Part shown: one piece after another, positions 1-64,000 of the stretch
How the letters are laid out: the number at the start of each line of letters is the position of its first letter
Numbering within the stretch: the first letter of the stretch is position 1
Assembly (NCBI RefSeq): GCF_024362785.1
Contig: NZ_CP093301.1
Coordinates: forward strand, 4,650,001 to 4,714,000
Source: Evansella sp. LMS18
GTDB taxonomy: Bacteria > Bacillota > Bacilli > Bacillales > Salisediminibacteriaceae
DNA length: 64,000 bases
Direction: 5' to 3'
Program-made: the position numbers and the translations under genes
Notes under the pieces: generated by a model
What the model was told of the DNA's origin: nothing
Databases searched by the model: none
Seen by the model: the letters and a program-made list of their open reading frames with translations, nothing else

Positions 1-9
1 TCTGTTAAA

Positions 10-15
10 CCTCCT
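10..15 (-). promoter_or_regulatory. Ribosome binding site of a gene starting just off the left edge
   Basis: On the minus strand the window ends in AGGAGG followed by nine bases, the right distance for a start codon immediately outside position 1. The next gene of the rfb cluster therefore probably begins just beyond the window. The pathway gene missing here is rfbD, but its identity cannot be seen. The rest of 1-180 shows no gene. Confidence 0.5.
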
Positions 16-180
16 GGTTAAAGTTTATTCTCAATATAAAAGTACAAGATAAAAAAATAGACTTATTTGCTTTAATGAAACAAGGCCGTCTGATTCCTCA
101 TTATAATTTTTGCAACCGAACTCATTATTTCTTCCATATAAAAGCTTCTTCTGATCTAATAAATACAATAAATATATTTA

Positions 181-729
181 CTATATTTGAAAGACCTCTG
201 CACTGCTAAGAGCATGGTGATTCTTGTCTTTTTCTGATAAAACCGGATCTGTCGTCGGCCAGGTAATCCCAATTTTTGGATCATTCCACATAATTCCCCT
301 GTCTAACTCTGGGGAGTAGTATTCATCAACCTTATAAACAACCTCGGTATTTGGTTCAAGAGTACAGAAACCGTGAGCAAATCCTTTAGGTACGAGTAGC
401 TGCTTCTTATTATTTTCGCTTAGTTCAATACCAAACCACCTGCCAAAGTCAGGAGATTCTCTTCTAATATCAACTACTACATCAAAAACCGCTCCCTTTA
501 TTACCCTGACTAATTTACCCTGGGACATGGGTTTTAACTGGTAATGCAAACCACGGATTGTTCCTCTCTCAACAGATAAAGAATGGTTATCCTGTACAAA
601 AGTATTTTCTATTCCATAGTTTTTTAATCCCATGTAATTGTAAGTTTCCATAAAAAAACCCCGTTCGTCCTGAAAGACACTCGGCGTTATCACTTTAACT
701 TCTTCAAATATTGTATTAGTAACGTTCAA
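181..729 (-). CDS. rfbC: dTDP-4-dehydrorhamnose 3,5-epimerase
   Basis: RmlC converts dTDP-4-keto-6-deoxyglucose to its 3,5-epimer in dTDP-L-rhamnose synthesis, in the cytoplasm. The protein is about 182 residues, the normal family length. It shows the early FQDERGFF motif and RGLHYQ near residues 59-64, which carries the catalytic His62. A GTG at 744 also opens the frame, but AAGGTGAT lies just before the TTG at 729, so that start is preferred. It follows rfbA and rfbB in the same direction. The reductase RmlD is not in the window, so rhamnose as end product is likely but not proven. Confidence 0.93.
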   Translation of the reverse strand: MNVTNTIFEEVKVITPSVFQDERGFFMETYNYMGLKNYGIENTFVQDNHSLSVERGTIRGLHYQLKPMSQGKLVRVIKGAVFDVVVDIRRESPDFGRWFGIELSENNKKQLLVPKGFAHGFCTLEPNTEVVYKVDEYYSPELDRGIMWNDPKIGITWPTTDPVLSEKDKNHHALSSAEVFQI

Positions 730-758
730 ATTAATCACCTTCACAATTTTCGTATTTT

Positions 759-1736
759 CTATAGTTTAACTGTTCTTAATTTTTCCCACCACTGCCTGTT
801 GTTCACATACCACTCAATCGTTTCTTCCAGCCCATTATCAAAAATGTAGAATGGCTCCCATCCTAATTGGCTTTTTATTTTCGACGCATCAATCGCATAT
901 CTGCGGTCATGTCCTTTTCTGTCTTCAACATATTTTATTAGTGTTTCCGGTTTATTTAGATACCTCAATATTTCTTTTACAATGTCCATATTTTTCTTTT
1001 CGTTATGTCCGCCAATATTGTATACTTCCCCAGCCTCTCCATTATGAAGCACCAAATCAATGGCGCGGCAATGATCTTCTACATGGAGCCAGTCCCTGAC
1101 ATGCAGGCCATCCCCATAAACAGGAAGCTCTTTGTCATCCAAGGCATTAGTAACCATTAAAGGGATCAGTTTCTCCGGAAAATGGAAAGGGCCGTAGTTA
1201 TTTGAACATCGGGTAATATTTACGTGCATTTTATAAGTTTCAAAATAAGACTTAACTAATAGATCAGCAGCCGCTTTACTGGCTGAATATGGACTGTTAG
1301 GGGCCAATGGTGTTTCCTCGGTGAAGTAGCCGTCCTCACCAAGACTGCCGTATACTTCATCCGTTGAGATTTGCACGAATCTCTTTACATTGTTTTGCAG
1401 TGAAGCGTGTAGCAGCGTCTGAGTTCCCAGTACATTTGTTTTTATGAAAATATCTGGTTCCTCTATGCTTCTGTCAACATGGGATTCAGCTGCGAAATTG
1501 ATTAGTGCATCGGGAGTATGCTCTTTAATTAAAGAGTTAATAAGACCTCGGTCTATGATATCCCCTTGAACAAACCAGTAATTTGGGTTCTCTTTTATAC
1601 TTGTTAAATTTTCAAGGTTTCCTGCATAAGTCAATTTATCAAGATTAATTATTTTATATTCAGAATATTTATTTAGCATGTATCTTACGAAATTACTTCC
1701 AATAAAGCCTGCTCCGCCTGTAATTAGAATAATCAT
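759..1736 (-). CDS. rfbB: dTDP-glucose 4,6-dehydratase
   Basis: RmlB is an NAD-dependent extended SDR enzyme that makes dTDP-4-keto-6-deoxyglucose from dTDP-glucose. The protein has 325 residues. It shows the Rossmann motif TGGAGFIG at residues 6-13, the dehydratase signature TDE at 125-127 and the catalytic pair Tyr150/Lys154 in YSASK. A GGAGGT ribosome site lies seven bases before the ATG. It sits 20 bases after rfbA and 30 bases before rfbC, so the three are co-transcribed. Assignment over other NDP-sugar dehydratases rests on the adjacent rfbA and rfbC. Confidence 0.95.
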   Translation of the reverse strand: MIILITGGAGFIGSNFVRYMLNKYSEYKIINLDKLTYAGNLENLTSIKENPNYWFVQGDIIDRGLINSLIKEHTPDALINFAAESHVDRSIEEPDIFIKTNVLGTQTLLHASLQNNVKRFVQISTDEVYGSLGEDGYFTEETPLAPNSPYSASKAAADLLVKSYFETYKMHVNITRCSNNYGPFHFPEKLIPLMVTNALDDKELPVYGDGLHVRDWLHVEDHCRAIDLVLHNGEAGEVYNIGGHNEKKNMDIVKEILRYLNKPETLIKYVEDRKGHDRRYAIDASKIKSQLGWEPFYIFDNGLEETIEWYVNNRQWWEKLRTVKL

Positions 1737-1756
1737 CTATCTGACCTCCGGATATT

Positions 1757-2656
1757 TTATCTATTTACTGCCAGTGCTGCTGTTTTGTGTTTCTCTTCTG
1801 CTAATCGAAGCAAGTATTGTCCATATTCACTTTTCTTTAAAGGCTCTGCCAAATCAAGTAACTGGGACGTAGTAATATATCCTTTGTTAAAAGAAATTTC
1901 CTCTAGGCAGGCAACTTTTTGACGCTGCCGTTTTTCAATAATCTCAATAAATTGAGATGCTTCAAGAAGTGATTCATGTGTGCCTGTATCAAGCCATGCA
2001 AAACCTCGGCCAAGGAGCTCAACAGTAAGCTGGCCATTTAACAGATAAGCATTTAAGATATCAGTTATTTCTAATTCACCTCTTGCAGACGGCTGGACAT
2101 TTTTAGCAAAGTTAATAACCTTATTATCAAAAAAGTAAAGCCCCGTAATAGCATAGTTAGACCTCGGATTTTCAGGCTTCTCTTCGATTGATAAAACATG
2201 CCCTTTTTCATTAAATTCTACTACTCCAAACCTTTCCGGATCTTTCACATTGTATCCAAAAATTGTGGCACCTGCTGGCTTAGATGCTATTCTTTCCAGC
2301 TGTCTTGTGAACTCATGGCCGTAAAAAATATTATCACCGAGTATCAGAGCAACATTATCAGTTCCTATAAAGCTTTCACCAATTATGAAGGCTTCCGCCA
2401 GACCATTTGGTTCTTCCTGAACAGAGTACGATAGGCTGATGCCAAACTCTTTTCCATCACCAAGAAGCTGCTGAAAGCGCGGCGTATCTTCAGGTGTAGA
2501 TATAATTAAAATTTCTTTTATTCCTGCCAGCATTAAAACTGAAATAGGATAATATATCATCGGTTTATCGTACACAGGGAGCAGCTGTTTTGAAATCGAC
2601 CGTGTTAATGGATAGAGCCGTGTACCGCTTCCGCCTGCTAATATAATTCCTTTCAT
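1757..2656 (-). CDS. rfbA: Glucose-1-phosphate thymidylyltransferase
   Basis: RmlA joins dTTP and glucose 1-phosphate to give dTDP-glucose, the first committed step of dTDP-sugar synthesis. The protein has 299 residues. It starts with the nucleotidyltransferase signature [13 protein letters not shown] near residues 6-18, followed by the [16 protein letters not shown] block typical of RmlA. AAGGTGGG precedes the ATG. It is the first gene of the rfbABC group and lies just after the galE terminator, so the group could be a separate unit or be fed by read-through. No clear promoter is visible in the 68-base gap. Confidence 0.95.
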
Positions 2657-2679
2657 TTAAAACCCACCTTTTTTTTTAG

Positions 2680-2714
2680 AAAATAAAAAAGCCTTCTCGT
2701 TTTTTATGAGAAGG
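2680..2714 (-). terminator. Rho-independent terminator after galE
   Basis: On the minus strand CCTTCTC and GAGAAGG pair as a 7-bp stem around a 9-base loop (2692-2714), followed by a T-rich tract (CTTTTTTATTTT). It lies ten bases after the galE stop and before rfbA, so it may end the main operon or act as an attenuator ahead of rfbABC. Confidence 0.75.
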
Positions 2715-2724
2715 AACCATTAGC

Positions 2725-3762
2725 TTATGAAGTTACTTGATTTTCAGTTATTTTTTTGTAACCTTTTGGATTATGCTTCTGCCAGTTCCATGAGTCTCTG
2801 CACATTTCAGCTAAACCTCTTTCCGCTCTCCAATTAAGTTCAATTTCTGCTTTACTTGGATCTGCATAGCTAACTGCGATATCACCTGGCCGTCTGGCTT
2901 TTACCTCGAAAGGAATTCGTTTACCAATTTCAGCTTCAAATGCCTGTACCATCTCAAGCACACTAAAACCTCTGCCAGTACCAAGGTTGTATGCTTCAGC
3001 TCCCCTGGTGCTTAAAACTTTTTCAAGCGCTTTTAAATGCCCATCAGCAAGATCCATTACATGGATGTAATCTCTAATGCCGGTACCGTCGTAAGTAGGG
3101 TAATCATTTCCAAATACATTAAGTTTAGATAATTTCCCCACAGCAACCTGGGTTATATAAGGAACAAGATTATTAGGAATCCCACTCGGATCCTCTCCGA
3201 TCAAACCGCTCTCATGCGCTCCTATTGGATTAAAATACCTCAGCAAAGCTATACTCCAGTTATTGTTTGACTGATAAACGTCTTGGAGTATCTGCTCTAT
3301 CATTAATTTTGTTCTCCCATATGGATTAGTTGCCTGAACCCGGAGGGCTTCATTCAAGGGAACACATTGCTGTTCACCATAAACAGTTGCTGAAGAACTG
3401 AAAACCAGCTTATCGACTTCAAAAGCCTCCATTACTTCCAGGAGTACAAGAGTACCTGCAATGTTGTTCTGATAATATTTAAGTGGCAAGGTGACAGATT
3501 CTCCAACCGCTTTTAAACCGGCGAAGTGTATGACAGCCTCAATTTTATTTTCCTCAAAGACTTTTATTAGAGCTTCCTGGTCGAGGATGTCAGTTTTGTA
3601 AAACTTAAGTTTTTCCCCAGTTATCTGCTCAACTCTCTTTAATGCTTCGGGTTTACTGTTTGAAAAATTATCGACAATGATAGCTTCATAACCTGAATTT
3701 AACAACTGTATACAAGTATGGGACCCTATGTATCCTGCTCCGCCGGTAACTAGTATTTGCAA
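2725..3762 (-). CDS. galE: UDP-glucose 4-epimerase
   Basis: GalE interconverts UDP-glucose and UDP-galactose (some members also the N-acetyl forms), giving a donor for the polymer. The protein has 345 residues, the usual GalE length. It shows TGGAGYIGSH at residues 6-15 and the catalytic Tyr148/Lys152 in YGRTK, with SSSATVYG before it. An ATG at 3789 opens the frame earlier, but AAAGGAGGT lies inside that stretch, nine bases before a TTG at 3762, so TTG is the likely start. UDP-glucose would come from GalU encoded upstream in the same locus. Confidence 0.93.
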   Translation of the reverse strand: MQILVTGGAGYIGSHTCIQLLNSGYEAIIVDNFSNSKPEALKRVEQITGEKLKFYKTDILDQEALIKVFEENKIEAVIHFAGLKAVGESVTLPLKYYQNNIAGTLVLLEVMEAFEVDKLVFSSSATVYGEQQCVPLNEALRVQATNPYGRTKLMIEQILQDVYQSNNNWSIALLRYFNPIGAHESGLIGEDPSGIPNNLVPYITQVAVGKLSKLNVFGNDYPTYDGTGIRDYIHVMDLADGHLKALEKVLSTRGAEAYNLGTGRGFSVLEMVQAFEAEIGKRIPFEVKARRPGDIAVSYADPSKAEIELNWRAERGLAEMCRDSWNWQKHNPKGYKKITENQVTS

Positions 3763-3800
3763 TTTTTTGTAACCTCCTTTTTTCCACATCGACTTGAGTT

Positions 3801-3840
3801 TAAAAAAAAAACAACACTTCTGATTTAAAACATTGCTGTT
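3801..3840 (-). terminator. Possible weak terminator or attenuator before galE
   Basis: On the minus strand AACAGCA can pair with TGTTGTT (one G-U pair) around a 17-base loop, followed by an unbroken T run of about ten. The stem is short. The remaining gap 3841-3981 has only scattered short open frames and no gene that can be supported. galE begins about 40 bases after the T run, leaving no room for a separate promoter, so read-through would be needed. Confidence 0.35.
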
Positions 3841-3981
3841 TTATTCTATATTAGTATTAAATAAATTTTCTTTTTTTTCTCTTATTCCAGTACCAGCCTT
3901 AGCACTTGTAATATAGTTCATGATTATCTTCAATTTCTTCCCGTCTATAATGCATATTCCACACACTGATTAAAGTAAAAA

Positions 3982-4977
3982 TTATTGGACTTTAACTTCC
4001 TTTACAGTTCTTTCTAACTTATTTTTAATCAGATCAAATAATGCTGGGCTTAAGAAGAAGACAGCACACATTGTTTTTTGTTTCCAACCTATATCACAAT
4101 GTGTAAAAATAGCTAGTAAACTACTGTTAAATGTGCCTTTTAGCTTTTTAAACTCGGTTTTTGGTACGTTTTTATTACTCTTGGTTAATTGGTAATACCA
4201 GAAGAATTTATCCAAATAATGTTTTAATGCTTTCTGATGTAACTCCTTCTCTTTCTTCATTTTAAAGAAGCATTCTCTTTGTTTAAGTGCATAGACCATA
4301 TCTAGTCTTTTAACGTTAAATGCGGAGTGCATCTGGCTGTCACTTCTTTGTACATAAAAATATAATTCAGAATTAATATAGGACATTTTCCCACTTTTGT
4401 ATAATAACTTGTGTATTACTGTTTCGTCATCATTAATGAATCCATCTTCGTATTTTATATCATCAAATAATTCCTTCACATAAATTTTATTCCAGGGACA
4501 AACAAAAGTAATGCCATTTTCTGTATATAACTGATGTAATGCAGTTATATTGTTCATATGCTGTACTGGACCCGGTTTCAGCTTATCTTTTGTATTCACA
4601 TTCTGATCTTCTTTCACTTTTGCAAAATCACAAACAACTATATCGGAGGAATGCTTAATGGCAGTGTTATACAATTGCTCAAACATAGTTTCATGTATAA
4701 AATCATCATTATCCACGAATCCTATAAATTTTCCTTTAGCAGCAGCCAGGCCTGTATTCCTTGAAGAAGCTACACCTCCATTCTCTTTATGGATAACTTT
4801 AACTCGATTATCAAGCGCTGCATAATTGTCACATAAATCTCCGCTATTATCTGTTGAACCATCATTAACTAAAATAAGCTCAAAATTGGTGAATGTTTGA
4901 GAAAGTATTGATTCTACACATCTTGCTAAAAGCTTTTCCAAATTATATACGGGTACTATAATACTAATTTCAGCCAT
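3982..4977 (-). CDS. Glycosyltransferase family 2
   Basis: A GT-A fold inverting transferase of 331 residues that probably adds one sugar to the lipid-linked repeat on the inner face of the membrane. It opens with the family signature (ISIIVPVYN, then LVNDGSTDNSG) and has an acidic metal-binding stretch (FVDNDD) near residue 90. The C-terminal half has basic and hydrophobic patches. The frame extends upstream to 5010, but AAAGGAGGGG lies six bases before the ATG at 4977, which is the true start. It follows the acyltransferase by 16 bases. The donor and acceptor sugars cannot be read from the sequence. Confidence 0.87.
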   Translation of the reverse strand: MAEISIIVPVYNLEKLLARCVESILSQTFTNFELILVNDGSTDNSGDLCDNYAALDNRVKVIHKENGGVASSRNTGLAAAKGKFIGFVDNDDFIHETMFEQLYNTAIKHSSDIVVCDFAKVKEDQNVNTKDKLKPGPVQHMNNITALHQLYTENGITFVCPWNKIYVKELFDDIKYEDGFINDDETVIHKLLYKSGKMSYINSELYFYVQRSDSQMHSAFNVKRLDMVYALKQRECFFKMKKEKELHQKALKHYLDKFFWYYQLTKSNKNVPKTEFKKLKGTFNSSLLAIFTHCDIGWKQKTMCAVFFLSPALFDLIKNKLERTVKEVKVQ

Positions 4978-4993
4978 AAGTATTTCCCCTCCT

Positions 4994-6091
4994 TTAAATA
5001 ACTCGCCCAATTTTTTCTTTTCTAATATTATTATCGTTTCTATATGTTCTTACTTGTCCTACAAGATACTTCCCAAATTTAATTTGATTAAAAATATACC
5101 CTGTTGCTATACATAATAGTATTGTGACAATAAACATTAAAATTGAGTACGATAGTATATTTAAAAATGCTGGTGGTTGTATATAACTTAGTAGTGTTAG
5201 ATAAAACCAATTCATCAAAAATATTGTAAATGAATAATTACTGATAATCGTTACAATTTTAGGCACCTTTTTAAAACATGTAGATAAGTATGTTATCAGG
5301 GCTATGATTGAAGTAGCATATAACAGCATACCTACCCTTTTAGAATTATAATCGAGTAAGAAGTGTCTATTCATTAGTAATAAAACAATTAAAGAAATAA
5401 TTGTAAAAAGTAATAATCCAATAAATAAAGTAACTCTTTTAGACTGCATTATATTTAATATAGTCTTATAATTTTTCGCGCTATAATACCCTAATACAAA
5501 GTAGAAAATCCATCCTATAAACGGTAACCAGTACCCAGTATTCCATATGTAATCTGTCAAATAATTTTTTGGTGGTTCCACAAAATTAAATATTGATAAA
5601 TATAAAAAGTTAATTAAAAATGCAATAGGTAAAACCACTTTAGCCGAGATTTGATTAAGATACTTACTAAACAGGATGTGTAATATATAAAATTGAAAAA
5701 TTATTAAGATAAAGTAAATAGAAGATAAACCAAGAAAGACATTTTGGGATAATCTTATAATAAAATCTTGTATTACCCATGTTTCTAAATTGATGAAAGC
5801 ATAAACCGTATTCATAAATAAATAGGGTAATAATAATACTTTTAATCTTTTTCTGAAAAATTCATCAGGAACTTTATGTGGGTAGTTTTTTGACAATAAA
5901 AATTCAGTAATATAAACAAATACAGGTACACCGAAAAGGACAGATATATATAGTAGATAACTTACGGTATGAATTTTGGTAGTATCAATATATACTTGTT
6001 GTCCATGGTGTATTGCATGCAATAACGTTACAGCTAAGCAAGCAAAGCATCTCAACCAAAAAATTTCTTTTATTAAGTGTGGTTTTTTCAT
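4994..6091 (-). CDS. Acyltransferase family 3 membrane protein
   Basis: A polytopic membrane protein of 365 residues with about ten hydrophobic segments. The N-terminal FWLRCFACLAVTLLHAIHH block, with a conserved His in the first membrane helix, is typical of the acyltransferase-3 family (OafA, WecH, IcaC). Such proteins put acetyl or other acyl groups on sugars, or help export them. It lies between a polysaccharide deacetylase and a GT2, so O-acylation of the polymer is the likely role. GAGGGAATT precedes the ATG. The gene is conspicuously AT-rich compared with genes right of 35 kb, suggesting later acquisition. Confidence 0.85.
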   Translation of the reverse strand: MKKPHLIKEIFWLRCFACLAVTLLHAIHHGQQVYIDTTKIHTVSYLLYISVLFGVPVFVYITEFLLSKNYPHKVPDEFFRKRLKVLLLPYLFMNTVYAFINLETWVIQDFIIRLSQNVFLGLSSIYFILIIFQFYILHILFSKYLNQISAKVVLPIAFLINFLYLSIFNFVEPPKNYLTDYIWNTGYWLPFIGWIFYFVLGYYSAKNYKTILNIMQSKRVTLFIGLLLFTIISLIVLLLMNRHFLLDYNSKRVGMLLYATSIIALITYLSTCFKKVPKIVTIISNYSFTIFLMNWFYLTLLSYIQPPAFLNILSYSILMFIVTILLCIATGYIFNQIKFGKYLVGQVRTYRNDNNIRKEKIGRVI

Positions 6092-6156
6092 ATTAATTCC
6101 CTCACTTTCTTATGATTGCGCTTAATACAAGGTTAGTAATTAAAACGAATATTAAT

Positions 6157-7278
6157 TTAAAGGATGACTTTAATTTCTGAGTTAATATTTTTTAATAATC
6201 TATAATCCGTTATATTATTATTACTTATATTTATTTTTTCCAGTTCGGGGAAATAGTGTATACCATCCAAGTTTGATATATTTCGTCCACTTAAGTCCAG
6301 CTTCTTAATAGAACTTAACTCAGTTATTAATATCCATTCATTAGGATCCTTTGACAACAGTTTCCTCACATACCTTTCAAAATTTTGATCGATAAAAGTT
6401 GCCACGCCTGCAAGCTCGGAAGTTGTATAAAACGCAAGGTCATTTTTTCTAACCTCATTAATAATAGATTTAATAACTTTAGGTGAAGTTCTCCATCTTT
6501 TTGCATGTTCATCCATTGGCCAGCCATATTCACCCCAATTAACCTCATCGGGTAAAATAGAATGGCAAGTCAAAATCAAGTTATAATTAGTCTCTTTTAC
6601 AAAATTTATGACTTTAGCTATATTCTTGGGGTTAGATAAATAATGGCTGTCGATACATATAGACGGTCCAAAACCAGAATGTTCTGCCGGAGTTAAATAT
6701 TGCCCATTAAAAAAATGCCCCCTGGCAATTTTAAAATATTTTGGTACTAATTCAGTTAAAATTTGTTCGTTAAACGAAAAATACGGAAATGCAAAAGTAA
6801 CAGGTTTTTTAAACTTTTCACCCGTACTTGAATGTGATTGCTTCTCAAGCCAATCAAACAACGAGATTATCTCATCTTCAATCCACTGATTTAACCCCAT
6901 CTGATCCGAATACTCAACTGCATTTTTATGGTTGTACCCATGATGGGCAATTTCGTGACCATTTGCCTGTAAATCAAGAAGCATATCAATCTCTTTTTGG
7001 CTATGCTCTCTGTTATCTTCATAATGGTGAAACGCATTGACGTTAAATGTTACTTTCACATCATAAAATCCAAACATATTTTTTCCATATTTATACCAAT
7101 CGTTTACCCGGAAACTGTCATCAAAGGAAAAAGCAATTCCAGGCTTTTTAAGATATGGTACCGGCCTGGAAATTGTCTTCGGAGCAATATTCGGTTGTTT
7201 TTTTATATTTCGATAAAAATAATTCCATGTTCTCCAGTCATAATATTCCTTTTTTAATCGGCTCATTGCTGGTATCAT
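6157..7278 (-). CDS. Polysaccharide deacetylase (NodB-type) with C-terminal leucine-rich repeats
   Basis: A protein of 373 residues. Residues 45-280 form a NodB-homology (CE4) domain: FSFDD at 50-54 supplies the catalytic and metal aspartates, and His113/His117 in GHEIAHHGYNH complete the metal site. The last 60 residues contain leucine-rich repeats (KKLDLSGRNISNLDGI and LEKINISNNNITD), an unusual attachment for this family. No signal peptide or membrane helix is visible, so it seems cytoplasmic and may act on a lipid-linked intermediate or a precursor. AGGAGAG precedes the ATG. It is next to the acyltransferase and the ATP-grasp gene. The substrate is unknown. Confidence 0.82.
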   Translation of the reverse strand: MIPAMSRLKKEYYDWRTWNYFYRNIKKQPNIAPKTISRPVPYLKKPGIAFSFDDSFRVNDWYKYGKNMFGFYDVKVTFNVNAFHHYEDNREHSQKEIDMLLDLQANGHEIAHHGYNHKNAVEYSDQMGLNQWIEDEIISLFDWLEKQSHSSTGEKFKKPVTFAFPYFSFNEQILTELVPKYFKIARGHFFNGQYLTPAEHSGFGPSICIDSHYLSNPKNIAKVINFVKETNYNLILTCHSILPDEVNWGEYGWPMDEHAKRWRTSPKVIKSIINEVRKNDLAFYTTSELAGVATFIDQNFERYVRKLLSKDPNEWILITELSSIKKLDLSGRNISNLDGIHYFPELEKINISNNNITDYRLLKNINSEIKVIL

Positions 7279-7308
7279 TTTGTTCTCTCCTGATCTTCAC
7301 ATTTTATT

Positions 7309-8400
7309 TTAATATATCCCTTCGTATTTAACTTTTATATCCACAAGACGACTTGCTTCTTCCTCCGTTGTTAAAATCGGCTCCCGGTCCATATCTCTAA
7401 TCCACAGCAGCCCATTCGGCAATGGATTTATTTTCTTATCAAGGCTTGGAAACCTGCCATATAAAGCGATATCTTTATAGATTTCCGGCATATTCAGTCC
7501 AGCCTCTGTAAAGAAGTAGGAGGTAGTAAAAAACCTCATGTTTATTTCTGTAGGGTTAGGTATATTTGCCTTATCATAAGTCATGTCCACCCCATAAACC
7601 CCGTGGGGATTTTTGTCAATTGTCATAATGGTATCCTGGGCAATCCGGTTTACCAGTTCATCAGAACAAGTCTCCCCTATATTTGTAATGCCTGTAACCC
7701 CGGACAACGTCCGGTTGCCAAAGCTCCACGATTTTCTTCTTCTTGTCTGGGCAACGACTAATTCTCCTTCATACCAGATAGATAACCAAGTTACAGTCTT
7801 GGAAGACTGCAACAGCTCAGAGGCTGTAAATTTTCCCCAGCCGTTGTACAGATCAATCCAATTCACTGCAAACTCATAATCATTTGTTGGTAAAGCGCCC
7901 TTGCCCCCTGCACCGATTGTTGAACGAAGCCACACTTTTCCTTCCTCATCCCCAAGCTGGCTGAGAGCCTTTTTCAAATCCTGTTTGTTATTTATAGTCT
8001 TTGTCTTAGGTACCTTAATTCCTGCAGCTTCCCAGACTTGATAGGATTTATATTTATCAGTACATAGCTCAATCACCTCATGCTCAGGCATAAACAATTT
8101 TGTTCCAGCAGCCAAAATGTCCTCTCTGAACCTGGATGCTTCCAGGATTTCTACATCGCTCATAAAAACTGTAAGCCCAGGCTTCTCCTGTCCTATTAAT
8201 GACAGTAACGAGTTTTTATATTTACTGCTGAAAGCATACTCGTAAGGGATCAATCTTTTATTGTCTGCTTTGGAACATAACAGATTATATTTATTTCTCG
8301 AAACACCGATTATTTCTTCTCTTGTTTTTGACTTTTTCCAGGATTTAATCAAGTTCTCTGAAGGGGAGACTCCTGCTTCCGTCACTAATATTTTTTCCAT
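7309..8400 (-). CDS. ATP-grasp domain protein, probable carboxylate-amine ligase
   Basis: A protein of 363 residues resembling the CarB-like ATP-grasp group. A Rossmann-like N-terminal part (ILVTEAG) is followed by a conserved CTDKYKSYQVWEAAGI block near residue 120, a nucleotide loop (RSTIGAGGKGAL) and the acidic metal-binding end (PTEINMRFF). Such enzymes make amide or peptide bonds from a carboxylate and an amine using ATP. In this locus it could attach an amino acid or similar group to an amino sugar, which is inference. AGAGGTGG precedes the ATG. It lies between the sugar-phosphate transferase and the deacetylase. Confidence 0.75.
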   Translation of the reverse strand: MEKILVTEAGVSPSENLIKSWKKSKTREEIIGVSRNKYNLLCSKADNKRLIPYEYAFSSKYKNSLLSLIGQEKPGLTVFMSDVEILEASRFREDILAAGTKLFMPEHEVIELCTDKYKSYQVWEAAGIKVPKTKTINNKQDLKKALSQLGDEEGKVWLRSTIGAGGKGALPTNDYEFAVNWIDLYNGWGKFTASELLQSSKTVTWLSIWYEGELVVAQTRRRKSWSFGNRTLSGVTGITNIGETCSDELVNRIAQDTIMTIDKNPHGVYGVDMTYDKANIPNPTEINMRFFTTSYFFTEAGLNMPEIYKDIALYGRFPSLDKKINPLPNGLLWIRDMDREPILTTEEEASRLVDIKVKYEGIY

Positions 8401-8441
8401 AATCCACCTCTTTTTATATTTAGTAAAACAAAAAAAGCGTG

Positions 8442-9032
8442 CTATTCAGCACCCCTGTATCTGTCCATACTATAATGAGCTTTTGAGCTTACTCCTTCTT
8501 TAATGACGACTTTTTTCACTGTAAGAAATATTATCTTTATATCTACCCAGGTAGACTGATTATCTACATACCAGAGGTCATACTTAAATTTCTCCTCCCA
8601 GCTAATTGCATTTCTCCCATTTACTTGAGCCCACCCCGTGATGCCCGGTTTCACTTCATGCCTTCTTGCCTGCTCTTCTGTATACAATGCCAGATATTCC
8701 ATTAATAATGGACGTGGGCCAACTAAACTCAGTTCTCCTCTGAAAACATTGTACAGCTGCGGCAGCTCATCCAGACTAAATTTCCGCAGAAAGACTCCGG
8801 TTTTGGTCAACCTTTCTTTCCCTGGGAGCATTTTACCTGATGAATCTCTTTTCTCTATCATTGTTCTGAATTTATAAATGTAAAAAGGTTTGCCATGCAA
8901 TCCTGGCCTCTCCTGCTTAAACAGTATAGGAGAACCCATTGATATTAAAATACTAATTGAGATAATCATCATTAACGGTGAAAAAAATATAATTAAGATT
9001 ATTGAACATATAAGATCAATAGCTCTCTTCAT
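8442..9032 (-). CDS. Initiating sugar-phosphate transferase (PglC/EpsL type)
   Basis: A monotopic phosphoglycosyl transferase of about 196 residues that loads the first sugar phosphate onto undecaprenyl phosphate. One N-terminal hydrophobic helix is followed by the core blocks KFRTM, KFSLDELPQLYNVFRG, LSLVGPRPLL and KPGITGWAQVNGRN, all diagnostic of the bacterial sugar transferase family. It has the short PglC-like form without the extra membrane domain. The frame opens at 9059, but AAGGAAG lies eight bases before the ATG at 9032. With the EpsC-like dehydratase and EpsN-like aminotransferase, the substrate may be a UDP-diamino or 4-amino sugar (inference). Confidence 0.9.
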   Translation of the reverse strand: MKRAIDLICSIILIIFFSPLMMIISISILISMGSPILFKQERPGLHGKPFYIYKFRTMIEKRDSSGKMLPGKERLTKTGVFLRKFSLDELPQLYNVFRGELSLVGPRPLLMEYLALYTEEQARRHEVKPGITGWAQVNGRNAISWEEKFKYDLWYVDNQSTWVDIKIIFLTVKKVVIKEGVSSKAHYSMDRYRGAE

Positions 9033-9064
9033 ACTAATCACTTCCTTTAAGGTTAACATCTGAT

Positions 9065-9880
9065 TTATGCCTTTATCTTATTTAAAGGATGGTTATAAAG
9101 AAAGAAGTACTGTCTTCTCTTACCTATAGAGAGAGGATGAAAAGGCTTAATATCAGTTCCTTTAAGAAGATGAACAGCGTTTCGTTCCAGGTATTCTCTG
9201 TAGCCGGAAGAATAGTTAACCCCAATATACTCATAGGCTGAGACTAATTTAAACTTCCTTTTCACATAATGATGAGCATCAGAAGCGATGAAGTGAACCA
9301 GATTATGGTCAAGTAAGTGATGAGAAAAGTTTTTTAATCTTCTTCCACTGCCTGTAATACTGTCTGCAGTAACCTGAATCAGCACTCCTTCACTGACTAA
9401 TTCGTAAACAATCTCAGGGTTTCTTCTTATTATTTTATTTCTTTCGGGATGAGCAAGAACGGGAATTATTCCTTTTTGTTTCAGTCTTAAACTTAAATCC
9501 ATTGTGTGTTCAGGGTAGTAGCTGCATGGCGGTTCAATTAACATATATTTTAACGTATTATTTAATGTTAAAAAGTCGCCCGGTTTTTCTTCCAGATCAG
9601 CTAATATATCCCGATGAATATGAAACTCAATCCCCGGGTGAATGGATAAATTAATCCCGTGTTTCTTTATCAGTTTGTTTGCTTTTTCTGTCAATATATT
9701 AATATTTTCAGGTTCATTAACATAATAATGGCCGCCGTGTTTATGTTTATGATGAGGTGTTGCTATCACATGGGTTATTCCTGTTTCAGCTGCCTGTTTT
9801 GCCAGCATGATTGTTTCTTCCCAGTTTTTCGGGCCGTCATCGAGACCCGGCAAAATATGGTTGTGGATATCTACAAGCAA
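9065..9880 (-). CDS. PHP-type tyrosine-protein phosphatase (CpsB/YwqE family)
   Basis: A metal-dependent protein tyrosine phosphatase of the PHP superfamily, 271 residues, the partner of BY-kinases in capsule control. The metal-site motifs are visible: DIHNHILPGLDDG at residues 4-16, ATPHH near 41, GIEFHIH near 83, LAHPERN and ASDAHH. A TTG start is preceded by AAAGGGGGA. It lies some 24 kb downstream of the EpsB-like kinase rather than beside it, between the sugar transferase and a GNAT gene. Its substrate is uncertain because the kinase of this locus lacks a C-terminal tyrosine cluster. Confidence 0.88.
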   Translation of the reverse strand: MLVDIHNHILPGLDDGPKNWEETIMLAKQAAETGITHVIATPHHKHKHGGHYYVNEPENINILTEKANKLIKKHGINLSIHPGIEFHIHRDILADLEEKPGDFLTLNNTLKYMLIEPPCSYYPEHTMDLSLRLKQKGIIPVLAHPERNKIIRRNPEIVYELVSEGVLIQVTADSITGSGRRLKNFSHHLLDHNLVHFIASDAHHYVKRKFKLVSAYEYIGVNYSSGYREYLERNAVHLLKGTDIKPFHPLSIGKRRQYFFLYNHPLNKIKA

Positions 9881-9910
9881 GTACAGTCCCCCTTTTATAC
9901 ATCCATTTAA

Positions 9911-10975
9911 TTATCCCAACTGGATTTCTTTAGGTGCCAGAATACCTCTGTATACAGGAAAATAATTTTCGTTAATAAAATACTTTGTTTCTACATCTTT
10001 AACAATCTTTTTGTATAAGTCTTCGTTATAAATTTGAGTACCTATAAAGTACTTATAGTTATTATTATTAGTAAATGAAGTTTTGAATTTAAAAAGACCA
10101 TCATTTTCTTCATATCCACCGCCTAAATGAAGAAATGATGTTCCTTTGGATTTACTGAATTTAATCATATAATCGAATAATAGGTTATTCGGCCTTAGAT
10201 ACAGACAACTCGTTCTTGATGCGCCTAAATGATAATGGGCATAATTTTTTCCTATAATAACCATAACTGCGGCAATTACTTCATTATTTAAACTTGCAAA
10301 CAGGAGATATGTTTTGCCCGCCATAGTCTCTTTCATTTGCTCGTAGAAATATTTTTTTTCAAAAAAGTAGTAGCTTCCTGCCTGATTCCTGTTCATTGTC
10401 TCGGTATACAGATCAATAAACAAGTTAATGTTCTCAATTGTGGGTTCTGCCTGAAAACAGGTCACTCCCTCTCTCTCCGCCTTTTTAATATTTCGTTTGT
10501 TTGCAGGAGAATAGTTATTACTGATATCAGTAAGAGGTTCCCTAAGATCTACTGCTGTTGTTTGTCTTATATACTTTACTTCCAGGTTACTGCTTAGCTT
10601 CAGGTAATTCCTCGTTAATGGGTGACAGCGAATTGTTTCTGAAATAATATTATTAGATATACAATACACCTTAAATTGACTATAGAAATCCTCCACTATG
10701 TCTTGGCTTACGCCTTCTATGTGAGGCCCCCCGTAACCATATGGTGTAATAATATCATAGCAGTATATATCATTCTCCAATGGGACACTTCGTTTGATAA
10801 ATGGATAGAATAGCTTAGTATTGCCCCTTTCCAAATACGCAGCCAGCAATTCACCACCTTCAACACTTGCAAATAACTGTCCATACTCGTAACTGTAATA
10901 CACATCTATGCTTTTAAATAACTGTATCTTTTCTTTCCAATAAGTATTATTGTCAATAATCTCTAGATTGTACAA
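9911..10975 (-). CDS. GNAT/FemAB-like acyl or aminoacyl transferase
   Basis: A protein of 354 residues with the double-GNAT layout of the FemAB/CelD group. Blocks include TTAVDLREPL, SPANKRNIKKAEREGV near residue 155, FIDLYTETMNRN, and a C-terminal YAHYHLGASR...LRPNNLLFDYMIKFSKSKG region. Relatives transfer amino acids from aminoacyl-tRNA, or acyl groups, to cell-wall or capsular amino sugars. Beside an ATP-grasp ligase and an aminotransferase pathway, a role in decorating an amino sugar is plausible. The start is TTG after AAAGGAGGGG. The exact donor cannot be read from the sequence. Confidence 0.75.
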   Translation of the reverse strand: MYNLEIIDNNTYWKEKIQLFKSIDVYYSYEYGQLFASVEGGELLAAYLERGNTKLFYPFIKRSVPLENDIYCYDIITPYGYGGPHIEGVSQDIVEDFYSQFKVYCISNNIISETIRCHPLTRNYLKLSSNLEVKYIRQTTAVDLREPLTDISNNYSPANKRNIKKAEREGVTCFQAEPTIENINLFIDLYTETMNRNQAGSYYFFEKKYFYEQMKETMAGKTYLLFASLNNEVIAAVMVIIGKNYAHYHLGASRTSCLYLRPNNLLFDYMIKFSKSKGTSFLHLGGGYEENDGLFKFKTSFTNNNNYKYFIGTQIYNEDLYKKIVKDVETKYFINENYFPVYRGILAPKEIQLG

Positions 10976-11020
10976 ATGGATCCCCTCCTTTTAGTCCACC
11001 TTTAAACAATGAGGTTCTAT

Positions 11021-12808
11021 TTAGTTAACTACGTGTCGTACAGATTGACAAATTTTATTTTGTGTTTCGACAATTCTACCTTTTTTCATTTTAAAAACCA
11101 GATCGCAGTTTTCAATGGTGCTTAGCCGGTGTGCAATTATAATTATAGTTTTTTCACCCTTTAAAAGTTCTATAGCCTTCATTATTTCTTGTTCTGTTTC
11201 ATTATCCAGAGCTGATGTTGCTTCATCCATGAATAAAATTTCTGGATTATGATAAAGAGCTCTTGCAATACCTATCCTCTGACGTTGTCCGCCAGAAAGT
11301 CTTACACCTCTTTCGCCAACTTCTGTATCAAGTTTATCAGGTAGTGATTCAACAAATTCTTTTAGTTGCGCTTGTTCAAGTGCTCTCCAAACCTCCTTAT
11401 CATCAATTGCTTTACTTTCTATTCCAAATGCAATATTTCTGCGTATTGAATCATCCGATAGGTAAATTGTTTGTGGAATATATCCTATTCTTTGTTGCCA
11501 TAAGGATTTTTGTTCAAATAAATCTATATTATCTACCTTTATACTGCCCTTTTCAGGTTTAAATAGCCCAAGAATTATATCAACTAAAGTTGTCTTACCA
11601 GCTCCCGATTCACCAATAAAAGCTACTGAACTTCCAATAGGAATAGTAAGTGATACATTTTGTATTGAATATCCTTCTTGATTTGGATATTTAAAAGAGA
11701 TATTTTTAAGCTTAATACTCTCTCTAAACACATTCTTCCCTTTATTTATGACGAAAGGACTCTGATTTTGTGATAATAAATTGGTATCTTCGTTAGCATT
11801 AAACAGATCTTCATATACAACCTCCAGTGCTGGATAACTATATCGGATGGTTGTTATCATTGCTACAACTCTATTTATAGAAGGCATTAACCTAAATGCT
11901 GCCATAGCAAATAATGCCATAGTTGATACAAGCTGAGTTGTATTTTTATCTTGAAAAACTATAATTAGCATTGTAACCAATACAATGGATACTAATAAGG
12001 TTTCAATAAATAACCGAGGAACTTGTTCTAGCATCTTCATATAGCGACTATTGTTGGCTTTTATTTGACTTTGATGAGTATAAGAATTAACAAAGAATCC
12101 TTCCTTACCGGAAACTTTTACTTCTTTACTTGCCCCTAGTCCCTGATTAACCCATTTTATTGTTGTAGCGCTAACCTTTTGTTGTTCTTTACCTAACGTA
12201 CTAATTTTTCTTCGGAAAAATCTAAAAAAAACAAAAACACTACCACCTAATAAAACACAAGCAGTAAGTGTTGCAATTGGGGCGGTTATTAAGAGTAGTA
12301 TAAATATGCAAATGATAACTAAAATTTCAGTAATTAACTGAAAGCTTGAGAGAATAATACCTTGAAAGACTTTTGAGACTTCACTAGTTACATTTCTAAG
12401 TAAGTTAGCCGTATTACGTTGGAGATGGAAACTGTATGGTTTAGTTAAATATTCTTTAAATAAACGGCGTGAGAGGTAAACTTGTTGATTTAAAATAACT
12501 CTATATTGGATATAGTGAAAAAAAAGTAAATACAGATTTTTTAATAGAAATATAAGAAGTAAGAACAATACTGAGGAAATTATAAAACTTGTTGGCGAAC
12601 TAAAATTAAACAAATTATATATATACATCAATATTGGTTGTTCCTGTATCATATCTGGATTAGTTACTATTCCTACAAAGGGGACAATTAATCCGATACC
12701 AATAGTTTCAAATAAAGCTGCAATTATCATCATAAAGAATAATTTAATAAACTTCTTTTTCTCTTTCTTGTTAAAGAGTTTTAGAAGTTTTTTGGTTGAA
12801 TTTTTCAT
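11021..12808 (-). CDS. ABC transporter, fused permease and ATPase (PglK/MsbA-like flippase)
   Basis: A half-transporter of about 595 residues. The first 340 residues hold six predicted membrane helices (ABC exporter type 1 fold). The ATPase part shows Walker A GESGAGKTT near 399-407, Q-loop IGYIPQ, signature LSGGQRQR, Walker B ILFMDEATSALD and the H-loop IIIAHRLS. It would act as a homodimer in the membrane and most likely flips the lipid-linked repeat outwards, as no Wzx/MATE flippase gene is seen in the locus. The frame opens at 12826, but GAAGGTGAG before the ATG at 12808 fits better. The gene looks AT-rich. Confidence 0.88.
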   Translation of the reverse strand: MKNSTKKLLKLFNKKEKKKFIKLFFMMIIAALFETIGIGLIVPFVGIVTNPDMIQEQPILMYIYNLFNFSSPTSFIISSVLFLLLIFLLKNLYLLFFHYIQYRVILNQQVYLSRRLFKEYLTKPYSFHLQRNTANLLRNVTSEVSKVFQGIILSSFQLITEILVIICIFILLLITAPIATLTACVLLGGSVFVFFRFFRRKISTLGKEQQKVSATTIKWVNQGLGASKEVKVSGKEGFFVNSYTHQSQIKANNSRYMKMLEQVPRLFIETLLVSIVLVTMLIIVFQDKNTTQLVSTMALFAMAAFRLMPSINRVVAMITTIRYSYPALEVVYEDLFNANEDTNLLSQNQSPFVINKGKNVFRESIKLKNISFKYPNQEGYSIQNVSLTIPIGSSVAFIGESGAGKTTLVDIILGLFKPEKGSIKVDNIDLFEQKSLWQQRIGYIPQTIYLSDDSIRRNIAFGIESKAIDDKEVWRALEQAQLKEFVESLPDKLDTEVGERGVRLSGGQRQRIGIARALYHNPEILFMDEATSALDNETEQEIMKAIELLKGEKTIIIIAHRLSTIENCDLVFKMKKGRIVETQNKICQSVRHVVN

Positions 12809-12864
12809 ATTTAATCTCACCTTCATTATTTATGATTGATCGCAATTACCCTTATTCCTCCTTA

Positions 12865-13629
12865 TTAGAAAGTTATACTAGTTCTGCATTTGCTATGAGT
12901 TTCCTCTATATTCCTTAACAAATAAAATAATTCTTCAAAATCATTTTTTATACGTTCAAGATTATTTCCTATTTCATGATTTCGATATGTGTAAAAACCT
13001 TCTAGGTCAATGTTAATTATTTTTCTAGATTTAATATCATATACCATGTTATGTAACATCCAATCCCCTGGTATATAGTTGAATTTCTTATAATATCTTT
13101 CTAAGTTTGTTACAATCTCCTCGATAGCATATAAAATTGCTGAGATTTCTATAGAATCCAATATATATTCATCTGCTAACAACTTTAACTTTACGATTTG
13201 TAGATTATCATTATTTATATATGGGGCTTCGTAGTTGCCATTACGATGAATTGCAGAGACAGCAGAGATGTTACCTCCTAAGTACTCTAACTTATTCATT
13301 GATTCTAACTTTTTAGAATAGGCTATAAAATTATCTTTCTGTTTAATTTTACGGTAAAAATTGTAACTATAAATATTGTCTTTTCTAATTACTTTGTAAA
13401 CTTTTTTCTCATCAAGAGTAATAAATATTTTGAACATGGCATTTGTTATTTTTTTATCAAAATGCATTTCCTGATAACCTTTCAAGTTAGTTAAATATAA
13501 AAAATAGAATTTGTTATATATTCTTCTATGAATTAATTTATTTCTATCCCTAAACTTTATAAAATTAATCCATAGCTTTGTTAAAGTCTTATTTTGGTAT
13601 ACCAGATTTCTTATTATTGGTTTTAACAT
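12865..13629 (-). CDS. Predicted kinase-fold phosphotransferase
   Basis: A protein of 254 residues with no strong overall match that I recognise. The C-terminal half carries a degenerate kinase catalytic loop: GDWMLHN (Asp189, Asn194) followed by INIDLEG (Asp208), the layout seen in lipopolysaccharide core kinases and aminoglycoside phosphotransferase-like proteins. The N-terminal part is very basic. It is cytoplasmic, with no membrane helix. AAGGTGGG precedes the ATG. It lies between a clearer APH-family gene and the ABC flippase, suggesting phosphorylation of a sugar or polyol in the repeat (inference). AT-rich. Confidence 0.55.
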   Translation of the reverse strand: MLKPIIRNLVYQNKTLTKLWINFIKFRDRNKLIHRRIYNKFYFLYLTNLKGYQEMHFDKKITNAMFKIFITLDEKKVYKVIRKDNIYSYNFYRKIKQKDNFIAYSKKLESMNKLEYLGGNISAVSAIHRNGNYEAPYINNDNLQIVKLKLLADEYILDSIEISAILYAIEEIVTNLERYYKKFNYIPGDWMLHNMVYDIKSRKIINIDLEGFYTYRNHEIGNNLERIKNDFEELFYLLRNIEETHSKCRTSITF

Positions 13630-13668
13630 AATTTAGCCCACCTTAGAGTAGCATTTTTGCCTTATAAG

Positions 13669-14853
13669 TCAGATTGTGGTCAATTTTTCCTTACTGGTCA
13701 TTGGCACTGAATTACATTTTTCGAGTTCTTCAAATAAGTCGAGCCATCTTACAAACTCTTTCATATGTTTAATATCTTCAGTATTAAACTCTTTCAATTT
13801 CAATAACATAAAATCCAAATAAAATAGTAGACGATAAAAATCTGTGTTTACCACTTGTTTTGGAATTCCTTCAAAACGATTGCTATTGATTAAAGTCTTA
13901 CTGAGAAAATCAATTGATTCGCTTAATTCTTGGTTTAATCTATAGATTCCATACTGTGTATCAATGGTTCTAGAAGTAAGACTAAACAGTACAAAATATA
14001 AATCAAAAAAATAACTTCGCATACTGGCTGTGTTCCAATCAATAACTTTTAATCCATTGTTACTTTGTAGTATGTTTCCTTCCCAAAAATCCCCATGGCT
14101 AAAAACCATTACTGTGCTTGTTGGTAATATGTCATCTTGTAATTGTGTATACCACCAATTCCGGAAATTCTTCATTTTTGTTATATACTTTATATCTATA
14201 GACTTTTTTTGCTGAAGCTTATCAATTTTATAGTCTACTTCCTTCCAAAGATCTCGTATATATATTGAGGAATTAACAACAATAGGTACTTCAGTATTAA
14301 TAATTTCAATAAGAGCTGGAATAACATCTTTGTATACAAGCTCAATTTCATTAAAACTATAAGACGGTCTTATAGCATTAATGTACTCTTCCTTAAAATA
14401 TCTATTTTCTATACTCGAACAAATCAAGTTCGGTGCTAATTCACATACTGCTGCTCTTTCTGCTTTCTGTAAATCCATTATCAAAGTTGAGGAATCATCT
14501 AAATCCATTGGCAGAGTGGTAGTTACTTCAAATTTATTAATATGAATTATTTTATAAACACCGTGCCTTAAAATTATTAAAAATTCACCCTGGATGTCCG
14601 AAGTTATTATTTCGTTATAGTGAACTTTCCTCTTTTTATGGTAATCATTAACAAAGGTCATTACTCTAATTATCCGCACGATTAGTGGAAAAAAATTTAT
14701 TATACTACTTCTAGTATTTCTTTGAAGAAAATGGAAGGGTTTTCCTTTTAGTAACAGAGCTATAAATAGAGCAAAAACATTTTGTTTACTATTTACATAA
14801 AGTGAATTACTAACATATAGATATTTATAACACTCCTTCATATGTCCCCCCAT
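13669..14853 (-). CDS. APH-family phosphotransferase
   Basis: A protein of 394 residues in the aminoglycoside/choline kinase fold. The catalytic loop FSHGDFWEGNIL (His253, Asp255, Asn260) and the metal-binding VIDW (Asp272) are intact. Relatives phosphorylate small alcohols, sugars or aminoglycosides. Within a polysaccharide locus a sugar or polyol kinase is more likely than a resistance gene. Its ATG overlaps the stop codon of the upstream glycosyltransferase (TAATG), so translation is coupled. A second ATG four codons in is an alternative start. AT-rich, like its neighbours. Confidence 0.72.
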   Translation of the reverse strand: MGGHMKECYKYLYVSNSLYVNSKQNVFALFIALLLKGKPFHFLQRNTRSSIINFFPLIVRIIRVMTFVNDYHKKRKVHYNEIITSDIQGEFLIILRHGVYKIIHINKFEVTTTLPMDLDDSSTLIMDLQKAERAAVCELAPNLICSSIENRYFKEEYINAIRPSYSFNEIELVYKDVIPALIEIINTEVPIVVNSSIYIRDLWKEVDYKIDKLQQKKSIDIKYITKMKNFRNWWYTQLQDDILPTSTVMVFSHGDFWEGNILQSNNGLKVIDWNTASMRSYFFDLYFVLFSLTSRTIDTQYGIYRLNQELSESIDFLSKTLINSNRFEGIPKQVVNTDFYRLLFYLDFMLLKLKEFNTEDIKHMKEFVRWLDLFEELEKCNSVPMTSKEKLTTI

Positions 14854-16064
14854 TATAATGAGACCTTTTCAAATGGATTTACATTTTTATTACTAGCTAT
14901 AGTATTCTCACTTTGTAAATTATCTTTTAGCCTTACTCTAACTGACTTATCTTCAATTATTTTTTTTACTCCCTTATATATATCTGACTCGTTTATTTTA
15001 ACTATGATCCCTGTTTTATTCTGTACTATCTGTTCATTAACACCATTGACATGAGTAGCAACTATAGGCTTATTAAACAATTTAGCTTCCAAAATAGTAA
15101 TACAAAAACCTTCATACCTGGAAGGTTGAACATAAATATCACATTCAGACATAAAAGGATATGGATTGGGGATTTCACCCAATAACTTAAAATGGTTACT
15201 TAATTTATAGTTCTTAATTAAGCTTTCGTATTCTTGTCTACACATCCCATCACCAATACAATACCACCTGACCTTATATCCATCAGCTACTAACTGTGCC
15301 ATTGCTTTAATTGCTAAATCCTGACCTTTTTCATTTGTTAACCTTCCAACAGTAAGAATTCTTATTCCATCAAATTTGTCATTAAACCCCTGGATTAGCG
15401 ATGACTGATGATAAATGATACTAGAAGATATGATATTTTTGAAAACGGTTGTTTTTTCTGTTATCCACGGTATTTTTGCTAACAACTTTTCCCGTGCCTC
15501 ATTTGATACTACGAAAACTTGATTATAGTTTCGGTACATTTTTCCGGCAAATTTATCGTTAAAACCAATCTTTGTAACATCAAAATGAATCCACTGTATC
15601 TTTCTGTCAGCCTTTATTTTCTTTGCAACAAAAAAGCTTATGAGGTCCATTGGGCCTGCATAAGCTACAGCTATGTCATATTCAACTTTCAGTCCAGGCA
15701 CACTTTTTAAAGCATATTTCATCAGCAGGCTTTTATCGTTTAGTAACTTTGAAAGGAGGCTGGCAGTAAAAAAGCCAGCTGCTTTAAATAGCCGCCCTGT
15801 ACGTAAAAAGCCTTTTACAACCTCAAGAGGAGGAGGATTCAACAGCTCCTTTATCTCCTGATAGCCATCCACATACTCAACCTTTACGTTACCTGGTATC
15901 GAATCCAGAAAGCCGCCGTACTTTTCAAGCATCAATATAGTAATCTCATAGTCGTTGTCAGGCATTTCTTTTATCATATTTAACAAAGCTTTTTCAGTGC
16001 CGCCGACATTCATGTTAATAACCATGAAAAGGATTTTTTTCTTCATAAGAGAACACACTCTCAT
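14853..16064 (-). CDS. Glycosyltransferase family 4
   Basis: A GT-B fold retaining transferase of 403 residues. It opens with KKILFMVINMNVGGTEKAL, the N-terminal acceptor-side signature, and has the donor-binding region with LTVGRLTNEKGQDLAI and the E-x7-E stretch YVQPSRYEGFCITILEAKLF. It probably adds a sugar to the lipid-linked repeat. The start ATG overlaps the stop of the preceding GT4 gene by four bases (ATGA); an internal ATG at 16046 is an alternative. It is similar in layout to the next two GT4 genes upstream, suggesting duplication within the locus. Confidence 0.88.
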   Translation of the reverse strand: MRVCSLMKKKILFMVINMNVGGTEKALLNMIKEMPDNDYEITILMLEKYGGFLDSIPGNVKVEYVDGYQEIKELLNPPPLEVVKGFLRTGRLFKAAGFFTASLLSKLLNDKSLLMKYALKSVPGLKVEYDIAVAYAGPMDLISFFVAKKIKADRKIQWIHFDVTKIGFNDKFAGKMYRNYNQVFVVSNEAREKLLAKIPWITEKTTVFKNIISSSIIYHQSSLIQGFNDKFDGIRILTVGRLTNEKGQDLAIKAMAQLVADGYKVRWYCIGDGMCRQEYESLIKNYKLSNHFKLLGEIPNPYPFMSECDIYVQPSRYEGFCITILEAKLFNKPIVATHVNGVNEQIVQNKTGIIVKINESDIYKGVKKIIEDKSVRVRLKDNLQSENTIASNKNVNPFEKVSL

Positions 16065-17254
16065 CCAATTATTTTATAAAACTTCTGGATCTCTTCCACA
16101 TTTCCTTTTTTCTCTGATTTTAAGTAATTCCTAATACTGCTTCTGAGCTCTTTATCGTTGTGAAGCTTTAAGATTCCTTCATAAACAGCTTCGGGATTCA
16201 TATCTACAACTAATCCATTTTTCCCGCTTACCATCTGGGTAAAAACAGCATCAAATCTGGTTGTAACTACTGGTATGTTAAGCATTCTCGCTTCTGCGAT
16301 TGCTATTCCAAAGCCCTCAAACCTTGAAGTCTGGACGTATATATCTGAGTTCTTAATGTATGGGTATGGGTTTGCCTCGACTCCGAGCAAAATAAAGTGG
16401 TCGGACAGCCCCTTCTCCTCAATAGACGCTCTAATCGTCTTCTCTAACGGCCCTTTACCTAAAGCATACCATCTGAAATTAATATTGCCCTGCTCTTTCA
16501 GCATATGACAGGCTTTTATTGCAATATCGTAGCCTTTTTGATTGGCGAGCCTGCCAATTGTAAGAATTTTAATTCCTTCAAATTCATCATTAAATCCTTT
16601 TCCTAATTCAGCCATCTTCGAGATGAACTCCGGATTAGTAATATCAAAAATAACCTCTGTTTGATCCCAATATTCCGGAAACGTCTCTGTAAATATTTCT
16701 TTTGTTTTATTCGATACAGCAACTATGCTGTCGAACTTCTCATAGAACTTTTTCTGAAATACCTTATCCTCGTCCTCCAGTCTGTAGCTGACATTTACCC
16801 AGGCTAACTTCTTATTAGCTTTAACTTTATCAGCTACATAAAAAGTCGGTATGCACTGGGCATATGCGATGGCAATATCATATGTTTCAGGATTTGCTTC
16901 TATCACATCAGCAGCTGACTCCCAGAAGATTCTGGCCTTTTGCGGATTACTGTATGTTTTTCTCCTGATATTTGCCGAATATATAATTCTTGCATTAAGC
17001 ATTTTAAAATTTTTATTTTTCGTAGAATAAAGGACAGACTTATAAAGACTCAACTTTGAGAAATTAGTATATTTCAGCGGTGGCAGTATATTCACTTCTT
17101 CAGGCAGCAATTTTTCCAGGGTTTTCCCATGAGAAAACAGCATTAAATCCACGGAAAACCTGGAGTAATCCAGCATGGACAATAATGTGACAAGACTTTT
17201 TTCCGCACCAGCCACATCTAACGAATCAATCACAAATAGTAGTTTCTTTTTCAT
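16061..17254 (-). CDS. Glycosyltransferase family 4
   Basis: A GT-B transferase of about 397 residues. It shows KKKLLFVIDSLDVAGAEKSL at the N-terminus, LTIGRLANQKGYDIAI at the start of the donor domain and the E-x7-E region YVQTSRFEGFGIAIAEARML. The frame opens with a GTG at 17269, but AAAAGGTGAT lies about ten bases before the ATG at 17254, so that start is preferred. It is clearly paralogous to the GT4 that follows (shared spacing of all motifs). The sugar specificity is unknown. Confidence 0.88.
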   Translation of the reverse strand: MKKKLLFVIDSLDVAGAEKSLVTLLSMLDYSRFSVDLMLFSHGKTLEKLLPEEVNILPPLKYTNFSKLSLYKSVLYSTKNKNFKMLNARIIYSANIRRKTYSNPQKARIFWESAADVIEANPETYDIAIAYAQCIPTFYVADKVKANKKLAWVNVSYRLEDEDKVFQKKFYEKFDSIVAVSNKTKEIFTETFPEYWDQTEVIFDITNPEFISKMAELGKGFNDEFEGIKILTIGRLANQKGYDIAIKACHMLKEQGNINFRWYALGKGPLEKTIRASIEEKGLSDHFILLGVEANPYPYIKNSDIYVQTSRFEGFGIAIAEARMLNIPVVTTRFDAVFTQMVSGKNGLVVDMNPEAVYEGILKLHNDKELRSSIRNYLKSEKKGNVEEIQKFYKIIG

Positions 17255-17293
17255 TTTATAAGACATCACCTTTTATATTTGAGTTTAGCAGGA

Positions 17294-18274
17294 TTACGCT
17301 CTGGCCAGTTGTCTTTTTATTTGGTTAAAATAAAGAAGGAGCCTGAAATCATAATTGATTGTTCTTATTAAATATTTATATTTTTTGTTCAGTATTGAGT
17401 TAGTGATAATTTCTTTATAATATTTTCTGACAGGCCGCTGGATAGCCGATAAAAAATCCAGTTGTTTCTCCCTGTCATCCACCTGGTTAATGATATAGTA
17501 CATATTATCAATACAGCCGTAAGTAAACGCTGCTAAGACCTCATCTGACAACTGAGGATATTCTGCAGTCATATAATCAACGATTTCTTCCCACCCAGTA
17601 AAAGCATCCAGCCGCTTTTCTGAGAAAGTAGAGGTTAGTATGCTGTTGCTCCTCTTTACGTATAGATAACCAATAAAATCTTTGAAAACTGTTTTTGAGG
17701 AATTGGCAAATAATCTGTAGGTGGTGGAAAGGTCCTCGTGAATGCGTCCTTCCGGGAACTTGATATTATCAAAACACGATTTTTTAAAAAGCTTATTACA
17801 TAACGAAAACCTGTAAAGCTTTCCTCTGAAAAGCTCCCTTAAGGCTTCTGTGTGATCCAGTTCTTTCGTATATTCATTAGAGACAGGATTGATGATCTTT
17901 CCGTCTATTTCTCTGCCCAGCCGGCAAACCGCGATATCGCTGTCTGTGTTCACACATAAGCTGTGCAACTCTTCATACATATGAGGGGCAATATGGTCAT
18001 CACCATCGACAAAACCAATGTAATTTCCCTGGGCGGCAGCAACGCCTACGTTTCTCGCAGAGCTGACACCCTTACAACCCTGATGGATAACAATGACTCT
18101 GGTATCCTTTTTACTGTATTCGTCACAAATGCTCCCGCTGTTATCTGATGAGCCGTCGTTTACAAGTATTACTTCCAGATTAGTAAACATCTGTGCCAAA
18201 ATACTGTCCACACAATCCCTAAGGTAAGGACCTGCATTATGAACCGGTACAATCACACTAATTTCAGGTGGCAT
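17294..18274 (-). CDS. Glycosyltransferase family 2
   Basis: A GT-A transferase of 326 residues. It shows EISVIVPVHNAGPYL, then LVNDGSSDNSG and the acidic metal site FVDGDDH near residue 92, with a later HEDLSTTY block typical of capsule GT2 enzymes. The C-terminal third is basic and aromatic and may touch the membrane. AGGA precedes the ATG by five bases. It lies between the TagD-like gene and two GT4 genes with gaps of only about 20-40 bases, so it belongs to the same transcript. Donor and acceptor are unknown. Confidence 0.87.
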   Translation of the reverse strand: MPPEISVIVPVHNAGPYLRDCVDSILAQMFTNLEVILVNDGSSDNSGSICDEYSKKDTRVIVIHQGCKGVSSARNVGVAAAQGNYIGFVDGDDHIAPHMYEELHSLCVNTDSDIAVCRLGREIDGKIINPVSNEYTKELDHTEALRELFRGKLYRFSLCNKLFKKSCFDNIKFPEGRIHEDLSTTYRLFANSSKTVFKDFIGYLYVKRSNSILTSTFSEKRLDAFTGWEEIVDYMTAEYPQLSDEVLAAFTYGCIDNMYYIINQVDDREKQLDFLSAIQRPVRKYYKEIITNSILNKKYKYLIRTINYDFRLLLYFNQIKRQLARA

Positions 18275-18292
18275 AATTATCCTATCCCTTCC

Positions 18293-18709
18293 TCAGGACC
18301 TTATTTTCTCTTTTACCAAAGTCGTGGAAACTCCCTTTGTATACGGGAAATAAACAATATCTACTCCTACCTGGCTGAAACGCATTTCTAATTCAGCAAA
18401 AAGAGCATTTCCTTTCCAGTCGTCACCAACAAACATGACATCGAAAAGTAAATGCTCCCAGGCTGAATATTTATCTCTGTTAAACTGAGGAACTACTTGG
18501 TCAACATATTTTATACCCTCTACAATAGCCTTTCTGTCTTCAAAAGAAGTTACTGGCTGCTTATTTTTATATTCCAGTACAAGCTTATCAGTACTGACGC
18601 CCACAATTAGGTGATCGCACTGTTCCTTCGCTTTTTTTAATATATTTAGGTGGCCGACGTGAAATAAATCAAATACCCCCGTCGTATAACCTATTTTATA
18701 CTGCTTCAT
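18293..18709 (-). CDS. Glycerol-3-phosphate cytidylyltransferase family (TagD-like)
   Basis: A small cytidylyltransferase of 138 residues that activates a polyol or aminoalcohol phosphate with CTP. The nucleotide-binding motif TGVFDLFHVGH (His17, His20) and the C-terminal KGVSTTLVKEKI, equivalent to the RTEGISTT box of TagD, are present, and so is FVGDDWKG. GGGAGTGG lies eight bases before the ATG. Its ATG overlaps the end of the TagF-like gene by 14 bases, so the two act together: CDP-glycerol (or a related CDP-alcohol) made here would be used by that transferase. Substrate choice is inferred from the family and the neighbour. Confidence 0.85.
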   Translation of the reverse strand: MKQYKIGYTTGVFDLFHVGHLNILKKAKEQCDHLIVGVSTDKLVLEYKNKQPVTSFEDRKAIVEGIKYVDQVVPQFNRDKYSAWEHLLFDVMFVGDDWKGNALFAELEMRFSQVGVDIVYFPYTKGVSTTLVKEKIRS

Positions 18710-19880
18710 ATTTACCACTCCCTTTTTTAGAAAAACATATACTGTCTATTCGTTCTGCAAGTTTTTCGCAGGCCGTTCCGTTCTCAAAGGTCCCTACACC
18801 CGTTAAGAATATATCCAATTCATTTCTATACAGAGCGTCATCGAATTCTTCTATTTCCTTTAATAATTGGTTCATATCTTGTGCGGTTCTGAAGGGCAGA
18901 TCATCAAGGTCAAAATAGAGTTTCCGTTCTTTTCTCGTATATTCGTAGTAATCAGGAATATAAAGAAAACATGGTTTCCCTGTCACAGTATAATCGAACA
19001 TTAAAGATGAGTAATCTGAAATTAATACATCAGCGCTAATCAGCAGCTCCTGTATATCATTATAAGCTGTTACATCTCTCACATTTTCACCAGTCAGCAA
19101 TGTGTGTGAGCTGTTTATCAAGTGAGGGTGCAGTTTAACGAGTATAACCCAATCACCGCCAAACCTGCTTTTCAGGTTCTCAGTGATTTTATCGTAATTT
19201 AATTTATAAATATCGAGATCATTATTATTCCGGAAAGTCGGGGCATGCAGAAGTACCTTCCTCTCTGCATCAATACCCAGCCCGCTTAATACAGCGGTTC
19301 TTTTCGTTTCACTTTTTTCTGACAGAATGTCATTTCGCGGAATGCCATGCTCGAATATTTCTCCCTCATACCAGAATGATCTCTTAAATATATCGGAACT
19401 ATATTGGCAGCCTGACATTAAGAGATCTAATTTACGTGAATCTTCCTTTGCCTGCTTTATATACTGAGCTGGGAGTACATTTTCCGCGTCTTTTTCAATT
19501 TGTTTTAACCGTAAAGAACTATGCCAGGTCTGAATATAATATTGATTTTTTCTTTTTACAAATAACTCTGTTGTACGAAAGTTAGTAATAACAACCTTTG
19601 ATGTGCATAATTCATAAAAATAACGGAAAGACATCGTTTTTACTTTTCTGACGCCCTTTATATTATGTTTTTCAGGAGTATTAAACGCCCAGACGATGTC
19701 ATATTTCCCGGACGGGAAGTTAGCCAGCACATACTCAGTAATATATTTAGGGCTGCATCCGTACTGGCTTCCATAATAACTGTATAAAAATATTTTATTT
19801 TTCTTCACCGGAAGAAAATTTAAAGTATGAATTAATGCTAAAGCAGCCGATTTTTTTATAAAATTCATTAGGTTGTTCAT
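18696..19880 (-). CDS. CDP-glycerol glycerophosphotransferase family protein (TagB/TagF-like)
   Basis: A peripheral membrane transferase of 394 residues related to TagB/TagF, which move glycerol phosphate from CDP-glycerol to a lipid-linked acceptor. Characteristic blocks are FLYSYYGSQYGCSPKYI, YIQTWHSS with the catalytic His, the HGIPRND stretch, LLHAPTFR, VILVKLHPH and ISDYSSLMFDY. It has the size of a single catalytic domain, so it likely adds one or few phosphoglycerol groups to the polysaccharide rather than making a full teichoic acid. AAAGGAGG precedes the ATG. It overlaps the TagD-like gene by 14 bases. Confidence 0.88.
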   Translation of the reverse strand: MNNLMNFIKKSAALALIHTLNFLPVKKNKIFLYSYYGSQYGCSPKYITEYVLANFPSGKYDIVWAFNTPEKHNIKGVRKVKTMSFRYFYELCTSKVVITNFRTTELFVKRKNQYYIQTWHSSLRLKQIEKDAENVLPAQYIKQAKEDSRKLDLLMSGCQYSSDIFKRSFWYEGEIFEHGIPRNDILSEKSETKRTAVLSGLGIDAERKVLLHAPTFRNNNDLDIYKLNYDKITENLKSRFGGDWVILVKLHPHLINSSHTLLTGENVRDVTAYNDIQELLISADVLISDYSSLMFDYTVTGKPCFLYIPDYYEYTRKERKLYFDLDDLPFRTAQDMNQLLKEIEEFDDALYRNELDIFLTGVGTFENGTACEKLAERIDSICFSKKGSGKYEAV

Positions 19881-19891
19881 GGCCGCCTCCT

Positions 19892-20923
19892 TTATAAATT
19901 AACCCGTTCCAGTACTTGATGACGCTGAGTGAGTTTCGTAAAACCGGTAAACTTTCCTGCAGCGAGGTAAGAAATATTCAGTAAAGGATGAATATGAAAT
20001 AAATTAAGTTGTCTCATGAGGCGCCGGTCATTTTCCGCCGCTTTTTTCAATAACCTGTAACGGCTGTTTATATAACTTTGTATTTCCTTTCTGTGGCTGC
20101 CTTCCGGATCTTTCCTTTTATTCAGAGTCAGCAGTTTGTAATGCTCGAGATTTGTTTTTAATAACATTTTATATGACTCATTAACCAGGTCAGGATAATG
20201 AATTTCTATAAAGGAATGTCTCTCTTTTAAGCCTTTGATAATGTCGAGATTTTTCGGTGTATAGGTTGCTACGATGCTGTCATCCCGCTGGTAATAGTTA
20301 TACAGCGGCTTGTTGACGATTACATATGTACTGACTTGATGCATTATATTATGGGCCCAGAAGACATCCTCAAACAAGACACCCTTTTTAAAAGGAAAGC
20401 TCCTGATGAGGGAGGTTTTATACAATTTTCCCCACGCAAAATTTTTGACTCTCTCATTAATAACTAATTCGTTCATTAGTTCTTTATTGTTTAACACACT
20501 GGTTGAACCATCTCTGCTGAAATAGCGATTGTCAAATAAATGATACGTATCATGTGCGTAATAAAATGCCGATTGCACGACATCAGCTTTGTAATCAAGA
20601 GCAGCGCGCACAAGTTCTTCTACCATTTCCGGTTCAATCCAGTCATCGCTGTCTACAAACATAGTAAATGTACCTTCCGCATAATTCATTCCGTAATTCC
20701 GGGCGTCTGAGAGACCGCCATTTTCCTTATGATAAGCCCTTACACGGTCGTTAGCTAGAGCATACTCATCAGCAATACTTCCACAACTGTCAGGAGAACC
20801 ATCGTTAACTAATATAATGTCCAGATTAGTGTATGACTGATTTAAAATACTCTCTAAACAGCGATGAATATATTTTTCTACCTTATAAATAGGAACAATA
20901 ACGCTCACTTTTGGTTTCAACAT
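19892..20923 (-). CDS. Glycosyltransferase family 2
   Basis: A GT-A transferase of 343 residues with KVSVIVPIYKVEKYIHRCL, ILVNDGSPDSCG and the metal site FVDSDDW near residue 95, followed by the FEDVFWAHN block seen in capsule GT2 enzymes. AGGGAGGAACA precedes the ATG, so the start is well supported even though it lies 41 bases inside the 3' end of the upstream GT4 gene. The overlap indicates coupled translation. Sugar specificity is unknown. Confidence 0.88.
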   Translation of the reverse strand: MLKPKVSVIVPIYKVEKYIHRCLESILNQSYTNLDIILVNDGSPDSCGSIADEYALANDRVRAYHKENGGLSDARNYGMNYAEGTFTMFVDSDDWIEPEMVEELVRAALDYKADVVQSAFYYAHDTYHLFDNRYFSRDGSTSVLNNKELMNELVINERVKNFAWGKLYKTSLIRSFPFKKGVLFEDVFWAHNIMHQVSTYVIVNKPLYNYYQRDDSIVATYTPKNLDIIKGLKERHSFIEIHYPDLVNESYKMLLKTNLEHYKLLTLNKRKDPEGSHRKEIQSYINSRYRLLKKAAENDRRLMRQLNLFHIHPLLNISYLAAGKFTGFTKLTQRHQVLERVNL

Positions 20924-22109
20924 TGTTCCTCCCTACTAAATCGTATAATTTTTCCAGTTCGCGGCTGTTGCTGAAGTCTTTTCGGGCACAGTTTCCTGCC
21001 AGTGTGTTTCTTGTATTTTCATTGTTATAAAGAGCTTCAATGCCGTCAGCTATGCCTTCGATTGATAAATCGCAAATATACCCATCTGTCATATTATTTA
21101 CCTGGCTTGCAGAAGTTTTATAATTGGTGATGACTACAGGTCTGGCCAAAATCTGTGCTTCACCGACCGTGACAGCCTTTCCTTCGTACCTGGAAGGCTG
21201 GACGTATACGTCTGCTGCTTTTACATATGGGTAAGGGTTTATCTTTTTACCAAGCAGGATAAAACTATTCTGCAGATTTGTCTCTCTTATCAGATTTCTG
21301 ATTTTATCTTCATCCCCGCCGTAACCAACTATATACCAGGCTAAATTACTGTATCCCCTGTCGTGGAGTAGCTTTAATGCTTTTACCGCATTATCAATTC
21401 CTTTGGCATGGGATAACCTTGCTACTGTAACAAGAGCAAACCTTTTGTCCTGGGAGATTTCATTTTCAGTGTTTTCCTCAGCAAGAGTCCGCACTAAATC
21501 CGGCGAGGTTATATTTTCAATAACTATAACTTTCTCCTGTAATGTGGGGTATTTTTGAATGAATGCTTTCCTGCATTGATCAGATACAGCGATAATATAA
21601 TGAAACTTATTCCACATCTCTAAGTCGGTCTCGATATCTGTTTCAACAGTTGAATAGTCTGTATGGATCCACGCTATCTTTACATCAGCCTCCACTTTTT
21701 CGGCAACAAAGTAGTGTGGCCATAGATAGCTTATTGCCGCATCGTATTTTCCTTTATGGGCCGGAAGAAAAGGAAGCGAATATTTCCACATGTACTGCAT
21801 TTGCTTATAGCCGTTCTCCAATGATACGCCTTTGTTTGCCTTATATTTTGCATAGAGCCTGACTGCCCCAAGCGGGAGACGGCCACTTTTTAATACATCT
21901 TTGATGGACAACCTGAAAGTTTTATAAACTGGAGATTCATGGAGTAAATTACTTTTCCCTGGGATCTGATCCATGAATTCGCCAGTATGGCTGTATAACA
22001 TTAAATTTACGTCATAGCTGGTATAATCAAAGTTACTCAGCATGCTGATAAGACTTCTTTCAACACCGCCAACCTCCATATCGAAGGATGAAATCAACAC
22101 TTTTTTCAT
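20883..22109 (-). CDS. Glycosyltransferase family 4
   Basis: A GT-B transferase of 408 residues. It opens with KKVLISSFDMEVGGVERSL and has VTVARLSHAKGIDNAV and YVQPSRYEGKAVTVGEAQIL as donor-site motifs. GGAGGCGTTT precedes the ATG. It shares its motif arrangement with the GT4 genes at 14.9-17.3 kb and is probably a paralogue. It overlaps the next gene by 41 bases. It acts on the cytoplasmic face; the sugar is unknown. Confidence 0.88.
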   Translation of the reverse strand: MKKVLISSFDMEVGGVERSLISMLSNFDYTSYDVNLMLYSHTGEFMDQIPGKSNLLHESPVYKTFRLSIKDVLKSGRLPLGAVRLYAKYKANKGVSLENGYKQMQYMWKYSLPFLPAHKGKYDAAISYLWPHYFVAEKVEADVKIAWIHTDYSTVETDIETDLEMWNKFHYIIAVSDQCRKAFIQKYPTLQEKVIVIENITSPDLVRTLAEENTENEISQDKRFALVTVARLSHAKGIDNAVKALKLLHDRGYSNLAWYIVGYGGDEDKIRNLIRETNLQNSFILLGKKINPYPYVKAADVYVQPSRYEGKAVTVGEAQILARPVVITNYKTSASQVNNMTDGYICDLSIEGIADGIEALYNNENTRNTLAGNCARKDFSNSRELEKLYDLVGRNNVETKSERYCSYL

Positions 22110-22122
22110 AAACGCCTCCTAC

Positions 22123-23244
22123 TCATTCCCGGTAAATAGAAATAATACTGGAAATACCTCCAGACATAGAATAACCTTTATTTTCAAAGGCTTTAATAAT
22201 CCTCTTTTTATCTGTCTCCTTTTTACAAACGTTTGATAATACTTCCTCAGCCCATTCTTCTGGTTTTTGCTCTAGAGAAAGCTTTGTAACTAAACCAACT
22301 TCAATATCTGCTTCAGGCTGCACAGCTTCGGACACAACGCATGGCAGCCCGCTCGCCTGCGCTTCCAGTAAAACAAGGCCAAGTCCTTCGTATACAGAAG
22401 GGAAGACAAAGATATCCATGCATTTTAGCAGTATGTCTATATCTTTTCGTATACCTGTAAAAATTACTTTGTCCTCCAGTCCTTCTTTTTTCACTTCTGC
22501 TTCAGTGATGCTTCGTAAATCTCCATCCCCTACAAGCAATAGTTTGAAGTCATCCTCTTTTTTCAGTACTTCTTTAAAGATTTTCAAAAGATACGAGTGA
22601 TTTTTCGGGGCAATAAATCTGCCTATATGTCCAATAACTTTAACATTTTTTAACCCTAGTTCTTCTTTTAACAAGCTAACTTCTTTCTGATGATCTTCAA
22701 GAAAACTTGAATAATCTATTAAGTTAGGAAAATACGAAAACCTTCGTTTCTTTAATTGCCGTGGTCCGAATAAATATCTTCCTGCTTCATTACTGCATGC
22801 AAGTAAATGAGTGGAAACGGCAGAAGTAAGGCTTCTCATGCCTCTGATGTAAAGCTTTCTTGATATGCTTTCACTATCATCAAGAGTGGTATGTGCATGG
22901 GCAATACGTTTATGAATACCCGCCAGCATTGCAGCAGAATTAGCGATACCGCAGTGAAATAAAGTATGGGAATGGACAGCATCGTAAGGTCCATATTCCT
23001 TCATAATCCTGACCAGCTCTTTAACAGACTGATTATTTGATAGTTTAATAACAGTTCCGCCAAGTTCCCTGATTTCTTTGTCGTAGTATGCATCTTCCTT
23101 GCTGAAGGATACAAAATCAAATTGTACTTGCTTCCTGTCAACATTTCTAAAAATATTCATCAGCATTGTTTCCGTGCCACCACAATTCATAGCCCCTGTT
23201 ATATGAAGGATTTTAAGCGGCTTCAATGTTGTGGCCGAACTCAT
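22123..23244 (-). CDS. Glycosyltransferase family 4, EpsF-like
   Basis: A GT-B transferase of about 373 residues resembling Bacillus EpsF: ILHITGAMNCGGTETMLMN near the N-terminus, then VQFDFVSF, a YDKEIRELGG block, IGHIGRFIAPKNH and VFPSVYEGLGLVLLEAQASGLP. The frame opens at 23283, but AAAAGGGATGG lies just before the ATG at 23244. That ATG overlaps the aminotransferase stop by four bases. A second EpsF-like gene lies at 26.9-28.0 kb, so the locus has two related copies. Confidence 0.87.
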   Translation of the reverse strand: MSSATTLKPLKILHITGAMNCGGTETMLMNIFRNVDRKQVQFDFVSFSKEDAYYDKEIRELGGTVIKLSNNQSVKELVRIMKEYGPYDAVHSHTLFHCGIANSAAMLAGIHKRIAHAHTTLDDSESISRKLYIRGMRSLTSAVSTHLLACSNEAGRYLFGPRQLKKRRFSYFPNLIDYSSFLEDHQKEVSLLKEELGLKNVKVIGHIGRFIAPKNHSYLLKIFKEVLKKEDDFKLLLVGDGDLRSITEAEVKKEGLEDKVIFTGIRKDIDILLKCMDIFVFPSVYEGLGLVLLEAQASGLPCVVSEAVQPEADIEVGLVTKLSLEQKPEEWAEEVLSNVCKKETDKKRIIKAFENKGYSMSGGISSIISIYRE

Positions 23245-24410
23245 ATGACCATCCCTTTTAATTTCATGGTCCCCTTTATACAAGCCAGTATTCTTACCAT
23301 ATCATCCTCTGTTAAGCTTGACCCTGACGGCAGGCAGATTCCTTTTTGAAAGAGTTGTTCAGATATGCTTTCCTTGTCATTATGTGGATAGTATTTGCAA
23401 TTTTTAAACAAAGGCTGTAAATGAAGTGGTTTCCAGACAGGCCTGGCTTCAATATTCTCCAATGTGAGAGCCTGAAGAATTGATTTTACTGAAGTACCAG
23501 TTACTTCTTCATTTATTGTACATACAGTCAGCCAGCGGCTGGAAGTAGTGTTTGCTAATTCCGGCATAAAATCAATCCCATTTAAACAGGATAATTCCTG
23601 AAAGTAACGCCTGAAAATGCTTCTTCTTGATTCTACTCTTTCATTTAGAACCTGCAGCTGCGCAATACCTATTCCAGCTAAAACATTGCTCATCCGGTAA
23701 TTGTAACCTGTTTCGCTATGCTGGTAATGGGGCGCAGGATCTCTTGCCTGGGTTGCCAGGAACCTTGCTTTATTCAGCGCTTCTTTATTATTGGAGAGAA
23801 GAGCCCCGCCGCCGGATGTAGTAATAATTTTATTTCCATTAAAGGAATAGACGCCAAAATCCCCAAATGTTCCGCTTGCCTTCCCTTTGTATGAAGCTCC
23901 CAGTGATTCAGCCGCATCCTCAATGACAGGAACATTGAAATGACTGCATATGGAAATGATTTCTTCCATTTTTGCACTCTGGCCGTAAAGATTAACAACG
24001 ATCACTGCCTTCGGTAGTTTACCTGATAAAAAGCTATCCCCCAATGCCCTCTCCAACGCTATAGGAGACATATTCCACGTCTCAGGCTCTGAATCAATGA
24101 AAACAGGTTCAGCACCTTGATACAATATTGGATTAGCGCTTGCTACAAACGTGAGACTGGAACAGAAAACTGTATCACCAGCCTGAACCTCAAGCAAGGA
24201 AAGAGCGAGATGAATAGCCGCTGTTCCTGAACTTACAGCAACAGCATCATCCACCATTGCATATTCTGCAATCGCTTTTTCAAATTGCTGTAAATTCGGG
24301 CCAACAGGGGCTATCCAGTTTGTCTCAAAGGCATTTTTAATATATTCCATCTCTCTGCCACTCATATGAGGCGGAGATAAGAAGATTTTATTTTTGATTA
24401 TTTGCTTCAA
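23241..24410 (-). CDS. DegT/DnrJ/EryC1/StrS aminotransferase (EpsN/PglE-like)
   Basis: A PLP-dependent sugar aminotransferase of 389 residues. It shows FLSPPHMSGREMEYI at the N-terminus, the cofactor region AVSSGTAAIHLAL, VIEDAAESLGASYKG, and the Schiff-base lysine block FNGNKIITTSGGG. EpsN and PglE aminate the 4-keto sugar made by an EpsC/PglF dehydratase, and such a dehydratase lies at 31.3-33.1 kb. The product would be a UDP-4-amino-4,6-dideoxy sugar. The start is TTG, eight bases after AAGGTG. The acetyltransferase partner (EpsM/PglD) is not seen in the window. Confidence 0.9.
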   Translation of the reverse strand: MKQIIKNKIFLSPPHMSGREMEYIKNAFETNWIAPVGPNLQQFEKAIAEYAMVDDAVAVSSGTAAIHLALSLLEVQAGDTVFCSSLTFVASANPILYQGAEPVFIDSEPETWNMSPIALERALGDSFLSGKLPKAVIVVNLYGQSAKMEEIISICSHFNVPVIEDAAESLGASYKGKASGTFGDFGVYSFNGNKIITTSGGGALLSNNKEALNKARFLATQARDPAPHYQHSETGYNYRMSNVLAGIGIAQLQVLNERVESRRSIFRRYFQELSCLNGIDFMPELANTTSSRWLTVCTINEEVTGTSVKSILQALTLENIEARPVWKPLHLQPLFKNCKYYPHNDKESISEQLFQKGICLPSGSSLTEDDMVRILACIKGTMKLKGMVI

Positions 24411-24446
24411 GGCTCTGGCACCTTCTTTCCTATGAATAGGGATCCA

Positions 24447-24611
24447 TTATTTTTTCTGCTCGGTCATATCCTGGGCTGAAGATAAAATACTTTCTTTGAT
24501 TTCTTCAACTAACTGGAAGGCATCAATATTATCATTCGTCTGTCCTTTATGATGCAAATCCACTAAGAGTGATTTCAATTTTTCTTCAGTAAAATTATCT
24601 GGTAATTTCAT
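24447..24611 (-). CDS. Small hypothetical protein of the eps locus
   Basis: A 54-codon frame fills the gap between the polymerase and the aminotransferase genes. It begins MKLPDNFTEEKLKSLL and ends in a charged tail (DMTEQKK). It looks soluble and helical, with many acidic and lysine residues and no membrane helix. AGGTGA lies 11 bases before the ATG. Codon use resembles its neighbours. I do not recognise the family. Its position inside the operon suggests a role linked to polymer assembly, but no function can be assigned. Confidence 0.5.
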   Translation of the reverse strand: MKLPDNFTEEKLKSLLVDLHHKGQTNDNIDAFQLVEEIKESILSSAQDMTEQKK

Positions 24612-24645
24612 AACTTTTGTTCACCTGCTTATGGATGATTTTTAC

Positions 24646-25722
24646 TTATAAATCAAAAAAATCACTCCGATATTCAATATGGAGTGAATGAACGTGCTCA
24701 TAATAAAAATAAATAAAATAAAAAATAAGGATTAAATAATATATAAGCTTTTGATCCTTTTCCTTAAATACTTTTACTATCCAGGCAATCAATATTAATT
24801 GGTACAACCCGAAATAAATAGAGAACCTTGCAAAAAGCCAGTTTTGTAAAGATATAACCATAAATACAAAGTTCAATAAACATAGATTAATAAAGTAATC
24901 ACTGTTAGGAAAAACTTCCCTCAGTTTATCCCTTCCAAGATATGCAAGAATTAAGGGAGCTGCATTTACTGCTATCCTTATAATATTTGCCCCTCCTTCT
25001 GCAAAGTCGCTGTACCCACCATACTGCGTATCACTAATTGCCGAAAACAGCATTTCTGAAAAGTGGTTATAACCTATGACGATGATAACTGCGAGAGCAA
25101 GAAGTGCAGCTGTAGTTTTTGTCCATGCTTTTCTTCTGATTAAAAAATATATAGGTATAAATATTAGTGCACTCTGATGAAAAGTTGAGGCTAAAAGCAC
25201 GACAAGAGTGAACTTTTTCCAGCTGCCGTCAATGATATATTTCGTTGCTGCAAAAATAATCGCAGCTGCAAGAAACTGCCTGATGCCATTCATTGAAACT
25301 AAAAAAAAACCTCCCGTTATATAAACGTAAAGGGCCAGCTCAAACATTCTGGCATAGTTATACAGAGCAATAACAATTAAGACGTTAGTAATCAGAGCAG
25401 TAGTGAAAATTAAAATTTGCGGGTCGCTGCTAATCTGCTGTAACAGCATTTGCAGTATTCCAAATCCCATGTCTTTTTCTTCTCTAATAATTTCCCAAGT
25501 AAATTGGTTTGTTTCATAAGTATGTCTGTAGAAATAAGTATCTCCAATATTCCGACGTAAGCCTGATATGATAACTAGAGTGACCATTGCTCCAAAGGCG
25601 AAAAGTTTACTAGGTTTTACCGGGACTGGTGACAGCGAAGTAGCAGCAGAAGGGACTGCTATAAATCTTGAAAACAAGGAAAAACTGAAAACAATGGCAA
25701 GGTTTGCATATAAAATTTCCAT
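24646..25722 (-). CDS. EpsG-family polysaccharide polymerase (Wzy-like membrane protein)
   Basis: A polytopic membrane protein of 358 residues with about ten helices. The conserved EpsG features are visible: the SGLRRNIGDTYFYRHTY block near residue 53, GFGILQMLLQ, MNGIRQFLAAAI in mid-protein and STFHQSALIFIPIYFL. EpsG proteins are thought to polymerise the repeat unit outside the membrane in Bacillus biofilm matrix synthesis. AAAGGA precedes the ATG. It is the only polymerase candidate in the locus. The 271-base gap upstream (25723-25993) holds only a possible gene remnant. Confidence 0.87.
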   Translation of the reverse strand: MEILYANLAIVFSFSLFSRFIAVPSAATSLSPVPVKPSKLFAFGAMVTLVIISGLRRNIGDTYFYRHTYETNQFTWEIIREEKDMGFGILQMLLQQISSDPQILIFTTALITNVLIVIALYNYARMFELALYVYITGGFFLVSMNGIRQFLAAAIIFAATKYIIDGSWKKFTLVVLLASTFHQSALIFIPIYFLIRRKAWTKTTAALLALAVIIVIGYNHFSEMLFSAISDTQYGGYSDFAEGGANIIRIAVNAAPLILAYLGRDKLREVFPNSDYFINLCLLNFVFMVISLQNWLFARFSIYFGLYQLILIAWIVKVFKEKDQKLIYYLILIFYFIYFYYEHVHSLHIEYRSDFFDL

Positions 25723-25765
25723 CTGAATTTCCTTTCAAATCTAAACTCCTTGTATTGGAAAGAGA

Positions 25766-25921
25766 TTAGTTATCAACAGGTACTCTGTTTATAATAAATG
25801 TTTTAATCCATATCCATGACCGAAATATGTTTCTGGGATGTTGTGAATTCCTGATAATTTTCTCGTTAAAATATTTGGGACTTTGACGTCTTTCTGAATA
25901 TTTGGCGCAAATAGGCTCTGG
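25766..25921 (-). pseudogene. Possible remnant of a decayed gene
   Basis: The gap between the polymerase and a GT2 gene has a frame of 51 codons with no ribosome site and no start in place. Its translation looks like a real protein end: basic and aromatic residues in blocks such as RRQSPKYFNEKIIRN and RSWIWIKTFIINRVP. It may be the tail of a deleted glycosyltransferase, but similarity was judged by eye only and the frame could be chance. Confidence 0.22.
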
Positions 25922-25993
25922 CTATGAAACCTGATTAACATACACCTATTCTTTGTTTATTAGCCCAAACAACTCTCCAGACATTCTATCTGC

Positions 25994-26872
25994 TCAAGAC
26001 TTCACTAATATATATATATACAGCATCGTTCCCACTGGCATTGCCAGAATGGTTAATAATTTGCTTGGTGTTTCCTTCAGAAATCTCCGGTTTCTTAGGA
26101 GGAGGCTGCTTGAGACATAATGAATTGCCTGCCGGAACTTAAAGCTAGTCGAAGCAAACGGAAGTTTCATCAATTCAACTCTTAAAAAAGAAAAACCTTT
26201 TGGATTTCTTTTATATTGATTCAGCATATTTAAAGATGAGCCATCCTCTAGGTATTCAACTACACAAAGAGGTTCATTTAATAACAGCATCTGGTAATCT
26301 TCGTCTATTTTATGATACTTGTAACTTAATCCTACATATTTTTCATCTTTGTAAACTGGATAAGGATATTTCTTTGTTAGTTCAGAGCGATAAATTAGTT
26401 TTTTATCACCTGTTACTTTGTGTGTCATATAAAGATCGTATAACGTAGTACTATTTAAATGCGTTGGAAGTTTTGAACCAACTACTTCTCCATTTTTATA
26501 AACATCAAGTCCGACTATACCACTCACTTTATTGCTACCATGTTTTCTCCAAAAAGAAACTATCAGTTCCACAGCATCAATGGGCATGTAATCATCTGAA
26601 TCAATGCAAACATTTAGCTCTGTATCTATCATTTCATAAGCAGTATTATGTGCACCATGCATCCCCTGATTCTCTTGATAATAGTACTTAATTGGAACAA
26701 CACTCTCTTCTATCCAACTATTGATTAACTCCTTTGTATTATCAGTAGAGCCGTCGTCAATTATAAGCCAGATAAAATCCTTACATGTTTGTCTTTTTAA
26801 GCTTTCATAACAAAGATGGAGAGAATAGGCTCTGTTGAATGTAGGTGTAAATATGGTTAATGTTGGTCCCAA
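25994..26872 (-). CDS. Glycosyltransferase family 2
   Basis: A GT-A transferase of about 292 residues. It shows LTIFTPTFNRAYSL at the N-terminus, WLIIDDGSTDNT, NVCIDSDDYMP as metal site, and a C-terminal hydrophobic helix (ILAMPVGTMLYIYIL) that probably anchors it to the membrane. The frame opens with GTG at 26881, but AGGAAGTGA sits at the better distance from a TTG at 26872. It is close to the EpsF-like gene upstream (13 bases). Specificity is unknown. Confidence 0.85.
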   Translation of the reverse strand: MGPTLTIFTPTFNRAYSLHLCYESLKRQTCKDFIWLIIDDGSTDNTKELINSWIEESVVPIKYYYQENQGMHGAHNTAYEMIDTELNVCIDSDDYMPIDAVELIVSFWRKHGSNKVSGIVGLDVYKNGEVVGSKLPTHLNSTTLYDLYMTHKVTGDKKLIYRSELTKKYPYPVYKDEKYVGLSYKYHKIDEDYQMLLLNEPLCVVEYLEDGSSLNMLNQYKRNPKGFSFLRVELMKLPFASTSFKFRQAIHYVSSSLLLRNRRFLKETPSKLLTILAMPVGTMLYIYILVKS

Positions 26873-26884
26873 ATTAATCACTTC

Positions 26885-28003
26885 CTATTTTAAAGCCTGT
26901 AGTGAGTGAGCAGTATAAAACCCACAAAGCCAGTCAGCCATAGTTGCAGTATCATAACCTTTATTACGTATTACATTTGATGTGTCTTTATGTTCATAGG
27001 TGGTAGAAAGAATACTTTCAGCCCATTTTTCCGGAGAATCATTTAAACTTTTAAATTTCAGCCTCCCAGTGATATCAGTTTCTTTTGTAATTGTGTCAGA
27101 AACAATGCAATTTAAACCTGCAGCCTGTGCTTCCACCAGCACGACTGGCAATCCTTCAAAAAGTGAAGGAAATAAAAACAGGTCAAAGCTCTGAAAAAGA
27201 TCAGCGACATCTTCTCTAACACCAAGGAACCTAACATGTTCGGATAATCCTAAAGACTTGACCTTTTGTTCAACAGCTTTTCTTAAATGCCCCTCGCCTG
27301 CTAATACTAGCAGCGAATCAGGTTCTCTCTCTTGAACTTCTTTAAAGATATCAATAAGGAAATCATGATTTTTTTGTTTGTTAATTCTTCCTATATGCCC
27401 AATAACTAATTTATTTCCCGTTTGTAATTCATTTCTTACTCTAGCCCGTACTTGTTCATTAAATTTAAATTTTTTAACGTCAACTGCATTATTTAACACT
27501 TTTATATCTCCACGATCTGGATGGTTCTTTCCAAACAGCCATTCGCCAGCTTTTTTTGAACAGGCGAAATAATTATTTGGATTATTTTTCATTACAGACC
27601 TTGCATATAACCGAAACGGATATTTTAAATCTAATCCCAGATCACTTAGGTGGCTGTGGGCAATCCTGCAAGGAATATCAGCTCTATTAGCGGCTCTTAA
27701 AACAAAACTGCTGTTTTCGTTAATATGAGAATGGACGACCTTGTAATAACTATGCTTTTTGAAAAACTCATCCAGTTGTTTAAAATATAATCTGTAGTTA
27801 CCAGGACGAATTTGAGGCATTCTGAATAATTTTCCACCCAAATCAATAATTTCCTTATCATAATGCCCTTCTTCGTTACGATGAACCATAAAATCAAATT
27901 GTATTTTTGTACGGTCGACTTGTCTGTAATAGTTCATCAACATAGTTTCAAGTCCACCACGATTCATAATTGTTACAACTTGTAGTATTCTTATTGGTCT
28001 CAT
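26885..28003 (-). CDS. Glycosyltransferase family 4, EpsF-like
   Basis: A GT-B transferase of about 372 residues closely following the EpsF pattern of Bacillus subtilis: ILQVVTIMNRGGLETMLMN, KIQFDFMVHRNEEGHYDKEI, VVHSHINENS, IGHIGRINKQKNH and FLFPSLFEGLPVVLVEAQAAG. GGGGGTGG precedes the ATG at 28003; the frame also opens with a GTG three codons earlier. Position within an eps-type operon supports a role in the repeat unit. Confidence 0.9.
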   Translation of the reverse strand: MRPIRILQVVTIMNRGGLETMLMNYYRQVDRTKIQFDFMVHRNEEGHYDKEIIDLGGKLFRMPQIRPGNYRLYFKQLDEFFKKHSYYKVVHSHINENSSFVLRAANRADIPCRIAHSHLSDLGLDLKYPFRLYARSVMKNNPNNYFACSKKAGEWLFGKNHPDRGDIKVLNNAVDVKKFKFNEQVRARVRNELQTGNKLVIGHIGRINKQKNHDFLIDIFKEVQEREPDSLLVLAGEGHLRKAVEQKVKSLGLSEHVRFLGVREDVADLFQSFDLFLFPSLFEGLPVVLVEAQAAGLNCIVSDTITKETDITGRLKFKSLNDSPEKWAESILSTTYEHKDTSNVIRNKGYDTATMADWLCGFYTAHSLQALK

Positions 28004-28015
28004 AATTGCCACCCC

Positions 28016-29083
28016 CTATCTGATTACTTTTCTTAGATAATCAATACATATAAGCATAAAATAGAAACCTATTGAAAAACGAATTTTGGCACAATAATAA
28101 AACATTCTCCAAACAAATGGGAATTTGCTCATATCCATTGTTTGAAAGGAACGTTTTATATAATGATGATTCAATATTTGCTTTAATTGTTTTAATTTGT
28201 TTAACCATGAAGATCTATTACTTCTGCTGATCTCATTTAAACCTAGGCCAAGTGAATTTACACCGATTCGATTATTTAATGCAACATAAAATTCTCCCGG
28301 CAATCTGTTTTCCTTTAAAAAATTTTCAATAATTGAAAACAAATTAGTCCATTGATCAATTAATGATTTTTTGTAAACTGTAGTTACGGATGAATCATTT
28401 GCTCTCCAGTAGTGGTAGTATGGCTTATTAATGAAAATGAAAGAATTAGCATAATAAACTGTCTGTATATTGAATAAAGAATCTTCATTTGTACCGATAA
28501 CGTTTAAATCAGTAAAAACAATACAGTTTTCTTTAATTATGTTTGCCTTGTATAATTTTGACCATACAGTCCCCCAGGCATCGAGGAGTTCAGGATGCCC
28601 TAATTCGTTGTCCAGAGGACCTACAATCCTTCTTAATACTTTTTGTTTCACTTCCCAGCCTCTGTATTGCACTATATCTGACATGTCAAAATCTTTTATT
28701 TTTGAATGTGTTCCAAATTCTCTTATATAAGAACACATTACAATATCCGTTTCATTGTTAGTAGCAATTCTGTACATATCTTCATACATGCTTTTATTTA
28801 CCCAGTCGTCTGGATCAACGAACCCAATATAATCACCCTTTGTAATCTCTATGCCCGCATTACGTGCAGCTGACACACCGCTGTTTTCCTGATTAATTAT
28901 TTTTATTCTTTTATCTTTTTTAGCATATTGTTTTAAAATATCAAGACAGTTATCGGTTGAACCATCATTTACAGCTATTATTTCTATATCAGTAATCGTT
29001 TGTGCTATCAGACTGTCAAGGCACCTTGATAGATATGCTTCTACATTATAAATAGGTACGATAATACTTATTTTTGGCTTCAC
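28016..29083 (-). CDS. Glycosyltransferase family 2
   Basis: A GT-A transferase of 355 residues with KISIIVPIYNVEAYLSRCL, IAVNDGSTDN, FVDPDDWVNKSMYEDMY near residue 93 and a conserved NEDSLFNIQTVYYAN block. A hydrophobic stretch near the C-terminus (IGFYFMLICIDYL) may contact the membrane. The start is GTG after GGAGGTTTTAT. It is 13 bases from the EpsF-like gene that follows. Donor unknown. Confidence 0.88.
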   Translation of the reverse strand: MKPKISIIVPIYNVEAYLSRCLDSLIAQTITDIEIIAVNDGSTDNCLDILKQYAKKDKRIKIINQENSGVSAARNAGIEITKGDYIGFVDPDDWVNKSMYEDMYRIATNNETDIVMCSYIREFGTHSKIKDFDMSDIVQYRGWEVKQKVLRRIVGPLDNELGHPELLDAWGTVWSKLYKANIIKENCIVFTDLNVIGTNEDSLFNIQTVYYANSFIFINKPYYHYWRANDSSVTTVYKKSLIDQWTNLFSIIENFLKENRLPGEFYVALNNRIGVNSLGLGLNEISRSNRSSWLNKLKQLKQILNHHYIKRSFQTMDMSKFPFVWRMFYYCAKIRFSIGFYFMLICIDYLRKVIR

Positions 29084-29176
29084 ATAAAACCTCCGTGATT
29101 TGTTGTTAAAAATAATAAAAACTGCGTGGGAGAGGCATTTTTTTCCTCCCGTAGTATAATATTACATGCAATACTC

Positions 29177-30328
29177 TTATCGGGCCTCCCATTGCGATGC
29201 CTCCCTGCTGCTCATAAACTTTGTATATAGCTGCGCTTTTTCCTCAAGCACCCGGTGTACGGAATACTTGCTTTTAATCAGCGTCCTGCCGTTAGTGCCA
29301 AGGTTGTTTCGCAACTCCTTATTTTTAGCCAGAAGGAGGATTTTGTTTGCGAATAATTCAACATTGTCTTTATCTGTGAGAAAACCATTTTTATTTGGCT
29401 GTATAAGCTCTTTATGACCTCTGTTATCTATCGCTGCCACAGGCAGACCTGAAGCCATAGCTTCCATTACGTTGACCGGAAGCCCTTCCCGAAAACTGGA
29501 AGCAACTGAAACATCACACATAGGAAGAAGCCGGTCGATATCCTTCCGCAACCCGAGAAAATCAACCATCCCACTGACCCCAAGACGGTCCGCAAGCTGT
29601 TTGCATTCCTCCAGGGAAGATCCTTCTCCAGCTAACAAAAGACGAGCTTCAGGGAGCTCGTCTTTAATCATTGCCAGCATTTTCAGAAGATGCTGTTGGT
29701 TCTTGTTTTTATTAAATTCAGCCGCGTAAAACATAAGGAATGCTTCGGGATCGTAACCATACATATTTCTCAGTTCTTCTTTCCCTTTTAATCCAGCGGG
29801 CTTAAACCGTTCCGTATCCACTCCAACACCATGTATCTGTTTGATTTCTCCGGCGTTAAATTTATGGTTAGTCGCAAGTAAATAATCCTCATCGTTAATG
29901 GTGATTAGACAGTCTGTGTATCTTGATAAGAATCTTTCAATTGGATAATAAACCGCCCAGTTTACCGAGGAAGATCCTTTACAAAAGTGGAAACCGTGCG
30001 CGGTATATAAAACTTTAGTTCCCCTTTTCCTTGCCTCTCTGGCAGCCAGCCGGGCAAGAACCCCTCCAAGGGGAGTGTGGCAGTGGATGATTTGGTAGTC
30101 ATTTTCCTGAATAATGGCTTTTAGCTCCCTGTAGGCTCTCAGGTTATCAGTCTTAAATGGAGATCGCTGAATCGTTATGTTAAATTTCCGGTCTGTAAAG
30201 GGTAAAGTCGTTTTGCCTGCTGCTGCTACATGCACTTCCCAGCCTTGCTCCTTAAACCATTTCATATATGGCAGATGAAATGCGCTGAAATGGTAGTCGA
30301 CTGTGGCACAATATAATATTTTCGGCAA
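29177..30328 (-). CDS. Glycosyltransferase family 4, EpsD-like
   Basis: A GT-B transferase of 383 residues of the EpsD type: ILYCATVDYHFSAFHLPYMK, IIHCHTPLGGVLARL, LYTAHGFHFCKG, then the donor motifs FYAAEFNKNKNQQHLL and VASSFREGLPVNVMEAMASGLP. The TTG start follows GGAGGGAGG. As in Bacillus subtilis eps, the gene comes soon after epsC, here with galU between. It probably adds the second sugar of the repeat (inference from position). Confidence 0.9.
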   Translation of the reverse strand: MPKILYCATVDYHFSAFHLPYMKWFKEQGWEVHVAAAGKTTLPFTDRKFNITIQRSPFKTDNLRAYRELKAIIQENDYQIIHCHTPLGGVLARLAAREARKRGTKVLYTAHGFHFCKGSSSVNWAVYYPIERFLSRYTDCLITINDEDYLLATNHKFNAGEIKQIHGVGVDTERFKPAGLKGKEELRNMYGYDPEAFLMFYAAEFNKNKNQQHLLKMLAMIKDELPEARLLLAGEGSSLEECKQLADRLGVSGMVDFLGLRKDIDRLLPMCDVSVASSFREGLPVNVMEAMASGLPVAAIDNRGHKELIQPNKNGFLTDKDNVELFANKILLLAKNKELRNNLGTNGRTLIKSKYSVHRVLEEKAQLYTKFMSSREASQWEAR

Positions 30329-30348
30329 GTTCCTCCCTCCATCCCTTT

Positions 30349-31230
30349 CTATTCTTTAATCGATTCCTTTTCGAGAACCTCAGATAAATATTCGAGCACA
30401 GCGTATTTCAAATCTTCTCTTTGCACTGCAAAATCGATTGTTGTTTTAATGAATCCCATTTTTTCCCCGACATCGTATCTGATACCTTCAAAGTCATAGG
30501 CGTAAACAGCTTCAAACTTATTAAGCTCTGCAATAGCATCAGTAAGCTGGATTTCCCCGCCTGCTCCAGGGTTTATATTTTCCAATATTCCAAAAATTCT
30601 CGGGTTGAGGATATACCGTCCGAGTATTGCCAGGTTGGAAGGTGCTTCCTCCCTTTTTGGTTTTTCAACGAGATTCTTTACAGTATAGAAACGGTGTCCG
30701 ATTGGCTGGCCATCTACTATTCCGTATCGTGAGACCTCTTCTTCGCTTACAGTCTGAACGCCCAGTACAGAAGCGTTATACCGCTCATATTGTTCCATCA
30801 TTTGCTGCAGACATGGTTTTGGCGAACGGACAATGTCATCTCCGAGAAGGACTGCGAATGGTTCGTCTCCGATAAACTTCCTAGCGCACCAAATTGCGTG
30901 ACCGAGTCCTTTCGGTTCCTTCTGCCTGATATAATGAATATCCACAAGCTTCGATGACTTCTGTACCTCATCGAGGAGCTCCATTTTCCCTTTGTGAAGA
31001 AGGTTCTGTTCCAGTTCGAAGGAATTATCAAAATGATCCTCAATCGCCCGTTTTCCTTTTCCAGTAACAATGATAATATCTTCTATCCCTGACTCAACAG
31101 CTTCCTCGACGATATACTGGATAGTAGGTTTGTCTACTATCGGCAGCATTTCTTTAGGCATTGCCTTTGTTGCAGGTAAAAACCGTGTTCCGAGCCCTGC
31201 CGCAGGGATGATTGCTTTTCTTACTTTCAT
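30349..31230 (-). CDS. galU: UTP-glucose-1-phosphate uridylyltransferase
   Basis: GalU (GtaB) makes UDP-glucose from UTP and glucose 1-phosphate, feeding galE and glucosyltransferases. The protein has 293 residues with the nucleotidyltransferase signature [20 protein letters not shown] near residues 9-28, the [10 protein letters not shown] block, LGDDIV and VEKP motifs. GAGGAG lies seven bases before the ATG. It sits between the EpsC-like and EpsD-like genes, which departs from the B. subtilis eps order. A palindromic stretch (TTTTAAACGTTTAA, 31248-31261) lies in its short leader. Confidence 0.95.
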
Positions 31231-31265
31231 GCTAACACTCCTCTTTTAAACGTTTAACTGATGAT

Positions 31266-33092
31266 TTACCCTGGCATCGATATTAACACTTTCTCAGCAG
31301 AAGATTCTCTGTTGGCAAGACCAACGAGCTCACTGCGCAATTCTTCCTTCGTTAACGAAGGATATCTCAGCATAATATTTTCTATTTCTTCTATATAGAC
31401 TGCTGAAGTTTTTCCTACGTAAATGTTTGGGTAGATTTGCTGCTCATGTACTTCATTCTTATTAAGCAGCTCTTCATACAGCTTCTCTCCAGGCCGGATT
31501 CCAGTAAATTCAATTTCAATCTCTTCCATTGTATTGCTGGAAAGTTTTATAAGATTTCTTGCCAGATCCACGATTTTTACCGGATCCCCCATATCAAGGA
31601 CAAATACCTCCCCGCCCTTTGCCAGACTCCCTGCCTGAATGACGAGCCTTGATGCTTCTGGAATTGTCATAAAGTATCTCACCATATCCGGATGCGTAAC
31701 TGTTACAGGCCCGCCTTTTTGGATCTGCTTCTTAAAAAGAGGAATAACGCTCCCCCGGCTGCCAAGGACATTACCGAACCTTACAGCGATAAATTTCGTA
31801 CTGCTTTTTTTATCCATATCCTGGACAATCATTTCAGCTAATCTTTTCGTTGCTCCCATAACACTTGTTGGATTTACCGCTTTATCTGACGAAATCATAA
31901 CGAAAGTAGAAATACCATTTACATCTGCAGCTTTAGCGGTGTTCATTGTGCCGATAATGTTATTTTTCACAGCTTCCTCAGGGCTTTTTTCCATTAAAGG
32001 AACATGTTTATGGGCGGCAGCATGATAAATAACATCAGGTTTGTGCTCTTCCATAATGCGCAGCAGCTTATTATAGTCCTGAATATCCGCGATAACCGGG
32101 ATAAATTCCACATTTGATTCCTTAAAAACTTCCTTCAGTTCCATTTCAACTGTATAAATACTGTTCTCCCCATGCCCCAATAAAATAAGTTTTGCTGGCT
32201 CAAATGCCGCAGCCTGGCGGCAGATTTCCGATCCAATGGACCCCCCTGCTCCGGTAACGAGAACGACTTTACCTGTTATATAATCTGAAATTCCCTTCGT
32301 GTCCAGTTTAACTGGCTCTCTGCCGAGCAAATCTTCCACCTGTACTTCCCGGAACTCACTGATGGATATTTTTCCAGTCACGATATCCTCAAGCATAGGG
32401 AGGATTTTTGTATCTGCATCCGTTTTGGCACATTCCTGAAATATCGTATTCAAGGATTTTTTATCTAACGAAGGAATAGCGATAATAATGTTTTCGATAT
32501 TCATCCTTTTAACTGTAGTTTCAATATCCTTTATGCCGCCAACCACCGGAACACCTAGAATATCCAGATGAAGCTTCTTTTTATCATCATCTATGAAAGC
32601 TGCCGGGAGGAGTTCTGCTTCATGATTATTCAGCAGCTGCCTTGCGACCATTGTTCCTGCTGCACCTGCGCCAATAATGAGTGTCCTTTTTTTGCCGGTG
32701 TCCTTTTTTATGTAAGTGTCCCGGAAAACTCTCCAGCTGAATCTGCCTCCGCCGAGGAAGACCACATACAAAAGCCAGACAGCAGCGAAAAAGCGGACAT
32801 AAACACTACCTGTAAAAAGAAATTGTACAGCAGCTGCAAGTAAGACTGATAAGAAAGTAATCTTTAAGATAAGAAGGAGCTCGCCTATGCTGGCATATTC
32901 CCATGCTTTTTTATAAAGTTTAAAGTAGTAGGAAAAAAAATAATGACTGATTAATAATGTAGCAGCAGTAAAGAGTAAAACAGGATTTAGAATTAACGCC
33001 TCATTTATTAACAGACTGCCTAAAACAATAGTTGCGATGATTAAGAATGAATCAATAAATACCAGCAAGGAAGCCTTTTGATAATATGACAA
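31266..33092 (-). CDS. EpsC/CapD-type UDP-N-acetylglucosamine 4,6-dehydratase, membrane-bound
   Basis: A membrane-anchored nucleotide-sugar dehydratase of 608 residues, close to the length of EpsC of Bacillus subtilis. Four N-terminal helices are followed by a first Rossmann motif (GAGAAG, about 141-146) and the catalytic SDR domain with TGAGGSIG (about 280-287), ISSDKAVNPTSVMGATKRLAE and RFGNVLGSRGSV, as in PglF and CapD. It would yield a UDP-4-keto-6-deoxy sugar for the EpsN-like aminotransferase. The frame opens at 33161, but AAGGGGGGA lies six bases before a TTG at 33092, giving the standard N-terminus. Confidence 0.93.
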   Translation of the reverse strand: MSYYQKASLLVFIDSFLIIATIVLGSLLINEALILNPVLLFTAATLLISHYFFSYYFKLYKKAWEYASIGELLLILKITFLSVLLAAAVQFLFTGSVYVRFFAAVWLLYVVFLGGGRFSWRVFRDTYIKKDTGKKRTLIIGAGAAGTMVARQLLNNHEAELLPAAFIDDDKKKLHLDILGVPVVGGIKDIETTVKRMNIENIIIAIPSLDKKSLNTIFQECAKTDADTKILPMLEDIVTGKISISEFREVQVEDLLGREPVKLDTKGISDYITGKVVLVTGAGGSIGSEICRQAAAFEPAKLILLGHGENSIYTVEMELKEVFKESNVEFIPVIADIQDYNKLLRIMEEHKPDVIYHAAAHKHVPLMEKSPEEAVKNNIIGTMNTAKAADVNGISTFVMISSDKAVNPTSVMGATKRLAEMIVQDMDKKSSTKFIAVRFGNVLGSRGSVIPLFKKQIQKGGPVTVTHPDMVRYFMTIPEASRLVIQAGSLAKGGEVFVLDMGDPVKIVDLARNLIKLSSNTMEEIEIEFTGIRPGEKLYEELLNKNEVHEQQIYPNIYVGKTSAVYIEEIENIMLRYPSLTKEELRSELVGLANRESSAEKVLISMPG

Positions 33093-33179
33093 CTTTAGTC
33101 CCCCCTTCGTTTCAATCATTTTGTATGAAGTAAATAAAATAAAAGGAGTCCAATTATCCACCCGGATGAGCGTTTAATT

Positions 33180-33312
33180 AAACTCCTGATTATGTATAGG
33201 GCATTTAACCCATCCTCACACCATACCACCGATGACACGCACCTAAGGTTTTTCAACCCACAGCATAGCCGAGTGCCTCCATCGATAACGGCAAGGAGAC
33301 ATTGCCAGATAA
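33180..33312 (-). ncRNA. Candidate EAR (eps-associated / epsC) antitermination RNA
   Basis: The 286-base gap between the EpsB-like and EpsC-like genes is where the EAR element lies in Bacillus eps operons. On the minus strand it holds a hairpin GGCAA/TTGCC (33306-33290), a longer closing stem GCAC/GTGC (33276-33239) and inside it GGTT-GAAA-AACC, a stem with a GNRA loop (33258-33247). Known EAR RNA lets RNA polymerase pass terminators in long eps operons, which fits a locus of 34 kb. The call is from position and foldability; I could not align it to the Rfam model. Confidence 0.65.
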
Positions 33313-33378
33313 ATCTATATAACGTATTTATATTCTAAATAACGAACATAACGGGTAAAAAAAATAAGGCATTAGCTT

Positions 33379-34050
33379 TTATTTTGTTCCTCTTTTAAAT
33401 GAAAATCGCTTTTTCTTCCTGTTGAATATGATTCCAAGGATCCTGGCGTTCGACAGCTCCAGGGCATTTTTCGCTTCGAGGGCGATCGCATCCTCTGTTT
33501 TACCATTTTTAACGACAAGTATACTACCGTCACACTTGGCAGAAAGTATCTTCGCAGTACTGTCCTCTAAGATAGAAGGTGAATCAATGACAACATATGC
33601 AAACTGAAAAGAAGCTTTTTTAAGGAGGTCATCCATCTTACTCGATTTGAGCAGCTTAGCTGTATCATATGGCAGTGGTCCGCTCGTAAGAACCTTCAGA
33701 TTTTCTATAGGTGTCTTGTTTATAGTCTCTTCAAGAGTTTTCTGGTCTGAAAGGATGTTAACTAAACCGGCTGTATTCTTAAATCCGAAAAGAGATTGAA
33801 CGGACGGTTTTTTAATATGGGAGTCTATCAGCAGGACTTTCTTTCCTGTCTGTGCCAGACTGATTGCCAGATTAGCGGCAATCGACGATTTACCGTCTCC
33901 CGCTTCAGGAGAAGTAACTAAAATAGTGCTGCAGCCTCTCTCATAAGATAAAAATTCGATATTCTGTTTTATATATTCAAATTCTTCGCATACTTGTGAA
34001 TTAGGTTCGTGATAGTGAAGCAAAACTTTCCTGTTAGTTTTTAGAGCCAA
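33379..34050 (-). CDS. CpsD/CapB-family BY-kinase (EpsB-like), atypical
   Basis: A cytoplasmic BY-kinase-like ATPase of about 223 residues that would work with the EpsA-like membrane activator next to it. Walker A is present (SPEAGDGKSS). Walker A' reads LLIDSHIKKP, where family members have DxD then Arg, so the second Asp is His and Arg is Lys. Walker B is VVIDSP. The C-terminus ends in a basic stretch (NRKKKRFSFKRGTK) with no tyrosine cluster. Kinase activity is thus doubtful. The frame opens with a GTG at 34059; AAGGGGTGA fits a TTG at 34050 better. It overlaps the EpsA-like gene. Confidence 0.85.
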   Translation of the reverse strand: MALKTNRKVLLHYHEPNSQVCEEFEYIKQNIEFLSYERGCSTILVTSPEAGDGKSSIAANLAISLAQTGKKVLLIDSHIKKPSVQSLFGFKNTAGLVNILSDQKTLEETINKTPIENLKVLTSGPLPYDTAKLLKSSKMDDLLKKASFQFAYVVIDSPSILEDSTAKILSAKCDGSILVVKNGKTEDAIALEAKNALELSNARILGIIFNRKKKRFSFKRGTK

Positions 34051-34753
34051 TGAATTCACCCCTTACAGCCGTATCTTTTGTACTAGCCTTATTTTTCACT
34101 AATGATCTCCTGCTGACTTTCGTTACCCCGCCAAGCACAGGAACACCAAGAAGTTTCTCCGCCTGCCGTTCTGTTCTGATTTTCGTATCCAGACTGTCAA
34201 GAAGCAAAACATATCCCGTTCCTGCTACCAGGCCAAAAATCAACGCCACATGAATCATCCGGTTGCTAGGAGGATTAATTGGATATGGATATTCAGCTAC
34301 TACCGCTTCAGATAAAACATCAATGCCACTGTAATCAAAAACATTTTTTGCTTCTGTCTTGAAAACTTCTGCTATTGAATTCGCAATATGGGCAGCCGTT
34401 TCCTGATCTCTGTCTGTTACTGTTACTTCAATTATCTGAGAATCACCGATTGTCTGCACTGTTGTCTGGCCATATATTTGCTCGGGTGAACGTTCCAGTC
34501 TCAATTCATTCACTACTCCCTCAAGGACAGGCTTTTCAGTAATAAAAACCATCAGGGTGTTTTTTAAATTGGATGTTTCATGAATCACCATTCTTGTTGA
34601 AGCATTATACAGAGGATCTGGTTTAGTATGTGAAGTATAAAACACTCCTGCTGAAGTTGAAATCGCAGTCAGCAGCAGAATGATCCAGAGACGTTTTTTC
34701 AGGGCAGTCAGTATTTTTTTTATTTCTATTTCCTTTCCTTTGTGCTGATCCAT
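34034..34753 (-). CDS. Wzz/YveK-type chain-length modulator (EpsA-like)
   Basis: A membrane protein of about 239 residues with the classic two-helix Wzz layout: an N-terminal helix (LWIILLLTAISTSAGVFY, near residue 24), an extracellular helical domain, a proline-rich YPYPINPPSN motif and a second helix (MIHVALIFGLVAGTGYVLLL). The cytoplasmic tail (LDTKIRTERQAEKLLGVPVLG) contacts the kinase in relatives. It sets polymer length and activates the BY-kinase. It is the first gene of the leftward operon. The frame opens at 34804, but the start at 34753, after GGGTG, gives the normal N-terminus. Confidence 0.9.
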   Translation of the reverse strand: MDQHKGKEIEIKKILTALKKRLWIILLLTAISTSAGVFYTSHTKPDPLYNASTRMVIHETSNLKNTLMVFITEKPVLEGVVNELRLERSPEQIYGQTTVQTIGDSQIIEVTVTDRDQETAAHIANSIAEVFKTEAKNVFDYSGIDVLSEAVVAEYPYPINPPSNRMIHVALIFGLVAGTGYVLLLDSLDTKIRTERQAEKLLGVPVLGGVTKVSRRSLVKNKASTKDTAVRGEFIGSKN

Positions 34754-34786
34754 TCCTTCACCCACTTCTTTTATAATGGTAGTTTC

Positions 34787-34873
34787 GTTCTTAATATAGT
34801 ACAAGATATGTAAAAAAAATATCAGTCAAGTAGGAAATTTATATTAACTTCATTTTAGTTCTTAATAAAGAAC
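34787..34873 (-). promoter_or_regulatory. Operon promoter region with two SinR-like palindromes
   Basis: The leader of the EpsA-like gene has GTTCTTAATAAAGAAC, a perfect inverted repeat, at 34858-34873, and a near copy, GTTCTTAATATAGTAC, at 34787-34802. The SinR repressor of Bacillus subtilis binds GTTCTYT boxes, often in inverted pairs, ahead of epsA. A TTGACT (34829-34824) between them could be a -35 element; TATCTT 15 bases on is a weak -10. No other gene is seen in 34754-35022. Confidence 0.5.
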
Positions 34874-35022
34874 GTGTCAAGGTTTCTCAAGGAATAGGTT
34901 TCCAAATAAAAACCGCAACTATTTTCAATATTAGAGGTTATTCGATGTAGTCCGGGGAGATGCTGCAGGTTGTATAATATTTTGATATTTAACTGGAAAC
35001 ACTAGGCTTCGGAGGTGTAAAT

Positions 35023-35271
35023 ATGTCAAAACCGTATGTGTGTCCAAATTGTAAAACGAACCGCTCCCGATTTAATATTATTGAGCAGGTTGTGACGCCT
35101 GTTAAACTTGATGCTCAGACTGGGGAAGTGATTGATGAATATACTGAGGGAGGGTTGGATCCATTCCACCGTGCCTATAACGGACCTGCAGTGAGAGTTC
35201 AGTGCGGATCCTGCGGCCTTGTGGAAGATGAACAGCGATTTATAAAACAAGCGGAATTGAATCAACAATAA
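35023..35271 (+). CDS. Small zinc-ribbon protein
   Basis: A cytoplasmic protein of 82 residues with two CxxC pairs (PNCKTNR, Cys8/Cys11 region, and VQCGSCGL, about residues 61-64) that would bind one zinc in a ribbon fold. Similar small proteins are common in Bacillaceae, with no proven role known to me. CGGAGGTG lies just before the ATG. It is monocistronic, divergent from the eps operon, with its own strong terminator downstream. Confidence 0.8.
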
Positions 35272-35274
35272 CAA

Positions 35275-35320
35275 GAGCCGCCCACGGACAGATTCTTCTG
35301 CCCTGGGCGGCTCGTTTTTA
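35275..35320 (+). terminator. Rho-independent terminator of the zinc-ribbon gene
   Basis: A perfect 10-bp stem, GAGCCGCCCA with TGGGCGGCTC (35275-35284 and 35304-35313), is followed by GTTTTTAT on the plus strand. It lies three bases after the stop codon. The convergent speD ends at 35327, so the hairpin may also slow that transcript. Confidence 0.9.
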
Positions 35321-35326
35321 TCTGAT

Positions 35327-36133
35327 TCACCTTATATTTTTCCCGTAAAAAATCTCATCCATTTCATTGCTGAGTTTTTCCGTAATCTCTTCTTTTTCCT
35401 CATCAGACAGCTTGTCTTTACTCTGGCCGAACAAATAATTGTCCAGGTCAAAATCTTTCAGCTTACATTTCGTATGAAAAATATTTTCCTGATAAATGTT
35501 TACGTCGATCATATCGTACTGCTTTTTTACCTCGCCTGGAAGATAATTCTGGATGGAATTAATATCGTGGTCGATAAATAGTTTCCGTCCGCTTTTATCC
35601 CTTGTAAAACCACGGACACGGTAATCCATCGTCATAATGTCTGTTTCAAAGGAATGTATCAGATAGTTTAATGCTTTCAGGGGAGAAATCTCTCCGCAGG
35701 TTGATACATCAATATCAGCCCGGAATGTGCTGATTCCTTCCACCGGGTGGTATTCCGGATAGGTGTGTACGGTAATATGGCTTTTATCTAGGGCCATCAC
35801 TACGTTGTCAGGCAGTGGGCCTGGCGATTCCTCGTAGTTTTCTTCAGGCACTTCAACCACTGGACCTTCAGAAACAAGTACTGTTACACTCGCCCCCTGC
35901 GGCACATAATCCTGTTTTGCTACATTTAAGACGTGGGCGCCGATAATATCAGCGACATTTTTCAGTATTTTTGTCAGGCGTTCTGCGTTGTACTGCTCAT
36001 CAATATATTCAATATATTGCTCCCGTTCCTTACGGGTTTTCGTATAGCAGACATCGTACATATTAAAACTTAGCGATTTCGTTAAGTTGTTAAATTCATG
36101 GAGTTGAATTCGCTCTTCATGTGACAGCTTCAT
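35327..36133 (-). CDS. speD: S-adenosylmethionine decarboxylase proenzyme, long (E. coli-type) form
   Basis: A pyruvoyl enzyme of 268 residues that decarboxylates S-adenosylmethionine to give the aminopropyl donor for spermidine. The self-cleavage site is visible as [12 protein letters not shown], with cleavage between Lys117 and Ser118. The length matches E. coli SpeD (264) rather than the short SpeD of Bacillus subtilis. GGGGAGGT lies eight bases before the ATG at 36133; the frame opens earlier at 36184. No spermidine synthase gene is adjacent, so it stands alone here. Confidence 0.95.
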
Positions 36134-36284
36134 AGCTGGTAACCTCCCCGGTTCAGAATATATTCTGTTATGTATCTTTAACATCTTTCCGAGTGTAAAA
36201 ACACTGTTTAAATTACGATACCCATTTTTCTGGTGAAAAAAACAGCGGGCACAATCCTGACAGAAAAAACACGTAATTAGCTAA

Positions 36285-36321
36285 AAAGGAAAAGCCCTGC
36301 AGGCTTGTTGCCTGCAGGGCT
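36285..36321 (-). terminator. Rho-independent terminator of the subtilase gene
   Basis: On the minus strand a perfect 12-bp stem, AGCCCTGCAGGC with GCCTGCAGGGCT (36293-36321, five-base loop), is followed by TTTTCCTTTTT. It lies 11 bases after the protease stop. Confidence 0.9.
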
Positions 36322-36332
36322 CTCACAGTTAC

Positions 36333-38759
36333 TTAGTCTTTAGTTACCACCCAGCCTTTGTATTCAGCCCGACCGTCTTTCACTACATAGCCGAACAGAG
36401 CATATTGGCCGTTTGGCACTTCTTCTCCGTCAACATAGCCGTCCCAGGAGAATTCATGGATTGGACCTGGAGCGTCAGTAAATGGACCAAAAATATTGAT
36501 TTCGTCCCCTACTGCTCCGTTATTAAATTCAAATAAGTCATACTCAATATAATCTGCTCCATGAGGGATCACAGAGCCAATAGTATACGTTCCGTCACCG
36601 GCATTTTCTAAATACGTCCCTTCAAGTAGAGTCACAGGATAATCCGGTTCCCCAACAAAGAGGATGGTCGGTACGCTGATTGTATCCGTTCCGTCGCTGA
36701 TCTTTATAGTCCCTTCATAATACCCCTCTTCTAACTTGGAAGTATCTACCTGGACGTTAAAGTTTACTTGCTGCGATCCTCCTGCCTGTACATTCAGGTT
36801 GTTGCTCGTCATAACTTTAATTCCGTCAGGATTGCCGGCCATATCCACTTCAAAGCTGTATCGTTTTCTTTCATCAGAAAGATTTTTCAGCTCGAAGCTC
36901 TGTCCCTCAACCTGTCTGCCATTATCTTTGACAAACTTGCCAAAAGAGTGGCTGCCAGGTACTGCGAGAGTTTCCGCATTTATTGCATCAAGTACACGAA
37001 TGCTTCCTGCTCCCTGTGTATTATGAGGATACGGCTTGCCAGTTGCCGGGTCTATTACGTCGACTGCCGTGTTCATCAGTGCTGATTTGACGTTATCCAC
37101 TCCCCAGTCCGGGTTAGCCTCCAAAATTAAAGCAGCAGCTCCTGCCACGTGAGGCGCTGACATACTTGTACCCTGGAATGCAGCGTATCCGTGTGGGTTA
37201 TCAGGGTTATGAGTAGGAATCGTGCTCGTGATGTTTACACCTGGTGCCCCAACATCAGGCTTAATCATCCAGTTATTCATAACCGGACCGCGGGAAGAGA
37301 AGTCCGCCACTGTTTCGTCAACTTCATGGGAAAACTCAATATCGAAAGAAATGGTATTGTTTCCTGCTTCCAGTTCAGCTAACAGCTGCTGACCGTCTGC
37401 TAAAGTTGTTTTAATGGTAGGTACCGCCATACCTGGAACGTCAGGGTGCTCACCAGCTACGTTGTTGTAAATGATTGCTCCAACTGCTCCTGCGTTTTTC
37501 GCATTTTCAGCCTTATCAACGAAAGCGAAATCACCTCGGGATATTAAAGCAATATTACCTTCAAGGTCTTTCCCTTCAAAATCGGCGACAGCTCCAAGCC
37601 CAACATCAACAAACTCATATTCACCATCATTCAGCGCAAGAAGCTCCTCCTCACTTGGAAAGCCCATTACTTTCGCAGATGGGTACTCAACTCCTTCTGA
37701 AGTAAAGAGCTCAGAAGTAAAGACGTTATATGGAAGTCTGTTCGCACCTACAGAGATTGCCTCACGGGATGTTCCCGGAGATCCTACTGTCCAGTTATCC
37801 GGACCGCTGTTTCCGTTAGATGTTACAGCCACTACGCCCTCTGCCATTGCCCAGTCAAGCGCTATACTGGTCGCAAAGTCAGGGTCATTCTGTGAATTTC
37901 CTAAAGACAGATTCATAATGTCTGCCCCGTCCTGCACTGCTCTTTCAATACCAGCCACTACGTTTTCAGTAGTTCCGCTTCCGCCAGGTCCGAGGACACG
38001 GTAAGCTAATAGTGTCGCGTCAGGAGCTACACCTTTAATCTGTCCGTTTGCAGCGACAGTTCCTGCCACGTGTGTTCCGTGGTCAGTGGACCCGCCACGA
38101 GGATCGCCGGGAGGTGTTTCCTGAGGGTCATCATTGTTATCCACAAAATCATAGCCTTTATAGTCGCCAAAGGCATGGGCTAAATCAGGGTGCGTATAGT
38201 CAGTGCCAGTGTCAATGACTGCCACTGTGATTCCTTCCCCTGTATAACCTGCATCCCAGGCCAGATCAGAGCCGATAAAAGGAGCGCTTTCCATCATTTC
38301 AGGATTTACAGCATCCCAGTCGAGCTCCACTGCATCCACTGTATATTCCACGTTCGGATAGACAGCCTTTACACCTGCTACAGTTAATAATTTCGGAATT
38401 TCATTTGCTGGAATTTCAACGGAAAAACCGGAGAATAAATAATCGTATTCGCGGTTAACTTCTGCGTTTTTTGTTTTGCTTTTGAGGTCGGAGATCACTT
38501 TTCCCCGTTCTGATTTGAGATTTGCGGCAGACTGCCTTTTTCCTTTATGCTTCGCTTCAATGATTGATTCTTCTTCTAATTCAACAATAACTGTCTCTGG
38601 CACACTGGAAGAAATATCAATTTCCCCAAATAATTCAGCAGTGTTCGATTCTCTTGCTGTATCGTTTTTTCCCCCTGCAAATACATTCACACTAAACGTA
38701 GACAAAATAAGCAGCGCAGCTAAAAACAACAAAATCCCCTTCATAAATCGCTTCTGCAT
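36333..38759 (-). CDS. vpr: Secreted subtilisin-like serine protease (Vpr-like, S8 family)
   Basis: A preproprotease of 808 residues, close to Vpr of Bacillus subtilis (806). A signal peptide spans residues 1-28 (basic start, hydrophobic core, then VFAGG). An inhibitor-type prodomain covers about 50-145. The triad is Asp183 (VAVIDTGTDYTHP), His227 (DHGTHVAGT) and Ser532 (GTSMSAPHVAG), with oxyanion Asn317. A protease-associated domain is inserted at about 350-480, and a beta-rich domain fills the C-terminus. GAGGGGTG precedes the ATG by about ten bases. It is extracellular and monocistronic. The high share of Asp and Glu fits a salt-adapted host. Confidence 0.92.
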   Translation of the reverse strand: MQKRFMKGILLFLAALLILSTFSVNVFAGGKNDTARESNTAELFGEIDISSSVPETVIVELEEESIIEAKHKGKRQSAANLKSERGKVISDLKSKTKNAEVNREYDYLFSGFSVEIPANEIPKLLTVAGVKAVYPNVEYTVDAVELDWDAVNPEMMESAPFIGSDLAWDAGYTGEGITVAVIDTGTDYTHPDLAHAFGDYKGYDFVDNNDDPQETPPGDPRGGSTDHGTHVAGTVAANGQIKGVAPDATLLAYRVLGPGGSGTTENVVAGIERAVQDGADIMNLSLGNSQNDPDFATSIALDWAMAEGVVAVTSNGNSGPDNWTVGSPGTSREAISVGANRLPYNVFTSELFTSEGVEYPSAKVMGFPSEEELLALNDGEYEFVDVGLGAVADFEGKDLEGNIALISRGDFAFVDKAENAKNAGAVGAIIYNNVAGEHPDVPGMAVPTIKTTLADGQQLLAELEAGNNTISFDIEFSHEVDETVADFSSRGPVMNNWMIKPDVGAPGVNITSTIPTHNPDNPHGYAAFQGTSMSAPHVAGAAALILEANPDWGVDNVKSALMNTAVDVIDPATGKPYPHNTQGAGSIRVLDAINAETLAVPGSHSFGKFVKDNGRQVEGQSFELKNLSDERKRYSFEVDMAGNPDGIKVMTSNNLNVQAGGSQQVNFNVQVDTSKLEEGYYEGTIKISDGTDTISVPTILFVGEPDYPVTLLEGTYLENAGDGTYTIGSVIPHGADYIEYDLFEFNNGAVGDEINIFGPFTDAPGPIHEFSWDGYVDGEEVPNGQYALFGYVVKDGRAEYKGWVVTKD

Positions 38760-39109
38760 CCCTTTACAACACCCCTCTTGATTAGTTTTTTATGTACAAA
38801 GCCGACCTTTCCCTCCTTTCCTGCACCAATGTATTCAAAAAATTCCAACAATTATTAATATTACACATCCTGCACAGTTTCCCCTCCAAGTCTAATTACC
38901 TAAATATTCGACTGGTTTTTTATAAAAATCTAGGTAAATATTCGGTAAATTCTTTAAATTAGTTAATGAAAATGTTTTTAAGATGCAGACGATGTATTTT
39001 TACTAGGTCTTTGGGTGCCCACCCCAGAGGTAAGTTGAACTTGATTTTGAATGAACCTGCCTGATTATACTCATATTAAAAGCAGAACTATATCAAAGGG
39101 GGATTTATA
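38760..39109. other. Intergenic region between divergent genes
   Basis: This 350-base spacer separates the leftward protease gene from a rightward small gene. It is AT-rich and holds two copies of TAAATATTCG (about 38900-38945), in an arrangement with ACCT and AGGT flanks that could form a regulator site. A TATACT at about 39067-39072 may be the -10 of the rightward gene. No gene was found. Confidence 0.4.
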
Positions 39110-39430
39110 ATGGATTTTCTTCCAAGAGAAACATTAGTAAATGATTTAATGCATTCTTTCGAACCGTTAATGAAAAAATACAATTTAGAGGATATCTCAG
39201 TGTTTGAAGAAGAAGGAGAAGGAGATTATTACCACATGGGCTATACTGTCCGGAAGGATGACAGAGTGTATATGATTCACCTTCCTTACAGGAAAAACGA
39301 GGACAATCAGCTTGCACCTGTAAAACGTGAATGGGTGGTTGAATCAGACGCAGGAGATGAGCCAGAAGCACATGGGTTAGAAAACCTGGATGAAGTGTTT
39401 GAGAAAATTAATAGTGGGCTTGAGCATTAA
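39110..39430 (+). CDS. Conserved hypothetical protein, acidic
   Basis: A cytoplasmic protein of 106 residues, acidic (many Glu and Asp) and with no membrane helix. It begins MDFLPRETLVNDLMHSF and has a central EEEGEGDYYHMGYTVRKDD stretch likely to form beta strands. It resembles a small uncharacterised Bacillaceae family (possibly DUF5634), which I cannot confirm. AAAGGGGG lies seven bases before the ATG, so it is clearly translated. It is monocistronic and ends at a shared terminator with the convergent membrane gene. Confidence 0.75.
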   Translation: MDFLPRETLVNDLMHSFEPLMKKYNLEDISVFEEEGEGDYYHMGYTVRKDDRVYMIHLPYRKNEDNQLAPVKREWVVESDAGDEPEAHGLENLDEVFEKINSGLEH

Positions 39431-39445
39431 AAGTATATATAAGTG

Positions 39446-39473
39446 AAAAAAGCCTCTTCAATGAGGCTTTTTC
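39446..39473. terminator. Bidirectional terminator between convergent genes
   Basis: AAAAAGCCTC pairs with GAGGCTTTTT (39447-39456 with 39463-39472). Poly-A on one side and poly-T on the other let it work in both directions. It serves the rightward gene ending at 39430 and overlaps the last codons of the leftward gene ending at 39458. Confidence 0.85.
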
Positions 39474-39913
39474 TTGTCGCTGTCCTTTTTAACAGCTTCC
39501 TTTATATTCATCTCTTCCGCAAATTCTGTCTGCACTTCAAATTTCCCGAACAAAGGATTTGCCCCCTTCACCTTCACCACTTTTTTCATAATAAACTCGT
39601 GGTAAATGGCTTCGAAAAAAACAAGGGTTCCCCCAATTCCGGCAGCAAACAGAAGGCTTCTTATGCTCCCGTCCACAAAGCTTACCAGCAGAATCGCCAG
39701 GACAAAAGTGTACATGACAAAGTCAGCGAGTGTGGCAATAAAGTTGCCAAACTGCGGGAAAGCAATAACATCAGCGATATATGCTGGTATGGTTACTGCC
39801 AGCGCAAGGAGTAAAATCCATGTTATTGGTATATCTCCGATTGAAAGGACTGTCAACGCAACAAGTGATACATAACCTAGTTTTAACCCGAAAGCAATCA
39901 GATGTTTCAGCAT
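39458..39913 (-). CDS. DUF2512-like (YndM-type) membrane protein
   Basis: A protein of 151 residues with four predicted membrane helices in the first 100 residues (for example LVALTVLSIG, WILLLALAVTIPAYIADVI, FVMYTFVLAILLV, LLFAAGIGGTLVFFEAIYHEF) and a lysine-rich cytoplasmic tail that ends in DSDKKKPH. The layout resembles the YndM/DUF2512 family of Bacillus, of unknown function. AAGGGAAG precedes the ATG. Its last codons form one arm of the shared terminator. Confidence 0.72.
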   Translation of the reverse strand: MLKHLIAFGLKLGYVSLVALTVLSIGDIPITWILLLALAVTIPAYIADVIAFPQFGNFIATLADFVMYTFVLAILLVSFVDGSIRSLLFAAGIGGTLVFFEAIYHEFIMKKVVKVKGANPLFGKFEVQTEFAEEMNIKEAVKKDSDKKKPH

Positions 39914-40100
39914 AACAACACTTCCCTTCCAGACCGAACGTAGTTCTTATGTTAGTTTGTACAAAGGAAGGTTATATTATTAGATAATTGGATAAAAACA
40001 AGTGGAGCTTAGGCGTATTGATTTTTAACCACATGTTAAAAAAATGGCGGATGTCCATTGGCTTTTTTCACCAGGACATTCACCACGATCACAGGAAATA

Positions 40101-40247
40101 TTATAATCCCCCGCAATATTTACCGCCGGCATTTTTTGTTTTTGCAGCCTTTCTTTTCCCTTCTTCAAGACCTTTTTGTACAAGCAGGTCCGTTTCCTTA
40201 CCAGTTCTTTTTCCGAGAATTTCTTTCGGTTCACTGTTAAATTTCAT
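40101..40247 (-). CDS. Very small hypothetical protein
   Basis: A 48-codon frame whose ATG overlaps the end of the preceding small gene, suggesting coupled translation. The product starts MKFNSEPKEILGKRTG, is rich in Lys and Gly, and ends in GGKYCGGL. There is no clear ribosome site of its own. A different frame in the same stretch is also open, so coding status is uncertain. Confidence 0.35.
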   Translation of the reverse strand: MKFNSEPKEILGKRTGKETDLLVQKGLEEGKRKAAKTKNAGGKYCGGL

Positions 40248-40413
40248 CTGCAGTTTTATACTCCCTCAAGTATTCATTCTCCCCTGTTGCAAAAGAATCG
40301 TTTTGCAGACTGAATTCCTCAGTTCCTGGATGGGGAGTTTTTATTTCCACTTCTGGAATTTCCTTTGTTTCGATTTCTATATTGCTTTTCTGTTTAGTTT
40401 TTTGCCTGTCCAT
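40237..40413 (-). CDS. Small hypothetical protein, glutamate- and lysine-rich
   Basis: A 58-residue frame with a strong AAGGAGG site seven bases before its ATG. The product starts MDRQKTKQKSNIEIETKEI, is highly charged, and has no hydrophobic segment. Its size and composition resemble small spore or stress proteins of Bacillus, but I do not recognise the family. It lies downstream of another small gene on the same strand. Confidence 0.6.
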   Translation of the reverse strand: MDRQKTKQKSNIEIETKEIPEVEIKTPHPGTEEFSLQNDSFATGENEYLREYKTADEI

Positions 40414-40492
40414 TATTTTTCCTCCTTCTTTTTAATTTTTGCCAAGGCAGTCCTTAAATTGCTTTCACACTTATGCCATCTTTCTTTATTTT

Positions 40493-40633
40493 CTACCCTC
40501 TCGACCCAGGTCCCATTTTGGGCCGGTTATGGTTGCTGCGGCGGTATTCTTCCTCCACATCAGGAAGGCTTTCCGTTGGTGTCTGGTTATTTGTAATGGC
40601 TGCGTTGCGCTGCCCTTTTCGTTTCCTTGCCAT
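40493..40633 (-). CDS. Small basic hypothetical protein
   Basis: A 46-residue frame starting MARKRKGQRNAAITNNQ and ending in KMGPGSRG. It is basic at both ends and acidic in the middle, with no membrane helix. GAGGGGG lies seven bases before the ATG. Composition (Asn, Gln, Arg, Gly) resembles small spore-associated proteins, but the family is not recognised. It is the first of three small leftward frames. Confidence 0.55.
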   Translation of the reverse strand: MARKRKGQRNAAITNNQTPTESLPDVEEEYRRSNHNRPKMGPGSRG

Positions 40634-40991
40634 TGTCTCGCCCCCTCAACACAATTAAGATTCAAAGTACTTCTCTGTTATTTTGTGAGGCCAAGCCGTT
40701 GTTAAATCGAGGAAATTAATGTTATACATGTGGTCCGACAAATGCTGAAACGATAATAAGGTGGTAATTACGACATTTTTAAACAATCGTTTAAAAAACA
40801 AGAACTCTTTCTGATAATGTACCGCATATTTCCTCATTTTTGGGATTAATTAATTCATGGCCATCCAACGTAATTTTTCAGCAAAAAAAATAAACACAAG
40901 CAGGAAATTTTTACAGAATAACAGCTCTGTGAGACAAGTTCCTTAAAAATGGTCATACATTTTTAATATGACACTTTTTAAGGTGATGCTC
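40634..40991. other. Intergenic region with an 18-bp palindrome
   Basis: No gene is supported here. At 40778-40795 lies TTTAAACAATCGTTTAAA, a palindrome differing by one base from one at 53505-53522. It could be a TetR-type operator. The leader of the TerC-family gene shows no yybP-ykoY manganese riboswitch core. Confidence 0.45.
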
Positions 40992-41645
40992 TTGCCGGAA
41001 CTGTTTGCAGTTTTCCTTATAAGTTTTATAAGTGATTTGGATAACATAATCATTTATGTAACGATTCTGAAACGCTATGCTTCATCCTTTGCAGTTGTTT
41101 TATTCCTTGCTGTATTCCTTGCCATTAACAGAACCGTGTACGTTAGTCTGGTCCATTATGTATATGGCATTCCCGGATTTGAACTCGCAGTTGGTATAAT
41201 TCTTTTGGTAATCGCGTGGAAAATGGCTGTTGACCAGGTGGACTTAAGCGGGAAACGGGCGCCTGCCCTTCTGAATATTTTGCTGTATGTTATTTTAATC
41301 GACCTTCTCCTGTCCATTGATGGTGTATTAATCGTATCCCAAATTTCCGAGACAGCGATGGTTGTTTTTTTAGGGTTTGCCTGCAGCCTTTTTATGCTGC
41401 TGCTTTTTTCCAGGGTTGTTTTCGATATATTAAAGTACTTTCCATTCTTTTATGTAATCGCGGCCTCATTTATTGGTTATGTAGCTATGCAAAATATCGT
41501 GAACGACCAGCTTATATTCACGCTGCTTCTGTCATTTGATCACAGCTTTCCTTCTGTGAACATGCTTCCTATGTTTTCCAAGATAACAGCTCTTCTGATT
41601 ATCTGTGCCGGCCTTCATGTTTCTTTGAAAAATAACCGGTTTTAG
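40992..41645 (+). CDS. TerC-family integral membrane protein
   Basis: A membrane protein of about 217 residues with seven hydrophobic helices. The two half-repeats of the TerC family are visible: ISDLDNIIIYVTILKRY near the N-terminus and DLLLSIDGVLIVSQIS in mid-protein, each with an acidic residue inside a helix. Family members are linked to metal ion (often manganese) efflux or to membrane protein quality. The frame opens with ATG at 40968, but AAGGTGAT lies before a TTG at 40992, which also gives a normal N-terminus. It is monocistronic. Confidence 0.78.
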   Translation: MPELFAVFLISFISDLDNIIIYVTILKRYASSFAVVLFLAVFLAINRTVYVSLVHYVYGIPGFELAVGIILLVIAWKMAVDQVDLSGKRAPALLNILLYVILIDLLLSIDGVLIVSQISETAMVVFLGFACSLFMLLLFSRVVFDILKYFPFFYVIAASFIGYVAMQNIVNDQLIFTLLLSFDHSFPSVNMLPMFSKITALLIICAGLHVSLKNNRF

Positions 41646-41708
41646 GGATTTCAGCAAAAAACAGGAAGCCTCCGATATCGGGTGCTTCCTTAATAGACAA
41701 AGGTACTT

Positions 41709-41742
41709 GACGTATGAATTGGCATACGTCATTTTCTTTATT
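41709..41742 (+). terminator. Probable terminator of the TerC-family gene
   Basis: GACGTATG pairs with CATACGTC (41709-41716 with 41723-41730), followed by ATTTTCTTTATT. A second hairpin just before it (about 41662-41690, AGGAAGC with GCTTCCT) lacks a T tract. Confidence 0.6.
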
Positions 41743-41794
41743 AATCATCCAGGATCATAGTTAGGTTTTCAGGCAAGCAGTCGACTTAATAAAT

Positions 41795-41978
41795 AGACGG
41801 AAGAATTCCGCTTAATTCGTAATTATTAGTAAATAACTCATAATTAGACGGAGAAATTCCGCTTATGAACATTAAAAATACGAAAATGGGCTGTTTGGCT
41901 TTGCATAACCGGAAAAAATCCGCTTATATCATCCAGAAACAACCTCCACTATACATATAACCGGAAAACATCCGCTTA
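41795..41978. repeat. Four dispersed copies of a GGAA-N-TCCGCTTA element
   Basis: Copies end at 41814, 41865, 41925 and 41978. Each has a short inverted repeat (GGAA with TTCC, or CCGGA with TCCG) followed by GCTTA. Two copies start AGACGGA and two start ATAACCGGA, so there are two sub-types. They fill the 451-base spacer between the TerC-family gene and the amidase gene, where no gene is seen. Confidence 0.65.
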
Positions 41979-42005
41979 TTTTTTCGCCTATTATACTCCG
42001 AATAA

Positions 42006-42036
42006 AAAAACTCGCCAATCACTATGGCGAGTTTTT
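42006..42036. terminator. Bidirectional terminator
   Basis: AAAAACTCGCC pairs perfectly with GGCGAGTTTTT (42006-42016 with 42026-42036) around a 9-base loop. It lies 60 bases past the stop of the leftward amidase gene and after the rightward TerC-family gene, and can serve both. Confidence 0.85.
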
Positions 42037-42096
42037 AAATACAACTGTAAGAGAAGCACATCAAGACGGAACCCTAAGCAGGAAGCTTCCTTTTTA

Positions 42097-42885
42097 CTAT
42101 AGTTTATATAAATCCGGCCTTCTGTCTGTAAAAACAGGAATTTTCTCCCTGACTTTATCTACTTCCTCAAGGTCAAGCTCCGCATAAAGGATTGTTTCGT
42201 CCTCTTCTGCTTCAGCAACAATATCGCCCCAAGGGTTAATAACGATGGAATGGCCGCCAAATTCATTATTAGGGTCGGAACCAATCCGGTTACATGCCAC
42301 CACGTAGCATTGATTCTCAATCGCCCTGCTTATCAGGAGGGTTCTCCAGTGATTTGTCCGTGGTTTCGGCCACTCGGCGACCACATAAAGAACTTTCGTA
42401 TCATCAAGCATATGGGTTCGGATCCACTCCGGAAAACGGATGTCATAGCAGATTACCCCGGCGCTCTTCGTTCCGTCCAGTTCAAACAAGCCATCCTTAT
42501 TTCCCTCAACTAAGTACTTTTCTTCCTCCATCAGCCGGAAAAGATGGGCTTTACTGTACTCCTTCACAAGCTCCCCGCTCCGGTTGAAAATGAACATGGT
42601 ATTAGTAACACCGGCCGATGTTTCTTTCGGTACAGAGCCTGCGACAATATTTATTTTATACTCCCTCGCCAGCTCTGCGATAAAATCGGCTGATTTCTTC
42701 CCCTCTTTATCGCCAAGCTCCTCAAGGCGGGTTAAAGCATAGCCTGTTGGCCAAAGTTCAGGCAGCACTACAACATCTGCGTGTTCTTTCGCCGCTTTTA
42801 TAATGTTTTGCTTCACTGTTTCATAATTTTTTTCCAGGTCGCCAAAAGCAATATCCATTTGTACTATTGCAGTTCTTGTATGCAC
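42097..42885 (-). CDS. mtnU: Nitrilase-family omega-amidase (MtnU-like)
   Basis: A carbon-nitrogen hydrolase of 262 residues. The catalytic triad is Glu43 (LPELW), Lys112 (SKAHLF) and Cys146 (GVICYDIRFPE). It corresponds to MtnU/YkrU, proposed to hydrolyse the 2-oxoglutaramate released when glutamine donates its amino group to the methionine salvage keto acid. The gene next to it, facing the other way, is the matching transaminase, which supports this reading. The start is GTG after GGGGAGG. It is cytoplasmic. Other nitrilase subfamilies are the main alternative. Confidence 0.87.
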   Translation of the reverse strand: MHTRTAIVQMDIAFGDLEKNYETVKQNIIKAAKEHADVVVLPELWPTGYALTRLEELGDKEGKKSADFIAELAREYKINIVAGSVPKETSAGVTNTMFIFNRSGELVKEYSKAHLFRLMEEEKYLVEGNKDGLFELDGTKSAGVICYDIRFPEWIRTHMLDDTKVLYVVAEWPKPRTNHWRTLLISRAIENQCYVVACNRIGSDPNNEFGGHSIVINPWGDIVAEAEEDETILYAELDLEEVDKVREKIPVFTDRRPDLYKL

Positions 42886-42979
42886 TTTTTCTTCCTCCCC
42901 TTATGTTCCGTATGGTTCGTTTTGTACAAAGTATGACATCCGCCTTCCCTTCCGTCAACAATTCTAAACTTTTGAAATT

Positions 42980-43010
42980 TTTACAATCAACTTGCTGTTT
43001 TTGTTATAGT
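42980..43010 (+). promoter_or_regulatory. Possible promoter of mtnE
   Basis: TTTACA (42980-42985) and TTATAG (43004-43009) are spaced by 18 bases, ahead of the mtnE ribosome site. The 175-base spacer has no SAM (S-box) riboswitch core. Weak call. Confidence 0.35.
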
Positions 43011-43060
43011 AGGTGTAAGGAAGATACATACCGTCAGAAAACTACTGGAGTGTGATAGTC

Positions 43061-44233
43061 ATGAAACAGTTCGAGCAATCGGAAATGCTTGCAAGACTGC
43101 CGGAACAATTTTTTGCAAAGCTCGTTAAAAAAGTACAGCATGCCAAAAAGAAAGGTTATGACATCATTAACCTCGGCCAGGGAAACCCAGACCTTCCTAC
43201 GCCGGAACACATAGTTAACTCGCTGCGGTCAGCTGCCGAGAACCCTCTTCACCATAAATATTCTCCTTTCAGAGGAATACCCGAGCTGAAAGAAGCAGTG
43301 TGTAAGTTTTATAAACGGGAGTACGATGTGGATTTAGATGCTGAAAAAGAAGTAGCCGTGTTGTTCGGTGCCAAAGCAGGCCTTGTGGAATTAAGCCAGT
43401 GCCTGTTAAATCCAGGGGATACCGCCCTCCTCCCCGACCCGGGCTACCCGGACTATATGTCAGGTATTGCGATGGCCGATGCGAAACCTGTTTTTATGCC
43501 TCTCGTGGAGGAAAACAATTTTCTGCCTGATTATAATGAAATCTCTCAGGAAGATTTGGAGCAGGCTAAATTAATGTTTTTAAATTACCCAAATAATCCT
43601 ACCGCCGCCACAGCGACGAAGGAGTTTTTTGAAGAGACAGTTGCAATTGGCGAAAAACATAATGTTTGTGTCATCCATGATTTTGCCTACGGTGCCATCG
43701 GCTTTGACAATGAAAAACCAATGAGTTTTCTTCAGGTCCCAGGGGCAAAAGAGACTGGAATCGAAATTTATACCATGTCAAAAACATATAATATGGCTGG
43801 GTGGCGGATAGCATTCGCCGTTGGAAACCCTTCTGTAATCGAAGCACTCAACCTTATTCAGGACCATATGTATGTCAGCCTTTTCGGTGCTGTCCAGGAA
43901 GCTGCTGCTGATGCTCTTCTGGGAAGCCAGGAACCGGTTCAGGAATTTTTGGAGATTTATGAGCGCCGGAGGAATACCTTTGTTGAAGGCATGCAGAAAA
44001 TCGGCTGTGATATTAAATTTCCAAAAGGATCCTTCTTTGCCTGGATGCCGATAGCCAAAGGGTACACATCCGAGGAATTCGCAGACATGCTCATTGAAAA
44101 AGCTCATGTAGCGACTGCACCAGGCAACGGATTTGGTGAACATGGCGAGGGATATGTCCGAATCGGGCTTCTGACTACCGAAGAAAGAATCCAGGAAGCA
44201 GTCGAGAGAATTGGAAAATTGAATTTATATTAA
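43061..44233 (+). CDS. mtnE: Glutamine-dependent aminotransferase of methionine salvage (MtnE/YkrV)
   Basis: A class I/II PLP aminotransferase of 390 residues. It transfers the amino group of glutamine to 4-methylthio-2-oxobutyrate, remaking methionine from methylthioadenosine. Many segments match MtnE of Bacillus subtilis as I recall it, including DIINLGQGNPDLPTPEHIV, the PDPGYPDY loop, LNYPNNPT and the PLP-lysine block YTMSKTYNMAGWRIAF (Lys241). GGAGTG lies nine bases before the ATG; the frame opens three codons earlier with GTG. It is divergent from mtnU. The rest of the salvage pathway is not in the window. Confidence 0.92.
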   Translation: MKQFEQSEMLARLPEQFFAKLVKKVQHAKKKGYDIINLGQGNPDLPTPEHIVNSLRSAAENPLHHKYSPFRGIPELKEAVCKFYKREYDVDLDAEKEVAVLFGAKAGLVELSQCLLNPGDTALLPDPGYPDYMSGIAMADAKPVFMPLVEENNFLPDYNEISQEDLEQAKLMFLNYPNNPTAATATKEFFEETVAIGEKHNVCVIHDFAYGAIGFDNEKPMSFLQVPGAKETGIEIYTMSKTYNMAGWRIAFAVGNPSVIEALNLIQDHMYVSLFGAVQEAAADALLGSQEPVQEFLEIYERRRNTFVEGMQKIGCDIKFPKGSFFAWMPIAKGYTSEEFADMLIEKAHVATAPGNGFGEHGEGYVRIGLLTTEERIQEAVERIGKLNLY

Positions 44234-44242
44234 TATAGAAGG

Positions 44243-44278
44243 AAAAGGAACGCAGGCTTAGGCTTGCGTTCCTTTTTT
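44243..44278 (+). terminator. Rho-independent terminator of mtnE
   Basis: AAAAGGAACGC pairs with GCGTTCCTTTT around an AG-rich apex, ending in a run of T. It starts nine bases after the stop codon. Confidence 0.88.
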
Positions 44279-44400
44279 GGTGAGATTATTTTTATGAGTG
44301 GGCATGCTGGACGCTCCAGCATTACCTTTCTCACTAATTTTTTCCGGAAAGCAGGAAAGGTAAAATAGCCCTTTATCTTATAAACAGACTTATTTCATTT

Positions 44401-44940
44401 TAGGTAAGTTGCAAGAGCGTCTTGCATCCCTTGAGGGAAAGGAAAGTGCTAACTCAAGTAGTGCAAGAACGTCTTACATCCCTTGAGTAAGAGGAAAGGT
44501 TGACCTCAAGTAGTGCAAGAGCGTCTTGCATCCCTTGAGCAAGAGGAAAGCGTTATCTCAAGTAGTGCAAGAGAGCCTTGCATCCCTTGAGTCACAGAAT
44601 TGCTCCAGCTCAAGTAGTGCAAGAGCGTCTTGCATCCCTTGAGGGAAAGGAAAGTGCTAACTCAAGTAGTGCAAGAACGTCTTACATCCCTTGAGTAAGA
44701 GGAAAGGTTGACCTCAAGTAGTGCAAGAGCGTCTTGCATCCCTTGAGCAAGAGGAAAGCGTTATCTCAAGTAGTGCAAGAGAGCCTTGCATCCCTTGAGT
44801 CACAGAATTGCTCCAGCTCAAGTAGTGCAAGAGCGTCTTGCAACCCTTGAGCGAGAGGAAAGGTTGACCTCAAGTAGTGCAAGAGCGTCTTGCATCCCTT
44901 GAGTCACAGAATTGATCCAGCTCAAGTAGTGCAAGAGCAT
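44401..44940. repeat. Tandem array of 52-bp units, each with a nested palindrome
   Basis: Ten unit starts lie exactly 52 bases apart (44453, 44505, ... 44921), with a decayed unit before them. Each unit has a 35-base palindromic core: CTCAAG, then TGCAAGA and TCTTGCA facing each other, then CTTGAG. A 17-base spacer follows, in only a few versions. 44409-44608 is repeated exactly at 44617-44816, so four units were duplicated as a 208-base block. It fills the 771-base gap between the convergent mtnE and reductase genes. 44290-44400 also holds a hairpin (ATGCTGGA with TCCAGCAT). No gene is present. Confidence 0.92.
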
Positions 44941-45004
44941 CCAAGGTTCTCCTCTCCACTAAATCCCGCTCAACTAAACATGATTATCTTTCCAAAACCT
45001 TCAA

Positions 45005-46039
45005 TTATAAATCATCAAACCCATTATCATCTGAAACTTTCGTATACTGCCGGGATTTTTGCTCAAAAAAGTCTGTCTTCCCGCTGTTTACATCCTCGTA
45101 TACTTTTATCCAGCGCATCGGGTTCTGGCGGTATCCTTCAAATGGGCGCTCCACGCCAAGCTGGTTCACACGCTTATTCGCAATAAATTTAATATATGCT
45201 TCAAGATCCTCCATGTTAATCCCGCTGATTTCATCACCGATAATGTGCCTTGCCCAGTTTATTTCAAGCTCGGCCCCACGTATAAAAGTTTCCCGAACAA
45301 ACCGGTGATTCTCCGCAGTATTCAATTCAGGGTTTTCATTTAACAGCTCTTTAAATATATTTGAAAACAAATACACATGCTGCTGCTCATCACGGTTAAT
45401 ATAATTAATCATCGTCGAGGTGGAGACCATCTTCTGGTTCCGCGCCAGATTATAGAAGAAACTGAATCCGGAATAGAAATTCAGGCCTTCGAGTATAACA
45501 TCGTAAACAATGGACTCCAGAAACGTCTGAGGTGTCGGGTCAGCCACAAAACGTTCATAGCCTTCTGCGATAAAATCATTACGTTCCCGCAATACTTGAT
45601 CGTGCTTCCAGTATTCAAAAATCTCGTCCTGCTTTTGCTTCGTTGTCAAACTAGAGAGAACATAAGAATAGCTCTGGTTATGAACCACTTCCTGGAAGGA
45701 AAGTACTGTCATCAGTGCGGACAGGCTCGAATCCGTTAAATACCTGGCCACATGCATGGAATAATCTGTCTGGATGCTGTCAAGAAAGGCGAGGAGTCCG
45801 ATAATTTTATCAAAAGCTTCCCTTTCCTTCGCCTCAAGCGTTTCGTATTGTCTTATATCGTTTGCCATATTAATTTCAAAAGGAGTCCAGAAATTTGCGA
45901 GCATATTTTTATAGAGCGGGTATGCCCAGGAAAATCTCACATCGTCCCAGTTCAGTACGTTAGAGCTTTCCCCGTTAATAATCCCTGTAGATGCATTAGG
46001 CGCCGCTGTATCGTATAATTTTCTTTGTTTTAACGTCAT
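45005..46039 (-). CDS. Ribonucleoside-diphosphate reductase, beta subunit (class I)
   Basis: The radical-generating subunit of an aerobic reductase, 344 residues, which makes deoxynucleotides with the alpha subunit encoded just upstream. The di-metal ligands can be placed as Asp87, Glu117, His120, Glu184, Glu218 and His221, and the radical Tyr124 is in HNQSYSY. This is a B12-independent enzyme. GAGGGGGAATCGAT precedes the ATG. It lies 30 bases after the alpha gene. No nrdI is adjacent, which fits a class Ia-like rather than class Ib set. Confidence 0.93.
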   Translation of the reverse strand: MTLKQRKLYDTAAPNASTGIINGESSNVLNWDDVRFSWAYPLYKNMLANFWTPFEINMANDIRQYETLEAKEREAFDKIIGLLAFLDSIQTDYSMHVARYLTDSSLSALMTVLSFQEVVHNQSYSYVLSSLTTKQKQDEIFEYWKHDQVLRERNDFIAEGYERFVADPTPQTFLESIVYDVILEGLNFYSGFSFFYNLARNQKMVSTSTMINYINRDEQQHVYLFSNIFKELLNENPELNTAENHRFVRETFIRGAELEINWARHIIGDEISGINMEDLEAYIKFIANKRVNQLGVERPFEGYRQNPMRWIKVYEDVNSGKTDFFEQKSRQYTKVSDDNGFDDL

Positions 46040-46069
46040 ATCGATTCCCCCTCAATTTTTCAAACTGAA

Positions 46070-48241
46070 TCAGCTTGCACAACTATCGCAATCTTCAATT
46101 TCACTGGATGTGGACCGGACATAATAAGTTGTTTTCAGCCCGTTTTTCCACGCGCTCAAATGCAGTTCCAGAAGTTCCTTCGCTTTGATTGTGTTTTTAA
46201 CATACAGATTGAACGAAATTCCCTGATCGATATGCTTCTGCCTTGCACCGTTTTGCTTAACGCTCCACAACTGGTCTGTTTCATGTGCTGACTTATAAAA
46301 CCAGGTTGTTTTCGGTGAAATATCAGGAGCCGTAACCGGTATTCGGAAATTCTTTTTCTCCTCCGCATACTCTTTTCGGTAGATCGGATCAATGGAAGCC
46401 GTTGTGCCGGCGATTATTGCAGTGGAGGAATTCGGTGCAACAGCCATTAAATAACCGTTTCGTAACCCGTTTTTTCTCACTTCACCTGCAAGTTCCACCC
46501 ACTCACCAGATTCATAGTTCCTTACCCTGAAATATTCTCCCGATTCCCAGTGGGAGCCTTCAAACTTTGCATAGCTGCCCTTTTCTTTTGCCAGCTCCAT
46601 GCTTGCCTGGATCGTTAAAAAAGCAATTTTTTCATACAGCTCGTCAGCAAACTGTACCGCTTCCTCCGACTCCCAGCGAATACCTTTCAATGCGAGAAGA
46701 TGATGCCAGCCGTATGTGCCGAGACCGATTGCCCTGTATTTCCGGTTCGTCTGTTTTGCCTGAAGCACCTCGATATCATTAATATCAATGACATTATCGA
46801 GCATTCTAACCTGGATAGGTATGAGCCGCTCAAGGACATCATCTGTTACAGCGGAAGACAGATTTACTGAGCTTAAATTGCAGACAACATAATCCCCCGC
46901 CTCTTTAGTAATGATGATTTTTCCGTCTGCCGTCTTTTCTTCCATCACTGTCGTAGGGCTCATATTCTGCATGATTTCAGTACAGAGATTAGAGCCATAG
47001 ATCATTCCGCAGTGCTGATTCGGGTTCATCCGGTTCGCCTCGTCACGGTAAAACATGTACGGTGTGCCCGTTTCTAACTGGGAAATCATTATTCGCTTCA
47101 TAATTTCAATTGCCGGGACAGTTTTCCTGGTTAACTCCGGCTCATTCACACACTCCTCGTATTTCTCGCGAAAGCTTCCGCTGCCTTTTTTCTCATCAAA
47201 AAAGTCTTCCAGAGAATACCCCATTGTCTGCCTTACTTCATGGGGATCAAACAAGTGCCAGTCTCCCCTTTCTTCCACCATCTCCATGAACAGGTCCGGG
47301 AGAGATACTCCGGTAAAAATATCATGGGTCCGCTTCCGCTCGTCGCCGTTATTAAGTTTGGCGTCAAGAAAAGAAAAAATATCTTTATGCCAGACATCCA
47401 GATAGACAGCGATAGCACCTTGTCTCTGGCCAAGCTGATCCACGCTTACCGCTGTATTGTTCAGCTGTTTCATCCAAGGAAGCACACCTGAGGAGGTGCC
47501 TTTATGTCCCTTAATGGAAGAACCCTGTGAACGGATTTTACCTAAGTAAATCCCAATTCCGCCCCCGTTCTTGCTTAATGTCGCCGCGTCTGTCGTGCTG
47601 TCAAAAATACCCCGGAGACTATCATCCATCGTATCGATGAAGCAGCTGGACAGCTGTCCATGTGTCTTTCCTGCATTTGCAAGGGTCGGAGTTGCAACTG
47701 TCATATATAAATTGGATAACGCCCAATATGCTTCTTTAATATATTCAAGCCGTTTCTCATCAAGTTCGTCCTGCATGAGTGTCATAGCAATGATCAAAAA
47801 CCGTTCCTGCGGGAGCTCCAGTTTATTGCCGTCAAAGTCTTTCGTCACATAACGGTCGATTAAAGTATGGAGCCCGAGATAAGTAAATGCTTTGTCTTTT
47901 TCAGGGTCAAGCAGTCCTGCCAGCTCCTCTCTTTCCTTCACAGAATATTTATTGATGAGGAACGGGTGATACAGCCCCTTTGCCACAAGATTTTCAACCG
48001 ATTGTGGAAATGCTTTATATACCTCCTCAGATGCAGTCTTTCTTCTGTTCCCAATCTCTTCATAAAATTGAGCGAGCTTTATCCGGGCTGCGACATACGT
48101 CCAGTCCGGTTCGTCCATTGTAATCCTCTCAAGCGCAGCGAGAAGCTGATCATCCGTACTTTTTTCTTCCGGCCAGCCATTCCAGTTCAAGCTGGAAAAT
48201 TCCTGTCTTATTTCAGTTAAATTATTTGTTTGTACCGCCAT
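46070..48241 (-). CDS. Ribonucleoside-diphosphate reductase, alpha subunit (class I)
   Basis: The catalytic subunit, 723 residues, reduces ribonucleoside diphosphates. Active-site residues are Cys200 and Cys454 (redox pair), Asn418, Cys420 and Glu422 (SNLCTEI), and a C-terminal CDSC pair that takes electrons from thioredoxin. The DEPDWTYVAARIKL block near residue 43 is like class Ia NrdA just after its ATP-cone, but there is too little sequence before it for a full cone, so overall activity control by dATP may be lost. AAAGGAGAGAG precedes the ATG. A cobalamin riboswitch and terminator lie upstream, so vitamin B12 should shut the operon down. Confidence 0.93.
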   Translation of the reverse strand: MAVQTNNLTEIRQEFSSLNWNGWPEEKSTDDQLLAALERITMDEPDWTYVAARIKLAQFYEEIGNRRKTASEEVYKAFPQSVENLVAKGLYHPFLINKYSVKEREELAGLLDPEKDKAFTYLGLHTLIDRYVTKDFDGNKLELPQERFLIIAMTLMQDELDEKRLEYIKEAYWALSNLYMTVATPTLANAGKTHGQLSSCFIDTMDDSLRGIFDSTTDAATLSKNGGGIGIYLGKIRSQGSSIKGHKGTSSGVLPWMKQLNNTAVSVDQLGQRQGAIAVYLDVWHKDIFSFLDAKLNNGDERKRTHDIFTGVSLPDLFMEMVEERGDWHLFDPHEVRQTMGYSLEDFFDEKKGSGSFREKYEECVNEPELTRKTVPAIEIMKRIMISQLETGTPYMFYRDEANRMNPNQHCGMIYGSNLCTEIMQNMSPTTVMEEKTADGKIIITKEAGDYVVCNLSSVNLSSAVTDDVLERLIPIQVRMLDNVIDINDIEVLQAKQTNRKYRAIGLGTYGWHHLLALKGIRWESEEAVQFADELYEKIAFLTIQASMELAKEKGSYAKFEGSHWESGEYFRVRNYESGEWVELAGEVRKNGLRNGYLMAVAPNSSTAIIAGTTASIDPIYRKEYAEEKKNFRIPVTAPDISPKTTWFYKSAHETDQLWSVKQNGARQKHIDQGISFNLYVKNTIKAKELLELHLSAWKNGLKTTYYVRSTSSEIEDCDSCAS

Positions 48242-48290
48242 TTAGCTCTCTCCTTTTTAATGATGATGATTCTCCCAGTGACGAGGCTAT

Positions 48291-48325
48291 GAAAACAAAA
48301 AGACTCCTCCATAAAGGAAGAGTCT
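48291..48325 (-). terminator. Terminator of the cobalamin riboswitch expression platform
   Basis: On the minus strand AGACTCTTCC pairs with GGAGGAGTCT (48301-48325, five-base loop), followed by TTTTTGTTTT. It lies about 50 bases before the reductase start, between the riboswitch and the gene, as expected for transcriptional control. Confidence 0.85.
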
Positions 48326-48454
48326 GAGAGAACGGCAAACATGAAAATAGAAAAGAAACCTGAGAATAATAGAATATGTTGAAACATAGATGTATGTATA
48401 GGTTTCCAGCGCCTGCCGCCTCATGAACTCATTCCCCGAAGCCATGAAACTATT

Positions 48455-48632
48455 CGAAAAACAGGCAGGTCTCCTGGCTTATGCTTCTTTCTACTCTGAG
48501 CCTTCCCATACAGCGGCCTTGCAGCCACTCTGTACAGTGGATTTCTCATTTCGTCAGCATTTACAGTTGCGGGGACAGCTCCGGCTTTTCACCGGATTCC
48601 CTTTTAAGCTCTGATTAAGCACCTGTTTTTCT
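48455..48632 (-). promoter_or_regulatory. Cobalamin (B12) riboswitch of the ribonucleotide reductase operon
   Basis: Read on the minus strand, the leader has the classic cobalamin aptamer parts in order: an AAAAGGGAA block, CCGGTGAAAAGCCGG, GCTGTCCCCGCAACTGTAA, and the closing GCCAGGAGACCTGCC (48478-48464). The order and spacing fit an adenosylcobalamin aptamer. With the terminator at 48301-48325 it should stop transcription of the reductase genes when B12 is plentiful. This is known for organisms that also have a B12-dependent class II reductase, which is therefore predicted elsewhere in the genome. Confidence 0.9.
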
Positions 48633-48689
48633 GCAAAATATCAATATATTGTGTTGCCAGTTATTTCTGCAACAGTATTTTGTGTATTG

Positions 48690-48718
48690 AGTATATCGAA
48701 TAATGTCATAATATGCAA
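48690..48718 (-). promoter_or_regulatory. Probable sigma-A promoter of the riboswitch and reductase operon
   Basis: TTGCAT (48718-48713) and TATACT (48695-48690) are 17 bases apart on the minus strand. Transcription would start about 50 bases before the aptamer. A second candidate (TTGCAG...TATATT, 18-base gap) lies slightly downstream. Confidence 0.6.
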
Positions 48719-48746
48719 TCATAAAAACCTGTATTCTATAAAAATC

Positions 48747-48938
48747 TTAAATCAACAATTCCACACCCAGGACTTTTGACCTCCATTCCATCCCTTGAAA
48801 AACCTTTGCCAGAGGTATAGGTATTACAGCCCAAACAACCGCTCGCTCGCAATGAAATAAATTACACTCATAGGTAGAATGTCCATGTAATTTAACACAC
48901 TGCATCTGTTCATGACATATTACCCAAAAGTAATCCAT
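48747..48938 (-). CDS. Possible small Cys/His-rich protein
   Basis: A 63-codon frame with GGAGAAAAGG close to its ATG. The product has four Cys and five His in its first half (for example CHEQMQC and CNLFHC), which could bind a metal. Codon use is not clearly coding and I recognise no family. It ends 28 bases before the operon promoter. The rest of 48939-49091 shows nothing I can support. Confidence 0.28.
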   Translation of the reverse strand: MDYFWVICHEQMQCVKLHGHSTYECNLFHCERAVVWAVIPIPLAKVFQGMEWRSKVLGVELLI

Positions 48939-49091
48939 TCGCCTTTTCTCCAGATTGTCACTCAGGTCTTATTCACTACGAGACGAGAATTCTTTCAGAC
49001 AACCGGGCCTAAATGCTCAAATGACTTACCTGAGTATATTCTTCGTTACCAGTCCGTAACTCTGCCTGTCTCCCTATACATTTCCAAGCTG

Positions 49092-49116
49092 AAAAAAGCT
49101 CATCAACCGATGAGCT
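49092..49116 (-). terminator. Rho-independent terminator of the small-gene cluster
   Basis: On the minus strand AGCTCATC pairs with GATGAGCT around GGTT (49116-49097), followed by a T run of five or six. It lies 19 bases past the stop of the 49-residue gene. Confidence 0.85.
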
Positions 49117-49134
49117 CACAAATTGCACAGAGAT

Positions 49135-49284
49135 TTATTTTGTATTATCTTTTTTAGCCGCTTCGTTTCCTTGGCTTATAACTTCGCCGGCATGTTTGTC
49201 ATCTGGTGATTTCCCCAGCGGATTGACACTTCTCGTGCCAGGTATGGCTGGATCATTGCTTCTATGTCCACGCTGCTTTCCCAT
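49135..49284 (-). CDS. Small hypothetical protein (49 residues)
   Basis: A short frame with AGAGGGGTGA eight bases before its ATG and a terminator right after it, so it is very probably translated. The product begins MGKQRGHRSNDPAIPG and ends in AAKKDNTK. It is hydrophilic and rich in Gly, Asn, Asp and Lys, as in small spore proteins, but the family is not recognised. It is the last of a run of small leftward genes. Confidence 0.65.
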   Translation of the reverse strand: MGKQRGHRSNDPAIPGTRSVNPLGKSPDDKHAGEVISQGNEAAKKDNTK

Positions 49285-49329
49285 TTATATTGTCACCCCT
49301 CTCTTCATCTGCCTTGATACAGCAGCATA

Positions 49330-49545
49330 TTAATCGTCATCCTGCTCTATAGAAGCAGATGCTCCCTCAGTTCCTGCATCTCTTTTGAAACCTTTATCGA
49401 GACGTCCCGCATTTTCAATATCTCCTGACATTTCATAGCCTTCAATCTCTGTGTTGCCGGTTGTTCCGTAAAGGCCCATGCCTCCTAACGCTGCATTAAC
49501 ATTTTGTTTGATGTCACCTTTATTGTTTTTCTGATTATTGCCCAT
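49330..49545 (-). CDS. Small hypothetical protein (71 residues)
   Basis: A hydrophilic protein rich in Gly, Asn and Asp, starting MGNNQKNNKGDIKQNVN and ending in SIEQDDD. No membrane helix or known motif is visible, and the composition suggests disorder. GAGGTG lies six bases before the ATG. It follows the 90-residue gene by ten bases, so the two are probably co-transcribed. The function is unknown; similar composition occurs in small sporulation-linked proteins. Confidence 0.7.
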   Translation of the reverse strand: MGNNQKNNKGDIKQNVNAALGGMGLYGTTGNTEIEGYEMSGDIENAGRLDKGFKRDAGTEGASASIEQDDD

Positions 49546-49555
49546 TCAGCACACC

Positions 49556-49828
49556 TCACTCATTCATTTTTCCCTGAAAGTGCTCGTTACTTTTCATCTC
49601 TGAAAGCACGTCCTGGATTTCTTCCATAAATTCATTAAACTGAGCGCCCTTTTCAGCTTTAGTGAAGTTAACCTGGTCAACAGAGTTCAGCAGGGCAATC
49701 ACAGCCTTCAGCTTTAAATCATCGTGATAATCCACATCTGATTCTCCACTGATTTCCCCGTGGACAACCAGCTTTTCCTCTTCATCCTCCAGGTGAAAAA
49801 CACATCTTTGCACCTCTTCCTCCTTCAT
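49556..49828 (-). CDS. Small acidic hypothetical protein (90 residues)
   Basis: An acidic soluble protein starting MKEEEVQRCVFHLEDEE, with a beta-like first half and a helical second half (NEFMEEIQDVLSEMKSNE). No known family is recognised. AAAGGGGTG lies five bases before the ATG. It is first in a short unit with the 71-residue gene. A MITE-like palindrome separates it from the gene upstream. Confidence 0.7.
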   Translation of the reverse strand: MKEEEVQRCVFHLEDEEEKLVVHGEISGESDVDYHDDLKLKAVIALLNSVDQVNFTKAEKGAQFNEFMEEIQDVLSEMKSNEHFQGKMNE

Positions 49829-49866
49829 ATGTACACCCCTTTAGTTTCTATTTTTCTAATGCGATT

Positions 49867-49950
49867 TTGGCTCTGTTAAATGCTGATAGTGATTTGTTGA
49901 TTTACGCGAGCGTCCTGAGCGAAAATCAACTGCAAAGTTAACAGAGCCAA
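49867..49950. mobile_element. MITE-like palindromic element
   Basis: An 84-base element bounded by perfect 13-bp inverted ends, TTGGCTCTGTTAA and TTAACAGAGCCAA. Inside lies a second inverted pair, GTTGATTT with AAATCAAC, around a GC-rich core. No coding frame is present. The structure resembles a non-autonomous miniature transposon or a folded intergenic repeat. Confidence 0.6.
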
Positions 49951-49953
49951 TAT

Positions 49954-50205
49954 TTAAAATAACAGCTCGAATATTTCTGTGAGCTCCCCTGCCCGCTTGT
50001 CGTCCTGTGTTTCTCTCGCATATTCAAGTTCCTTTTGAAGCACTGTATTCAGTAGGTTGATTTCTTCCACATCAAGGTCCCTCACAAAGGCAAGTTCGTC
50101 CTCATAATGGTTATGAAGAAGCTTCTTATAAAGAGCGATGCATGGCGGGCTCGTCTCCAGATAATTTGACAACGACTCCCGTAAATAGCCAAGTGTTTCA
50201 TCCAT
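49954..50205 (-). CDS. Small helical hypothetical protein (83 residues)
   Basis: A soluble, mostly helical acidic protein starting MDETLGYLRESLSNYLE and ending in LTEIFELLF. No family is recognised. GCAGGTGA precedes the ATG by about eight bases. It sits just upstream of a MITE-like element on the leftward strand and is divergent from the peptide-binding protein gene. Confidence 0.68.
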   Translation of the reverse strand: MDETLGYLRESLSNYLETSPPCIALYKKLLHNHYEDELAFVRDLDVEEINLLNTVLQKELEYARETQDDKRAGELTEIFELLF

Positions 50206-50389
50206 TTGCTTTCACCTGCTTCTTTTAAAAAATAAATTACAGTTGGCGATTAACAGTATTAGGATGCAATTTAAAGTGAAAAACATACAGGAATTAAAGG
50301 ATAATTCATCGAAAAAATAGTTATACTCTTTTTTTCTCAGTTGTGGTTTAATATAAGAGTTACCCGATAAGATTAAGGAGGTTTTAATT

Positions 50390-52006
50390 TTGAAGAGAAA
50401 AAAGTCGTTATTTGTTACAGCCTTGCTTGCAAGCTCCCTCATTTTTACAGCATGCGCAAGCGAACCAGATGAAAATGGGGGCAATAATAATCAAAGCCCT
50501 GACAACAATGCAGGAAATTCAGGTGAGTCCGCAGGCGGAGACCTGAGAATCGGTGTTGTGTCCGACCCAGTTTCACTGGATCCGCACGGAGCAAATGAGA
50601 ATGTGTCCAATAGTATCAATAATACGATTTATGATGGATTAGTTTATCAGGACGAAAACATGGAAATTCAGCCAGCCCTTGCAGAAAGCCTGGAGCAAAT
50701 CGAGGATACAGTCTGGGAAGCAAAAATCCGTGAAGGGGTTAGTTTCCATGATGGTTCCGAGCTTAATGCTGAAGTCGTTAAAATGAGCCTGGACCGCGTC
50801 AGGGATGAAGAGGTGGCCTCTCCTGTCGGATTCCTTTTTGGCATGATTACCGAGGTTTCTGTTGTGGATGAATACACGGTTCATATTGAAACTGAGTTTC
50901 CTTTCGCGCCGCTACCGGCACACCTGGCTCACACAGGGGGAAGCATTGTCAGCCCGGAACTTGTAGAAGCTTCTTATGAAGCATTGGAAAACGGAGAGAA
51001 CCCTTTCTCTGTAGTAAACGAAAGCCCAGCCGGAACTGGATATTTTCAATTTGACGAGCATGTTTCCGGAGAATATGTAAGACTTGTGAAAAACGAAGAT
51101 TACTGGTCAGAAGAGGAAGCTGGTGTAAACTCCGTTACATTTAATGTTATTCCAGAAGATTTAACCAGAATCGGTGAGCTTGAAACAGGCGGTATCCATA
51201 TATCATATCCTGTTAACCCGAGTGATGTTGAGAGAGTGGAAAATGCTGACGGTACTTCTATCCAGCAAGTAAGCAGTTCCCGCATGGAGTATTTAGGGTT
51301 CAATACGGAAGTAGAGCCATTTGATGATCCACGTGTCCGCCAGGCGCTGCATATGGCAATAAATAAAGAAGATATCGTCAACGGGGTACTTAACTACCTC
51401 GGAACAGTGGCCCACGGACCACTGGCACCAGACGTATTAGGTTATAGTGAGGATATCGATTACATTGAACATAATCTTGAAGAAGCCCGGGAACTACTTG
51501 CGGAAGCAGGATATCCTGATGGTTTTGAAGCTACGCTCCTGACTGATGACGAACGCCAGCGCCAGGATATCGCCCAGCTTGTTCAGCACCAGCTGTCTGA
51601 AATCGGAGTGGAAGTGGATATTGACATGACAGAGTTCGGTACTTACCTGGAACGCGCACAGCAAGGGGAAACAGAAATGTTCCTCGGCAGCTGGGGCACA
51701 GTAACAATGGATGGAGACTACGGCCTTTATGCTGTTTTCCATTCTGACAACAAAGGTGTCCCTGGAAACAGGTCTTTCATTGAAAATGAGAGAATCGATG
51801 AGCTCCTTGACCAGGCACGCCAGGAAACAGATCCTGATACTCGTTTAGACCTTTATGAAGAAGTTCAAAATGAGCTTGCAGAGGAATCGCCATATGCTTA
51901 TCTCTTCTTCCCTGATCTGAATGCAGGAGTCAGGGATGAAGTGGAAGGCTTCTGGCAGTATCCAAGCGGTTTTTACTTTCTTCGTGATGTAACACTTAAC
52001 GATTAA
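50390..52006 (+). CDS. Oligopeptide-type ABC transporter substrate-binding lipoprotein
   Basis: A lipoprotein of 538 residues of SBP family 5 (OppA/DppA type). The signal peptide ends in a lipobox (LIFTACAS, Cys22), then a low-complexity Asn/Gly linker, then the binding fold with DPVSLDPHGANENVSN, LVYQDENMEIQPALAESL and WEAKIREGVSFHDGSELNAEVVKMSLDRV. It would capture peptides or nickel-like ligands outside the cell. The start is TTG, eight bases after AAGGAGG. No permease or ATPase genes are near, so it must use components encoded elsewhere. The surface is very acidic. Confidence 0.92.
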   Translation: MKRKKSLFVTALLASSLIFTACASEPDENGGNNNQSPDNNAGNSGESAGGDLRIGVVSDPVSLDPHGANENVSNSINNTIYDGLVYQDENMEIQPALAESLEQIEDTVWEAKIREGVSFHDGSELNAEVVKMSLDRVRDEEVASPVGFLFGMITEVSVVDEYTVHIETEFPFAPLPAHLAHTGGSIVSPELVEASYEALENGENPFSVVNESPAGTGYFQFDEHVSGEYVRLVKNEDYWSEEEAGVNSVTFNVIPEDLTRIGELETGGIHISYPVNPSDVERVENADGTSIQQVSSSRMEYLGFNTEVEPFDDPRVRQALHMAINKEDIVNGVLNYLGTVAHGPLAPDVLGYSEDIDYIEHNLEEARELLAEAGYPDGFEATLLTDDERQRQDIAQLVQHQLSEIGVEVDIDMTEFGTYLERAQQGETEMFLGSWGTVTMDGDYGLYAVFHSDNKGVPGNRSFIENERIDELLDQARQETDPDTRLDLYEEVQNELAEESPYAYLFFPDLNAGVRDEVEGFWQYPSGFYFLRDVTLND

Positions 52007-52014
52007 ATTGTAAA

Positions 52015-52047
52015 GAGGGCTCCCTGTGTCTGCAGGGGCCCCCTTTT
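52015..52047 (+). terminator. Rho-independent terminator of the binding-protein gene
   Basis: GGGCTCCCTG pairs with CAGGGGCCC (some offset) and is followed by CCTTTT. It lies ten bases past the stop codon, between convergent genes. Confidence 0.7.
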
Positions 52048-52074
52048 ACTGTTCACACACTGTAATTAAACTTT

Positions 52075-53457
52075 TCAATGGTCCGAGGTTTCTCTCTTCC
52101 ACTCTTCACACTTCCTGATCCAGCGTTCCGCCATCGAAGGACAAGAGGCAAAATTAAAATGAGTATATCCTGCAATAAGGTTTCCGTCCTGATAACCTTC
52201 CCGCTTCACCGTTTCCATTCCTGTTGTTTTCCAAGCAGGAGTATATTCCCCGGCATGATGAAAAACAGAATAGTGAAATTCCTGGCCTCTGGCAGTTGTT
52301 CCTCCTGGCAGCAAATAGTTCCCGTCTTCCCCGGTAAGTTCCCGGTAGCCGATTGCAGCCAGTGACTCCTGCATTTTTACAATACCAGGTATTGCACCGA
52401 TCATCCTGTATTCGGCACCACATGTGTCAATAATCTTCTCACACATAAACATAAAACCGCCGCACTCCGCCAGCACCGGCAGCCCCTTTTCCACTGAAAT
52501 AAGAATCGATTCTTTAACTTCCGTCTGCTGTTCCAGTTCTTTTGCAAATACCTCCGGAAAACCGCCCCCTATATACAGTCCGTGGACACCTTCTGGAAGG
52601 GTCTCGCCTTTTAACGGAGAAAAAAAAGCTAATTCAGCACCATAGGATGCGAGTATTTCAAAGTTTTCTTTGTAATAGAAATTGAATGCTTCATCTTTTG
52701 CCACGGCGATTCGTACATTCGCCTTCTTTTCAGGTGAAAAATAAGGTTTGTCTGAAATGTCCAGCTGCTCTGACGCTGACAGCTCCACGAGCAAATCCAG
52801 GTTTACTGTTTCAGACAGTGACTTTCCCAGGCGGGTGAAGAAATCATCCAGATCTCCTCTTTCTAATGAAGGTACCAGCCCAAGATGCCTTTCCGGCAGT
52901 TCAATATCAGGATTAAAAGGTAAGTACCCAATAACAGGGACGCCACATTCTTTTTCAACTGCTTCTTTAATTATCTTGTAATGTCCTTCTCCCCCGACAC
53001 GGTTCGCAATGACACCGGCGATTGTAGTTTCATCAGTAAAGTTCTGAAAACCCTGCACGATTGCCGCGGCGCTTCTTGCCATACTGTAGCAGTCAACGAC
53101 AAGAATAACCTTTGTGTTTGTGATTCTGCTTATTTCAGCGGTGCTCCCTTCGTTTGTTAAAGGGCCTTTCCCGTCAAAGAGTCCCATCACTCCTTCAATG
53201 ACAGTTATATCCGCCTTGCTGCTGCCTTTTATATAAACATCCTTCAGAGTCTCTTCATTGAGAAGCCAGCTGTCAAGGTTCCGGGATTCCCTGCCGGTTA
53301 CAGCTGTATGATAGGAAGGATCAATGAAGTCAGGACCGCATTTAAAGCCCTGAACTTCATACCCTATTTGTCTGAGTGCCGCCATCAGCCCTAAAGTAAC
53401 CGTTGTTTTTCCCGTTCCGCTGCCTGTCCCTGCAATAATAATTCGCTTATCCGGCAA
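52075..53457 (-). CDS. cobB: Cobyrinate a,c-diamide synthase
   Basis: A two-domain amidotransferase of 460 residues (CobB/CbiA) that amidates the a and c side chains of cobyrinic acid with glutamine and ATP in B12 synthesis. The N-terminal P-loop is AGTGSGTGKTT at residues 9-19; the class I glutaminase Cys332 is in LAECGGFMFM and its His is in YTHFNF near the C-terminus. The TTG start follows AGGAGGGTG. No other cobalamin gene is adjacent, so it may serve a pathway encoded elsewhere or corrinoid salvage. An 18-bp palindrome lies 48 bases upstream. Confidence 0.93.
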   Translation of the reverse strand: MPDKRIIIAGTGSGTGKTTVTLGLMAALRQIGYEVQGFKCGPDFIDPSYHTAVTGRESRNLDSWLLNEETLKDVYIKGSSKADITVIEGVMGLFDGKGPLTNEGSTAEISRITNTKVILVVDCYSMARSAAAIVQGFQNFTDETTIAGVIANRVGGEGHYKIIKEAVEKECGVPVIGYLPFNPDIELPERHLGLVPSLERGDLDDFFTRLGKSLSETVNLDLLVELSASEQLDISDKPYFSPEKKANVRIAVAKDEAFNFYYKENFEILASYGAELAFFSPLKGETLPEGVHGLYIGGGFPEVFAKELEQQTEVKESILISVEKGLPVLAECGGFMFMCEKIIDTCGAEYRMIGAIPGIVKMQESLAAIGYRELTGEDGNYLLPGGTTARGQEFHYSVFHHAGEYTPAWKTTGMETVKREGYQDGNLIAGYTHFNFASCPSMAERWIRKCEEWKRETSDH

Positions 53458-53504
53458 GAAAACACCCTCCTGCTGTTGGTCTATTCGACTTTACCAGTCA
53501 TTTT

Positions 53505-53522
53505 TTTAAACGATCGTTTAAA
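53505..53522. promoter_or_regulatory. Perfect 18-bp palindrome upstream of cobB
   Basis: TTTAAACGATCGTTTAAA is a perfect palindrome. It overlaps the stop codon of the peptidase gene and lies in front of cobB, where a regulator could act. The same sequence with one change occurs at 40778-40795. The form fits a TetR-family operator, but the regulator is not in the window. Confidence 0.45.
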
Positions 53523-55485
53523 CTTCTTCAATAAGTCCTAATCTTTTCGATATTTCTATAAACTTCTCTGCAAAAACCGGGTTATACATGCCTGTTTCTC
53601 TTTTGACGAGCTCCAGCACTTCTGAAAGATTTTGTTCTCCATCCATCCAGTACTGGATAAAGGTATCATAGCCTTGGGCAGGTTTTGTCTCTTTTACTGT
53701 CTGATACCAAGCTATTTTTTCATCGACTGGAAGTCTGTCCAGCTCGAAGAATAACGAATAAGGCCCTTCGTATACTCTTTTGAATACTTTACTTCCCAAA
53801 TCCTCTGGCAGCCTGTTCACAGGTGACTTATCATCGTTCGATGCCCCGGTCAACTTTGCCTTGTCTCCTGCCCAGTCTTCGATGGCATCAAACTGCTTGG
53901 CCAGCTGAACGAGCGCTTCCGCTGTTTTCTCCTCGAGGCGGGAAAATCCCCTCGCGTGGGCATACAGTAGATAGGAACTCAGTGCTTTATCCTCGTAGTC
54001 CGTATAAAAATCCAGAGTAGCCTGCCACTCTTCCAACAGATGCTCCTTTTCGAAAAACCAGTTTACATTCTTTACTAACTCAGTATATCTGGAAGCAATA
54101 TCATCGAGCAGGAAGGAAATCCATTCGTCTTCCGTTCCATTTGCCAGCCCATACGCATACAGTGCCGTTGTCATCCCTGTTTTTTTCATCATCCCCGGAT
54201 CAAGCCCGTCTGTCGTATCAGCTGTTGTATGATAGTTTTTGTCCGGCCACTGGATGAGCATCGGGCACGGAATACCAATGGAAGGATCGGAAATCACGTA
54301 ATGGTCGCTGCCCCCGGAGAACCTCGTCTTCACAAAATTGACAGTGCTGTAAGAGGCCGTCCCTGTGAAATTGCTGGTATCCACACTGACAGATTCAAAT
54401 AATTTATAAGCGAACCGGTCTGTGAAGGTGGGAGTTGCCATCGGCGGCTGTTCAATACACAGTGGCCCTCCGCCTTTTTGCTGGTCTGCCCCAACCATGT
54501 CCAGATTTAACGCAGCCACGGTCAGCGGTATGCGTTCCGGATGCTGGTCAAAATATGCATATGTTCCAGTCATTTCCGGCATCATCAGAAAGCGGATACT
54601 TAAGTCAGGTTCCGGCAGCCTTCCGGAAGAAATGAGTTCATTCAAAGCGCGCATCGTTTCCATCAATGTCCCAGGTCCCGAAGCATTATCCTGGCCGCCG
54701 GGATACGGATGACAAAGGTGGCTCACAAGAAGGATTTCTTCCTTTTTCTTACCAGGTATGTAATACTCAATATTTTCAAAATTGCCGTCATAAAGTTCGG
54801 CATCCACTTTTGCAAAAAGCCTTACTGTTTCTTCTTCAGCTTTTTTTCTTAGCATTTCTCCTGTACGCGGCGAAACAGCAAAGCCGAATGATTTTTTCTC
54901 GTCACCGTGCCACCAGTAGGATGTGTACTGAATAGCATCCGGCATATCAAGCCGGGTTCTGATCGGCGGATATTCGTTCAGGTTGTCAAAAATAAGCCCC
55001 GCAGCTCCATGCTTTTCTACAGCAAGATCATGAACAAGGAACTGGTTTCCTCTTACAAGAGCGATTTTCCCTTTGATATCTATATTTTTATAGCTTTCAG
55101 GGTCTTCGGCATTTTCCACAACTGCAAGTTCACCATGTATTCCCTCTGGCGGTGTGGAGATGCTTCGCTGGACAAGGGAGATTTCTTCTTCACTGTATCT
55201 GGCGATTCTTTCTCTGTTTTCTCCCTCAATCCATAATTCCCCGTGATTGCAGTGCCATTCCTGAAAACTTCGGTGGGCTAAAAAGCGGTCCCCTTTTTTA
55301 GCCGGATAACTGATAAGTTCCGCTTCCACTCCGTCACGTTCCAGCATACTGGCAGCTGTATGAGCAGCTTCCCGATAGCCGGTGGAAGCCTGAATCCGGT
55401 GAAATTGGGCAATCCTTTCCGCATATCTGTATGCCTGTCTGCCTGAAAATTCTTCTTCGAGTTGTTTTCTCCATTCGTTAAACAT
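53518..55485 (-). CDS. M28-type zinc aminopeptidase with PA-like insert
   Basis: A metallopeptidase-like protein of 655 residues. The co-catalytic zinc site reads SHLCHPYPGGQDNASG (His256 or His259, Asp266), MMPEMTG (Glu304), NLDMVGAD (Asp329) and a late YHTTADTTDGLD His. A protease-associated stretch (about residues 115-230) lies before it, and a long helical C-terminal part follows. No signal peptide is seen, so it is probably cytoplasmic. AAAGGGGG precedes the ATG. The peptide specificity is unknown. It ends inside the palindrome ahead of cobB. Confidence 0.85.
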   Translation of the reverse strand: MFNEWRKQLEEEFSGRQAYRYAERIAQFHRIQASTGYREAAHTAASMLERDGVEAELISYPAKKGDRFLAHRSFQEWHCNHGELWIEGENRERIARYSEEEISLVQRSISTPPEGIHGELAVVENAEDPESYKNIDIKGKIALVRGNQFLVHDLAVEKHGAAGLIFDNLNEYPPIRTRLDMPDAIQYTSYWWHGDEKKSFGFAVSPRTGEMLRKKAEEETVRLFAKVDAELYDGNFENIEYYIPGKKKEEILLVSHLCHPYPGGQDNASGPGTLMETMRALNELISSGRLPEPDLSIRFLMMPEMTGTYAYFDQHPERIPLTVAALNLDMVGADQQKGGGPLCIEQPPMATPTFTDRFAYKLFESVSVDTSNFTGTASYSTVNFVKTRFSGGSDHYVISDPSIGIPCPMLIQWPDKNYHTTADTTDGLDPGMMKKTGMTTALYAYGLANGTEDEWISFLLDDIASRYTELVKNVNWFFEKEHLLEEWQATLDFYTDYEDKALSSYLLYAHARGFSRLEEKTAEALVQLAKQFDAIEDWAGDKAKLTGASNDDKSPVNRLPEDLGSKVFKRVYEGPYSLFFELDRLPVDEKIAWYQTVKETKPAQGYDTFIQYWMDGEQNLSEVLELVKRETGMYNPVFAEKFIEISKRLGLIEEV

Positions 55486-55600
55486 GAGTAGCCCCCTTTA
55501 TAACTATCGAAACTATTTATATTTTAACAATATTCTATCAGACTTGCACAAAGTTGGTTAGAAATTAGTCAGGAGACGGGAAATGAAAGTTCATCGAGGT

Positions 55601-55667
55601 TGCATACCTGAACTCAGGGTAATTGTGAGAGTTCGGGCACTCTGGACGCTCCCACATGCCTGAACTC
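55601..55667. repeat. Short inverted repeat in the spacer after the patatin gene
   Basis: GAGTTCGGGCA (55629-55639) faces TGCCTGAACTC (55657-55667), and a third related copy (TGCATACCTGAACTC) lies at 55601-55615. The spacer 55486-55708 has no gene. There is no T tract, so it is not a standard terminator. Confidence 0.5.
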
Positions 55668-55708
55668 GCTAAAACTAGAGAACCAAAAGCCAGCCACCAC
55701 CATACAAG

Positions 55709-56617
55709 CTAACTTAAGAATTCCAGAACTTCATTTTTTTTGTTAGTGATTACTTGCTTGGAGAGCTCCACAAGCTCCTCAATACTTTCCATTTCATCAA
55801 AAGGGACTTCTTTTCCAAGATCGGCGTTCAGCCGCAAATAATTTTTACCCATCAGCTTTTCACACTGTTCGGAAACTGCTTCGGACGACAAGTGCATTGC
55901 AAGGTCCAGCAGTTTTGGTGTAATTCTTCTGGACTGAAAATGAAAAGGAAGCCACTCTTTAATTCCCCAGGATTTCTTTGAATTAATTTCAAAGTTTATT
56001 TTCTGCTCCCCTGTTCCTATGGAAAGAATTTTCACCTTATCCATTGGTTCTTTAAAATAGTGAACCGCTTCTGTAAGGCATACGAGTGAAGGGTTATTGG
56101 CCCATAATCCTCCATCTGCCGTTAAATATTTGTTTTGCACATTGTTAGGTGGGAAATAAACTGGCGCTGAACAGGAAGAAAGGACGGCATCCCAAACTTT
56201 TACAGACAAATCTTCCTGCACATCCTTCCGGTAATTTGACCGGTATACATAGGGGGAGCCTTCACTTATGTTCACAGAAGGAATGAGTAATGGTTTCTTT
56301 ATTTCCGAGAGGCTTACTTCCCCAAGCGCCTCCCTGAAGTACTTTCTCATTTCTTTATCATTGTAAACCGTTTTAAAAAGGCCAATTTTAGCCTGCGGGG
56401 TAAAAATCGCTTTCCCATGCGTTTTATATTTTTGTTTTACTTCATTTAAATCTTTATTTAAAACTACGGATGCGGCGATAATGGATCCGGTACTCGTACC
56501 TGCAACCATATCGAACATTTCATTTACTGGTTTGCCGCATTCCTGTTCTATCTCCTGAAGAATGGCAGCGGAAAAAATACCGCGAACCCCTCCGCCGTCC
56601 AGACATAAAATACGCAT
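55709..56617 (-). CDS. Patatin-like phospholipase
   Basis: A lipid acyl hydrolase of 302 residues. The oxyanion motif DGGGVRG (residues 7-13), the nucleophile Ser42 in GTSTG and the catalytic Asp168 in DGGLW are all present, so it should be active. It has no signal peptide. GGAGGAAATTTCT precedes the ATG at 56617; the frame opens earlier at 56665. Patatins of this size serve in lipid turnover or as effectors of defence systems; no nucleotidyltransferase or sensor gene is beside it, so housekeeping is more likely. Confidence 0.9.
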   Translation of the reverse strand: MRILCLDGGGVRGIFSAAILQEIEQECGKPVNEMFDMVAGTSTGSIIAASVVLNKDLNEVKQKYKTHGKAIFTPQAKIGLFKTVYNDKEMRKYFREALGEVSLSEIKKPLLIPSVNISEGSPYVYRSNYRKDVQEDLSVKVWDAVLSSCSAPVYFPPNNVQNKYLTADGGLWANNPSLVCLTEAVHYFKEPMDKVKILSIGTGEQKINFEINSKKSWGIKEWLPFHFQSRRITPKLLDLAMHLSSEAVSEQCEKLMGKNYLRLNADLGKEVPFDEMESIEELVELSKQVITNKKNEVLEFLS

Positions 56618-56782
56618 AGAAATTTCCTCCAAAAATGCAGTTTTTTTAGTATGTACCCCGTGCACATTTCATTTAAAGGTATTTCTGGCAGATTTTACTT
56701 TCTTGCTTTTTTCACAAGTGAATGAATTTCATATATAGACTTTGCATAAAAAAGATGAACATTACTTTTCGATAGCAGCGTA

Positions 56783-56885
56783 AGACGGCGACTCTTGCGG
56801 GAACAGCGCGAGCTGAAAATCCATTTTTGACGGCGTTCAGCCGTCAAAAATTAGTTGAAGCCGTGCCCGCAGAACGCGTCCGTCT
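56783..56885. mobile_element. Palindromic intergenic element of the Bacillaceae GCGACTC-GCGGGAA type
   Basis: AGACG and CGTCT bound a folded element of about 103 bases. Inside is the GGCGACTC...GCGGGAACAGCGCGAG stretch, known to me as a common Bacillaceae intergenic repeat, and a perfect hairpin TTTTTGACGGC with GCCGTCAAAAA (56824-56850). Its GC content is well above the flanks. The 337-base spacer (56618-56954) has no gene. Confidence 0.6.
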
Positions 56886-56954
56886 GAAGCGTAAATCGAA
56901 CAACAGAGTGTAAAAATCTTGAATTATGAAATAGATTCAAGGAAACTAAACAAT

Positions 56955-57800
56955 TCATTTTTTTGAGTAAATCTTTCTCAAAATTAGTCGTTCAAAAAAA
57001 GACCAGGGAAGAACCCCTTTCAGGAAGATCGCTGTCCTGATCCCCTTCCCTGTTTGGTAACGAAGCTTTGGTCTGGCGGTCCGGCAGATTTTCAAAATTA
57101 ATTCTGCCACTTCTCCAGGCTCAGCTGCTCCTTCAGCTGAGTTTCCGGCTGCCTTATGCAGATTCCGGATAAGTGTGGAATACTCATTTTCCTCCTCAGT
57201 ATTCACACCTCCCATCCCTTTTTCCCATATTTTAGTTTTATAGGAGCCTGCTTCAATGATACTGACACTAATATTGAAATTCACCAGCTCAAGTCTCAGG
57301 GATTCACTGAAGCCTTCCAATGCAAATTTTGATGCTGCATAAGGGCCTAACCCGGGGAAACCGAATCTCCCGCTGATGCTCCCAATGTTTATAATCTTCC
57401 CTTTCCCGTTTTTTCTCATTAACGGGAGAAAGGCCTTCGTGACAGCGACTGCACCGAACAAATTTGTGCTGAACTGATTTTTCCAGTCGGAAGTTTTCAG
57501 ATGCTCAGTCACTCCTCCAAGTGAATAACCGGCATTATTAATTAATACATCCAGTTTTCCATATTTATCCTGAACATACTTTTGTATGGCTGTAATTTCC
57601 GACTCGTCCGTAACATCCATTTTAACAATATCAACGTTATTCTCGACCAGTAAACGTACTGCTTCTTCCGCGAGGCGTTGCTTTTTATCAGTATTTCTCA
57701 TAGCAGCAACGACAGTATACCCATTTTCAGCAAGCTTAAGAGCTGTATGAAAACCAAGCCCTGTACTTGTTCCTGTTATTAGTGCAATTTCTTTTTTCAT
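56955..57800 (-). CDS. Short-chain dehydrogenase/reductase (SDR)
   Basis: A classical SDR oxidoreductase of 281 residues using NAD(P). It shows the cofactor motif TGTSTGLG at residues 9-16, NNAG at 88-91, the catalytic Ser near 141 and Tyr154/Lys158 in YAASK. The C-terminal part is longer than in minimal SDRs and has a hydrophobic end that may bind lipid or membrane. AGGGAG precedes the ATG. The substrate cannot be inferred. It is divergent from the two-gene membrane cassette. Confidence 0.88.
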   Translation of the reverse strand: MKKEIALITGTSTGLGFHTALKLAENGYTVVAAMRNTDKKQRLAEEAVRLLVENNVDIVKMDVTDESEITAIQKYVQDKYGKLDVLINNAGYSLGGVTEHLKTSDWKNQFSTNLFGAVAVTKAFLPLMRKNGKGKIINIGSISGRFGFPGLGPYAASKFALEGFSESLRLELVNFNISVSIIEAGSYKTKIWEKGMGGVNTEEENEYSTLIRNLHKAAGNSAEGAAEPGEVAELILKICRTARPKLRYQTGKGIRTAIFLKGVLPWSFFERLILRKIYSKK

Positions 57801-57984
57801 TCTATAATCTCCCTAATCTTCAAATGATCAAAGCCCTTGCTTTTCTGTCTGAACACTTCATTTCTTATTAAAGGTAACATTAATATGACTACCGGGACAG
57901 GTTCCTGTTTTTCTGTTAAACGCCTTAATTCTTACAACAATAACTGATTTCCGGAATAGGATAAAATACAGAGGGTGTGGTGAT

Positions 57985-58437
57985 ATGGCAAACCAGCAGG
58001 AAATAATTAAGGCACTGGAAAAAGTTAGGAGTATCAAAAGGAGTTTAGCTATCATTACGGCTATCCTGCTCCTTACCGGCCAGATAACCATCATTGGTGT
58101 CTTTGTTACACCAAGGGGTTTTCGCGCGTCTTTAGGCGGGCCGATCACCGGACAGCAAAGGCTTGTGAGTAAGACAGGAAATCCGTTAGTAAATCTCACC
58201 ATTGATCTTATCGATATATTTATCGCCAAATTTCTGATTACCGGGCAGTTTTCCGTTACAGGTATTGTACTTAACCCTGCCGGACTTTCAATAAATGTAG
58301 GGGGCCCTCTCCTTGGCCTGCCGCATTTACGGCCGACCCTGCCAGGACTGGATGATCCTCATGACAATATATATAAATTATTATGCGAGCATTTAAACTT
58401 AAATCCTAAACTGATTGAAAACCATATTAGGGAGTGA
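57985..58437 (+). CDS. Hypothetical membrane-associated protein with an internal duplication
   Basis: A protein of 150 residues not recognised as any family. One hydrophobic helix lies at residues 20-40 and another near 75-95. Two copies of a glycine-proline motif, TGQ-x4-G-x4-P-x-G-x5-GGP-x2-G, start at Thr31 and Thr86, exactly 55 residues apart. The C-terminal 35 residues are soluble and acidic. GAGGGTG lies close to the ATG. A 43-residue membrane gene follows five bases later, so they form one unit. The repeat suggests a hairpin-like membrane surface structure (inference). Confidence 0.7.
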   Translation: MANQQEIIKALEKVRSIKRSLAIITAILLLTGQITIIGVFVTPRGFRASLGGPITGQQRLVSKTGNPLVNLTIDLIDIFIAKFLITGQFSVTGIVLNPAGLSINVGGPLLGLPHLRPTLPGLDDPHDNIYKLLCEHLNLNPKLIENHIRE

Positions 58438-58442
58438 AAAGA

Positions 58443-58574
58443 ATGGCCTTAACAGAGTTATTTCCGGCTGTCAGAACGACAAGAACTACTTCTTTTATTA
58501 TCGGGATAAGCCTGATCATTTTCATTTTTTTCTTTACGGAATTTGGCGATGAAGAGGATCCTGGACATGAATAG
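58443..58574 (+). CDS. Small single-pass membrane protein (43 residues)
   Basis: A short frame directly after the duplication-bearing gene, with AGGGAGTG close to its ATG. The product begins MALTELFPAVRTTRTTS, has one strongly hydrophobic helix (FIIGISLIIFIFFFT) and a short acidic tail (GDEEDPGHE). Size and layout fit a membrane peptide that partners with the preceding protein. The family is unknown. Confidence 0.65.
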   Translation: MALTELFPAVRTTRTTSFIIGISLIIFIFFFTEFGDEEDPGHE

Positions 58575-58584
58575 GAAAAATGGG

Positions 58585-58620
58585 AAAAACCGTGCCTGCT
58601 GCTTTGCCAGGAACGGTTTT
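58585..58620. terminator. Terminator shared by proS and the membrane cassette
   Basis: AAAACCGTGCCTG faces CCAGGAACGGTTTT with one mismatch, around a seven-base loop. T-rich stretches lie on both sides (TTTTCTTCC on plus, TTTTTCCC on minus), so it can act for both convergent units. Confidence 0.78.
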
Positions 58621-58625
58621 CTTCC

Positions 58626-60056
58626 TTAATATGCTTTTGCCCAGTAGACCATTTTTTCAGCTTTTTTACCGCAGCATACACATATTTCGGAGATTTTTTC
58701 TTCTTCATTTGGAATACAGCGGGAAGTTACTCCAGTTTCCTCTTTAATTTTTTCTTCACACGCAGTCTCGCCGCACCACATGGCTTTGACGAACCCTGAC
58801 TTTTGATCAAACGTTTGTTTAAATTCCTCATAGTTTGTCGCGGTGTATGTTTTCTCTTGCTGCTTTTCTTTTGCTTTATTAAACAAGTTTTGCTGGATTT
58901 CCTCTAACAAGTCGGATATTCTCGTTTCCAGCTGATCCTGCGGCACAAACTCTTTTTCTCCCGTATCCCGCCGAACAAGCACTGCCTGCCCCTTTTCAAT
59001 ATCTTTAGGCCCCACTTCAAGCCGGAGAGGAACACCTTTCATCTCATATTCATTGAATTTCCAGCCAGGTTTTTTGTCGCTGGCGTCAATACCTGTCCTG
59101 AACTTAGCCGAGAGCTTTTCCTTCAGCTCATACGCATGGTCAAGAACCCCTTCTTTATGCTGGGCAATCGGAAGAATCATCAGTTCAGTCGGAGCGACTT
59201 TTGGCGGCATTATGAGTCCCCGATCGTCCCCATGGACCATAATCATCGCCCCGATAACCCTTGTTGTAAAACCCCAGGAGGTCTGATGTACATACTGCAG
59301 CTTTCCGTCTTTATCTGTGTATTGAATTCCAAAAGCCCTTGCAAAACCGTCACCGAAGTGGTGGGAAGTCGCTGTCTGCAATGCTTTGCCGTCATGCATC
59401 AGGCTTTCGATCGTATATGTGAGCTTTGCTCCGGCAAACTTTTCCTTATCCGTTTTCTGACCTTTAATTACCGGAATAGCCAGATAGTTTTCTGCGATTT
59501 CCGCATAAACATCCAGCATTTTCTCTGTTTCTTCTAATGCTTCCTCGTCTGTTGCGTGGCAAGTATGCCCTTCCTGCCATAAAAACTCCAGTGTTCTGAG
59601 GAACGGACGCGTCGTTTTTTCCCAGCGAACAACATTGGACCATTGGTTATATAGCTTTGGCAGGTCTCTGAATGAGTGGATAATATTTTTATAATGCTCA
59701 CAGAAAAGTACTTCAGAAGTAGGTCTGACACAAAGGCGTTCGGTTAGTTCCTCTGAACCGCCGTGTGTCACCCAAGCTACCTCAGGGGCGAACCCTTCAA
59801 TATGGTCTTTTTCTTTTTCGAGCAGACTCTCCGGTATAAAAAGCGGCATATATACATTTTCATGCCCTGTTTCCTTAATTCTCCTGTCCAGGGCACCTTT
59901 AATATTTTCCCATAATGCATATCCGTAAGGCCGGATAATCATGGAACCCCTTACGCTGGAATAGTCTACCAGATCCGCTTTGGTGACAACGTCCGTGTAC
60001 CACTGGGCGAAGTCTTCGTCCATGGAAGTAATATCTTTAACAAACTCTTTTGCCAT
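58626..60056 (-). CDS. proS: Prolyl-tRNA synthetase (eukaryote/archaea-like type)
   Basis: A class II aminoacyl-tRNA synthetase of 476 residues that charges tRNA-Pro. It has the compact form without the bacterial editing insert: the N-terminal catalytic part shows motif 2 and 3 blocks ([22 protein letters not shown] and [13 protein letters not shown]), then an anticodon-binding domain and a C-terminal zinc-type tail with paired Cys (ICVCCGKK) and a Tyr end. GAGGTG lies before the ATG at 60056. Upstream lie a tandem hairpin array and then a proline T-box leader, which probably control it. Confidence 0.95.
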
Positions 60057-60129
60057 AATAAGCACCTCTTTTATATTTTTTGTTGATACCGTTTGATCCG
60101 GCCTGGTCAGTTACATCAGGATGGGCTTT

Positions 60130-60660
60130 CTGGACAAATTCTGTGATTTTGTCTCGCATTTGTCCTGCAATTTTGGTTTGCTGGACAAATCTCACTCCTT
60201 GACGGCAAATTTGTCCAGATTAATCGCTTTGCTGGACAAATCTCAGCCATAAAACAAAGATTTGTCCAGATTAGGTGATAAAATTTCCAGTATATCCCAT
60301 TATTAGGATATTGCCTGGACAAATTCTGTCTGTTTTACTTAAATTTGTCCTGCAATTGCATTTTGCTGGACAAATCTCATTCCCAGACGGCTAATTTGTC
60401 CAGATTAATCGCTTTGCTGGACAAATTTCAGCCATAAAACAAAGATTTGTCCAGATTAGGTGATAAAATTTTCAGTATATTCCATTGTTTGGGTATTACC
60501 TGGACAAATTCTGTTTGTTTTACTTAAATTTGTCCTGCAATGACATTTTGCTGGACAAATCTCACTCCCAGACGGCGAATTTGTCCAGATTAATCGCTTT
60601 GCTGGACAAATCTCAGCAACCACCCAAAGATTTGTCCAGATTCAGCACCGAAATTTCTAT
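60130..60660. repeat. Tandem array of 185-bp units with CTGGACAAAT/ATTTGTCCAG hairpins
   Basis: Three units start at 60130, 60315 and 60500, exactly 185 bases apart, and are nearly identical; the last is shortened. Each carries three inverted pairs built from CTGGACAAAT and ATTTGTCC(AG), so about nine stem-loops can form. It lies between the proS T-box terminator and the proS ribosome site, filling most of a 600-base untranslated leader. No gene is supported; a 68-codon leftward frame (60116-60322) is made of the repeats. Confidence 0.9.
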
Positions 60661-60690
60661 TACTAATAACCAGAGCCAAATTTTAAACAA

Positions 60691-60915
60691 AAAAGCCCTG
60701 CTCTGAATAAAGGGACCATGGATTGGCGGTACCACCCTTATTTACAAAGCAAGGCTTTATACTCTCTATTTGATAACGGATTGACTCATCCGCTGTGCTA
60801 TAATGCACAGAACTCAGAGGCAGGTTCGAACAGCTGTTACAGAAACCTCTCACCAAATGGTCCCCTCTCTGAAGAAACATCGACTGCTTTACTAATCCTC
60901 ATCAGCGTTTCAGTT
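60691..60915 (-). promoter_or_regulatory. T-box riboswitch, predicted proline-specific
   Basis: On the minus strand the hallmark AAGGGTGGTACCGCC (60740-60725) sits in the antiterminator, which pairs AAGGG with CCCTT. The terminator follows as AAGCCTTGCT with AGCAGGGCTT and a T run (60757-60691). Stem I has AGAGAGGGGACC and GGTGAGAGG. In GAACCTGCC the likely specifier codon is CCT (60824-60822), for proline. Uncharged tRNA-Pro would thus turn on the gene downstream, proS. Confidence 0.9.
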
Positions 60916-60925
60916 ATTTGAGGAA

Positions 60926-60954
60926 ATTATACCGGGCGAGGAAGATAATGTCAA
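60926..60954 (-). promoter_or_regulatory. Consensus sigma-A promoter of the T-box/proS transcript
   Basis: TTGACA (60954-60949) and TATAAT (60931-60926) are both perfect and 17 bases apart on the minus strand, just ahead of the T-box leader. Confidence 0.9.
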
Positions 60955-60960
60955 CATTAA

Positions 60961-60990
60961 TAAGGAGCAGGCTCCATAGCCTGCTCCTTA
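60961..60990 (-). terminator. Terminator of the CAP-domain lipoprotein gene
   Basis: TAAGGAGCAGGC pairs perfectly with GCCTGCTCCTTA (60961-60972 with 60979-60990). It lies six bases past the leftward stop and immediately before the proS promoter. The T tract is stronger on the plus side than on the minus side. Confidence 0.7.
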
Positions 60991-60995
60991 TTTTT

Positions 60996-61937
60996 TTACT
61001 GAGTTATAAACATTTGCGTCCAGTGGTGGCCATTTTCGTCATACCCTACCCCAATATGAGTAAAGTTCCCGTTAAGTATGTTCCCACGGTGACCCTCACT
61101 GTTCATCCACGATTCCACCACCTGCTCCGGCGTCTGCTGCCCCTGAGCGATATTTTCCGCTGCCGCATTAAATTCCACATCATGGTCGCGGATCATATCG
61201 AATGGCGACCCATATGTTGGACTTGTATGGGAAAAATAATTGTTTTCCTGCATGTCATTGGATTTCGTCCTTGCCACATTGCTTAACTGCCCGTGTGCCT
61301 CAAGCTCTGACAATCCATTGTTGCGGCGCTGTTCATTTGTTAATTCAATCACACGCTGTTCCGCCTGGCTTATTCCGCCGCTTGGCTGTTCCTGCTGTTG
61401 CTCCTGCTGTTCCTGTTGTCGTTCCTGTTGATCCTGATCGGTCACAGGTGCACCTTGCTGCTGATCCGGAGCAGCTCTATCCTGCTGTTGTCCCGGCTGC
61501 TGCTGTTCACCTGCATCTCCGCCGGCTCCTCCTTCGCCTCCCTGGCCTCCGCCGATTCCCTGTCGGATACGGTTCATAAGACCTTGGCGTTGTTCAGCAT
61601 TAGCTCCGCCTTGCTCTCCACCTCCATAACGCTTGCCATCATCACCCTTGACTACCTGGAAGTCAAATTTAGCTTCCTGGATTTGCACAGCTTTCGTATG
61701 TGGATACTTACTGCTTGGTGTGTCGGTACTTTCAGCAGAAATGTTGTTAGTGTAGTGGCGGAGATGATTGTCATCACCCATCTCAAACCGGTTAATCTCA
61801 CCCTCGTTAGGATACTGGTTGTTGTTATAGGTATAACCATAATGTCTTGCATTTTCCTCATCAGTTGCTGTATTACAAGCGGCTGCAAGGAATAATAATA
61901 CAAAACATATATATAACATAAAACCTTTTTTATTCAA
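60996..61937 (-). CDS. CAP-domain (YkwD-like) lipoprotein with Gln/Gly-rich linker
   Basis: An envelope lipoprotein of about 313 residues. A signal peptide ends in LAAAC (Cys21). A variable region follows, then a low-complexity linker of Gln, Gly, Glu and Pro at about residues 105-190. The C-terminal 120 residues are a CAP/SCP domain with EQRVIELTNEQRRNNGL, HTSPTYGSPFDMI, AAENIAQG, SWMNSEGHRGNILN and HIGVGY. The frame opens at 61976, but AAGGGAAGTG fits a TTG at 61937, giving a normal signal length. Such proteins act outside the cell, sometimes in spores or cell-wall work; the exact role is unknown. Confidence 0.88.
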   Translation of the reverse strand: MNKKGFMLYICFVLLFLAAACNTATDEENARHYGYTYNNNQYPNEGEINRFEMGDDNHLRHYTNNISAESTDTPSSKYPHTKAVQIQEAKFDFQVVKGDDGKRYGGGEQGGANAEQRQGLMNRIRQGIGGGQGGEGGAGGDAGEQQQPGQQQDRAAPDQQQGAPVTDQDQQERQQEQQEQQQEQPSGGISQAEQRVIELTNEQRRNNGLSELEAHGQLSNVARTKSNDMQENNYFSHTSPTYGSPFDMIRDHDVEFNAAAENIAQGQQTPEQVVESWMNSEGHRGNILNGNFTHIGVGYDENGHHWTQMFITQ

Positions 61938-62188
61938 TACATTCACTTCCCTTCTTAGCTTAGATTTTCTTTTCAACTTTATTTTTTCTAATTTTTCCTT
62001 ATGTATAGGTGGGAAAATAGAGTAAATCTGGGTAAGCCTGAAAAAGAAAAAGCCAGGCGTTTATATGCCCGGCATGTTACTAAATATTTTGTACACTATT
62101 TCTACACATCCCAACGATTTAAGCAGGCTTTAGGAACCAGGTTTCGCTACTCCTTATTTCGCCACTGAAATCACCAACATTTATGCTA

Positions 62189-62254
62189 TTAACGGAACGA
62201 GGATCCCCAGCACTTCCCTGAAGCACCCTTTTTCTCCATTTAACGGAATGAGGA
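62189..62254. repeat. Paired TTAACGGAA(C/T)GAGGA repeats
   Basis: TTAACGGAACGAGGA (62189-62203) and TTAACGGAATGAGGA (62240-62254) lie 51 bases apart. The 418-base spacer between the CAP lipoprotein gene and the ppdK 3' end holds these and a terminator, and no gene. Confidence 0.55.
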
Positions 62255-62305
62255 CCCGTTTACGCTTGTTCCTTTTTTGAATAACGATTCTTTAACCTTG
62301 AATGT

Positions 62306-62334
62306 AAAAAGCAGGGACCAGCTTGCGTCCCTGC
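62306..62334 (-). terminator. Rho-independent terminator of ppdK
   Basis: On the minus strand GCAGGGAC and GTCCCTGC pair (62334-62311, eight-base loop), followed by TTTTTAC. It lies about 22 bases past the ppdK stop. Confidence 0.88.
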
Positions 62335-62355
62335 TAAAACTATAAAACCTTTAAT

Positions 62356-64000
62356 TTATTTCACAACAGCTTCCGTTTTACTATTACGAATCGTTGCCTG
62401 TGCTGCTGCAAGCCTTGCGAGCGGTACACGGTATGGAGAACAGCTCACATAATCAAGCCCGGCATTAAAGCAGAATTCAATGGAAGTTTTCTCTCCGCCA
62501 TGCTCCCCGCAAATTCCTGTTTTCAGCTCTGGCTTTGCTGTTCTTCCGAGTTTCACGCCAGTCTCAACTAACTTTCCTACACCATTCTGGTCAAGCACTG
62601 CGAATGGATTTTCAGGCAGGACTTTATTTTCAATATAGGCCTGTAGAAATTTCCCTTCTGCATCATCCCGGCTGTATCCAAAAGTTGTTTGTGTTAAGTC
62701 GTTTGTACCGAAAGAAAAGAAATCTGCTTCCAACGCAATTGCGTCAGCTGTGAGAGCAGCCCGGGGTACTTCAATCATCGTGCCGACAGTGTAATCCACT
62801 TGTGTGCCAGTTTCATCAGCGATCTGTTCAGCTGTGTTTACAACAAGCTTTCTCATTTCTTTTAGCTCATTTACATGGCCTACAAGAGGAATCATTATCT
62901 CAGGAATGACTTTCATCCCTTTGTTTACCAGTTTTGCAGCCGCATAAAAAATAGCTTTGACCTGCATCTCATAAATCTCCGGGTGAATCATTCCGAGTCT
63001 GCAGCCACGGTGGCCAAGCATTGGATTAAATTCATCAAGCTGGCGTACTTTTCTGAGCAGCTGCTCTTTCTCCTTTAATTCAGGAGAATCAGGGTAAGTT
63101 AACTGTAACTTCGTTATGTCAACTAACAGCTCTTCCTTGTCCGGCATGAATTCGTGAAGCGGCGGGTCCAGAAGCCTTACTGTAACGGGGCGGTCTTCCA
63201 TTGCTTCGAATATTCCTTCGAAATCCTCCTGTTGCATCGGAAGAAGCTGTTCCAGTGCTTCAAGTCTTTCTTCTAATGTATCAGAAAGGATCATCCGCTG
63301 AACAACCGGAACCCGTGATGCATCCATAAACATATGCTCCGTCCGGCAGAGGCCGATTCCTTCCGCTCCAAATTCCACTGCTTTTCTTGAGTCCTGAGGA
63401 TTGTCGGCGTTTGTACGGACTTTCAATTTCCGCACATCATCTGCCCATGACAAAAGAGTCCGGAAATCATCGGATAGTTCCGGTTCTATCATAGGAATTT
63501 CCCCCAGCATGATTTCACCTGTAGAACCGTCAATTGTAATGATTTCTCCGTAGTTTACGACTGTATCTCCTGCAGTAAACTGCTTATTTTTCAAATCAAT
63601 CTTCAGAGCTTCACATCCGCAAATACACGCCTTGCCCATCCCTCTTGCTACCACTGCAGCATGAGAAGTCATCCCGCCGCGGCTTGTAACGACTGCCTGA
63701 GCGGAAATGATTCCGTGGATATCGTCCGGAGTAGTTTCAGGACGAACTAGTATAACCTTTCTGCCGTCGCCTGTAAGCCTTTCCGCTTCATCCGCGTCAA
63801 AAACAACCTGTCCTGTTGCAGCACCAGGGGAAGCTGGCAGTCCTTTTGCAATATGCTGCCGAACGAATGAATCATCGATACGGCGGTGAAGCAGCTGATC
63901 AAGCTGTTCCGGGTCAATACGGAGAAGCGCCTCCTGTTTTCCGATGACTTTATCGTTCACCAGTTCCACGGCAATACGAATAGCAGCTTCCGCTGTCCGT
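62356..64000 (-). CDS. ppdK: Pyruvate, phosphate dikinase, C-terminal part (cut by window edge)
   Basis: The 3' part of ppdK, about 548 codons visible of an enzyme usually near 880 residues. The frame is open to position 64000 (RTAEAAIRIAVELVN at the edge), so the gene continues outside; a GTG at 63969 is internal. The phosphohistidine site is in GGMTSHAAVVARGMG, and the PEP-binding TIM barrel shows GIGLCRTEHMF, the LDPPLHEFMP block, GHRGCRLG, GTNDLTQTTFG and the catalytic Cys near the end (YVSCSPYRVP). It interconverts pyruvate and PEP using ATP and phosphate. Confidence 0.95.
   Translation of the reverse strand, partial: RTAEAAIRIAVELVNDKVIGKQEALLRIDPEQLDQLLHRRIDDSFVRQHIAKGLPASPGAATGQVVFDADEAERLTGDGRKVILVRPETTPDDIHGIISAQAVVTSRGGMTSHAAVVARGMGKACICGCEALKIDLKNKQFTAGDTVVNYGEIITIDGSTGEIMLGEIPMIEPELSDDFRTLLSWADDVRKLKVRTNADNPQDSRKAVEFGAEGIGLCRTEHMFMDASRVPVVQRMILSDTLEERLEALEQLLPMQQEDFEGIFEAMEDRPVTVRLLDPPLHEFMPDKEELLVDITKLQLTYPDSPELKEKEQLLRKVRQLDEFNPMLGHRGCRLGMIHPEIYEMQVKAIFYAAAKLVNKGMKVIPEIMIPLVGHVNELKEMRKLVVNTAEQIADETGTQVDYTVGTMIEVPRAALTADAIALEADFFSFGTNDLTQTTFGYSRDDAEGKFLQAYIENKVLPENPFAVLDQNGVGKLVETGVKLGRTAKPELKTGICGEHGGEKTSIEFCFNAGLDYVSCSPYRVPLARLAAAQATIRNSKTEAVVK

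Follow-up and report, generated by a model that had tools for sequence, protein, structure and literature searches.

The window, the whole stretch of 64,000 nucleotides analysed here, spans positions 4650001-4714000 of the Evansella sp. LMS18 genome, which is a single contig of 4,903,744 bases. It contains a noncoding tandem array of palindromic units, flanked by the 3' ends of two convergent genes with Pfam matches. These encode an aminotransferase (plus strand) and the small chain of ribonucleotide reductase (minus strand), so the convergent setting reported in the first-pass annotation holds (Table 1). Direct reading of 44401-44920 gives ten units with an exact step of 52 bp, the number and spacing first described, and a partial eleventh unit begins at 44921. 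TRF places the array at 44410-44938, with a period of 52 and 10.2 copies.

Table 1. Coordinates of the array, its flanks and related features in the window
Feature	Position	Strand	Basis
Upstream flank, aminotransferase class I/II (PF00155)	43052..44233	+	Pfam
Terminator-like hairpin and T-run after the aminotransferase gene, before the array	44242..44277	+	Fold -28 kcal/mol, z -7.75
About 1.5 units of a second, unrelated 52-bp family (TCCAGCGTTACCTTTCTC...GGGCATGCTGGA), same intergenic region as the array	44266..44348	+	Local alignment
52-bp-period palindromic tandem array, ten units and a partial eleventh	44401..44940	+	Direct reading, TRF
Exact four-unit duplication: 44410-44634 identical to 44618-44842, shift 208, 225 bases	44410..44842	+	
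Example 35-bp nested palindrome: outer CTCAAG/CTTGAG, asymmetric internal loop, inner TGCAAGA/TCTTACA	44453..44487	+	
Downstream flank, ribonucleotide reductase small chain (PF00268)	45005..46039	-	Pfam
Another tandem palindromic array, period 185, with 51-bp sub-units CTGGACAAAT..ATTTGTCCAG	60130..60642	.	TRF; sub-unit lengths by eye

Each unit is laid out as the nested palindrome CTCAAG-TAG-TGCAAGA-GCG-TCTTGCA-TCC-CTTGAG, followed by a 17-base spacer. The nesting had been proposed at the outset and is borne out: the array has ten inner palindromes TGCAAGA..TCTTGCA, with AACGTCTTACA in two units and GAGCCTTGCA in two, while the outer arms CTCAAG..CTTGAG are present in nine units, the left outer arm being absent from the first. 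Spacers A-D are each present twice, and re-reading returns the order first given, A-B-C-D-A-B-C-D-B'-D'. An exact internal duplication of 200 bp had also been claimed; the duplication is real, and its size is corrected in Table 1. The plus strand of the array folds beyond chance (z -10.98), and Rfam at gathering scores gives no match there. Elsewhere in the window Rfam matches a cobalamin riboswitch (48447-48641), a T-box leader (60708-60914) and an epsC RNA (33198-33307), all on the minus strand.

A terminator-like hairpin separates the aminotransferase stop from the array; it rests on its predicted fold, the consensus terminator scan having listed none in the region. Transcripts of the plus strand would probably end at this hairpin, so that the minus-strand transcript alone would cross the array. 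Because of the hairpin, the RNA decay block suggested earlier becomes less likely on the plus strand. The same intergenic region holds the 1.5 or so units of a second 52-bp family, whose local alignment score of 68 compares with at most 29 over 200 shuffles (62/79 identical). Arrays of period 184-186 that resemble the other array of the window are found at L148 and, in Evansella clarkii, at L103.

The sequence family in the genome and its relatives

The first reading of the locus, as a lone palindromic satellite, is half right: it is a palindromic satellite, and it is one member of a genome-wide class. A 16-base pattern for its sequence family (F1, core GCAAG-N5-CTTGC), allowing up to two mismatches, has 91 matches on one strand of the genome and 71 on the other, against 3 and 2 for a reversed control. 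Pairs of core dyads spaced 51-53 bp apart number 247 in the genome, versus 0 for the reversed control pattern. A scan of 16 regions (15 and the window, up to 11 mismatches) finds 163 family units in 14 arrays, L009 and L011 being empty. Their steps are 51 or 52 bp, save in two arrays split by insertion, and further family arrays surfaced outside these regions.

One Mutator-type insertion (PF00872 in the copy tested) lies inside two arrays, L021:5027-6205 and L022, as if the palindromes were its target. The two copies carry the same ORF and are identical over 1365 bases, at genome positions 2911526-2912704 and 3109662-3110840.

The core search that had been proposed for the genome and its relatives finds the family in two of nine Evansella genomes, E. 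clarkii DSM 8720 (G003) included; a covariance model of the core likewise matches in 2/9. The pattern TGCAAGA-N3-TCTTGCATCCCTT is present in 2/100 relatives, and a similar pattern is confined to the window's own genome (G000) among 397 genomes of the order, a sample without E. clarkii. Two GCAAG-N5-CTTGC dyads 51-53 bp apart occur in 2/9 Evansella and in 3/396 other genomes of the order sample. Genome G061 has 13 such dyad-pair matches, in an array that repeats an otherwise different 52-bp unit about 23 times, and G099 and G161 have a single pair each, at 53 bp. The G061 locus L188 (627318-628500), from another family of the order, has the GCAAG-N5-CTTGC dyad with GGTAAC/GTGCCC flanks resembling a minor family of Evansella sp. 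LMS18. An exact scan of one genome per species over 84,980 species, which may omit records near the window's genome, returns 22 stretches, namely 18 in E. clarkii and four single matches in unrelated organisms. The F1 label allows one mismatch, and it flags one array in another Evansella genome (G007) that is probably unrelated.

E. clarkii, whose genome was sequenced separately, carries two full units plus a partial unit at the locus of the window array. The array is therefore not an artefact of one assembly, a possibility that the first-pass annotation had raised.

A class of constant length: sequence, palindromes and placement

The constant length of the array is shared by arrays of quite different sequence. 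We ran TRF on 540 kb of the window's genome (27 regions, 20 on a rough grid and seven from synteny; at least 2.5 copies, period at least 15), where 15/34 arrays have a period of 51-53 bp and unrelated consensi, and eight have a period of 20-21 bp. The 20 grid regions (400 kb) account for nine of the 15, which extrapolates to about 110 per genome. In two other Evansella, G007 (400 kb) and G002 (360 kb), 7/16 and 6/9 arrays respectively have periods of 51-52 bp, again with unrelated units. The F1 core motif is absent from 13/36 arrays of the window's genome. Other noncoding-looking periods in these genomes are 74, 82, 101 and 184-185 bp. Further arrays, some of period about 82 that resemble four direct repeats of 20-21 bp (TTCGCAAC, CCAGCGAAA, TTCTCGAAA) and others of period 101, are seen at L072, L105, L121, L118 and L136 and at L110, L093, L131 and L141.

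Bacillus cellulosilyticus is now classified in Evansella. In that species 47/64 tandem repeats are of 51-53 nt (PMC8161180), and in the same survey Subirana & Messeguer (2021) describe Bacillus tandem repeats of constant size, 51-53 nt or 20-21 nt, whose sequence is variable and species-specific. The 51-53 nt kind accounts for 1886/4029 of their repeats, the 52-nt kind occurs in about 30% of the species surveyed, and signal sequences and their reverse are often found within one repeat (PMC8161180). For B. subtilis, Table 4 of that survey has no repeat of 51-53 nt. These authors propose a transcribed RNA or a protein polymerising on DNA, with no obvious function (PMC8161180). The small-RNA source and the chromosome-protein target put forward in the first-pass annotation coincide with these two proposals. 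The array described here shares with their 52-nt repeats the period of 51-53, at least four copies, the noncoding location and a Bacillus-like host, as well as multiple unrelated families per genome, species-specific sequence and a length that varies between relatives. By every feature testable here it belongs to this published constant-size class of Bacillus-like Firmicutes. The 20-21-nt repeats of the same authors form a second constant-size class, with a different unit length of two helical turns, and are absent from the window locus.

Palindromes are common in the class. The consensus contains an inverted repeat better than shuffles (p<=0.05, loops 3-8) in 26/36 arrays of the window's genome, 13/25 of E. 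clarkii, 2/7 of G007, 5/6 of G002 and 1/1 of G061, and a significant palindrome at this threshold is absent from 28/75 array consensi. Among 27 published consensi, 15 have an inverted repeat at p<=0.05 and 13 at p<=0.01 (loops 3-20).

Covariation within the F1 family does not exceed that of shuffles (88.2% paired against a shuffled mean of 88.2; score 0.060 against 0.065). Between families, a comparison of ten array consensi finds 8/13 pairs altered on both sides, a value reached in 0/500 shuffles. The inner stems are of the types GCAAG/CTTGC, GCGAG/CTCGC and GCTGG/CCAGC, and the outer stems of CTCAAG, CTCATG and AGCGG types. The ten consensi were picked by hand from the 43/75 arrays whose inner dyad is perfect over 5 bp, the other 32 having been dropped; because rows were chosen for inner dyads, the compensation in the inner stem is partly a product of choice, that in the outer stem less so. 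Such compensation fits RNA and DNA palindromes alike. Mismatches of the G-U and A-C types favour no single strand (70 v 42 in the inner stem, 28 v 171 in the outer). The strands of the internal loop look conserved, with GT in 34/41 framed arrays and TnCC in 39/41, a partly circular result in that frame and orientation were set by motif.

The arrays avoid divergent gene pairs. With 5/75 arrays at an edge and unclassified, the remaining 70 comprise 48 in same-direction gaps, 20 in convergent gaps and two in divergent gaps. In the window's genome 11 are convergent and two divergent, versus 23 and 37 among gaps of at least 100 bp in the 20 grid regions (Fisher p 0.004), a background that comprises every such gap, those with arrays included. 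The gene calls behind these counts are crude: one gene at L012 was missed, encoding a protein with a nuclease-related domain (NERD), and IS-split and neighbouring arrays were counted apart.

GC skew puts the replication origin near 1.9 Mb and the terminus somewhere from about 4.47 to 4.65 Mb. In 34/36 arrays of the window's genome the purine-rich strand of the unit coincides with the leading strand, compared with 164/237 array-free intergenic segments (those with a majority, out of 241; Fisher p 0.001); the two exceptions include the window array. The GT..CC motif, judged by eye with IS-split arrays taken once, shows no bias in its orientation with respect to replication (12 with and eight against the leading strand).

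Turnover at sites common to Evansella clarkii

We compared 21 array sites of the window's genome with E. clarkii, and at 15 of them the corresponding position there is also occupied by an array of that family. A different family is found at L017 and L022, L010 is degenerate, and L023, L113 and L122 are not cleanly placed in E. clarkii. At L010, which is outside the count of family switches, inspection by eye of the E. clarkii site shows degenerate 51-bp units beside a transposase-like insert.

Array length, a comparison already suggested for this locus, differs between the sister species. The window locus has ten units and its E. clarkii counterpart two and a partial one, with flanks 88.6-93.7% identical. 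Other orthologous pairs (Evansella sp. LMS18 first) have 9 v 8, 17-18 v 8-10, 6-7 v 28, 2 v 7, 18-19 v 13-14 and 12 v 17 units. Where E. clarkii has arrays of 8.7 and 15 copies, the window's genome has, within homologous flanks, about 1.6 units and a single unit, respectively; both boundaries match for the 8.7-copy array and the right boundary only for the 15-copy array. In 7/10 pairs both within-array identities exceed the between-species identity, and in the other three (L014, L015 and the window array) only the within-array identity of Evansella sp. LMS18 does so. Because sites are shared and copy number has changed, the sequences indicate that arrays expand and contract in place rather than by hopping.

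Gap events are few relative to substitutions. The arrays have 26/1053 in E. clarkii, 18/413 in G007, 18/397 in G002 and 75/1126 in the window's genome. Orthologous noncoding DNA has 159 gap events for 1359 substitutions (p 7e-17 against the E. clarkii arrays), a difference inflated by the preference of TRF for regular arrays. The value for the window's genome, still below that of noncoding DNA, includes spurious gaps because the TRF consensus length is sometimes wrong (53 nt for the window array).

At three sites the family differs between the two species and the 52-bp period is the same. At L017 the window's genome has F1 and E. clarkii an unrelated 52-bp unit at 1902128, with both flanks mapped. 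At L022 F1 again corresponds to another unit in E. clarkii, at 5036845, beside a NERD gene. At L118 (2589441) the unrelated unit is in the window's genome and F1 in E. clarkii, at 369733, with one flank mapped. A search beside the L017 and L118 arrays detected nothing of the other family, all scores being below the shuffle maxima, and at L022 a 26-base match to the other family equals the shuffle maximum.

NERD genes or their remnants adjoin several arrays at the same end. The gene at L012:3446-4363 adjoins array L012, a damaged copy is present at L018 and an N-terminal remnant at L022, and further cases occur at E. clarkii L098 and L101. A NERD nuclease gene was considered as a partner of the arrays and rejected; the other loci searched gave only weak matches, and a copied segment carrying both probably accounts for the association. 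E. clarkii also has a gene at 1906136-1906462, similar to the Y1 transposase gene of L017, about 3.6 kb from a 52-bp array.

Explanations for the constant unit length

We tentatively favour, at a little under an even chance, a DNA-level array phased at five helical turns, in which a DNA-binding or DNA-bending factor would read the dyads rather than a fixed sequence. This reading is favoured because 52 bp corresponds to five turns at 10.4 bp and the 20-21-bp class to two turns. It draws support from the period common to arrays of three Evansella genomes, the turnover in place, the three sites with different families of equal period, the low rate of gap events, the compensatory stems, the inverted repeats of the published consensi and the placement relative to genes; length and mirror symmetry, more than the letters themselves, seem to be conserved. 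It ranks ahead of neutral amplification with a mechanistic ruler, which in turn ranks ahead of a role as RNA.

If the arrays act in this way, unit length would be held at five turns of the DNA helix, which would align the dyad-symmetric elements on one face of the DNA. A candidate DNA-binding or bending factor, or a topoisomerase, could then read the phased, hairpin- or cruciform-prone dyads. Topoisomerase acts at enterobacterial BIME sites. Being sited after genes would make the arrays well placed to fold the chromosome or to take up supercoils generated by transcription, and copy number would shift by replication slippage or unequal exchange between units. Rotational phase would be the simplest property that unrelated sequences could have in common. 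Several observations count against a factor that reads phase: the unrelated families have no common motif that one protein could read, 28/75 consensi have no significant palindrome, the periods of 74, 82, 101 and 184-185 bp are not whole helical turns, and the B. coagulans RNA-seq reads would be equally compatible with a role as RNA.

Neutral growth comes second and seems rather unlikely. Here the palindromes would drive slippage and unequal exchange, and the constant length would come from the mechanism that makes or copies units (for example a fixed replication-fork loop or footprint), with old seeds persisting. The differing copy numbers of the orthologous arrays compared, the pairs in which both arrays are more alike within than between species and the restriction of the family to two of nine Evansella are all as neutral turnover would have it, and gaps that bear promoters would purge neutral growth too. 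However, simple slippage gives no reason for unrelated sequences to have one length, and the low rate of gap events, inflated as it is by the choice of regular arrays, also speaks against it.

A role as RNA is similarly improbable in our estimate. The arrays would act in 3' untranslated regions or as small RNAs, their chains of hairpins protecting mRNA ends, binding proteins or pairing with targets. The strong folding of the plus strand, the scarcity of divergent gene pairs, the apparently conserved (partly circular) loop strands and the compensatory stem changes between families are consistent with this, as are the RNA-seq reads reported for satellites of the class in B. coagulans (PMC8625621). 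Against it, covariation within the family is no higher than in shuffles, the mismatch types favour neither strand, the terminator-like hairpin precedes the array on the plus strand, and the exact 52-nt unit is left unexplained. At the window locus an RNA role would expect the array to be entered only by the minus-strand transcript of the ribonucleotide reductase gene.

It is very improbable that the arrays are REP-like mobile elements moved by IS200-like (RAYT) transposases and arrayed head-to-tail. This was suggested by the tetranucleotide GTAG, which lies directly 5' of the inner hairpin in 9/9 full units of the window. The genome has four Y1_Tnp (PF01797) genes, all nine Evansella have at least one match, and an IS200-like Y1 transposase gene (L017:81-629) lies about 3.5 kb from a 52-bp array. 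The GTAG REP superfamily resembles the arrays here in being extragenic palindromes mostly in same-direction or convergent gaps, and differs in that its members (PMC3733652) are RAYT-linked, 20-40 bp long, often dimers and tagged in more than 90% of the members of most families; the arrays are strictly tandem with a variable tag. GTAG is present in only 8/43 framed array consensi, window included (1/22 in the window's genome, 7/20 in E. clarkii), and no such palindrome is among the inverted repeats listed around the four Y1_Tnp genes (for L026, five of nine listed; this gene lies about 3.5 kb from an array). Moreover, 7/9 Evansella have Y1_Tnp genes yet lack the family, and 15/21 of the arrays compared occupy sites common to both species instead of being dispersed. 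We therefore consider this origin unsupported. CRISPR, with which the arrays share palindromic repeats and constant-length spacers, is rejected because the spacers repeat both within this array, as the first-pass annotation had seen, and between arrays (one spacer type recurs in others), the whole unit being homogenised with its spacer.

Returning to phasing at the DNA level, its strongest form is a 52-bp ruler: at fixed intergenic sites sequence would be replaced wholesale while spacing and dyad symmetry are kept, a candidate factor reading phase and hairpin-forming dyads. We think this form unlikely.

A class with constant 52-nt size, variable sequence and unexplained function is already known. 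The words clarkii, polygoni, palindrom- and hairpin are absent from the main text of PMC8161180, where we also found no discussion of gene orientation, family replacement at one site or compensatory stems, and in the open-licence literature we found no paper that treats site-wise replacement of families or describes palindromes as characteristic of the 52-nt class. What this analysis adds is the shared sites with their altered copy numbers, the family switches, the compensatory stems, the inverted repeats of the published consensi, the avoidance of divergent gaps and the low rate of gap events, and the surprise lies in the class and its switch sites, not in the single array.

The findings on palindromes and gene orientation reduce the range of mechanisms that merit testing. 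With two sister species that share many arrays, three of the sites having different families of equal period, the puzzle of why there is one length and no common sequence becomes measurable. If the ruler is real, Bacillus-like Firmicutes would have a sequence-independent, centromere-like chromosome element, and a factor that reads phase, if it exists, would represent a new principle of bacterial chromosome organisation.
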